In this document: in pieces, positions 1 to 33,972 of the stretch | Position numbering within the stretch: position 1 is the first letter of the stretch | Layout: each line of letters opens with the position of its first letter | From: an uncultured Eubacteriales bacterium | GTDB lineage: Bacteria; Bacillota; Clostridia; Christensenellales; Aristaeellaceae | Reading direction: 5' to 3' | Length of the DNA: 33,972 bases | NCBI GenBank assembly: GCA_902799045.1 | Contig: CADBZH010000015.1 | Location: forward strand, 1-33,972 | Position numbers and translations under genes: made by a program | Notes under the pieces: generated by a model | Database searches by the model: none | The model's input: only the letters and a program-made list of their open reading frames with translations | Told to the model about the DNA's origin: nothing

Positions 1-262
1 GTAAGCGCACAATAATCCCACGTACTGCAAGCATGCAAGAAAAATGAGACAATAGGAGAGGAAACTCAAGGAGTCTCAAAGATTCTCTGAGAATCCAAGA
101 GAATCTCAGGGAAGGATGCAGAGTGGAAATGGATGTCAGGGCAATCAAGCGCGCGGCGAAGCTGTCAGAATGGAATGAACGCATACGGGCGTGTCGGTCG
201 AGTGGGAAGCAGGTAAAGACCTGGCGCGAAGAGAATGGGATCAACATCAAGAGCTATCCAGG
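1..262 (+). mobile_element. IS66-family element, left-end remnant
   Basis: The first bases (GTAAGCGCAC) match the 5'-GTAA terminal pattern typical of IS66 elements, and they are followed at 129 by the start of an IS66-type tnpA. Homology stops after about 43 codons, and by about 336 the sequence reads as an ABC solute-binding protein. What remains is therefore one IS end plus a truncated first gene. No tnpB, tnpC or right end follows. That the window begins exactly on the IS end suggests a contig or repeat boundary. The IS66 identity rests on my recognition of the end pattern and the short protein. Confidence 0.65.
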
Positions 263-266
263 ATGA
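129..266 (+). pseudogene. tnpA: IS66 accessory protein TnpA, N-terminal fragment
   Basis: A 45-codon frame starts with ATG at 129 and stops with TGA at 264. It reads with the pattern typical of the small IS66 TnpA protein: a W-x-E-R-I-x-x-C-R-x-S-G-K segment, then T-W-x-E-E-N-G-I, then a tyrosine in the KSY position. The normal protein continues with an aromatic YYYW-like stretch and about 60 more residues, all missing here. A weak GGAAGG lies upstream at about 112. This is a non-functional remnant. Confidence 0.6.
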
Positions 267-317
267 TATTCACCTGCTTATGTGAACCTAAGGAGAGACC
301 CTCACAAACGTCGATAA

Positions 318-998
318 CGCGATAAAGCGCTGAATGGATACAAGTCCATCAAGGGCAACGCTGGAAGCCTGCTGAACGAGGACTACACCGCCTTTACCGT
401 CAACAGCGAAGCGAACGTGGCGGTGCTGGACGCGATGCTGAATCGTGTGCGCGGTGAGGGCCATGTGCAGCCCACCGCCGAGGAGATGGCGGGCCGCGGC
501 GACTGGGACCTGTTCACCGAGGGCAAGCTGGGCATGATCATCACCGGCATCTGGGCCTTCCCGACCTTCACCGAGAAGTGCGACTTCGATTGGGACATCG
601 TGGTGGAGCCCGGCTTTGCCACGAAGAGCGCCTTCTTCTTCGCCAACGTGAACTGCGTCTCGCCCTCCAGCGACAAGAAGGAGGCCGCGGCGAAGTTCAT
701 CGACGCCATGGGCTCCGATCCCGATATCGTGCAGCTGCGCCTGGACGCCAGCTGGGAGCTGCCCACCATCGCCGACCAGAGCAGGCTGACCCAGTATCTG
801 GACATCACCCCGCCCGCGAACCGCGCCGCCGTGTTTGACAGCATGGACTTTGCCGCGGCTCCGCCCGCGCTGAAGGAGTCCGGCGCGGCCAGCGAGATCA
901 TCAACAACGTGCTCAGCACGCTGGAGATGAACGACGTCACCGCCCGGGAGGCGCTGGACGACATCCAGAGCCAGCTGGAGGACGCGGGCTTGCTTTGA
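318..998 (+). pseudogene. ABC sugar-binding lipoprotein, C-terminal part only
   Basis: This frame is open from 318 (an in-frame TAA lies at 315) to TGA at 996-998. Recognisable sequence starts near 340 and covers the C-terminal half of a family 1 extracellular solute-binding protein: a 'lfteGKlgMiitG.Wa' ligand-cleft segment at about 510-560, then an alpha-helical C-terminal lobe ending in 'EALDDIQSQLEDAG'. Complete proteins of this family are about 420-450 residues with a signal peptide and lipobox. Here the first half is gone and IS66 sequence lies directly upstream. It would have bound a sugar or oligosaccharide for an ABC importer. The glycosidase 85 bp downstream fits a former uptake-and-degradation operon. 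No start codon with a good RBS is visible, so it is probably not expressed. Confidence 0.75.
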
Positions 999-1082
999 TC
1001 GGAATCACATGGTAAAATGATGGCATCAACGGGACAGAGGGGGAAGGTTTCCGCCTTCTCCTCTGTTCACACGGAGGGAATC

Positions 1083-2876
1083 ATGGACAGGTATCAAGTG
1101 ACGGGCAACGAGTATGTCTCCCTGCCGACGATCCGGGAAGCGGACGGGGCGGTGGAGGGCATCTCCTTTCTGATGATGGGCCTCAAGGGCATGCTGGAGC
1201 TGAAGGGCGAAGACGGGCTGGTGAAGCCGTTTATGACCGTGGACGGCAAGGGGCAGAGGCTTGCGCCCCACTGGCGCAGAGATCACTGTTGGATTCCCGG
1301 CTTTGACTCTGACGGGGATGGGATGCGCTTCAGATGCACCTACCTGGCCCCGACGGGCGAGCGCGGGTTTGGCCTGCGCCTGACGGCGGAAAACCGGGGC
1401 GAAGGAGCCCATGAAGTGATGATCGGGCTTCGCGGCAGCTGGGACGAGACGCTGCACACCGTCAACGAGAGCCTGCCGCTGGAATCGGGCCGACAGGTGA
1501 AGCGCTCGGACTGGAACCACATGTTCGTGTTCCGTCAGACGCCGGGCGTGCCGCTGTTCGCCTTCGCGCCCATCGTGATGGACGACCTGCCCTTCAGCGA
1601 GATCGAACAGGGCGCGGAGTGGACGCAGGAGGGCTTCGCCTATTCCATTCGCAAGACCGCGGCCCTCGCGCCGGGAGAGGGCATGACGCTGGACGTGTTC
1701 TTCGGCGTCGGCTACGAGGAGGTGGCCGCCGCCGCCAGCGCCAAGGAGATGCTGCGGCAGGGTTTCAGTATCCTGCTGGAGAGGACAGCTTTATGGCTGG
1801 CCGCCAGGGAAAGGCGCGTTTCCGATCCGAAGATCGAGGCCCTGCTGAACACCAACCTGTTCTTCGCCTTCTTCTTCGCCTCCGGCAGGACCGTCGACAC
1901 CGAGGAGCTTTGCCTGATGACCTCCCGCAGCCCGCGCTACTATGTGTCCGCGGCCTACTGGGACCGGGACAGCCTGCTGTGGGCGTTTCCGGCGATTCTG
2001 GAGGCGGACGCCGCCTATGCCCGGGAGCTGCTGCTGGCCGTCTTCCACCGACAGTCGCGGAACTTCGGCGTTCACAGCCGGTACATCGACGGCACGGTGC
2101 TGGAGCCGGGCTTTGAGCTGGACGAGCTGTGCGCGCCGGTGATCGCGCTGGCGCGATACATCGAGGCGACGGGCGACGCGGACATGCTTAAGCGGCCCGG
2201 GATACGCCCGGCGCTGGAGAGTATCCTGATGAAGCTGGACGCGCGCAGGCACCCTGATGTGGAGCTGTACACCACGTTCCTGCAGCCCACGGACGACCTG
2301 CACAATCATCCTTACCTGACCTATGACAATGCGCTGGTGTGGAAGGCGCTGGGCCACCTGGGCGCGTGGCTGAACCGGCCCGAGCTGATCGAACGGGCGG
2401 CGCGGGTGCGCGAGGCAGTCTACGCCCATTGCGTGGTGGAGCACCGGGGCAGGCGCGTGTTCGCCTGGTCGGTGGATCTGAACGGCCATTGGGACATCTA
2501 CGACGAGCCGCCCGGCAGTTTGCAGCTGCTGCCCTTCTACGGCTTCTGTGCAGATGACGATGAGATATGGGTGAACACCGTTTCCGAAATCCGGGACGCG
2601 GCCTATCCGCTGTCCTTCGCGGGCCACGCCATCGCGGAGATCGGCTGCAAGCACGCGCCGCACCCGTGGGTGCTGTCCATGTGCAACAGCCTGCTGTCTG
2701 GGCACGGGGAGACCGCGCTTGAACACCTGGCCAGGACGCGGATGGACAATGGCATCGCCTGCGAGAGCGTCCACGAGGACACGGGGGAATGCACGACGGG
2801 CGCGGCCTTTGCCACCTGCGCCGGCTTCCTGGCCTACGCGCTGTGCCGGTACATGGAAGGGAAGCCGGGCAGTTGA
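1083..2876 (+). CDS. (alpha/alpha)6-barrel glycoside hydrolase-like protein
   Basis: This encodes 597 residues with no signal peptide, so it is probably cytoplasmic. The ATG at 1083 is chosen because GGAGGG (1074-1079) sits just upstream; the frame is open further back without another RBS. The N-terminal 260 residues look like a beta-sandwich. The rest resembles the alpha-toroid of debranching enzymes and GH125/GH63-type glycosidases: a YWDRDSLLWAFPAIL segment at about residue 298, SRYIDG and GFELDEL at about 340, and a C-terminal HEDTGECTTGAAFATCAGF at about 565. The acidic residues in WDRD, DEL and GEC are candidate catalytic groups, but I cannot assign acid and base. The exact GH family is uncertain. 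The adjacent sugar-binding remnant suggests a role in breaking down imported oligosaccharides. It is the only intact gene left of that locus. Confidence 0.7.
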   Translation: MDRYQVTGNEYVSLPTIREADGAVEGISFLMMGLKGMLELKGEDGLVKPFMTVDGKGQRLAPHWRRDHCWIPGFDSDGDGMRFRCTYLAPTGERGFGLRLTAENRGEGAHEVMIGLRGSWDETLHTVNESLPLESGRQVKRSDWNHMFVFRQTPGVPLFAFAPIVMDDLPFSEIEQGAEWTQEGFAYSIRKTAALAPGEGMTLDVFFGVGYEEVAAAASAKEMLRQGFSILLERTALWLAARERRVSDPKIEALLNTNLFFAFFFASGRTVDTEELCLMTSRSPRYYVSAAYWDRDSLLWAFPAILEADAAYARELLLAVFHRQSRNFGVHSRYIDGTVLEPGFELDELCAPVIALARYIEATGDADMLKRPGIRPALESILMKLDARRHPDVELYTTFLQPTDDLHNHPYLTYDNALVWKALGHLGAWLNRPELIERAARVREAVYAHCVVEHRGRRVFAWSVDLNGHWDIYDEPPGSLQLLPFYGFCADDDEIWVNTVSEIRDAAYPLSFAGHAIAEIGCKHAPHPWVLSMCNSLLSGHGETALEHLARTRMDNGIACESVHEDTGECTTGAAFATCAGFLAYALCRYMEGKPGS

Positions 2877-3059
2877 TGAGATACAGGGGGAATCATCTTC
2901 GGCCGCGGCAGTACGGTCACGGAAGCCGATCTGTCCAACGGCTTTCATGGGGCCAACTGCTTTTCCGAGCTGTTCCGGCGGGCGTACGACACGCTCCCGA
3001 GGGAATATCAGAGAAACGCGGCGCAATGATGATTGTTATAGAAACGATGCCAATTTGCG
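2877..3059 (+). other. unassigned remnant between glycosidase and acetyltransferase scrap
   Basis: After the double stop TGATGA of the glycosidase, the same frame stays open for about 49 codons to TGA at 3027 (ending DTLPREYQRNAAQ). I do not recognise it. It has no start codon or RBS and is probably the debris of a gene joined here by a deletion. Confidence 0.3.
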
Positions 3060-3251
3060 CAGAAAACCGGCCATCCCATCGACCCCCAGGAGCGCGCCAA
3101 GGGCGGCATGTATTCCTTCCCGATCACCATTGGCGACGGCGCGTGGATCGGCGCGGGGGCAATCATCCTGCCGGCCCATCCGAAGGATCGACGAGCGGGA
3201 CAGGGCATACTACTGGAAGGACCGACGCTTGACAAACAACCGGGGGATTGA
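3060..3251 (+). pseudogene. maltose/galactoside O-acetyltransferase (LacA/Maa) fragment
   Basis: The frame from about 3069 reads HPIDPQERAKGG and then ITIGDGAWIGAGAIILP. This is the hallmark stretch of LacA/Maa hexapeptide-repeat acetyltransferases, including the catalytic histidine of the HPxDP motif and the substrate loop. Family members have about 185-200 residues. Here only about 40 recognisable residues survive. The left side is broken by an in-frame TAG (3039) and lacks the N-terminal helix region. After ILP the sequence loses the hexapeptide pattern and ends at TGA 3249. It is a dead remnant consistent with loss of a carbohydrate locus. Confidence 0.75.
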
Positions 3252-3253
3252 GC

Positions 3254-3637
3254 ATGAAACTTGGGCACATCGCGCTGTATGTGGACGATTTGGAAGCCGC
3301 GCGGCGATTCTTCATGGACTATTTCGGCGCGCGCTCCAACGACGGCTACTTCAACCCCGGGACGGGGCTGCGCACCTACTTTCTGACGTTTGAGGGCGGT
3401 TCGCAGCTGGAGATCATGAACAGGCCGGCCCTGCCGGATACGGGGGAGAAAGCCTTTCGCGCGGGCTATGCCCACATCGCCTTCCAGCTGGAAAGCCGCG
3501 CGGCGGTGGATCAGCTGACGGCCCGCCTGGCCGCGGATGGGTACGCGGTGCTCAGCGGTCCGCGCGTGACCGGGGACGGATACTATGAGAGCTGTGTCGC
3601 GGGCGTCGAGGGGAACGTGATCGAGATCACGGCGTGA
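3254..3637 (+). CDS. VOC-family (glyoxalase/bleomycin-resistance fold) protein
   Basis: This encodes 127 residues. The ATG at 3254 has GGGGGA at 3242-3247 ahead of it; a TTG at 3248 is less likely. The sequence shows two beta-alpha-beta-beta-beta units of the vicinal oxygen chelate fold: MKLGHIALYVDDLEAARRFF at the N-terminus with the first metal-type His (H5), a Q-L-E-I segment at about 55, a second 'YAHIAFQLES' half from about 75, and the terminal 'G.EGNVIEIT' with the usual metal-ligand glutamate. VOC proteins include glyoxalase I-like isomerases, dioxygenases and antibiotic-binding proteins. The substrate cannot be told from sequence. It stands alone between decayed genes, and the MATE promoter begins 20 bp after its stop. 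Confidence 0.85.
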   Translation: MKLGHIALYVDDLEAARRFFMDYFGARSNDGYFNPGTGLRTYFLTFEGGSQLEIMNRPALPDTGEKAFRAGYAHIAFQLESRAAVDQLTARLAADGYAVLSGPRVTGDGYYESCVAGVEGNVIEITA

Positions 3638-3657
3638 ACGGAATAACGCAAAGCGTG

Positions 3658-3686
3658 TGGACAAAGTCCGCGCGCTTTGTTATAAT
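3658..3686 (+). promoter_or_regulatory. sigma-A promoter for MATE gene
   Basis: TGGACA (3658-3663), a 17-bp spacer and a perfect TATAAT (3681-3686) lie 38 bp upstream of the MATE start codon. Confidence 0.8.
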
Positions 3687-3723
3687 ACATGCGCCCAACA
3701 AACGCGAGAGGAAGCATGCCGCT

Positions 3724-5115
3724 ATGAAGACCGCCCCCTTTCCCTGGCGCGACTTTCTGAGGAAGGTCGCGGTGATCGCCGTGCCCGTGGCGCTGCAGAA
3801 CCTGTTGACCACCACCGGCTCCATGGTGGACACGATGATGATCGCGTCGCTGGGAAACCTGGAGGTGGGCGCGGTGGGGCTGTGCGCCCAGTTCTCGTCG
3901 CTGATGTTCTCGGCCTACTGGGGGTTTGTCGGCGGCGGCATGCTGTTCTTCTCGCAATACTGGGGCGCGAAGGACGATGACGGCATCAACCGCTCCTACG
4001 GCCTGACGATGACCTGCATGATGACCGTCGCGCTGCTGTTTTGCGCCTTCGCCACGCTGTTTCCGGAGCTGGTGATGAAGCTGTATACCGACAAGACCTC
4101 CATACAGGCCATCGGCGTTCAGTACCTGCGCATCGTGGGCTTCTCCTACCCGCTGATGGTGCTCTCCATGGCCATGTCCGCGCTGCTGCGCTGCACGGGC
4201 CAGGTGCGCTTGCCGCTGTACGGCTCCGTCAGCGCCGTGGCGGTGAACATCTTCCTGAACTGGGTGCTGATCTTCGGCCACTTCGGCCTGCCCGCCATGG
4301 GCGTGCGCGGCGCGGCGCTGGCCACGCTGATCGCCCAGGGCGTGAACCTTGTCGTGGTGGTGACGCTGGCGAAGGCGAAGGGGCATCCCTACCTGCTGGC
4401 GGTGCGCCGCCACTTCCGCTGGGACCGGGAGCTGGTGCGCACCTATTTCAGGAAATGCTTTCCGATCCTTTGCAACGAGGTGCTGATCGGCCTGGGCAAC
4501 ATGGTCATCAACATCGTGCTGGGCCGACAGCCGGAGGAGGCCATCGCCGCCATCGCCGTGTTCCGCACGCTGGAGGGCCTGGTCATCGGCTTCTTTGCCG
4601 GCTTCTCCAACGCCGCCTCGGTGTTGGTGGGCACGGAGGTGGGCGCGGGCCGGCTGGATGTGGCCTACAAGCGCGCGTGGCGGCTGGTGTACCTGTGCCA
4701 GGGCTTCATCGGCCTGATCGGCGCGCTGTTGATCGCGCTGCATACGCCCATACTGAACATGATGGGCATGCGGGGCGAGAGCTTTGGCATCGCCTTCGGG
4801 CTGATCTGCGTGTATGCCGCGGCGGCGCTGATCCGCATGGGCAACTGGACCCAGAACGACACCTTCCGCGCCGCGGGGGACGCCACCTACGGAACGGTGC
4901 TGGAGATCGTGTTCATGTGGCTGATGGTGCTGCCCTGCGTGTGGCTGACCGGCATGGTGTGGCGCCTTTCCACGCTGATCGTGTTCGCCTGCTGCTATGT
5001 GGACGAGCCCATTCGCTATGCCCTGATGCAGGCGCACCTGTTCAGGGGCAGGTGGATCAAGCCCGTCACGCCGGAGGGCCGCGCCGCCCTGGCGGCCTGG
5101 AAGCCGGAACGATAA
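3724..5115 (+). CDS. MATE-family multidrug/Na+ antiporter
   Basis: This encodes 463 residues. The ATG at 3724 is preceded by GAGAGGAAG (3706-3714) and a consensus promoter. The protein is hydrophobic throughout, with about 12 membrane segments arranged as two bundles of six. The N-terminus (VAVIAVPVALQNLLTTTGSMVDTMMIASLG) has the 'P..LQ....t....vD..m...lG' pattern of MatE domains, and 'SALLRCTGQVRLPLYGS' at about 160 is the typical end of helix 5. Family members export cationic drugs or metabolites in exchange for Na+ or H+. The substrate here is unknown. A second, distinct MATE gene lies at 14835. The gene appears intact and monocistronic. Confidence 0.9.
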   Translation: MKTAPFPWRDFLRKVAVIAVPVALQNLLTTTGSMVDTMMIASLGNLEVGAVGLCAQFSSLMFSAYWGFVGGGMLFFSQYWGAKDDDGINRSYGLTMTCMMTVALLFCAFATLFPELVMKLYTDKTSIQAIGVQYLRIVGFSYPLMVLSMAMSALLRCTGQVRLPLYGSVSAVAVNIFLNWVLIFGHFGLPAMGVRGAALATLIAQGVNLVVVVTLAKAKGHPYLLAVRRHFRWDRELVRTYFRKCFPILCNEVLIGLGNMVINIVLGRQPEEAIAAIAVFRTLEGLVIGFFAGFSNAASVLVGTEVGAGRLDVAYKRAWRLVYLCQGFIGLIGALLIALHTPILNMMGMRGESFGIAFGLICVYAAAALIRMGNWTQNDTFRAAGDATYGTVLEIVFMWLMVLPCVWLTGMVWRLSTLIVFACCYVDEPIRYALMQAHLFRGRWIKPVTPEGRAALAAWKPER

Positions 5116-5130
5116 GGGGGAAACTGAAGA

Positions 5131-5146
5131 ATTTAAACGTTTAAAT
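5131..5146. promoter_or_regulatory. perfect palindrome, LacI-type operator candidate
   Basis: ATTTAAACGTTTAAAT is a perfect 16-bp palindrome with the central CG pair typical of LacI/GalR-family operators. It lies 30 bp upstream of a consensus -35 box. A near copy, TTGAACGTTTAA, occurs at 5325-5336, with centres 192 bp apart. No LacI-family regulator is encoded in this window, so the regulator would act in trans. Confidence 0.5.
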
Positions 5147-5175
5147 ATTATACAAATCAAAACAATATAAACGTA

Positions 5176-5205
5176 TTGACATAATACCACGACCTGTGGT
5201 ATTTT
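5176..5205 (+). promoter_or_regulatory. orphan promoter with internal inverted repeat
   Basis: TTGACA (5176-5181), an 18-bp spacer and TATTTT (5200-5205). A perfect inverted repeat, AATACCAC (5183-5190) / GTGGTATT (5196-5203), fills the spacer and is well placed for a dimeric repressor. Further down, an 8-bp stem GGGAAACC/GGTTTCCC (5219-5246) would form in the 5' leader. The only coding sequence downstream is a GH30 scrap, so the gene this promoter served is largely gone. Confidence 0.6.
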
Positions 5206-5324
5206 GTTTTTGGATCGGGGGAAACCGGGCGGGAATGGGGTTTCCCAAGGATAAACGGAGCTCTGAAAGAGGCATTCATGCGGCCGAAGCGGCGATCATC
5301 ATGTCTGTTTTATGGAGAGAAGAT

Positions 5325-5336
5325 TTGAACGTTTAA
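5325..5336. promoter_or_regulatory. second LacI-type operator candidate
   Basis: TTGAACGTTTAA differs from the inner 12 bp of the 5131 palindrome at one position. Paired distant operators of this kind are used by tetrameric LacI-family repressors for looping. That role is inferred here from the repetition only. Confidence 0.35.
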
Positions 5337-5370
5337 CGTAGATCCTGAGCGCGATCGTCCCAATCGTACC

Positions 5371-5634
5371 GTGCGCCACGTGCTGCACAGGAAGCTGTCC
5401 ATGGATTACATCGGCCACTTCTCACGCTTCATCCGGCCCGACGCGGTGCGCCTGGGCGTCAGCCGGTTTGGCACGGCCATCGAGGCGACCGCCGCGAGGA
5501 ATGCCGACGGCGGTGTGGTCGCGGTGGTGCTGAACCACTCCGATCGGGAGGAGCGCTTCTGGCTGCGCCTCGACGGGAGGTTCTACCCGGTGACGCTTCC
5601 CGCCTTCGCCATTGCCACCTGCCTGAAGGATTAG
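5371..5634 (+). pseudogene. glycoside hydrolase family 30, C-terminal fragment
   Basis: The frame is open from 5329 (in-frame TGA at 5326) to TAG at 5632. The 87 residues from 5371 match the end of GH30 beta-glucosylceramidase/xylanase-like enzymes: the last barrel strand and linker YIGHFSRFIRPDAVRLGVS, then the beta-sandwich tail with 'VVAVVLNHSDREERFWLRLDG' and a terminal 'LPAFAIATCL'. The family is normally about 450 residues, so the catalytic glutamates and over 80 percent of the protein are missing. GTG at 5371 is not preceded by an RBS. This is a remnant, consistent with degradation of a glycan-utilisation locus. Confidence 0.75.
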
Positions 5635-5679
5635 AATACATTTGATGACCCATTGAGCAAAAACTGAGGATAATACGGG

Positions 5680-5724
5680 GGACCCTGCCGGAATCACCGC
5701 ATGGATGAGGCCGAGGGTCCTCTT
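5680..5724 (+). terminator. possible terminator after GH30 fragment
   Basis: GGACCCT (5680-5686) pairs with AGGGTCC (5714-5720) across a long loop that can extend by GCC/GGC. TCTTTGTG follows. The loop is large and the T-tract short, so this is a weak call. Confidence 0.35.
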
Positions 5725-5773
5725 TGTGTGCGGAAAACCGTGCTAAACTTGCGAAAACAGGTTAAATATCGCG

Positions 5774-6760
5774 TTGACGATTGACAAGCACCGGGAAAGC
5801 AATATAAGTAAAGTGGAGTTAAAAATCAATCGTTACATCATCGAGAACATCACCGAGGAAAACCTGGTGGTGAACGTCGTGGCGGCCAGGGAGGCCCCCC
5901 AAGACCGATTTCAGCTACGAGGACTCCGCGTGCGCATCACCGCCGTGGCCGATCCCGAGGCCAACCTGCCCCAGAGCGCCGAGCTGAAGGCGGATTACAT
6001 CGCCCCCGGCACCGAGGCCTACGCCCGCTTTGAGGCCGCGACCCGCCGCCTCTACAACCTGGACGAGGACGCCGTTTTGAACCTCGCGCCCTACGACGTC
6101 TACTTCCTGGCCGACGGCGCGCGCATCGAGCCGGAGGACGGCCGGGTGCGCGTCAGCATGCGCTTCACCGCGCCCGTCGTCGCCGACGTGGCGGGCGAGG
6201 TGGAGGTGCTGCAGAGCGGCGTGGTGCATATCCGCCAGGACGGCACCGAGGAAAAGCTCGACGGCAGCCTGAAGCTGGACGCCGACGGCGCGATGACCGG
6301 CGCGGATTTCACCGTGGACAGCTTCTCCATCATGGGCGCGGTGGAGGAGATTGGCGTCGCCTTTGAGGCGGCGAATGCGGTGAGAGCCGATCTGGCGAGC
6401 TTTATCGAGTCGGTTTCGATCAACGGCGTTACCCTGGGGGAGGACGGTCAATATCACTTGGTTCCCGGCGCGCGCTACACGCTGGCGTTGGGTTTCCGGG
6501 AAAACGACGAAAACCAATTTGCCGAGAGCAACCTCACGCTTCAGCTGCCTGACTGGCTGAACTCAAAGAATCTCAGCGGCACCTTCGACCTGGAGGGCGT
6601 TGAAGACAGCGCGGGCATTGCGCGCATCGTGGCCAACAACCGCTATTCAGTCGATTCAAACAATGTGCTGACAATCAACTGGAATACGAATGACCCGAAT
6701 TATAATAATTTCCAGGATGCCAGGAACGCCTATTTCGACTTTGCCATCACCGGCAAGTAA
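5774..6760 (+). pseudogene. broken surface adhesin (Cna/SpaA-type) fragment
   Basis: A 328-codon frame starts at a TTG without a visible RBS or signal peptide, so the true N-terminus is missing. Codons 50-190 resemble domains of large Clostridia surface proteins (VRITAVADPEANLPQSAEL, ending 'DGAMTGADFTVDSFSIMGAV'). Codons 215-328 look like the N-terminal part of a bacterial adhesion beta-sandwich (Y.L.LGFREN..NQF, LPDWL, 'GTFDLEGVEDSAG', 'NVLTINWNTNDPNYNN'). Between about 5895 and 5927 the family-like reading KTDFSYEDSA lies in another frame, so a +1 and a -1 indel appear to compensate each other. The frame ends at TAA 6758, yet coherent sequence continues past it in the same frame (NGEQKQWDAYGKLYAFEVYN) to about 6840. 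No LPXTG anchor is present. Confidence 0.6.
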
Positions 6761-6839
6761 AACGGTGAACAGAAACAGTGGGACGCATACGGCAAGCTCT
6801 ATGCCTTCGAGGTGTACAACACCGCAACCGAGATCTTTA

Positions 6840-7514
6840 ATGGTAATGAAGACACTAAACTATCCCAAGGTTGGCAACGCGGCGGAGCACTATTGCGACA
6901 CGCTGTATATCTACCTGCCCCGCGAGAACCTGGCCCTGGGAGACGGGCGGCTGTCCGTGATGACGGAGGCCGGCGAATGGACGGGCGTGTCCTTCGCGGA
7001 CGCGGAGCGCGTGCGCCTGTACCCGCTGGACGAGGAGACCCTGGCGGACGTGCGCTGGGGCGGCGGCGTCTGCGTGGAGGTCTGGCTGCCGGTTTCGCTG
7101 CCGTTGGGCGAAGGCGCGTGGATCGATATGGAGGACGCCTGTCTGACGCCTGAAAGCGGCGCGAGCCTGGAGGGACTGCCGAAGGGCAGCGAACAGTGGC
7201 GCGCGGCCGTGGCGGGCGAATACGGCGTGGCCGGCCTGCGGTTCACCGGCGAGGCGGACGACGCGCCGCTGTCGCGACCTGCGGCGGGCGATTATGTGAA
7301 GTTTGACCTGCGGCTCGGCGGCGGCGCGACGATGGCGGCCATCGAAAGCGCGAACGGCTCCGTCGTGTGTGACGAGGGAGACAGCTTCGCGGAATCCGGG
7401 GAAGTGACGCTGCGGCTGGAGCAGGACGATTTCCAGTGGACGATCTACTTCCTGGACGACGCGGGCAATGCCGTGGACGTGCTCGATTTCGACGCGGACA
7501 TGGTTCGCCGCTGA
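6840..7514 (+). CDS. hypothetical protein
   Basis: About 224 residues. ATGs lie at 6840 and 6846 with no clear Shine-Dalgarno site, so the start is uncertain and the gene may itself be a 5'-truncated piece of the broken surface-protein locus. The protein is acidic and rich in Gly, Asp and Glu. It has alternating beta-type stretches (TLYIYLPRENLALGDGRL, RVRLYPLDEETLADVRWGG, VTLRLEQDDFQWTIYFLDDAG) and no membrane segment or signal peptide. The repeated strand-turn pattern suggests a beta-sandwich. I do not recognise a family or an active site. Codon use matches the neighbouring genes. A strong terminator lies 165 bp downstream. Confidence 0.55.
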   Translation: MVMKTLNYPKVGNAAEHYCDTLYIYLPRENLALGDGRLSVMTEAGEWTGVSFADAERVRLYPLDEETLADVRWGGGVCVEVWLPVSLPLGEGAWIDMEDACLTPESGASLEGLPKGSEQWRAAVAGEYGVAGLRFTGEADDAPLSRPAAGDYVKFDLRLGGGATMAAIESANGSVVCDEGDSFAESGEVTLRLEQDDFQWTIYFLDDAGNAVDVLDFDADMVRR

Positions 7515-7533
7515 GAGCGGAACCCCGCAATAC

Positions 7534-7555
7534 GGGACGCCCGACAGGGCGTCCC
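7534..7555. other. 9-bp perfect hairpin, no T-tract
   Basis: GGGACGCCC (7534-7542), loop GACA, GGGCGTCCC (7547-7555), 20 bp after the hypothetical gene. No uridine run follows, so it may protect a 3' end rather than terminate. The rest of 7515-7866 has no gene. Confidence 0.5.
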
Positions 7556-7678
7556 GACGGGGGAGTGCCTGCCTGTACCCATTGGGCGCACAAACCCCAA
7601 AGGGGAAGGGCCGGGGACAACCCACCGGCCTGCGGTCGCGATGACGCGGTACGGGGCGGTTTCGACGCTGCAAATGAA

Positions 7679-7720
7679 GATTCCCCGCGCTTGAATCAGT
7701 GGCGCGGGGAATCGTTTTTT
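7679..7720 (+). terminator. strong rho-independent terminator
   Basis: A perfect 12-bp stem, GATTCCCCGCGC (7679-7690) and GCGCGGGGAATC (7702-7713), is followed by GTTTTTT. It terminates plus-strand transcription from the hypothetical gene. Confidence 0.85.
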
Positions 7721-7767
7721 GCCGGTGCGCGGGAAAAGAGATGAAGCATCCCATCTTCCGCGCGGCA

Positions 7768-7865
7768 GCGAACGGGGTCCGGGGCGATGCCCCGGCGGAA
7801 GCGAACGGGGCCGCGGGGCGATGCCCCGGCGGCAGCGAACGGGGTCCGGGGCGATGCCCCGGCGG
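7768..7865. repeat. three tandem ~33-bp hairpin repeats
   Basis: Three copies start at 7768, 7801 and 7835 (period 33-34 bp). Each carries CCGGGGC-GAT-GCCCCGG or a close variant, a 6-7 bp stem with a GAT loop. Copies 1 and 3 are identical over 31 bp, and copy 2 differs at the stem base. The array ends one base before the potD stop codon, so the potD mRNA would carry three stacked hairpins in its 3' end. Confidence 0.85.
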
Positions 7866-7866
7866 C

Positions 7867-8925
7867 TTACATCAGCACGTCCATCCAGATATCGTCGTAC
7901 AGCCAGCCGTTTTCAAAGGTGGAGATGTCGATGTAGAACTCGCAGCGCTCGAGCATCTCGTCGGTGGGACTCATGGCGGTGCTGGCCATCTCCTCCTCGG
8001 ACAGGTTTTCAGCCACCTGCCGGATGGGGGAGGAGTAGTAGATGTAGTCCATGTTCATCCGGGCGATGTCCGGGCGGCACATGAAGTTGATGAAGCACTC
8101 GGCCGCTTCCTTGTTCTGGGCGGACTTGGGCACGCACATGCCGTCCACCCACACGTTGCTGCCCTCGTCGGGGATGACGTAGGCCAGCGCGTCGTTCTTC
8201 TCCATGGCGTACAGGGCGTCGCCGGAGTACATCACGGCCATGGCGGCCTCGTTGCCGGCCATCATGTCCTTGGCCTGGTCCAGGATGTAGCCGTCCAGCA
8301 CGCCGGAATCCTTCTGGGCCAGCAGCCATTCGCGCGCGGCCTCCAGCTCCTCGGCGTTGTCAGAGTTCAGGTCATAGCCGTTTACGATCAGGCCGATGGC
8401 CAGGGAGTCGCGCATGGAGTCCATCATGAAGGTCTTGCCGTTGTGCTTCTCCAGCAGGGCGGTCCAGCTGGTGACGGGCTCGGTGACCATTTCGGTGTTG
8501 TAGACGATGCCCAGGGTGCCCCACATGTAGGGGATGGAGTGGGCGTTGCCGGGATCGTAGATGGGATCGCGCATGCTGTCCACCACGTTTTCCAGGTTCG
8601 GGATATTGTCCAGGTTCAGCTCGGCGATCAGGTCCTCCTTGATGAGGCGCTCGATCATGTATTCGGAGGGGATCACCACGTCGTAGGATTCCGCACCGGT
8701 GGAGAGCTTGGTGTACATGTCCTCGTTCTGGGAGAAGGTGACGTAGTTTACGTGGCAGCCCGTCTCCTCCTCAAAGAGGTTCAGCACCTCGCGGTCGATG
8801 TAGTCTTCCCAGTTGTAGACCTTGATCTCCGTGCCGGCGAAGGGCTTGTCGGCCTCGGCCAGGCAGGCGGCGGACAGCGCGGCGACCAGCAGCGCGACCA
8901 GCAGAACGATGGCAAGTTTTTTCAT
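7867..8925 (-). CDS. potD: spermidine/putrescine ABC transporter, substrate-binding protein
   Basis: This encodes 352 residues. The ATG at 8925 is preceded by GGAGGAAG on the minus strand. The N-terminus (MKKLAIVLLVALLVAALSAAC) is a signal peptide. Cys21 after LSAA is an imperfect lipobox, so it may be a lipoprotein or be cleaved after CLA. The mature protein begins with EIKVYNWEDYIDREVLNLFEEETG, the strand-helix typical of PotD/PotF. IPSEYMIERLI, 'PNLENVVDS', IPYMWGTLGIVYN and 'AECFINFMCRPDIA' are further PotD-type segments. It captures polyamines outside the membrane and delivers them to PotBC. It is the last gene of the operon, 153 bp after potC. That longer gap has only a 5-bp hairpin (GTCAG/CTGAC near 9045) and no obvious promoter. 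Confidence 0.95.
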   Translation of the reverse strand: MKKLAIVLLVALLVAALSAACLAEADKPFAGTEIKVYNWEDYIDREVLNLFEEETGCHVNYVTFSQNEDMYTKLSTGAESYDVVIPSEYMIERLIKEDLIAELNLDNIPNLENVVDSMRDPIYDPGNAHSIPYMWGTLGIVYNTEMVTEPVTSWTALLEKHNGKTFMMDSMRDSLAIGLIVNGYDLNSDNAEELEAAREWLLAQKDSGVLDGYILDQAKDMMAGNEAAMAVMYSGDALYAMEKNDALAYVIPDEGSNVWVDGMCVPKSAQNKEAAECFINFMCRPDIARMNMDYIYYSSPIRQVAENLSEEEMASTAMSPTDEMLERCEFYIDISTFENGWLYDDIWMDVLM

Positions 8926-9078
8926 GTGCAGCTTCCTCCAGATCTTCAGGTAGTGATGTATGTGCAAACCCCGGAAGGGAAATGCGCGGGGGAGGGTGAG
9001 GCGTGTGGAGCGAGGCGTTGAGGTTGAAATCATGGAAGCCGTCAGCTGCTGACTTTGAACTCCCCACTCCTCGCCCGA

Positions 9079-9867
9079 TCAAAGGTTTTCCAGCTTCGTC
9101 CGCCTGTTTACCAGCACCAGCAGGATCAGGATCGTGATGAACATCAGCGTGGAAAGGGCGTACATCGTGGGCTTGACCCCCAGCTTGGTGGAGGAGTACA
9201 CGATGCGGGACAGGTTCGGGTACATGTCCGAGGACGTGAAGTAGGAGATGACGAAGTCGTCCAGGGACATGGTGAAGGCCAGCAGCGCGCCGGTGAAGAT
9301 GCCGGGGGTGATCTCCGGGATGATGACCTTCCACAGCGCCTGGAGGGGCTTGCAGCCCAGGTCCAGCGCCGCCTCGTAGAGGTTCGGGTTCATCTGCCGC
9401 AGCTTCGGCATCACCGAGAACAGCACGTAGGGGATGTCGAAGGCGATGTGGGCGAAGATCATGGTCCACTTGCCCAGCGGCACGTGGCAGAACAGGTACA
9501 TCAGCATCAGCGAGACGCCGGTGACGATGTCGGGCGTGGTCATGGGCAGGTAGGACACGTTGATCAGCACGTTGGTCATGCCGCTGCCCATCGAATGCAT
9601 GCCGATGGCGCCCAGCGTGCCGATGACGGTGGAGATGATCGTGGCGATCACGGCCACCTCGATGGTGGTCTTCAGCGCGCCCAGGATCGCCGGGTCATTG
9701 AACAGCTTCACGTACCAATCCAGCGTGAAGCCCGTCCACTGGCTGCGGGAAACCGAGGCGTTGAAGGACAGGGCGATCATGATCAGGATGGGCGCGTAGA
9801 GGAACAGCATCAGAACCGCCATCCACACGGTGCGGAAGGTCTTTGCCGCGCGGGTATTCTTCACCAC
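9079..9867 (-). CDS. potC: spermidine/putrescine ABC transporter, permease PotC
   Basis: 262 residues, six predicted membrane helices. The first is 'VWMAVLMLFLYAPILIMIALSFNAS', with the usual PotC 'YAPI....LSFN' motif. The EAA loop reads 'YEAALDLGCKPLQALWKVIIPEITPGI' at about residue 175, the contact site for the ATPase. Two GTG codons (9867 and 9864) can start translation, with GAGGGGGG upstream; the second forms a GTGA overlap with the potB stop. The overlap implies translational coupling and equal stoichiometry with PotB. With PotB it forms the membrane channel for polyamine import. Confidence 0.95.
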   Translation of the reverse strand: MVKNTRAAKTFRTVWMAVLMLFLYAPILIMIALSFNASVSRSQWTGFTLDWYVKLFNDPAILGALKTTIEVAVIATIISTVIGTLGAIGMHSMGSGMTNVLINVSYLPMTTPDIVTGVSLMLMYLFCHVPLGKWTMIFAHIAFDIPYVLFSVMPKLRQMNPNLYEAALDLGCKPLQALWKVIIPEITPGIFTGALLAFTMSLDDFVISYFTSSDMYPNLSRIVYSSTKLGVKPTMYALSTLMFITILILLVLVNRRTKLENL

Positions 9868-10685
9868 ATGCCACCCCCCTCGTTATCCGGGTCCACCTTG
9901 CGCAAAAAGCCGATGGAGATCAGGATCAGCACCAGCATGATCAGCGAGAAGGAGCTGCCGATGTTCCAGCGGGTGGGGTTGGAGGACTGGTTGAAGATGT
10001 AGTCGATCAGATCGCCCGCCAGGCGGATCTTGCCGTTGGAGAGCAGCGTGGAGATGGCGAAGGACGTGACCGCCGGCATGAACACCATCGTGATGCCGGA
10101 GACGATGCCCGGCACCGACATCGGGATCACCACCCGCGTGATGACCCGAATGGGGTTGCAGCCCAGGTCCTCCGCGGCCTCGATCACGGAATAATCCATC
10201 TTTTTCAGCACCGTGTAGATGGGCAGCACCATGAAGGGCAGGTAGTTGTACACCAGGCCCAGTACCACCGCGCCCTCCGTGCCGATCACCGTGATCTTGC
10301 CCAGGCCCAGGGCCGTCAGCGCCGCGTTCAGGACGCCGTTGTCGTCCAGCAGCGTCATCATCGCGTAGGTGCGCAGCAGCAGGTTCATCCACATCGGCAG
10401 CAGGATCAGCACCACCAGGCTCTGGGCGTGGTTGAAATCGCGCCCGGCCAGGAAGTAGGCCGTGGGATAGCCGATCAGCAGGCACAGCACCGTGCAGTAC
10501 ACCGCCAGCTTCAGGCTGCGCACGATCACCCCCAGATAGCGGGGCTTGACGAATTCCTGGAAGTTGGAGAGGGTGAAGGCCCCCTCCGGCGTGGTGAAGG
10601 CGTACCAGCACACGAACAGCAGCGGCACCACCGCGAACAGCAGCATCCACAGCGCATAGGGCGTGGCATACCAGGATCGCTTCAT
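9861..10685 (-). CDS. potB: spermidine/putrescine ABC transporter, permease PotB
   Basis: 274 residues, six predicted membrane segments beginning 'YALWMLLFAVVPLLFVCWYAF'. The EAA loop 'IEAAEDLGCNPIRVITRVVIPMSVPGI' lies near residue 170, and 'LPMWMNLLLRTYA' at about 110 is typical of PotB. The ATG at 10685 lies 4 bp after the potA stop, and its RBS (AAGGAGGCG) lies inside the end of potA. It heterodimerises with PotC in the cytoplasmic membrane. Confidence 0.95.
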   Translation of the reverse strand: MKRSWYATPYALWMLLFAVVPLLFVCWYAFTTPEGAFTLSNFQEFVKPRYLGVIVRSLKLAVYCTVLCLLIGYPTAYFLAGRDFNHAQSLVVLILLPMWMNLLLRTYAMMTLLDDNGVLNAALTALGLGKITVIGTEGAVVLGLVYNYLPFMVLPIYTVLKKMDYSVIEAAEDLGCNPIRVITRVVIPMSVPGIVSGITMVFMPAVTSFAISTLLSNGKIRLAGDLIDYIFNQSSNPTRWNIGSSFSLIMLVLILISIGFLRKVDPDNEGGGMW

Positions 10686-10689
10686 TGGC

Positions 10690-11811
10690 TCACGCCTCCT
10701 TATTCGTCTTGTCCTGAACGGGCACGGCGTCCGCCGTGGTGGCCTTGCGCATGATGTGGATGTTGTAGGGCACGATGGTCATGCCCACGCTGGTGCCCAC
10801 CGGCTGCATCGTGGTGGAATGGACCTTCCACGTCCTCTCGCCGGATTCGACCATCATTTCATAGTGCACGCCCTTGAAGATCACGCTCTGCACCGTGCCG
10901 GTGAGCATGCCCACGTCCTCGCCGACGATCATGATGTCCTCGGGGCGAATCACCACGTCCACCGGCTCGTTGGTGTCGAAGCCCTCGTCCACGCACTGGA
11001 ACTCCACGCCGGAGAACTTCACCAGGTCGTCCTCGAGCATGACGCCGTCCACGATGTTGCTCTCGCCGATGAAATCCGCCACGAAGGCGTTCACCGGCTC
11101 GTCATAGATGCGCTTGGGGTTGTCGATCTGCTGGATGCGCCCGCCGTTGATGACGGCGATGGTGTCCGACATGGTCAGCGCTTCCTCCTGGTCGTGGGTG
11201 ACGTAGATGAAGGTGATGCCCAGCTGCTGCTGCATGGCCTTCAATTCCAGCTGCATCTCCTTGCGCAGCTTCAGATCCAGCGCGCCCAGGGGCTCGTCCA
11301 GCAGCAGCACCTCCGGCTCGTTCACCAGCGCCCGCGCGATGGCGATGCGCTGCTGTTGGCCGCCGGACAGCGCGTCGATGGAGCGCTTTTCATAGCCCTC
11401 CATCTTCACCAGCTTCAGCATGCGGTGCACGCGGCGGGCGATCTCTTCCTTCTTTTCCTTCTTCGTCTTCACGCCCATCTGCTCCGGCGTCTTCAGGTTC
11501 AGGCCGAAGGCGATGTTGTCGAACACGTTCAGGTGGCCGAACAGGGCGTACTTCTGGAACACCGTGTTGATGCGGCGCTTGTAGGGCGGAATGCCCGTCA
11601 TGTCCTTTCCCTCGAACAGCACCTCGCCGGAGGAGGGCATCTCAAACCCGCCGATGATGCGCAGCAGCGTGGTCTTGCCACAGCCGGACGGCCCCAGCAG
11701 CGTGATGAATTCGCACTTGCGGATATACAGATCGACGTCGCGCAGTACCTGGGTGTCCCCAAAGTTCTTGCAGACGCCCTTCAGCTCGATCAGGCGGGTA
11801 TCCTGGACCAT
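10690..11811 (-). CDS. potA: spermidine/putrescine ABC transporter, ATP-binding protein
   Basis: 373 residues counted from the ATG at 11811. That ATG is preferred over the in-frame GTG at 11820 because AGGAG (11820-11824) would overlap the GTG but is 8 nt from the ATG. Walker A is GPSGCGKT (40-47), the Q-loop 'VFQKYALF', the signature LSGGQQQR, Walker B '[11 protein letters not shown]' and the switch 'VTHDQEEAL'. The C-terminal third is a TOBE/OB regulatory domain (VVIRPEDI, '[10 protein letters not shown]'). It powers polyamine import by PotBCD. The 220-bp gap between the regulator and potA holds a structured repeat element that may modulate read-through. Confidence 0.95.
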
Positions 11812-11882
11812 ATCAAACACTCCTGTCCGTGTTAGCTAATCATCGGGGAGGTATCGGAGGGGCGGAGTCCCTCTGATGTTCA

Positions 11883-12025
11883 ATCCGTTCCCGACGACAT
11901 GTGCGTCGGGACGGAATGTAATTCTGCTCGCAGAATTCATACCTTGCGGATTTTGCGGCCGGAGGCTTTCAGGCCTCAAGCAAAATCCGGAGGGGGTGGC
12001 AATGGCGGGGGAGCTTGCTCCCCCG
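11883..12025 (+). repeat. structured intergenic element, copy A
   Basis: Four successive hairpins: TCCCGACG/CGTCGGGA with loop ACATGTG (11889-11911); ATTCTG/CAGAAT (11921-11936); CGGATTTTGC/GCAAAATCCG (11947-11989) enclosing GAGGC/GCCTC; and CGGGGGAG/CTCCCCCG (12006-12025). The same series recurs on the minus strand at 17006-17173 with compensatory base changes. It lies between the XRE regulator and potA, in the opposite orientation to the operon. There is no coding capacity beyond shadow frames. Confidence 0.75.
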
Positions 12026-12031
12026 TCCATA

Positions 12032-12571
12032 TCAAAACGAGGGTGGCGTGGAGACCCACAGCACGCGGCAGGCGCCCTTTCCGGCGTTGACCAGCTTGTG
12101 GGGGGCGGTGGGGCGGAAGTAGAAGCTCTCGTCCTTGCGGACGCGCTCCACGCGGTCGCCCAGCACGATCTTGATCACGCCGCTGAGCACGTAGCCGAAG
12201 TATTCACCCTCGTGGGGGCCGTCTTCGGCCGTCTCGCCGCCGGGGCCCAGCTCCACCAGGATCGGCTCCATCTGGTTCTTCTGGGCGGAGGGGATCAGCC
12301 AGCGGATCATGCCCTTCAGGCCGTCCGGGTCCTCCTTGACGAAGATGTCCTCGGCGCCGAACACCAGCTTTTCGTCCTTCTCGCGAAAGAAGGTGGGCAG
12401 GTCGGTGCCAAGGCTCTCCAGCAGGTCCGACAGCGTGTCCAGGGAGGGGGAGGTCAGATCCCGCTCCAGCAACGATATGAAGCTCTTGGAAAGCTCGCAC
12501 CGGTCTGCCAGCTCCTCCTGCGTCAGGCCCCGCTGCAGGCGCAGCCGGCGCAGCTTGTCGCCAATCCTCAT
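12032..12571 (-). CDS. XRE-family regulator with cupin sensor domain
   Basis: 179 residues. The N-terminal helix-turn-helix (residues 1-62) reads 'IGDKLRRLRLQRGLTQEELADRCELSKSFISLLERDLTSPSLDTL'. Residues 75-179 form a cupin barrel (ELGPGGETAEDGPHEGEYFGYVLSGVIKIVLGD) with the H-x-G-E type motif and 'YFRPTAPHKLVN'. This architecture matches PuuR-like regulators that sense polyamines or amines, and it is the promoter-proximal gene of the pot operon. RBS GGGAGACG precedes the ATG. Polyamine-responsive autorepression is inferred from the context and from the two putative operators upstream. Confidence 0.9.
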   Translation of the reverse strand: MRIGDKLRRLRLQRGLTQEELADRCELSKSFISLLERDLTSPSLDTLSDLLESLGTDLPTFFREKDEKLVFGAEDIFVKEDPDGLKGMIRWLIPSAQKNQMEPILVELGPGGETAEDGPHEGEYFGYVLSGVIKIVLGDRVERVRKDESFYFRPTAPHKLVNAGKGACRVLWVSTPPSF

Positions 12572-12591
12572 GCTTTCGTCTCCCGTTCATC

Positions 12592-12614
12592 GAAGTTTAA
12601 GATTACTGAACTTC
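12592..12614. promoter_or_regulatory. operator candidate 1 of pot regulator
   Basis: GAAGTT (12592-12597) / AACTTC (12609-12614) inverted repeat containing AAGTTTA-N7-TGAAC. It lies between the -10 box and the regulator's start codon, where bound protein would block transcription. The same 19-bp pattern recurs at 12709. Confidence 0.55.
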
Positions 12615-12626
12615 TGGGCGAAATAT

Positions 12627-12655
12627 ATTAAACCACCTTTCACCGGTCGTGTCAA
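12627..12655 (-). promoter_or_regulatory. promoter of regulator-potABCD operon
   Basis: On the minus strand: TTGACA (12655-12650), a 17-bp spacer, TTTAAT (12632-12627). It is placed 56 bp upstream of the XRE-cupin start codon. Confidence 0.75.
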
Positions 12656-12708
12656 TATATACGGGCGGGTGAATGCGTTAAATGTATGTGATTAAATTAT
12701 AGGACCAA

Positions 12709-12727
12709 AAGTTTAGTATCATTGAAC
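12709..12727. promoter_or_regulatory. operator candidate 2 of pot regulator
   Basis: AAGTTTA-N7-TGAAC, identical in its fixed bases and spacing to the site at 12593-12611. It lies about 54 bp upstream of the -35 box of the pot promoter and could serve cooperative binding. Confidence 0.45.
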
Positions 12728-12794
12728 CCCGCAGAGGGCGATTCACCCGCGCATCGGAAGCTGCAAAACGTTCACAGAAAATTCATCGAAAAAA

Positions 12795-12821
12795 TTAGCA
12801 CTCACATCTTGACAGTGCTAA
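12795..12821. promoter_or_regulatory. CIRCE element (HrcA operator)
   Basis: TTAGCACTC (12795-12803), 9-bp spacer, CAGTGCTAA (12813-12821). The CIRCE consensus is TTAGCACTC-N9-GAGTGCTAA, so only one base differs. It overlaps the -35 box of the hsp20 promoter, implying HrcA repression released by heat shock. Confidence 0.9.
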
Positions 12822-12836
12822 CAAAATGCGTATAAT
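12809..12836 (+). promoter_or_regulatory. hsp20 promoter
   Basis: TTGACA (12809-12814), a 16-bp spacer, TATAAT (12831-12836). The -35 box lies inside the CIRCE. A small leader hairpin, ATTCCC/GGGAAT, follows near 12860. Confidence 0.85.
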
Positions 12837-12945
12837 AATAATCGAGCGGAGGGAAAGAGATTCCCGGTGGGAATGAAACCGCCGCCCGATGGCAAAAACA
12901 TAAGACGACGACTTCTGAGCCGCAACGTCAAAGGAGGTATGAGCT

Positions 12946-13398
12946 ATGTTGATGCCGAGTCTGTTTGGTGAAAACCTGTTTGATGAGTTCTTTGAGGATT
13001 TTCCGATGCCGCGCGAGTTCCGGAACATCGACCGCCGGCTCTACGGCAAGAACGCCGCCCGTGAAATGAAGACGGACGTGCACGAGCACGAGGATCACTA
13101 CGAAGTGGATATCGACCTGCCGGGCTTCAAAAAGGAAGAGATCACGCTGAGCCTGGAGAATGGCTACCTGACCGTGAACGCCGCCAAGGGCCTGGACAAG
13201 GACGAGAAGGACAAGAAGGGCAAGCTGATCCGCCAGGAGCGCTACGCCGGCTCCCTGCAGCGCAGCTTCTACGTGGGCGACAGCCTGACCGAGACCGACG
13301 TCACGGCCCGCTTTGAAAACGGCGTGCTGAGCCTGTGCGTTCCCAAGCAGGAGGCCAGGAAGGTGCCGGAAAAGAAGGTCATCATGATCGAGGGATAA
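12946..13398 (+). CDS. small heat-shock protein, Hsp20/alpha-crystallin family
   Basis: 150 residues. The ATG at 12946 has a near-perfect RBS, AAAGGAGGT (12930-12938). Residues 1-40 are the short, Phe-rich N-terminal arm (FGENLFDEFFEDFP). Residues 42-135 form the alpha-crystallin domain: MKTDVHEHEDHYEVDIDLPG, 'FKKEEITLSLENGYLTV', then 'RSFYVGD...ETDVTARFENGVLSLCVPK' with the conserved GVL motif. The C-terminus 'KKVIMIEG' carries the I-x-I anchor. It is an ATP-independent holdase that keeps unfolding proteins soluble. Control by HrcA through the overlapping CIRCE is expected. It is monocistronic, ending in a terminator. Confidence 0.95.
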   Translation: MLMPSLFGENLFDEFFEDFPMPREFRNIDRRLYGKNAAREMKTDVHEHEDHYEVDIDLPGFKKEEITLSLENGYLTVNAAKGLDKDEKDKKGKLIRQERYAGSLQRSFYVGDSLTETDVTARFENGVLSLCVPKQEARKVPEKKVIMIEG

Positions 13399-13428
13399 AC
13401 ACACACCCCCTCGGCGTGCCCCAAAGAC

Positions 13429-13457
13429 GGCTCCCCTCACGCAGGGGAGCCTTTCTT
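13429..13457 (+). terminator. hsp20 terminator
   Basis: GGCTCCCCT (13429-13437) / AGGGGAGCC (13443-13451), a 9-bp perfect stem with a 5-nt loop, then TTTCTT. The following 13458-13623 has GC-rich inverted repeats (GGGCGGC/GCCGCCC near 13506) but no gene. Confidence 0.8.
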
Positions 13458-13623
13458 ATGCCTCGAAATGGGGCTGCCTCAAAGCGCATACAGGCATTTG
13501 CAGGGGCGGCGATGCTGCCGCCCGCCGGGAAAAAGCGATGCGAGTCGTGCCCGGGCGGGCGCCGCAAGTCGCCCCCGGGCGCGTCCCAAATGTAAAGAAA
13601 ACGCTATAACTGCCTTCGGGGGC

Positions 13624-13652
13624 TTGATTTTGACGCTTTAGCGGGGTATCAT
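13624..13652 (+). promoter_or_regulatory. ilvE promoter
   Basis: TTGATT (13624-13629), a 17-bp spacer, TATCAT (13647-13652), 43 bp upstream of the ilvE start codon. Confidence 0.6.
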
Positions 13653-13695
13653 AATTTTAGTTTCCATAATATCATGCAGAAACGGAGCGATACAC

Positions 13696-14766
13696 ATGCT
13701 GAATATCCGCGTTGAACGCACCACCGCGCCCAAGGCCAAGCCGGCCCCGGGCCAGAAGCTGGGCTTCGGCCACATCTTCACCGATCACATGTTTATCATG
13801 AATTACACCGAAGGCCAGGGCTGGCATGACGCGCGCATCGTGCCCTACCAGAAGATCGAGCTGGATCCCTCGGCCATGGTGTTCCACTACGGCCAGACGA
13901 TGTTCGAGGGCCTGAAGGCCTATCGCGGCGCGAACGGCGAGGCCTACCTGTTCCGCCCGGACATGAACGCCAAGCGCGCCAACAACTCCAACGACCGCCT
14001 GTGCATCCCGCAGATCCCTGAGGAGGATTTCGTCGAGGCCATCAAGGCCGTCGTGGCCATCGACAAGGACTGGATCCCCACCGAGCCGGGCACCAGCCTG
14101 TACATCCGCCCGTTCATCATCGCCACCGATGAGTTCCTGGGCGTGGCCCCCAGCAAGACCTATCTGTTCATCGTCATCCTCAGCCCCTCCGGCGCCTACT
14201 ACGAGAGCGGCCTGGCCCCCGTGGGCATCTGGATCGAGGACGAGTACGTGCGCGCCGTGCGCGGAGGCATCGGCTTTGCCAAGACCGGCGGCAACTATGC
14301 CGCGAGCCTGATCGCCCAGGTGAAGGCCCATGACGGCGGCTACAGCCAGGTGCTGTGGCTGGACGGCGTGGAGCGCAAGTACATCGAGGAAGTGGGCGCC
14401 ATGAACATCATGTTCAAGATCGACGGCAAGATCGTCACGCCCATGCTGAACGGCTCCATCCTGCCCGGCATCACCCGCAACAGCGTGCTGCACCTGTGCC
14501 GCCACTGGGGCATGGAGGTGGAAGAGCGCAAGGTGTCCGTGGACGAGCTGATCGAGGCCCAGAAGTCCGGCAAGCTGGAGGAGGTCTTCGGCACCGGCAC
14601 CGCCGCCGTCATCAGCCCCGTGGGCAAGCTGCGCTACATGGACGAGGTCATGACCATCGGCGACGGCTCCATCGGCCCGGTGACCCAGAAGCTCTACGAC
14701 ACCATCACCGGCATCCAGACCGGCAAGCTGGCGGACGAGTTCGGCTGGCGCGTGCGCGCGGACTGA
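13696..14766 (+). CDS. ilvE: branched-chain amino acid aminotransferase
   Basis: 356 residues, the length of the BCAT class IV (eukaryotic/Firmicute type) enzymes. The PLP lysine is in 'GIGFAKTGGNYAAS' (K196). Further family motifs are HYGQTMFEGLKAYRG (about 75), 'RPFIIATD' (about 137), 'DGVERKYIEEVGAMNIMF' (about 225), LNGSILPGITRNSVL (about 250) and 'EVFGTGTAAVISPVG' (about 300). It interconverts branched-chain 2-oxo acids with Leu, Ile and Val using glutamate, the last step of their biosynthesis. The ATG at 13696 has CGGAG upstream. No ilv or leu genes adjoin it and it ends in its own terminator. Confidence 0.95.
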   Translation: MLNIRVERTTAPKAKPAPGQKLGFGHIFTDHMFIMNYTEGQGWHDARIVPYQKIELDPSAMVFHYGQTMFEGLKAYRGANGEAYLFRPDMNAKRANNSNDRLCIPQIPEEDFVEAIKAVVAIDKDWIPTEPGTSLYIRPFIIATDEFLGVAPSKTYLFIVILSPSGAYYESGLAPVGIWIEDEYVRAVRGGIGFAKTGGNYAASLIAQVKAHDGGYSQVLWLDGVERKYIEEVGAMNIMFKIDGKIVTPMLNGSILPGITRNSVLHLCRHWGMEVEERKVSVDELIEAQKSGKLEEVFGTGTAAVISPVGKLRYMDEVMTIGDGSIGPVTQKLYDTITGIQTGKLADEFGWRVRAD

Positions 14767-14788
14767 CCCGGCAGGGCAAATCACACAA

Positions 14789-14816
14789 GGGCGGCGTTTT
14801 GCCGCCCGTGTTTTTT
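14789..14816 (+). terminator. terminator/attenuator between ilvE and MATE gene
   Basis: GGGCGGC (14789-14795), loop GTTTT, GCCGCCC (14801-14807), then GTG and TTTTTT. It ends only 18 bp before the MATE start. With no separate promoter visible, MATE expression would need read-through. Confidence 0.85.
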
Positions 14817-14834
14817 CAATAAAGGAGGAAAGCC

Positions 14835-16220
14835 ATGCAGGGAGCCCTTTCGCGCTTCATCGACCCCAGCCCCGCCCTGCCAGAGAAGCGGCAGCTGTTT
14901 TCCAACCGGGCGCTGAAGGCCATGATCGTGCCGCTGCTGATCGAGCAGCTGCTGCAGCTGGTGGTGGGCATCGCGGACACGCTGATGGTCAGCTATGCGG
15001 GCGAGGCCACCGTGTCCGGCGTGTCGCTGGACACCATGATCTACACCATCTTCATCTACCTGTTCACCGCCGTGGCCACCGGCGGCGCGGTGGTGGTGAG
15101 CCAGTACCTGGGCCGGGGTGACCGGGACGACGCCAACCTCGCGGCCTCCCAGGGCTATTTCATCGCCGGGGTGCTTTCGCTGGCGTGTGTGGCGCTGACG
15201 CTGCTGTTCGGCAACGCGATCCTCGCGCTGCTGTATCCGCAGGTGGACGCCGAGGTCATGGAGGCCTGTCGGGTGTACCTGCGCATCGTGGCGCTGTCCT
15301 TCCCGGCCAACGCCGTCTACAACGCCGGGGCGGCGCTGTACCGCTCCATGGGCCGCACGCGCACGACCATGCGCGTCTCCGTGGCCATGAACCTGATCAA
15401 CGTGGCGGGCAACGCCATCGGCGTGTTCGTGCTCCACGCGGGGGCTGCCGGCGTGGCCTGGCCGACGACGATTTCCTGGTGGGTGGCCGCCATCGTGATG
15501 ACGATCCTGTGCCTGAACGCGCGCAACGAGGTGTACGTGAAGCCCGCCCAGATGCTGCGCCCCCGCGGGGCCATGATGGGCCGCATCCTGCGCATCGCCG
15601 TGCCGAACGCCGCCGAGCAGGTGCTGTTCCAGCTGGCGAAGGTGGTGCTGGGCGCGCTGATCGCCACGTTCGGCACCTCCCAGATCGCCGCCAACGGCAT
15701 CGGGCAGACGCTGTGGTCGCTGGCGGCCTGCATGTGCACGTCCATGAGCCCGGTGTTCATCACCGTCGTCGGGCGCTGCTCCGGCGCGGGCGACGCGGAC
15801 GCCGCGGCCTGGTACATGCGCAAGCTGACGCGGATGTCGCTCATGCTGTCCACGAGCTGGTGTCTGCTGGTGACGCTGTTGGTGCCGGCGATCCTGCCGC
15901 TCTATGCCGTCACCGCCGAGACGCGGCGGCTGATCTGGATCATCGTGCTGATCCACAACGCCTTCGCGGCGCTGGTGCAGCCCTTCGCCATGCCGCTGTC
16001 CTCCGGGCTTCGGGCCGCTGGCGACGTGCAGTTCAGCCTGTGGTCGTCGCTTCTGTGCACGGTCGTGGTGCGCACGGCGCTGTCGTTCCTGCTGGGCCTG
16101 TGGCTGGGCCTGGGCATCGTGGGCATCGCCTGGGCCATGGTGCTGGACTGGTGCCTGAAGGGCCTGCTGGACGTGCTCCGCTTCAGGGGCGGCAAGTGGC
16201 GGGAGAAGAAGGTCATCTGA
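14835..16220 (+). CDS. MATE-family efflux transporter (second copy)
   Basis: 461 residues with about 12 membrane helices. The ATG at 14835 has AGGAGG at 14823-14828. The N-terminal MatE signature is 'KAMIVPLLIEQLLQLVVGIADTLMVSYAGEATVSGVSL'. 'GGAVVVSQYLGRGDRDDA' (about 85) and 'GAALYRSMGRTRTTMRVS' (about 165) are standard MATE segments, and the second bundle starts 'VPNAAEQVLFQLAKVVLGALI' (about 255). It belongs to a different subgroup from the 3724 gene, with little obvious identity. It exports unknown compounds by cation antiport. It is separated from ilvE by a strong terminator and from rubrerythrin by that gene's own promoter. Confidence 0.92.
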   Translation: MQGALSRFIDPSPALPEKRQLFSNRALKAMIVPLLIEQLLQLVVGIADTLMVSYAGEATVSGVSLDTMIYTIFIYLFTAVATGGAVVVSQYLGRGDRDDANLAASQGYFIAGVLSLACVALTLLFGNAILALLYPQVDAEVMEACRVYLRIVALSFPANAVYNAGAALYRSMGRTRTTMRVSVAMNLINVAGNAIGVFVLHAGAAGVAWPTTISWWVAAIVMTILCLNARNEVYVKPAQMLRPRGAMMGRILRIAVPNAAEQVLFQLAKVVLGALIATFGTSQIAANGIGQTLWSLAACMCTSMSPVFITVVGRCSGAGDADAAAWYMRKLTRMSLMLSTSWCLLVTLLVPAILPLYAVTAETRRLIWIIVLIHNAFAALVQPFAMPLSSGLRAAGDVQFSLWSSLLCTVVVRTALSFLLGLWLGLGIVGIAWAMVLDWCLKGLLDVLRFRGGKWREKKVI

Positions 16221-16231
16221 CGCGATTATCA

Positions 16232-16260
16232 TTGACTATCCGCATACTCCATGCTAACAT
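16232..16260 (+). promoter_or_regulatory. rubrerythrin promoter
   Basis: TTGACT (16232-16237), a 17-bp spacer, TAACAT (16255-16260), 37 bp before the start codon. Confidence 0.7.
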
Positions 16261-16297
16261 AGGTGCATACTCATAAAAAACATGGAGGTGCGCATTC

Positions 16298-16837
16298 ATG
16301 GAATTCAAGGGTTCAAGGACCGAGGCCAATCTGATGGCCGCGTTTGCCGGCGAGAGCCAGGCCCGCAACAAGTACGATTACTACGCTTCCCAGGCCAAGA
16401 AGGACGGCTATGTGCAGATCGCCGCGATCTTCGAGGAGACCGCGAAGAACGAGAAGGAGCACGCCAAGCTGTGGTTCAAGCTGCTGCACGGCGGCAAGGT
16501 GCCCACCACCACCCAGAACCTCTCCGACGCCGCCGACGGCGAGAACTTCGAGTGGACCGACATGTACGCCAGGTTTGCCCAGGAGGCCCGCGAGGAGGGC
16601 TTTGAGGACATCGCCAAGCAGTTCGAGGGCGTGGCCGCCATCGAGAAGGAGCACGAGGAGCGCTATCGCAAGCTGCTGAAGAACATCGAGGACGCCATCG
16701 TGTTCTCCCGCGACGGCGACATGATCTGGCAGTGCAGCAACTGCGGCCACATCTGCATCGGCAAGAAGGCCCCGGAGGTCTGCCCGGTGTGCAACCATCC
16801 GCAGAGCTATTTCCAGATCAAGGCGGAAAACTATTAA
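16298..16837 (+). CDS. rbr: rubrerythrin
   Basis: 179 residues. Residues 1-140 form a ferritin-like four-helix diiron domain with ligand segments [10 protein letters not shown] (E about 19), '[15 protein letters not shown]' (E-x-x-H about 53-56), and the second pair in '[21 protein letters not shown]' (about 110-125). Residues 145-175 are a rubredoxin-like FeS4 site, [10 protein letters not shown]..... CPVC. It reduces hydrogen peroxide to water in the cytoplasm of anaerobes, fed by NADH through rubredoxin-type reductases. The ATG at 16298 has GGAGGTG upstream. Its stop codon lies inside the left arm of a 169-nt hairpin element, which therefore forms the mRNA 3' end. Confidence 0.95.
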
Positions 16838-17002
16838 GTAGACGATGATTCATTCAAGTATTGAGGCTGCGAGTGCATTTTTCGGCAGGTGGCCTTGCAG
16901 ATTTCGAAGGTTTACTGGAGGTAAATCGAGAAATCTGCAAGAGACAGATGCCGGAAAAGGCGCCGCAGAATCGGTGCGGGGAATGAATCAGCGGCTACTT
17001 AA
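16834..17002. repeat. 169-nt near-complete hairpin element (MITE-like)
   Basis: The ends TTAAGTAG (16834-16841) and CTACTTAA (16995-17002) are perfect inverted repeats. Next come TGATTCATTC (16846-16855) / GAATGAATCA (16981-16990), and further in CTTGCAGATTTC (16894-16905) / GAAATCTGCAAG (16930-16941). The innermost stem is GGTTTAC/GTAAATC with loop TGGAG. The segments between also pair well when G-U pairs are allowed. The whole unit folds as one long stem. It has no ORF of note and may be a non-autonomous mobile element or a very stable 3' RNA structure. Confidence 0.75.
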
Positions 17003-17005
17003 AGT

Positions 17006-17173
17006 ATGGCGGGGGACCTGCTTCCCCCGCCATGGCCACCCCTTTGACAGATTTTGCTTGAACCCTGAAGGGCTCTGGCCGCAAAATCTGCAAGGACGGA
17101 ATTTCTGCTTCGGATAAATGGGATTTTCCCCCGCATAAATTCCTGCGGCCCTGACGCACATGTCGTCAGGGCC
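17006..17173 (-). repeat. structured intergenic element, copy B
   Basis: Read on the minus strand it repeats copy A (11883-12025): GGCCCTGACG/CGTCAGGGCC with loop ACATGTG (17147-17173); a variable middle hairpin (17099-17146); CAGATTTTGC/GCAAAATCTG (17048-17090) enclosing GAGCCC/GGGTTC; and ATGGCGGGGGA/TCCCCCGCCAT (17006-17033). The closing pairs differ from copy A but remain complementary. A further small hairpin, GGGGGC/GCCCCC, lies at 17184-17199. The element sits downstream of the minus-strand vanZ-like gene. Confidence 0.75.
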
Positions 17174-17213
17174 GATTGTTGTCGGGGGCGGCTGCCCCCA
17201 ACCCCCTGCCAAA

Positions 17214-17705
17214 TCAGCTCACTTGCCGATGCTTCTCGATAAACCGCAGGATCAGCAGCATCACCAGCGCCCCGGTGAGCGCCCCGGCGGAGTCGATGCC
17301 CACGTCCAGCACGGCGGGACCGCGCTCCGCGACGAACATCTGGTGCCACTCGTCGGTGGCGGCGTAGAGCGTGGCGAGGCCCCAGGCCCGGGGCACGGCG
17401 TTTGCGCGGGGCGCTTCCGGCCGCCTCAGGCGCAGCCAGGCCGTCAGATTGAAGCCCAGCAGCGCGAATTCGCTGAAGTGGGCGCACTTGCGCACGACGA
17501 ACCCCAGGCGCTCCATGAACGCCAGCTGCTCCGCATGGGGCAGCTCGCCGAAGCCCGGGCGCAGGAGCCGCGCCACGAACAGCGTCACGCCCTCGCTCAT
17601 CGCCGAGGAATCCGGCCCCTGCTGGGTGGAAAAGAAGAAGATCAGCGCCGCCGTCGCGAGCGTTGCCGCGAGGAAAAAGCGCCGCCAGAAGACGCGGTGT
17701 GCCAT
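17214..17705 (-). CDS. VanZ-like membrane protein
   Basis: 163 residues. The ATG at 17705 is chosen because GAAAGGAAC precedes it; a TTG at 17723 would lie within that RBS region. There are four predicted membrane segments: residues 10-28 (FFLAATLATAALIFFFS), about 80-98, about 107-122 and about 136-155. VanZ-family marks are FFFSTQQGPDS after helix 1, 'VRKCAHFSEFALLGF' (about 72-86) and 'DEWHQMFVAERGPAVLDVGIDSAGALTG' (about 115-142). VanZ confers low teicoplanin resistance in enterococci. Most homologues, including this one outside any van cluster, have unknown roles. Confidence 0.85.
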   Translation of the reverse strand: MAHRVFWRRFFLAATLATAALIFFFSTQQGPDSSAMSEGVTLFVARLLRPGFGELPHAEQLAFMERLGFVVRKCAHFSEFALLGFNLTAWLRLRRPEAPRANAVPRAWGLATLYAATDEWHQMFVAERGPAVLDVGIDSAGALTGALVMLLILRFIEKHRQVS

Positions 17706-17734
17706 CGGTGTGGTTCCTTTCAAGAGCTGGGAAC

Positions 17735-17763
17735 ATTATAGCTCATTTGCTTGCGGGCTTCAA
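17735..17763 (-). promoter_or_regulatory. vanZ-like gene promoter
   Basis: Minus strand: TTGAAG (17763-17758), a 17-bp spacer, TATAAT (17740-17735), about 30 bp before the start codon. Confidence 0.7.
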
Positions 17764-17815
17764 GTGGGTCGTCGCGGCCCCGCCAGGGCTTGGAGGGATT
17801 GTCCCATTTCTTTTC

Positions 17816-17844
17816 TTGACAATCCGGCGGGTTCGTGCCATAAT
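17816..17844 (+). promoter_or_regulatory. tRNA-Arg promoter
   Basis: TTGACA (17816-17821), a 17-bp spacer, CATAAT (17839-17844), 21 bp before the tRNA. Confidence 0.8.
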
Positions 17845-17865
17845 AGACAGGCGATAACCGCATAT

Positions 17866-17942
17866 GCACCCATAGCTCAGCAGGATAGAGCGACCGCCTC
17901 CTAAGCGGTAGGTCAGGGGTTCGAATCCCTTTGGGTGCGCCA
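17866..17942 (+). tRNA. tRNA-Arg (anticodon CCU)
   Basis: The cloverleaf is visible: acceptor stem GCACCCA/TGGGTGC, D-arm with AGCTCAGCAGGATAGAGC, anticodon stem ACCGC/GCGGT with loop CTCCTAA (anticodon CCT), and T-arm GGGGTTCGAATCCCT. The discriminator is G and the CCA end is encoded. It reads AGG codons. It has its own promoter and terminator. Confidence 0.95.
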
Positions 17943-17948
17943 CGCATA

Positions 17949-17970
17949 AGCAGCCCGAGGGGCTGCTTTT
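17949..17970 (+). terminator. tRNA-Arg terminator
   Basis: AGCAGCCC (17949-17956), loop GAG, GGGCTGCT (17960-17967), with a T-run to 17971. Confidence 0.85.
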
Positions 17971-18093
17971 TGCGTGACGCACCCAGGCCGGGACGGGCGA
18001 AGGCCTGTGCGAGGCGATGCCATGCCTTTTGAACGCTCAATCTCAGCGCCATTTTGTCCTTCGCGTTAAATGTATATTTCAGCCCTTTCTTAA

Positions 18094-20130
<2,037 letters not shown>

Positions 20131-20144
20131 CGGAGAGGGAGTGG

Positions 20145-20590
20145 CAGGGAGTAGGCAGTAGGGAGTAGGGAGTAGGAATGGTGGAAAACTACAAGGATTT
20201 GATCGTCTGGAAAAGGGCGATGCAGCTGGTTGAAGCCGCATACAAATTGGCGAACAGACTACCCCGGGAAAGATGTTTGCTCTTTCCGATCAAATCAGGC
20301 GCTCAGCAGTCTCCATCCCTTCAAATATCGCCGAGGGATATGGGCGCAATTCCACGAAGGACTATATTCGCTTTCTGTCTATTGCCAGAGGCTCCCGCTA
20401 TGAATTCGAAACCCAGTTGTTGTTGTGTGTGCGGCTGGGCTACATGAGCGAAAGTGATATTGATAAAGCAATTCAACTGGGTGAAGAAGTTGGGAAAATG
20501 CTCAATGTGATCATCTCGAAACTGGGATATCAATGATGAGCTGTGGAGCCAGGCTATTCCTACTCCCTACTCCCTACTGCCTACTCCCTG
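20145..20590 (+). mobile_element. four-helix-bundle element with 35-bp inverted repeats
   Basis: Positions 20145-20179 and 20556-20590 are perfect 35-bp inverted repeats, each built of heptamers (GGGAGTA, GGCAGTA, GGGAGTA, GGGAGTA, then GGAAT). They enclose a single four-helix-bundle gene. The unit lies between gyrB and gyrA, which are normally adjacent in one operon, so it looks inserted. No transposase is encoded and no clear target duplication is visible. Mobility is inferred. Confidence 0.6.
20178..20536 (+). pseudogene. four-helix-bundle (S23/bAvd-like) protein, frameshifted
   Basis: The first frame (from ATG 20178) reads VENYKDLIVWKRAMQLVEAA and 'NRLPRE'. The second frame (from 20273) continues MFALSDQIRRSAVSIPSNIAEGYGRNSTKDYIRFLSIARGS and ends at TGA 20534. 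Joined, these give a complete protein of about 119 residues of the family found as 23S rRNA intervening-sequence proteins and as bAvd accessory proteins of diversity-generating retroelements. One base is missing near 20270-20272. The start codon lies on the inner edge of the left inverted repeat, whose GGGAG serves as the only RBS. The role of stand-alone members is unknown. No reverse transcriptase is present. Confidence 0.85.
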
Positions 20591-20606
20591 ACAAGGAGGA
20601 TGCCTT

Positions 20607-23075
20607 ATGGCAGACGAATTCAACATCGGCAAACTGACTCCCCTCAACATTGAGGACGAGTTAAAAAAATCCTTTATATCCTACGCCATGGCGGTCATCG
20701 TCACCCGCGCCCTGCCGGACGTGCGGGACGGCCTGAAGCCGGTGCACCGGCGCATCCTGTACTCGATGAACGAGATGGGCATCACGCCGGACAAGCCCTA
20801 CAGGAAGTCCGCGCGCATCGTGGGCGACGTGCTCGGTAAATACCATCCCCACGGCGATTCGAGCGTCTACGACGCCATGGTGCGCCTGGCGCAGGATTTC
20901 TCCATCCGCTACACGCTGGTGGAGGGCCAGGGCAACTTCGGCTCCGTGGACGGCGACGGCGCGGCGGCCATGCGATACACCGAGGCGCGCCTGTCCAAGC
21001 TCTCCATGGAGATGGTGCGCGACATCGAGAAGGAGACCGTCGACTTCTACCCGAACTTCGACGAGACCCTGATGCAGCCCGCCGTGATGCCCAGCCGCTT
21101 CCCGAATTTGCTGGTGAACGGCTCCAGCGGCATCGCCGTCGGCATGGCCACGAACATCCCGCCCCACAACCTGGGCGAGGTGATCGACGCCTGCGTGCAC
21201 TACATCGACCATCCGGACTGCACCGTGGACGACCTGATGCAGTTCGTCAAGGGCCCGGATTTCCCCACCGGCGGCGTGATCCTGGGCAAGAGGGGCATCT
21301 ATGACGCCTACCACGAAGGCCGCGGCCGCATCATCGTGCGCGCCAAGAGCGAGATCGAGGAGATGAGCCAGGGCCGCCAGAGGATCGTCGTCACCGAGAT
21401 CCCCTACATGGTCAACAAGGCCAAGCTGATCGAGAAGATCGCCGAGATGGTGCATGAGAAGACCGTCGAGGGCATCAGCGATATCCGCGACGAGTCTGAC
21501 CGCGCGGGCATGCGCATCGTCATCGAGCTGAAGCGCGACGTGAACGCCAACGTGGTGCTGAACACGCTCTACAAGCACACCCAGCTGCAGGACACCTTCG
21601 GCGCCATCATGCTGGCCCTGGTGGACGGCACGCCGAAGATCCTGAGCCTCCGGCAGATGATCCACCACTACCTGGAGCACCAGGAGGATGTGATCCGCCG
21701 CCGCACCCAGTACGACCTGAACAAGGCCGAGGCCCGCAGCCACATCCTGGAGGGCCTGATCATCGCCTTGGACAACATCGACGAGGTCATCGCGCTGATC
21801 CGCGGCTCCCGCACCGGCCAGGAGGCCAAGGAGGGCCTGATGAGCCGCTTCGGCCTGTCCGAGCGCCAGGCGCAGGCCATCCTGGACATGCGCCTGCAGC
21901 GCCTGACCGGTCTGGAACGCGACAAGATCGAGGCCGAGTACGCCGAGCTTCAGAAGCTGATCGCCTATTACAAGGCCGTTCTGGCCGACGAGGGCATGGT
22001 GCTGGGCATCATCAAGGACGAGCTGACCGAGATCAAGCGCAAGTACGCCGACGAGCGGCGGACCGAGATCTCCGCCCTGGACGGCGAGATCGACATGCTG
22101 GATCTGATCGCCGAGGAGGACATGGTCGTCACGCTGACGCACTACGGCTATGTCAAGCGCCTGCCCAAGGCCACCTACCGCGCCCAGAAGCGCGGCGGCA
22201 AGGGCGTCGTCGGCGCCACCACCCGCGAGGAGGACTTCGTGGAGCAGATGTACGTGGTGAATACCCACGACACGCTGATGTTCTTCACCAACCGCGGCCG
22301 GGTGTACCAGTTGAACTGCTACCAGATCCCGGAGGCCGGGCGCACCGCCCGGGGCACCGCCATCGTGAACCTGCTGCAGCTGGACGCCGGGGAGAAGGTG
22401 AAGGCGCTGCTGCCGGTCCCGGCGGAGAAGGTGGCGGGCCACTACCTGATCATGGCCACGAAGAACGGCGTCATCAAGCGCACGGAGCTTTCCGAGTTCA
22501 CGAACCTGCGCAAGAGCGGCCTGATCGCGCTGGTGCTGCGCGAGGACGACGAGCTGATCGGCGTGGCGCTGACCGACGGCAGCTACGAGCTGCTGCTGGG
22601 CACCCGCGACGGCATGGCCATCCGCTTCCCGGAGAGCGATATGCGGCCCATCGGCCGCGCCGCCATGGGCGTGAAGTCCATCGAGCTGAATCGGGGCGAC
22701 GAGGTCGTGGACATGTGCCCGGTGTTCGAGGGCATGAAGGTGCTCTCCATCACCGAGAACGGCTACGGCAAGCTCACCGAAATCGAGGAATACCGCGTGC
22801 AGAGCCGCGGCGGCAAGGGCATCAAGGCCATGAACCTCACCGCCAAGACCGGCCGGCTCACCTGCCAGCTGCTGGCGGACGAGGCCGAGGATATCCTGCT
22901 GATCACCGACGACGGCACGATCATCCGCACGCCCGTCTCCTCCATCTCCACGCTGGGCCGCGCCACCCAGGGCGTGAGGCTGATGCGCGTGGCCGAGGAC
23001 AGCAAGGTCATCTCCGTCGCCCGCGCCGAGGCCGAGGAGGACGAGGAAGAGGGCGACAACGAGGAGGAGATTTGA
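20607..23075 (+). CDS. gyrA: DNA gyrase subunit A
   Basis: 822 residues. The ATG at 20607 has AAGGAGG at 20593-20599, just outside the inserted element. The winged-helix/tower cleavage domain contains the active-site tyrosine Y124 in [12 protein letters not shown]. The quinolone-determining loop [11 protein letters not shown] has S85 and D89 (E. coli S83 and D87), i.e. the sensitive state. A long coiled coil runs from about 350 to 490. The C-terminal beta-pinwheel begins with the GyrA box QKRGGKG (about 528), which marks gyrase rather than ParC. The tail is acidic ([12 protein letters not shown]). It cuts and reseals DNA with GyrB. Expression depends on transcripts passing through the 476-bp insert unless an unseen promoter lies there. 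Confidence 0.96.
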
Positions 23076-23108
23076 AGAAACAGGCCACGGCGCACACATG
23101 CGTGACGA

Positions 23109-23186
23109 GAGTCACTGGGGACAGGTACCTTGACTCACTCCATGAAAGAATAATGAGTCATGGAACCTGTCCCCGGTGACTCTTTT
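23109..23186 (+). terminator. 29-bp REP-like palindrome acting as terminator
   Basis: The left arm 23109-23137 and right arm 23154-23182 pair over 29 positions with two mismatches and one G-T, around a 16-nt loop. TTTT follows. The arms contain GGGGACAGGT and its complement, a motif seen in REP-like palindromes of other bacteria. It lies between convergent gyrA and the PfkB gene. Confidence 0.75.
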
Positions 23187-23198
23187 CTCGTTTGGCAA

Positions 23199-24158
23199 TT
23201 ATTTCATTCCCGCGAACCGCCGCTCAACGTCCTCCCGGGTCCAGGTGCCGGCGTTCGCGCCGACGGTCTCCACGCACAGGCTGGCCGCGGCGTTGGCGAA
23301 GCGCCCGCAGTCGCGAAAGGAGCGCCCCTCCAGCAGGGCGGCGATGAACGCGGCGGCGAAGGTGTCGCCCGCGCCGGTGGTGTCCACGGGGCGGATGCCG
23401 GGAACGGCGGGGATGCGGCGGCGCTCCTGGTCGCTCGCCAGCAGGCAGCCCCTGCCGCCCAGCTTCAGCGCCACGTGCCCGACGCCGGCCCGCAGCAGTG
23501 CGTCCGCGATGGCGTCGGGGTCCGCTTCGCCGGTCAGCGCGGCGGCCTCGGCGAGATTCGGGAAGAAGTAGTCGAGCCTGGAGAGCGCCGCGCCCGCCTC
23601 CCGGAGCGTCTCGCCCCGCTTCGGCCGGGTGGTGTCGGCGCAGAGGACGACCCCGCGCGATTGCAGCGCGTCGAACAGCGCCTCCGTGTCCGCGAGCGAA
23701 AGCATCGGCGAGACGAACAGGCTGGCGAGGCAGGCGATCTTCACGCCTGCAAAGGCCGGGGATTCCAGCGCGGGCAGGATGTGCCCGGGGCCCAGCCGGC
23801 GCAGGCTGCCGCTGGCGTTCGTGAGGAACCGGCGCTCGCCGTCCGCGCCCACCAGCACCACGTTGACGCCGGTGTCCAGCCCCGCTTCCCGAACCACGCA
23901 GGAGGCGTCCACTCCGGCGTCCGACAGGGTTTTCAGGACGAAATCGCCCGCGGGGTCGTCGCCCACGACGCTCACCAGCATCGGCGCGCGGCCCAGCCGG
24001 GCCAGCACCAGCGCCTCGTTCAGCGCGTCGCCGCCCGCGCTCATGGCGATGCGCGCAAGCGGCGTGGAGCGCGCGGAAAACACCTCCGGGCCCACCGGGG
24101 CGAGGGGAATGTCCACGATGGCCGCGCCGACGACGGCGACTTCAGGCTGATTGGGCAT
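23199..24158 (-). CDS. PfkB-family carbohydrate/nucleoside kinase
   Basis: 319 residues. The ATG at 24158 has AAGGAGG upstream; a longer frame exists without an RBS. It has the ribokinase fold: N-terminal 'VAVVGAAIVDIPLAPVG', PfkB signature 1-like 'SAGGDALNEALVLARLG' (about 42), 'SVVGDDPAGDFVLKTL' (about 65), and the C-terminal signature 'VDTTGAGDTFAAAFIAALLEG' (about 255) with catalytic Asp in GAGD and its anion hole. The family phosphorylates sugars, nucleosides or fructose-6-phosphate. The substrate is not determinable here. No sugar operon adjoins it. Confidence 0.9.
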   Translation of the reverse strand: MPNQPEVAVVGAAIVDIPLAPVGPEVFSARSTPLARIAMSAGGDALNEALVLARLGRAPMLVSVVGDDPAGDFVLKTLSDAGVDASCVVREAGLDTGVNVVLVGADGERRFLTNASGSLRRLGPGHILPALESPAFAGVKIACLASLFVSPMLSLADTEALFDALQSRGVVLCADTTRPKRGETLREAGAALSRLDYFFPNLAEAAALTGEADPDAIADALLRAGVGHVALKLGGRGCLLASDQERRRIPAVPGIRPVDTTGAGDTFAAAFIAALLEGRSFRDCGRFANAAASLCVETVGANAGTWTREDVERRFAGMK

Positions 24159-24181
24159 GGAAACCTCCTTGTCGGGACGAT

Positions 24182-24303
24182 GGGGCCTTTGGACGGGCGC
24201 CGCGTCAGCGATCCTGCGGAGAACTCCGCCAGTCAGCCTGCGGCTGACAGCCCCCTCGGGGAGGGGGCCTTTTGGGCGGGCGCCGCGTCGGTGATCCTGC
24301 GGA
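24182..24303. repeat. direct repeats flanking a palindromic unit
   Basis: A ~39-bp sequence beginning GGGGCCTTT and containing CGGGCGCCGCGTC and GATCCTGCGGA occurs at 24182-24220 and 24264-24303 with a few differences. Between them is a palindromic unit: AGTCAGCC/GGCTGACA (24230-24249) and CCCCCTC/GAGGGGG (24251-24267). The same unit type occurs at 29036-29092 and 29171-29227. Confidence 0.7.
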
Positions 24304-24343
24304 TTACCGGGCACTTATCCAACTCCTCACGCCACACTCCTCC

Positions 24344-25204
24344 TCAGTCCTGCGGCCTGCGATAGAACCGCCCGGTGAGGGAGTCGGTGCGCTGGGTGTT
24401 GATGAAGGCGTGGGGATCGATCTGCCGCACGTCGTGCACCACGCGGCGAACGTCGTCGCCGGAGAGCACCGTGTAGATCATCGAGCGCGGCTGGTTCGTG
24501 TACAACCCCGTGCCGTGAAACAGCGTGGCCGCGTGGTGGGTGGTGTCGCGGATCACGGCGTACACCTCATCCGGCTTGTCGGTGACGATCCACACCGTGC
24601 GGTGCTGGTAGCGCCGGAACAGCGTGTGCAGCGCCTGGGTGGTGCAGAACTGGAAGATCATGGAATACAGCGCGCGCTCCCAGCCGAACAGCAGCCCCGC
24701 CACCGCCAGCATGCACACATTGCCGGCCAGGATGATGTTGAAGGCGTCCTTGCCGCTCTTTTCGGCCAGGTAGATGCTGATGAAATCGGTGCCGCCGGTG
24801 CTGGCGTCGCCCCGCAGGCACAGCGAGATCGAAAGCCCGTTCACCAGGCCGCCGAACACGCTGCACAGCAGCGGGTCCGAGGAGAAGGCGTAGGGCGGGA
24901 TCAGGTCCGTCAGGACGCTGGAGATCACCACCGCCAGCAGCGAAAACAGCGCGAAGCGCCGGCCGATGTACTTGAAGCACAGCGCCGCGGCGACGAAGTT
25001 CAGCGTCAGGCTGAACAGCGAGTAGGGCGGGTTGAAACCCAGATAGCGCTGGCAGCTCTCCTGGATCAACAGCGAAAGCCCCGTGAACCCGCCGGGGAAC
25101 AGGCCCGCGGCCCGCGCGAAGCACACCGTGCCCACGGCGTACAGCGCCGCGCCCAGCACGATCAGCAATGTCCTGCGCCACAGCGGGCGCTGCTTGAGGG
25201 GCAT
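24344..25204 (-). CDS. YitT-family membrane protein (DUF161/DUF2179)
   Basis: 286 residues. The ATG at 25204 has AAAGGGTG upstream. There are five predicted membrane segments in residues 10-180, starting 'TLLIVLGAALYAVGTVCFARAAGLFPGGFTGLSLLI', the first YitT repeat with its G-G-x-T-G pattern; 'CLRGDASTGGTDFISIYLAEKSG' (about 140) is the second. Residues 200-286 are the cytosolic DUF2179 domain ('RTVWIVTDKPDEVYAVIRD', 'DVRRVVHDVRQIDPHAFINTQRTDSLTGRFY'). Function is unknown in the family; a transport or sensing role is guessed from the fold. It is divergent from helD. Confidence 0.9.
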   Translation of the reverse strand: MPLKQRPLWRRTLLIVLGAALYAVGTVCFARAAGLFPGGFTGLSLLIQESCQRYLGFNPPYSLFSLTLNFVAAALCFKYIGRRFALFSLLAVVISSVLTDLIPPYAFSSDPLLCSVFGGLVNGLSISLCLRGDASTGGTDFISIYLAEKSGKDAFNIILAGNVCMLAVAGLLFGWERALYSMIFQFCTTQALHTLFRRYQHRTVWIVTDKPDEVYAVIRDTTHHAATLFHGTGLYTNQPRSMIYTVLSGDDVRRVVHDVRQIDPHAFINTQRTDSLTGRFYRRPQD

Positions 25205-25276
25205 TCGATCACACCCTTTGTTCGTTGTTGCGGAAGGCCTTTCCGGGGGGAAGAAGGCGGCCGATCCGCTTCCCAT

Positions 25277-25305
25277 ATTTTACCCTTTCCATGAAAAATT
25301 CGCAA
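25277..25305 (-). promoter_or_regulatory. yitT-like gene promoter
   Basis: Minus strand: TTGCGA (25305-25300), a 17-bp spacer, TAAAAT (25282-25277). Confidence 0.65.
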
Positions 25306-25329
25306 GGCCTTTTCTTTTTCATTACATTA

Positions 25330-25338
25330 TGCTATAAT
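25330..25338 (+). promoter_or_regulatory. helD extended -10 promoter
   Basis: TGC-TATAAT, an extended -10 with a T-rich but unconvincing -35 region, about 68 bp before the helD start. Confidence 0.6.
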
Positions 25339-25405
25339 GGTATATCCTTTATGCGCGCGCTTGCGCCCAAGGGGATATTGGTTTTCTGACCCGGAGGAAT
25401 TTTCT

Positions 25406-27556
25406 ATGGAACAGCTTAGGGAATTGGAACAGGAGCAGGCCTACACCGCGAAGGTGCAGCAGCTGCTGCTGACGCTGATAGAAAGGGCGCAGGTCATCTC
25501 CAATGACCATTTGCAGTCCATCCAGGCCATCGTGGCCGACGCCTGGGAGGACCTGCGCGTGAAGCCCACGGCCCTCTCCGAGGAGGACCTGGAGCAGCTC
25601 TCCACCGAGGTGGATCGCTTCGTGGTGCGCCGGCAGTTCGCCGACAGCATGGCCGAGCGCAGCCGCCGGATGCTGATGAACCCGTTCTTTGCCCGGGTGG
25701 ATTTCATCGAACAGGGCGAGGACAAGGTGGAGAAGATCGTCATCGGCCTCTACAGCCTGAAGGACGAGAAGGGCGAATTGATGGTGCACGACTGGCGCGC
25801 GCCGGTGTGCAGCCTGTATTACGACGCCACCCCCGGCGAGGCGAAGTACGAAAGCCCCTCCGGCGAGATCTGGGGAAGGCTCACGCTGAAGCGCCAGTAC
25901 CGCATGGAGAACGGGCGCCTGAGATACTTTGTGGACACCACGCTGAGCATCGACGACGCGATGCTGCTGGACATCCTCTCCGGCGCGACCAGCCGCCACA
26001 TGCGCCAGATCGTCGCCACCATCCAGGCCGAGCAGAACGCCGCCATCCGCCAGGAGACGGCGCGGGTGCTGTCGGTGGTGGGCGGCGCGGGCAGCGGCAA
26101 GACCAGCGTGGCCATGCACCGCGCGGCCTACATGATGTATCGCCGCCGCGACCTGCTGGACGCCAGCCGGATCATGATCCTCTCGCCCAGCACGGCCTTC
26201 TCGGAATACGTGTCCGGCGTGCTGCCGGAGCTGGGCGAGGAGAACATCCGCGCGCGCACCCTTCGCGAGGTGGTGGAGGAGGTGCTGGGCAAAAAGGTGG
26301 AGAAGCCCTATCGCCAGCTGGAGGCCCTGCTGGACGGGGAGGACGGGCTTCGCCGCCAGTCCGTGGCCTACAAGGGCGGCGCCGAATTCATGGAGAGCCT
26401 GAAGCGCTACGCGGACGACTTTGCCGCCTATGGCCCGAGCTTCCGGGACGTGCGGCTGGACAACCAGGTGCTGATCCGCCGGGACGAGCTGACGCGGATG
26501 TATCGCGGCGAGCTTTCGCTGCTCACCCCGGCGCAGAAGCTGACGCGCATGGGCGTGACGCTGCAGACTCGCCTGTCCGGCTGGGAGGAGCGCCTGTACA
26601 AGCAGTATGAAAAGAGCTTCTCCGGCAAGTACAGCCAGCGGGAGCTGCGGCAGATGAGCAACATGGCCGTGGCCCAGCGGCTGCAGCCGGTGCGCGCCCA
26701 GCTGCGGAGCATGCTGGAGTTGAAGGGCGACGCGCTGCTGGAGCGGGCGCTCCGCGCCGCGCCGAAGCCCGTGCGTGACGCCTATCGCGACAACCGGGCC
26801 GCGGGCGTCACCTGGTGGGAGGACGCCGTGGCCGAGGCCTACCTGATGGTGCGGCTGGGCTTTGCCGCGCCGGACAAGATGATCTATCACCTGCTGGTGG
26901 ACGAGGCGCAGGACTATTCCGACGTGGCGCTGGCCATGCTCAACGCCTATTTCCCCAACGCCGCCGCCACGCTGCTGGGCGATCCCAAGCAGCGCACCAC
27001 GCCGGGCATGCCGCCCTGCGACCCGGCGCGCTGGGGGGCCTGCTTCGGCATGCCGGACGCGCCCATCGTGCCGCTGTCGAAGTGCTATCGCTCCACGCGG
27101 CCCATCGCCGAGCTGTGCAACCGCATCCTGCCGGGCGGCGAGCTGCTGCAGCCCTTCGGGCGCGAGGGCGAGGCGCCGCTGGTGGCGCAGTATTCCGAGC
27201 GCCTTTTGAAGGAGACGCTGGACCGCTTCCGCGCGGCGGGTCACAGGTCCATCGCCGTCGTCACCCGCAGCCAGGCCCAGGCCGATTCGCTGTCGACGAA
27301 GCTGGAGCACGTCTACCGCCTGGACGGCGGCGAGGCCGACCTGAACTACGAGGCCGGAGACAACGTGGTGGCCTGCTATCACCTGACCAAGGGCATGGAG
27401 TTTGACGCCGTGATCGTGGTCTGGCCGGAGGCGGAGCTGACCGACGACGAGCGCCGCCGCCTCTACACCGCCGCCTCCCGCGCGCTGCACGCCGTCGCGC
27501 TGCTGGGCGGGGGAAGGCTGGTCAGGGAGTTGACGGTGGGAAGTGCACAGGGGTAA
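25406..27556 (+). CDS. helD: RNA polymerase recycling ATPase HelD (UvrD-like)
   Basis: 716 residues. The ATG at 25406 has GGAGG at 25392-25396. The N-terminal 70 residues form the coiled coil (EQLRELEQEQAYTAKVQQLLLTLIERA) that enters the polymerase secondary channel. 'FARVDFIEQG' and 'VHDWRAPVCSLYYDATPGEA' (about 130-150) are the HelD-specific signature. Walker A is GGAGSGKTSVAMHR (about 225), followed by a clamp-like insertion (300-480). Motif II is 'LLVDEAQDYSDVA' (about 498), then 'LLGDPKQRTTPG', 'KCYRST' and a C-terminal motif VI (LYTAASRALH). HelD removes stalled RNA polymerase from DNA or RNA using ATP. It is the first gene of a tight run with the flavoproteins. Confidence 0.92.
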   Translation: MEQLRELEQEQAYTAKVQQLLLTLIERAQVISNDHLQSIQAIVADAWEDLRVKPTALSEEDLEQLSTEVDRFVVRRQFADSMAERSRRMLMNPFFARVDFIEQGEDKVEKIVIGLYSLKDEKGELMVHDWRAPVCSLYYDATPGEAKYESPSGEIWGRLTLKRQYRMENGRLRYFVDTTLSIDDAMLLDILSGATSRHMRQIVATIQAEQNAAIRQETARVLSVVGGAGSGKTSVAMHRAAYMMYRRRDLLDASRIMILSPSTAFSEYVSGVLPELGEENIRARTLREVVEEVLGKKVEKPYRQLEALLDGEDGLRRQSVAYKGGAEFMESLKRYADDFAAYGPSFRDVRLDNQVLIRRDELTRMYRGELSLLTPAQKLTRMGVTLQTRLSGWEERLYKQYEKSFSGKYSQRELRQMSNMAVAQRLQPVRAQLRSMLELKGDALLERALRAAPKPVRDAYRDNRAAGVTWWEDAVAEAYLMVRLGFAAPDKMIYHLLVDEAQDYSDVALAMLNAYFPNAAATLLGDPKQRTTPGMPPCDPARWGACFGMPDAPIVPLSKCYRSTRPIAELCNRILPGGELLQPFGREGEAPLVAQYSERLLKETLDRFRAAGHRSIAVVTRSQAQADSLSTKLEHVYRLDGGEADLNYEAGDNVVACYHLTKGMEFDAVIVVWPEAELTDDERRRLYTAASRALHAVALLGGGRLVRELTVGSAQG

Positions 27557-27560
27557 CGCT

Positions 27561-28802
27561 ATGGCATATGATATCCTAATCATTGGCGGCGGGGCCTCCG
27601 GGCTGATCGCCGCCTGCGCGCTGGCCCGGAAGGGACGGCGCGTTGTTCTGCTGGAAAAGCAGAATCGCGTGGGGCGCAAGCTGCTCTCCACCGGCAACGG
27701 GCGCTGCAACCTGACGAACGTGAACGCCTCCGCGGCGGACTATCACGGTTCCCGCCAGGCGGCGCGGCAGGCGCTGAAGGCCTGGCCGCCGGAGAAGGTG
27801 CTGGCCTTTTTTGAGGCAATCGGCATTCCGTGCGACGCGGACGAGGCGGGCCGGGCCTATCCGATGAGCCGCCAGGCGGCGTCGGTGCTGGACGCGCTGC
27901 GGCTGGGCTGCGACGAGCGCGGCGTGGAGACGCGCACCGATTTCAGGGTCGTGGGGCTGGAAAAGGGAAAGGAGGGCTTCGTCGCGACCGGCGAGGACGG
28001 GCGGCGAGTCGAGGCCCGCTGCGCGCTGGTGTGCACCGGCGGCCTCGCCGCGCCGAAGCTGGGCGCTTCCGGCGAGGGCTACCGGCTGCTGGAGGGCTTC
28101 GGGCACAGGCTGTCGCCCCGCTTTCCCGCCATCGCCGCGCTCAAGACGCCGCCGGAGGCCGTGCGCGGCCTGAAGGGCATTCGCGCCGAGGGGCAGATCG
28201 CGCTGGTCGCGGACGGCGCGGTGGTCCGCCTGGAGGCGGGCGAGCTGCTGTTCGGCGAGGCGGGCGTGTCCGGCATCGCGGCGATGCAGCTGGCGCGCCA
28301 GGCCAACGAGGCGCTGCGCGAGGGAAAGCGGTGCGAGGCGCGGCTGGGCTTCCTGCCCGGCGGGGACGCCGTCGGGAGGCTCCGGGCCCGGAGGGAAAGC
28401 CTGCCGATGCGGACGATGGAGGACTTCCTGAACGGCATCGTGCCCCGGCGGCTGGGCCAGCGGCTGGCGAAGGTCGCGGGGCTGGACATGGCGCTTCCGG
28501 CGGGGGAGCTGACGGCGGCGCAGGTCGGAAGGCTGGCGGAGGCGCTTGCCGGCTGGACGCTGCCCGTCACCGGCACGATGGATTTCGACCAGGCGCAGGT
28601 GACCGCCGGCGGCGCGGTTTTGAAGGATTTCGACATCCGAACGATGCAGTCGCTGCGCTGTTCGGGGCTGTTCGCCGCGGGCGAGGTGCTGGACGTGGAC
28701 GGCGATTGCGGCGGCTTCAATTTGCAGTGGGCGTGGAGCAGCGCCCTGATGGCCGCCGAGGCGATGGACGCGAGACTGGGCACGGGGGAGGAAGGACGTT
28801 GA
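27561..28802 (+). CDS. HI0933/BaiN-type FAD/NAD(P)-dependent oxidoreductase
   Basis: 413 residues. The ATG at 27561 lies 4 bp after the helD stop with AGGGG upstream. The N-terminal Rossmann FAD-binding motif is 'YDILIIGGGASGLIAACALARKGRRVVLLEKQNRVGRKLLSTGNGRCNLTN', a full match to the HI0933 family. 'VCTGGLAAPKLGASGEGYRLLEGFGH' (about 155) and the C-terminal 'GLFAAGEVLDVDGDCGGFNLQWAWSSA' (about 375) complete the FAD site. Family members include BaiN, implicated in bile-acid dehydroxylation, and many of unknown substrate. No bai gene is nearby, so a bile-acid role should not be assumed. Its stop overlaps the next start (TTGA). Confidence 0.92.
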   Translation: MAYDILIIGGGASGLIAACALARKGRRVVLLEKQNRVGRKLLSTGNGRCNLTNVNASAADYHGSRQAARQALKAWPPEKVLAFFEAIGIPCDADEAGRAYPMSRQAASVLDALRLGCDERGVETRTDFRVVGLEKGKEGFVATGEDGRRVEARCALVCTGGLAAPKLGASGEGYRLLEGFGHRLSPRFPAIAALKTPPEAVRGLKGIRAEGQIALVADGAVVRLEAGELLFGEAGVSGIAAMQLARQANEALREGKRCEARLGFLPGGDAVGRLRARRESLPMRTMEDFLNGIVPRRLGQRLAKVAGLDMALPAGELTAAQVGRLAEALAGWTLPVTGTMDFDQAQVTAGGAVLKDFDIRTMQSLRCSGLFAAGEVLDVDGDCGGFNLQWAWSSALMAAEAMDARLGTGEEGR

Positions 28803-30616
28803 AGATTCGCATCTCCCAGCTTCGCCAGAAGCTGGACGACTGGCAGCTTGCGCCGGAGGAGCTGGCGGCGCGGGCGCTGCGCGTGAAGCGCCAGGACATC
28901 GTCTCGGCGCGGCTGGCGCGGCGGTCCGTGGACGCCCGCGACAAGGGCGACGTGCACTTCACCCTCACGCTGGACGTGGAAACCGAGCGGCCGGTGCGAT
29001 TGCCGAGGAACGCGGTGGAGGTGGGTGAGGAGCCCCCCTCCCAGTCAGCGCTTCGCGCTGCCGGCGCTCCCCCTCACGGGGGCGAGCCAGGCGGGGATGG
29101 CGTCGATCAACTCCCTTCGTCATCGCTGCGCGATGCCGCCTCCCTCAAAAAGGGAGGCCCGTTGGAGCGTGTCCGGAAGGCTCCCTCCAAGAGGGAGCTG
29201 TCAGGCGCATGCCTGACTGAGGGAGTTATGAATGCGGCCACGGTACAAGGCGGGTTTTCCGCGCTGGAAACCGATGACGGGAAGGCGGCAGCGAACGGGG
29301 GCGGGCCTCGCCCGCTGGTGGTCGGCATGGGCCCCGCCGGCCTGTTCGCGGCGCTGACGCTGGCCCGGGCGGGCATGAAGCCCGTGGTGGCGGAGCGCGG
29401 CAAGTGCGTCGAGGAGCGAGAGAAGGACGTGGCGGCGTTCTGGAACGGCGGCCCGTTCGACCCGAGAAGCAACGTGCAGTTCGGCGAGGGTGGCGCGGGC
29501 ACCTTCTCCGACGGCAAGCTGAACAGCGGCATCAAGGACCCGCGCTGCCGCCGCGTGCTGGAGGAGATGGCCCGGGCCGGGGCGCCGGAGTCCATCCTCT
29601 GGCAGGCCAAGCCCCACGTGGGCACCGACCACCTGAAGACCATGGTCAAGAACCTGCGCGAGCAGATCATCGCGCTGGGCGGCGACGTGCGCTTTGAGAC
29701 GACGCTGACTGGCCTGGACATTCGCGACGGGCGCGTTGTGGGCGCGCGGCTCGCCGGCCCGGAGGGCGAATACCGCCTGGACGCCGCGGACGTGATCCTC
29801 GCCGTGGGCCACAGCGCCCGGGACACCTTCGCGATGCTGCATCAGGTGGGGGCGAGCCTGTCGCGCAAGCCCTTTGCCATCGGCGCGCGGATCGAGCACA
29901 GCCAGAGGGCCGTCAATCGCGCCCAGTACGGCCCGGCGGCGGGGCATCCGGCCCTCGGCGCGGCGGACTACAAGCTGGCCGTGCACCTGCCGGGCGGACG
30001 GTCGGTGTACACGTTCTGCATGTGCCCCGGCGGCCAGGTGGTGGCGGCGGCCAGCGAGGACGGCGGCGTGGTGGTGAACGGCATGAGCCTCTACGCCCGC
30101 GACGGCGAAAACGCCAACAGCGCCCTGCTGGTGAACGTGCTGCCGGAGGACTTCGGCGGCGAGGGCCCGCTGGCGGGCGTTGAGTTCCAGCGGAAGTGGG
30201 AGCGCGCGGCCTTCGAGGCGGGCGGCGGCGACTTCCGCGCCCCGGCCCAGAGGGTGGGCGATTTCCTGAAGGGAAGGCCCAGCGAAGGCCCCGGGCGCGT
30301 GAAGCCCAGCTACCGTCCCGGCGTGAAGTGGGGGAGCCTGGACGCCTGCCTGCCGGCGTTCGTCACCGGGAGCCTGCGCGAGGCCTTGCCGCTGCTGGAC
30401 CGCAAGCTGAAGGGCTTTGCCGACGGGGACGCGGTGTTGACCGGCGTGGAGACGCGCTCGTCCTCGCCCGTGCGCATCGAGCGCGACGAGGCCTGCCAGG
30501 CCAACCTCCGCGGCCTCTATCCCTGCGGCGAGGGCGCGGGCTATGCCGGGGGCATCATGTCCGCCGCCGTGGACGGCATGAAGTGCGCCGAGGCGATCCT
30601 CAACGGCCGGAGCTGA
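28799..30616 (+). CDS. COG2509 FAD-dependent dehydrogenase with in-frame repeat insert
   Basis: 605 residues. The TTG at 28799 overlaps the previous stop (TTGA) and has GGAGGAAGG upstream. Residues 1-75 are the N-terminal domain (RISQLRQKLDD, 'KRQDIVSARLARRSVDARDKGDVHFTLTLDVE'). From about residue 174 the FAD domain reads 'PLVVGMGPAGLFAALTLARAGMKPVVAERG', then 'SNVQFGEGGAGTFSDGKLNSGIKDPR', 'KPFAIGARIEHSQ', 'GGRSVYTFCMCPGGQVVAAASEDGGVV', 'GVETRSSSPVRI' and GAGYAGGIMSAAVDG. Typical family length is about 530. The excess lies at residues 78-143, where genomic palindromic repeats are translated in frame. Function in the family is unknown. An alternative start at ATG 29228, with GAGGGAG from the repeat, would yield only the FAD part. 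Confidence 0.88.
   Translation: MKIRISQLRQKLDDWQLAPEELAARALRVKRQDIVSARLARRSVDARDKGDVHFTLTLDVETERPVRLPRNAVEVGEEPPSQSALRAAGAPPHGGEPGGDGVDQLPSSSLRDAASLKKGGPLERVRKAPSKRELSGACLTEGVMNAATVQGGFSALETDDGKAAANGGGPRPLVVGMGPAGLFAALTLARAGMKPVVAERGKCVEEREKDVAAFWNGGPFDPRSNVQFGEGGAGTFSDGKLNSGIKDPRCRRVLEEMARAGAPESILWQAKPHVGTDHLKTMVKNLREQIIALGGDVRFETTLTGLDIRDGRVVGARLAGPEGEYRLDAADVILAVGHSARDTFAMLHQVGASLSRKPFAIGARIEHSQRAVNRAQYGPAAGHPALGAADYKLAVHLPGGRSVYTFCMCPGGQVVAAASEDGGVVVNGMSLYARDGENANSALLVNVLPEDFGGEGPLAGVEFQRKWERAAFEAGGGDFRAPAQRVGDFLKGRPSEGPGRVKPSYRPGVKWGSLDACLPAFVTGSLREALPLLDRKLKGFADGDAVLTGVETRSSSPVRIERDEACQANLRGLYPCGEGAGYAGGIMSAAVDGMKCAEAILNGRS
29031..29229. repeat. palindromic repeat cluster inside a coding gene
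   Basis: About 199 bp with successive hairpins: CAGCGC/GCGCTG (29046-29060), GCTCCCCC/GGGGGCGAGC (29065-29087), CATCGC/GCGATG (29120-29135), CCTCCCT/AGGGAGG (29139-29157), GCTCCCTC/GAGGGAGC (29180-29198) and TCAGGC/GCCTGA (29201-29216). The ends carry two units in opposite orientation of the same type as at 24226-24263. It is translated in frame in the COG2509 gene and has no stop codon. Confidence 0.75.
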
Positions 30617-30654
30617 GCGTTCATCCAATACAGCGACAGAACAGGAGCATCTGC

Positions 30655-31986
30655 ATGACCAATCCCACCATTCCCTTCCGCGCCGCCCTGTTTGACCTGG
30701 ACGGCACGCTCCTGGACAGCGGCCGCGTCTGGCAGGACGTGGACCGCCGTTTCTTCGCGGCGCGGGGCATTGAAATCGACCAAGCCGGCTATGCCCGCGC
30801 CGTGCAGGGCTTGAGCTTCCGGGAGGCCGCCGTCTACACCGTGCGGCGGTTCGGCCTGGACGAATCCGTCGAGGCCGTGATGGCCGAGTGGATGGACATG
30901 GCCCGGGAGGAATACGCGCTGCATGTGGCGCTGAAGCCCGGCGCGCGGGGCTACCTGCGCTTTCTGAAGCGAAACGGCGTCAGGCTGGCGGTGGCGACGG
31001 CGAACCGGCCGGAGCTGTTCATGCCGGCGCTGGAGCGCACCGGCGTCAGGGAGCTGTTCGACGCCTTCTGCACCAGCGCCGACGTGGGCGACGCCTCCAA
31101 GGCCGACGGTGCGCTCTACCGGCTGGCGGCACAGCGGCTGGGCGTCGCCGAGGCGGATTGCGCCGTGTTCGAGGACGTGCCGGAGGGCGTGAAGGGCGCG
31201 AGGAGGTGCGGCATGCGGGTCTACGCCGTGCGGGACGCCGCCACCGACCCCAGCGCGATCGACGCCCTGGCCGACGGCGCGATCGACCGCTTCGACGAAA
31301 TGCGCCGCTACCACAGCCTGGACGAGCCGCCCCGCCGCTGCGTGATCTTCACCGCCCTCTGCGAGGGGGACCCGCGCCGCGCCTATGCGCCGCGGGCGGG
31401 GGACTGCGTGCTCTGCGCCGACGCCGGCTGGCGGCTGGCGCGGCGCCTGGGCGTGAAGCCGGACCTGGTGATCGGGGACTTCGATTCCTCCGAGGAGCCC
31501 GCGGACGAGGCCACCCGGCGCGTCCCGGCGGAGAAGGACGATTCGGACACGATGCTCTGCCTGAAGCGGGGCCTTCAGATGGGTTTGGACGACTTCCTGA
31601 TCGTCGGCGGCTTCGGCGGGCGCATCGACCACACGCTGGCGAACCTGCAGGCGCTGCACTATGCCGCGCGGCGGGGCGCGTCCATCCGGATGCGCGACGG
31701 GCTGCGCTGGGCCGCGGCCGTGGCGGACGGCGCGCTCCGGGTGCACGCGAACGTGCTGGGCGACGGGCCGGTGAAGCTGTCGGTATTCGCCCTGACGGAC
31801 GCCTGCCGCGGCGTGTCCATTCGCGGCGCGAAGTACGCCCTGGAGGACGGCAGCCTCACCAGCGCCTTCCCGCTGGGCCTGAGCAACGAATTCGCCTCCG
31901 ACGCCGCCGAGATCTCCGTAAAGCGCGGCGCGCTGCTGGTGACGGTCTGCCGGGAGCCGGACGTTGACATTCCCTCGCGGCCATAG
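30655..31986 (+). CDS. HAD phosphatase-thiamine pyrophosphokinase fusion
   Basis: 443 residues. The ATG at 30655 has AGGAG (30642-30646). Residues 1-215 are a HAD hydrolase of the beta-phosphoglucomutase type: 'ALFDLDGTLLDSGRVWQDVD' with nucleophile D14 and D16, a helical cap, 'LAVATANRPELF' (about 108, motif II) and 'VFEDVPEGVKGARRCGM' (about 172, motif IV). Residues 225-443 are a thiamine pyrophosphokinase: 'CVLCADAGWRLARRLGVKPDLVIGDFDSSEEP' (about 255-280), KDDSDTM (about 293), 'IVGGFGGRIDHTLANLQAL' (about 315), and the C-terminal beta-domain binding thiamine. TPK makes thiamine diphosphate from thiamine and ATP. The phosphatase half could act on thiamine phosphates. No stop or frameshift separates the halves and no TPP riboswitch was seen. 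Confidence 0.88.
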   Translation: MTNPTIPFRAALFDLDGTLLDSGRVWQDVDRRFFAARGIEIDQAGYARAVQGLSFREAAVYTVRRFGLDESVEAVMAEWMDMAREEYALHVALKPGARGYLRFLKRNGVRLAVATANRPELFMPALERTGVRELFDAFCTSADVGDASKADGALYRLAAQRLGVAEADCAVFEDVPEGVKGARRCGMRVYAVRDAATDPSAIDALADGAIDRFDEMRRYHSLDEPPRRCVIFTALCEGDPRRAYAPRAGDCVLCADAGWRLARRLGVKPDLVIGDFDSSEEPADEATRRVPAEKDDSDTMLCLKRGLQMGLDDFLIVGGFGGRIDHTLANLQALHYAARRGASIRMRDGLRWAAAVADGALRVHANVLGDGPVKLSVFALTDACRGVSIRGAKYALEDGSLTSAFPLGLSNEFASDAAEISVKRGALLVTVCREPDVDIPSRP

Positions 31987-31992
31987 TAGAAT
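31964..31992 (+). promoter_or_regulatory. promoter of uridine-kinase-like gene
   Basis: TTGACA (31964-31969), a 17-bp spacer, TAGAAT (31987-31992). The -35 lies inside the end of the preceding gene. Confidence 0.7.
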
Positions 31993-32013
31993 GAAGGAAC
32001 GGGAGGGATGACC

Positions 32014-33660
32014 ATGTATCTGAAGCTGAACGGCGTGGAATTGAATTGCGCGGCGGGCGAGCGCTGGAGCGACGCGCTCGCGAAGCTGCCGGAGGGCGTG
32101 GAAGGCGCGCTGGGCGTGGTCGTGCGGGGCAGCACGAAGTCGCTGAACGACGAGGTGGAGGAGTATGCCCAGGCGCGGACGCTGACCTACGCCGACGAGG
32201 AGGGGCGCCGCATCTACGAGCGCTCGATCCAGTTCGTCTTCCTCACGGCGGCCCACCGGCTCTACCCCGGCGAGCGCGTGCGCATCCGCCATTCCTTTGC
32301 CCAGGGGCTGTACATCGACCTGCCGAACCTGCGCGTGAAGGAGCCCATCGTCAGGAGGCTGGCGGAGGAGATGCGGGCCATCGTGGACGCGGATCTGCCG
32401 GTTGAAAAGCTGAGCGTGTCCACCGAAGACGCCCAGGAATACTTCGCCCGCACGGGCCAGACCGACCGGCTGCGCATCCTGGGCTATCGCCGGTTCAAGC
32501 ACTTCACCCTCTACCGCATCGACGGCCTGGAGGACTACTTCTACGGCGAGATGGTGCCCAGCACCGGCATGACGGACGTGTTTGAGCTCAGGGCCTATGG
32601 CGAGGGCATCCTGCTGCAGATGCCGGACGTGAAGAACCCGGCGAAGCCCGCGAAGTTCGTGGACCTGCCGCACCTTCTGCACACCTACACCGAGGCCGCC
32701 GAGTGGCACGCCATATTGAACGTGGAGAACGCCGCCGACCTGAACGACATGGTGGTGAACCGCAAGCTGCGCGAGTTCATCCGCGTGAACGAGGCCCTGC
32801 AGGAGCGCAAAATCGAGCGGATCGCCGACCAGTTCATCGCCTCCGGCGCGCTGCTGCTGCTGATCGCCGGCCCGTCCTCCTCCGGCAAGACCACGTTCTC
32901 CCACCGGCTGTCCATCGCCCTGCGCACCCAGGGGCTTCGGCCGGTGAAGGTGTCGCTGGACGACTACTACCTGGACCGGGATTCCATTCCCCGCGAGCCG
33001 GACGGCTCCGTGGACCTGGAGCGCATCGAGACGCTGGACGTGGAGCTGCTGTGCGACCACCTGCTGCGGCTGCTGCGCGGCGAATCGGTGGAGGTGCCGG
33101 AGTTTGACTTCAAGAGCGGCAAGCGCATGCCCCACACCCACACCTTCCGGGTGGAGCCGGCCCAGCCCATCATCATCGAGGGCATCCACGGCCTGAACCC
33201 GCGCCTGACGGCCACCGTGCCGGAGAGCCTGAAGTTCCGCGTGTACATCAGCCCCCTGACGATGCTGAACCTGGACGACCACAACCGCATCCGCACCACC
33301 GACGCCCGGCTGCTGCGCCGCATCGTGCGAGACAACCTGTTCCGCGGCACCAAGCCGGAGGACACCATGGCCATGTGGGCGTCCGTGCGCCGGGGCGAGG
33401 AGAACTACATCTTCCCCTTCCAGGAGAAGGCCGACGCGATGTTCAACTCCGCGCTCACCTACGAGCTGTGCATCATGAAGAAGTATGCCTATCCCCAGCT
33501 GCTGTCCGTCACGCCGGAGAGCCCCCACTACACGATGGCCCGCCGGCTGGTGAAATTCCTCAACTACATCCAGACCGCCGACGTGGAGGACGAGATCCCC
33601 GTCAATTCGATCCTGCGCGAGTTCATCGGGGGATGCTGCTTCTATAAGGACGAGGACTGA
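32014..33660 (+). CDS. TGS-domain uridine kinase-like nucleoside kinase
   Basis: 548 residues. The ATG at 32014 is preferred over 32008 because GGGAGGG (32001-32007) would touch the earlier codon. Residues 1-60 resemble a TGS domain. Residues 60-240 are related to the threonyl/alanyl-tRNA synthetase second additional domain ('HRLYPGERVRIRHSFAQGLYIDLP', 'RFKHFTLYRIDGLEDYFYG'). Residues 280-480 are a P-loop kinase: Walker A 'IAGPSSSGKTTFSHRLS' (about 285), 'KVSLDDYYLDRD' (about 312), 'EFDFKSGKR' and 'IIIEGIHGLNP' (about 388). These fusion proteins are annotated as nucleoside or uridine kinases and their true substrate is debated. The C-terminus (550-type 'EFIGGCCFYKDED') is intact. It has its own promoter. 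Confidence 0.9.
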   Translation: MYLKLNGVELNCAAGERWSDALAKLPEGVEGALGVVVRGSTKSLNDEVEEYAQARTLTYADEEGRRIYERSIQFVFLTAAHRLYPGERVRIRHSFAQGLYIDLPNLRVKEPIVRRLAEEMRAIVDADLPVEKLSVSTEDAQEYFARTGQTDRLRILGYRRFKHFTLYRIDGLEDYFYGEMVPSTGMTDVFELRAYGEGILLQMPDVKNPAKPAKFVDLPHLLHTYTEAAEWHAILNVENAADLNDMVVNRKLREFIRVNEALQERKIERIADQFIASGALLLLIAGPSSSGKTTFSHRLSIALRTQGLRPVKVSLDDYYLDRDSIPREPDGSVDLERIETLDVELLCDHLLRLLRGESVEVPEFDFKSGKRMPHTHTFRVEPAQPIIIEGIHGLNPRLTATVPESLKFRVYISPLTMLNLDDHNRIRTTDARLLRRIVRDNLFRGTKPEDTMAMWASVRRGEENYIFPFQEKADAMFNSALTYELCIMKKYAYPQLLSVTPESPHYTMARRLVKFLNYIQTADVEDEIPVNSILREFIGGCCFYKDED

Positions 33661-33697
33661 CAGACCGAACGGAGTGCCGTGGGGGTATGGAGAGGTA

Positions 33698-33804
33698 CGG
33701 ATTCTTCGACTTCGGCTGCGCCTTCGCTCAGAATGACACGCAAGCGCATCGCCTGTCATCCTGAGCGAAGCCTTGCGCACAGCAAGGCGCAGTCGAAGGA
33801 TCTG
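33698..33804. repeat. REP-like inverted repeat after kinase gene
   Basis: The left arm (33698-33738, ending CTCAGAATGACA) and right arm (33754-33804, starting TGTCATCCTGAGCGAAG) are imperfect complements. The right arm has an extra small hairpin, CCTTGC/GCAAGG (33771-33786). TGTCATCCTGAGCGAAG...GTCGAAGGATC units occur in many bacterial genomes. Probably a 3' palindromic repeat that also ends transcription. Confidence 0.7.
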
Positions 33805-33877
33805 TATGCTTCGATACGGACCACATTGCGATAAATCGGCGTTTCCCGGTATGATTTCCAATCCTTGTGGCAAACTA

Positions 33878-33972
33878 GAGTGTGTTTCTAAATGCATATC
33901 CACCAGGATTATGCAAGAAGGATACGGATGCAGGCCAGATAAACGAAAGCAAGGAAACGGGGAGCGAGCTTA
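33878..33972 (-). mobile_element. IS5-family element, terminal part (runs off window)
   Basis: GAGTGTGTTTCTAAATG at 33878 onward, bordered by CTAG (33875-33878), resembles the end of IS5-family elements that use NTAN targets. The transposase C-terminus begins 31 bp inside. The element continues beyond the window. Confidence 0.6.
33909..33971 (-). CDS. IS5-family transposase, C-terminal end (partial)
   Basis: The minus-strand frame ends at TAA (33911-33909). The last 20 residues read FLAFVYLACIRILLA after KLAPR, the hydrophobic C-terminal helix typical of IS5-family DDE transposases. The rest, including the catalytic residues, lies outside the window. Confidence 0.65.
   Translation of the reverse strand, partial: KLAPRFLAFVYLACIRILLA

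Follow-up and report, generated by a model that had tools for sequence, protein, structure and literature searches.

A four-helix-bundle gene between inward-facing heptamer arrays: a probable mobile family at gyrB–gyrA and other bacterial gene junctions

The DNA analyzed here is a stretch of 33,972 nucleotides (the window) from an uncultured Eubacteriales bacterium, and it carries, between gyrB and gyrA, an insert of about 450 bp with a gene for an S23/IVP four-helix-bundle (4HB) protein. The insert is probably one copy of a mobile family whose 4HB protein recognizes the heptamer arrays that form its arms, with a host enzyme moving it. The mobility of the family is well supported, and the recognition of the arms by the protein is the part that we infer. 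Two features by which mobile elements in general are identified were found, namely presence and absence at homologous sites and discordance with the host tree. Far from being a one-off, the window element stands among many families whose heptamers differ. In their general plan, two arrays that face inward enclose an S23/IVP 4HB gene; the repeated word is 7 nt long (rarely 8 nt) and usually has the form AG plus five variable bases.

A wider proposal can be made only tentatively, and we put it at a little below an even chance. It describes an unrecognized mobile class in at least 10 phyla, in which a non-catalytic helical pentamer would read a lineage-specific seven-base code in the arms and borrow a host enzyme to move itself and its gene-less copies; rRNA intervening sequences (IVS) and the IVP genes linked to CRISPR would represent landing sites of a special kind, and the heptamer repeats of many genomes would be footprints. 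One mobile system would then explain both the stand-alone S23/IVP 4HB family and the heptamer tandem repeats, in a form that is testable at the bench, and it could explain 4HB genes in rRNA and cas operons. It would also add a type of mobile element without a recognized enzyme of its own, with a possible protein–DNA (or protein–RNA) code whose specificity is readable from sequence pairs.

The insert and its protein

The features of the insert and its flanks, in window coordinates, are:

18196..20130, + strand: gyrB, left flank, host gene (profile match)
20142..20179, + strand: left arm, inward-facing AGGGAGT/AGGCAGT heptamer array (38 nt, 97%; 35/35 core)
20178..20447, + strand: first ORF, with the ~31-residue N-terminal part of the 4HB protein and then out of frame (no Pfam match)
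20273..20536, + strand: second ORF, with what is left of the S23/IVP four-helix-bundle protein (87 residues; PF05635, E 7.2e-30; TIGR02436, E 1.9e-30)
20556..20593, - strand: right arm, the left-arm array on the opposite strand (38 nt, 97%; 35/35 core)
20607..23075, + strand: gyrA, right flank, host gene (profile match)

A preliminary description of this DNA had reported a perfect 35-bp inverted repeat of GGGAGTA-type heptamers, inserted between gyrB and gyrA, with a start codon on the arm edge, and each of these points was confirmed. Both flanks were matched, and the arms are complementary at 35 of 35 positions (20145-20179 against 20556-20590) and at 37 of 38 over 20142-20179 and 20556-20593. 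AGGGAGT units build both arms, a single AGGCAGT unit is mirrored at the equal place, and the first ATG (20178) overlaps the edge of the left arm. The chance expectation of such a pair in the window is ~2e-12 by a crude estimate that ignores the repetitiveness of the arms. The interior of the insert has a G+C content of 48% against 65% in gyrB and gyrA (64% in the whole window). A stem in the transcript had also been proposed, and folding predicts one for the element with -190 kcal/mol and a z of -7.1 against 100 shuffles. Directly upstream of gyrB, at 17866-17942, the window carries a tRNA-Arg (CCT).

The 4HB gene of the window is split over two frames, so that the assembled sequence does not encode a complete protein; the frames are open in most relatives. 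The frame shift is either an assembly error or real decay, and the two ORF pieces were analyzed separately with the frame not mended. The second ORF scores 103.8 bits against PF05635 (cut-off 33.8) and 105 bits against TIGR02436 (cut-off 24). Of the single S23/bAvd-like gene that had been described, the family assignment is upheld by these matches and the intact gene is not; what lies inside the long terminal inverted repeat is an S23p ORF that is broken. The window element encodes no nuclease, recombinase or polymerase and no Y1 HUH transposase.

Based on low dN/dS, the 4HB protein appears to be kept functional. Values of 0.04-0.26 were obtained for the 23 computable of 66 gene pairs, with silent sites mostly near saturation, and the sole pair with a low dS (0.45) gave 0.07. 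In the alignment, Q, R, S, N and E are invariant across both 4HB subfamilies, in agreement with the GxxRxxxSxxxNxxE motif as given in passages of PMC3936711. The solved relatives 2gsc and 2rld have five chains each, and a Xanthomonas S23/IVP relative is a homopentamer according to passages of PMC4990558, in which S23p is said to have no known job. Five subunits in 2gsc and 2rld match five heptamer lengths in each window arm, which is suggestive but only as a coincidence, since arm lengths vary. In one relative (L042, contig C103 of genome G024) the first 25 positions of the 4HB profile lie ~360 bp from the remainder; this gene is apparently interrupted, and heptamer arrays stand outside both of its pieces.

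Related loci, the gyrB–gyrA junction and other landing sites

In the genus, PF05635 matches were found in 20 of 28 genomes (42 rows), which are mostly metagenome bins in draft state, where repeats can cause misassembly. At the 29 4HB loci that we inspected outside the window, mostly the best scoring of the 42 rows, period-7 arrays stand on both sides in 21 cases, on one side in six (L030, L034, L038, L039, L044 and L055, with L034 and L039 near contig edges) and on neither side in two (L048 and L052). The heptamers are GGGAGTA, GGGATTA, GGGAACA and GGGAAAA, with GGAGTGA-like words around a second 4HB protein subfamily. The word varies among elements and is shared by the two arms of one element.

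The gyrB–gyrA junction is readable in 21 of the 28 genomes. An armed 4HB gene occupies it in ten (the window's genome G000, where it is broken, and G006, G008, G010, G014, G016, G018, G021, G022 and G027), G005 has a remnant, and ten have no 4HB gene. The preliminary description had suggested a minimal mobile unit without a transposase in an essential operon, to be sought through insert-free junctions in relatives; these ten empty sites beside the filled ones, together with arms elsewhere in the genome, bear it out. A gene inherited vertically would be the simplest source of the filled junctions: a domesticated gene of the gyrase operon, kept for the control of gyrase or of the operon, with arrays grown by slippage. 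It would account for the ten junctions with 4HB (the window's broken) and the remnant, and for the conservation of the protein. Yet it is very improbable, given that as many junctions lack the gene, that the heptamer types are discordant with the gyr tree, that the silent divergence of the 4HB genes is far above that of gyrA in four of five intact same-type pairs, and that the same element type is found at a different junction in other species.

The discordance was measured on a tree of gyrB and gyrA with five open forks, from which the damaged G018 row was excluded and in which G005 was counted as filled. The four heptamer types need 5 changes among the 10 filled rows, and the filled or empty state needs 7. 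A clade of the GGGAGTA rows is rejected with a p-AU of 2.8e-8, and one of the GGGATTA rows with a p-AU of 4e-4. G018 was dropped because its branch length is 10 when included and its gyrA match is split; on the tree that includes it the types do no better than random labelling, with 145 of 500 shuffles fitting equally well. As for silent sites, four of the five intact same-junction, same-type pairs have a synonymous difference of 0.67-0.78 in 4HB, against 0.20-0.38 in their gyrA. The fifth pair, G006/G014, with 0.34 against 0.18, could be vertical. The second ORF piece of the window differs by 0.69 from G008 and 0.47 from G016, where gyrA differs by 0.26 and 0.20. Taken together, the discordance of types and the excess silent divergence indicate that distinct element lineages entered gyrB–gyrA repeatedly, and they led us to reject vertical inheritance at this junction as a general account.

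The bin of G016 contains two gyr contigs, C2 and C69 (L050/L070 and L034), with different element types, perhaps from two strains in one bin. For this reason the sister pair G016/G021 with its different elements, a candidate for decisive evidence, was set aside and given no weight. Draft bins and a case such as G016 may raise the suspicion that the architecture is an artefact of assembly or binning from short repeats. We find this hardly credible, since the same architecture is present in 13 of 14 plasmid copies, on records described as complete, and the same kind of junction was recovered in many species.

Several junctions are used in more than one species, gyrB–gyrA among them. Others are purA–purB (four species) and an acsC site (three), the gene names resting on a reading of the protein sequences, and a site beside an ABC-transporter gene, named by eye, where three species have subfamily A and a fourth has subfamily B. 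Two sites of gene-less copies in a syntenic 9.5-kb stretch differ in their content between genomes. At site X, G000 and G017 have just a short spacer, whereas the insert is of the GGAATGA type in G015 and G026 and of the GGGATTA type in G010; site D has a different family in each of G000, G015/G026, G010 and G017. By eye, no clear target duplication was found at sites A, C, D, E and X, the flanks of X being too diverged, and no clean excision footprint was seen.

At the 4HB-free gyrB–gyrA junctions of G001, G009, G024 and G025 (L076, L072, L067 and L078) there can be another hairpin repeat, CTCCCTCAGTC...GACAGCTCCCTCG...GAGGGAGCC, which makes this spacer a general landing place.

Beyond the genus we analyzed 96 further loci. 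Named genomes contributed 80 of them, the best of 586 confirmed relatives, and viral contigs the other 16. Matched inverted arms (score of at least 14) were found at 62 of the 96; among 430 control windows laid out with identical geometry on these contigs, 6 had such arms. When 5 duplicate viral and 4 short-flank loci are removed, own arm pairs pass at 57 of 87 loci and mixed-locus pairs in 37 of 2149 cases, so the arm match is specific to the element; the other 30 loci, about a third, are below a score of 14. By record title, the armed loci belong to at least 10 phyla, which include Bacillota, Bacteroidota, Planctomycetota, Acidobacteriota, Pseudomonadota, Verrucomicrobiota, Spirochaetota, Nitrospirota, Nitrospinota and Cyanobacteriota. 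The period is 7 in 51 and 8 in 8 of 60 left arms (length quartiles 25, 31 and 37), and in 49 of the 60 three quarters or more of the units carry AG at one constant phase (CT in 5), which is a common inward-facing polarity of the arms.

Plasmids were sampled with 14 of 32 matching records, mostly the best ranked and all described as complete. Arms with a score of at least 14 flank 13 of the 14 4HB copies and 0 of 56 control windows, the arms of L245, L249 and L253 scoring only 14-15. The plasmid sites include cas6–cas4, cmr2–cmr3 and the space between two ribonucleotide reductase genes, among others, and an armed 4HB gene lies between cas genes on plasmids of Anabaena sp. 90 (L240), Pseudanabaena galeata (L248) and Picosynechococcus PCC 7003 (L249). 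The Thiohalocapsa 4HB protein has no match in 50,697 phage records, and a search of the 4HB loci with seven 23S motifs, run without a positive control, gave 0 matches.

Dispersed arrays, heptamer words and the moving enzyme

The genome of the window (G000, 93% complete) has one PF05635 gene. A search for the arm elsewhere, as had been advised, yielded 93 matches to a 521-base query, which merge by eye into 33 places beyond the window element. Two outcomes had been named in advance as contrary to mobility, the same insert at the same place in all relatives by vertical descent, or arms found only here with no empty site; neither holds, since 10 of 21 junctions lack the insert and the arm word lies at many other places. 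Twenty stretches covering 29 of the 33 places were inspected. They contain 34 arrays of at least three units, and when both arms of a pair are counted, a partner facing inward lies within 500 bp of 12 of them and one facing outward of none, 3 have a same-strand neighbor and the remainder are single. Many of these arrays are followed on the inner side by a short sequence, for example GGAATAGCGGCTGCCGCG, which is the mark of small gene-less inserts. In G025, from which 20 stretches were picked around GGGAAAA arrays, the counts for 44 arrays are 37 inward partners, 1 outward partner and 15 same-strand neighbors. Short gene-less inserts with shared inverted ends, as in MITEs, are thus found among the dispersed copies, and the window's own copy is not of this kind.

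A different and very abundant short repeat, with ends like TACTAAATTCC and unrelated to the heptamer arrays, was seen at 8521-8690 of L013 (contig C43 of G000); about 40 of this repeat are among the matches listed in G010.

One explanation of the dispersed copies is that the arrays belong to ordinary MITEs mobilized by a different transposase (Y1/RAYT or IS, for instance) and that the 4HB gene is one cargo caught between two of them. The many gene-less inserts framed by arrays can be read in this way, as can arrays in genomes without a PF05635 match and the presence of a Y1_Tnp match in 16 of the 28 genus genomes. We consider it unlikely. The paired arrays are clearest in G025, which has no match to Y1_Tnp or RVT_1, the only two families searched; the 4HB gene lies between matched arms in many phyla and on plasmids; and the heptamer tracks the 4HB protein lineage. 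In the 15-row part of the 4HB tree (six open forks) the four heptamer words need 3 changes, which is the minimum, against 5 on the gyr tree; the word follows the lineage of the protein and not the host. Arrays also go without the gene: no PF05635 match was found in G017 (97% complete, 117 exact array matches) or G012 (89% complete, 228), which implies that arrays outlive the gene or do without it.

The relation between resident element and arrays was examined in the 28 genomes by counting exact overlapping three-unit word matches, including the elements' own arms where they match, with element types taken from the window and the inspected loci (15 elements, the G005 remnant omitted). GGGAAAA arrays occur in only four genomes: the pair with a GGGAAAA-armed gene gives 46 and 12 matches, and the others give 1 each. 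GGGAGTA arrays were found in all seven genomes with such an element and in 8 of 21 others, and GGGATTA arrays in three of four (none in G016) and in 9 of 24 others. GGGAACA arrays are in both genomes with such an element, but also in 19 of 26 others. The observed agreement was reached by 0 of 20000 genome shuffles and 13 of 20000 type shuffles; genomes that harbor an element of a given word are enriched in arrays of this word. Across phyla, protein distance and heptamer distance correlate weakly (Mantel r 0.15; 19 of 5000 shuffles) among 50 elements selected for having an AG-phased arm of period 7. Dispersal of the heptamer outside the genus is weak: the Thiohalocapsa heptamer is at 3 places besides the element in its own genome and absent from 10 of 12 genomes reached through 4HB loci, and in the L091 genome the heptamer is at the element's place only.

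Another hypothesis places the element at the RNA level, where the 4HB protein would bind the hairpin of the transcript and, in an Avd-like manner, a reverse transcriptase would spread the element in trans. The predicted RNA stem is strong, the 4HB family resembles Avd as described in passages of PMC10053308, and the 4HB gene has the same direction as its upstream neighbor at 25 of the 26 genus loci where a neighbor was called and at 42 of 45 named armed loci. This sense rate, based on strand calls from a simple ORF composition score, is also seen at 17 of 18 loci scoring <12 and is close to that of ordinary neighboring pairs at those named loci (68 of 80), so the orientation tells little. Among annotated plasmid copies, 10 of 13 are sense to the upstream gene and three (L241, L244 and L245) are antisense, which shows that sense orientation is common and not required. 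With these antisense copies, and with no RVT_1 match in 20 of the 28 genus genomes (draft bins), G000, G025 and G010 included, the RNA-level hypothesis is improbable, less likely than caught cargo. The RNA-based route through a reverse transcriptase in trans that the preliminary description had allowed for is accordingly disfavored, as is a reverse transcriptase as a necessary partner.

A Y1 transposase as a necessary partner is likewise disfavored, Y1_Tnp matches being absent from 12 of the 28 genomes, G025 among them. The three Y1_Tnp matches of G000 are fragmentary and away from the element. At G000:C20:12484-12812 a Y1 transposase matches in two adjacent pieces and is apparently broken.

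Under the preferred reading, that of a mobile family served by its own 4HB protein, the 4HB pentamer would bind the heptamer arms, as DNA or as an RNA hairpin, and the binding would mark the element for mobilization. The short gene-less copies would use the protein in trans. A host enzyme would cut and join the element; host chemistry is proposed because nothing enzyme-like is encoded in the element and because RVT_1 and Y1 matches are missing in many genomes. Insertion into an operon would give expression of the 4HB gene by read-through, and cleavage of the stem by RNase III, by analogy with the 23S rRNA IVS, would leave the operon transcript less impaired. Several observations speak against this reading: the element has no enzyme, target duplications and excision footprints were not seen, about a third of the 4HB loci are without matched arms, arrays abound in G017 and G012 where PF05635 has no match, and GGGAACA and GGGATTA arrays occur in many genomes in which no element of that type was seen.

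Comparison with known systems

Passages of PMC4990558 describe a 23S rRNA IVS as a 428-nt insert with an S23p ORF, the ends of which form a 28-bp stem and which RNase III excises, and mention an earlier proposal that the IVS has a mobile origin. As far as these passages go, the window element is similar in having one S23/IVP 4HB gene inside stem-forming insert ends. It differs in lying in a protein-coding operon, gyrB–gyrA, and not in rRNA, and, by the description of the IVS in the same passages, in its lineage-specific arms of tandem heptamers, which are also dispersed with gene-less inserts. It is not classed here as a 23S rRNA IVS because it lies outside the 23S rRNA gene, the location by which these are defined; by analogy, the heptamer-armed elements may be a wider class that includes the 23S rRNA IVS. 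The PF05635 family is compared in passages of PMC10053308 to the Avd of diversity-generating retroelements. Unlike these, G000 and 19 other of the 28 genus genomes have no RVT_1 match.

In Pleurocapsa, a 23S_rRNA_IVP gene associated with CRISPR-cas is mentioned in passages of PMC3936711. The plasmid copies at cas6–cas4 and cmr2–cmr3 belong to the same family and resemble that case to the extent that it is described there. The three plasmid cas copies have inverted arms, although the Picosynechococcus pair is short, with a score of 14. Given these arms, the association can be accounted for by a mobile element that entered the cas operon and has no part in CRISPR function. The IVP genes reported with CRISPR loci may likewise have been brought in as heptamer-armed 4HB elements.

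With REP/RAYT and MITEs the family shares a gene-bearing copy and many short gene-less copies with the same ends in one genome. In contrast to REP/RAYT, no Y1 match was found in G025, where the pattern is clearest, and the ends are built of 7-nt words in tandem. Heptamer tandem repeats are also known from cyanobacteria as STRR, and we know of no accepted origin for such repeats. The TAACTGA repeats of Beggiatoaceae are abundant and intergenic according to passages of PMC4679880, and in this they are like the 7-nt tandem arrays described here; the latter are set apart, as far as that description reaches, by often forming facing pairs around inserts. The terms 'S23' and 'four helix' do not occur in the main text of PMC4679880, the part covered by a term search. 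In the titles and abstract openings searched, a set that left preprints and most subscription papers out of reach, no link between 4HB genes and heptamer arrays was found. We can name no known mobile element whose arms are heptamers in tandem and which encodes nothing but a four-helix-bundle protein, and on this ground we call the heptamer-armed 4HB element categorically new; if the 23S rRNA IVS were counted as the same kind, the 4HB element would be a variant instead.
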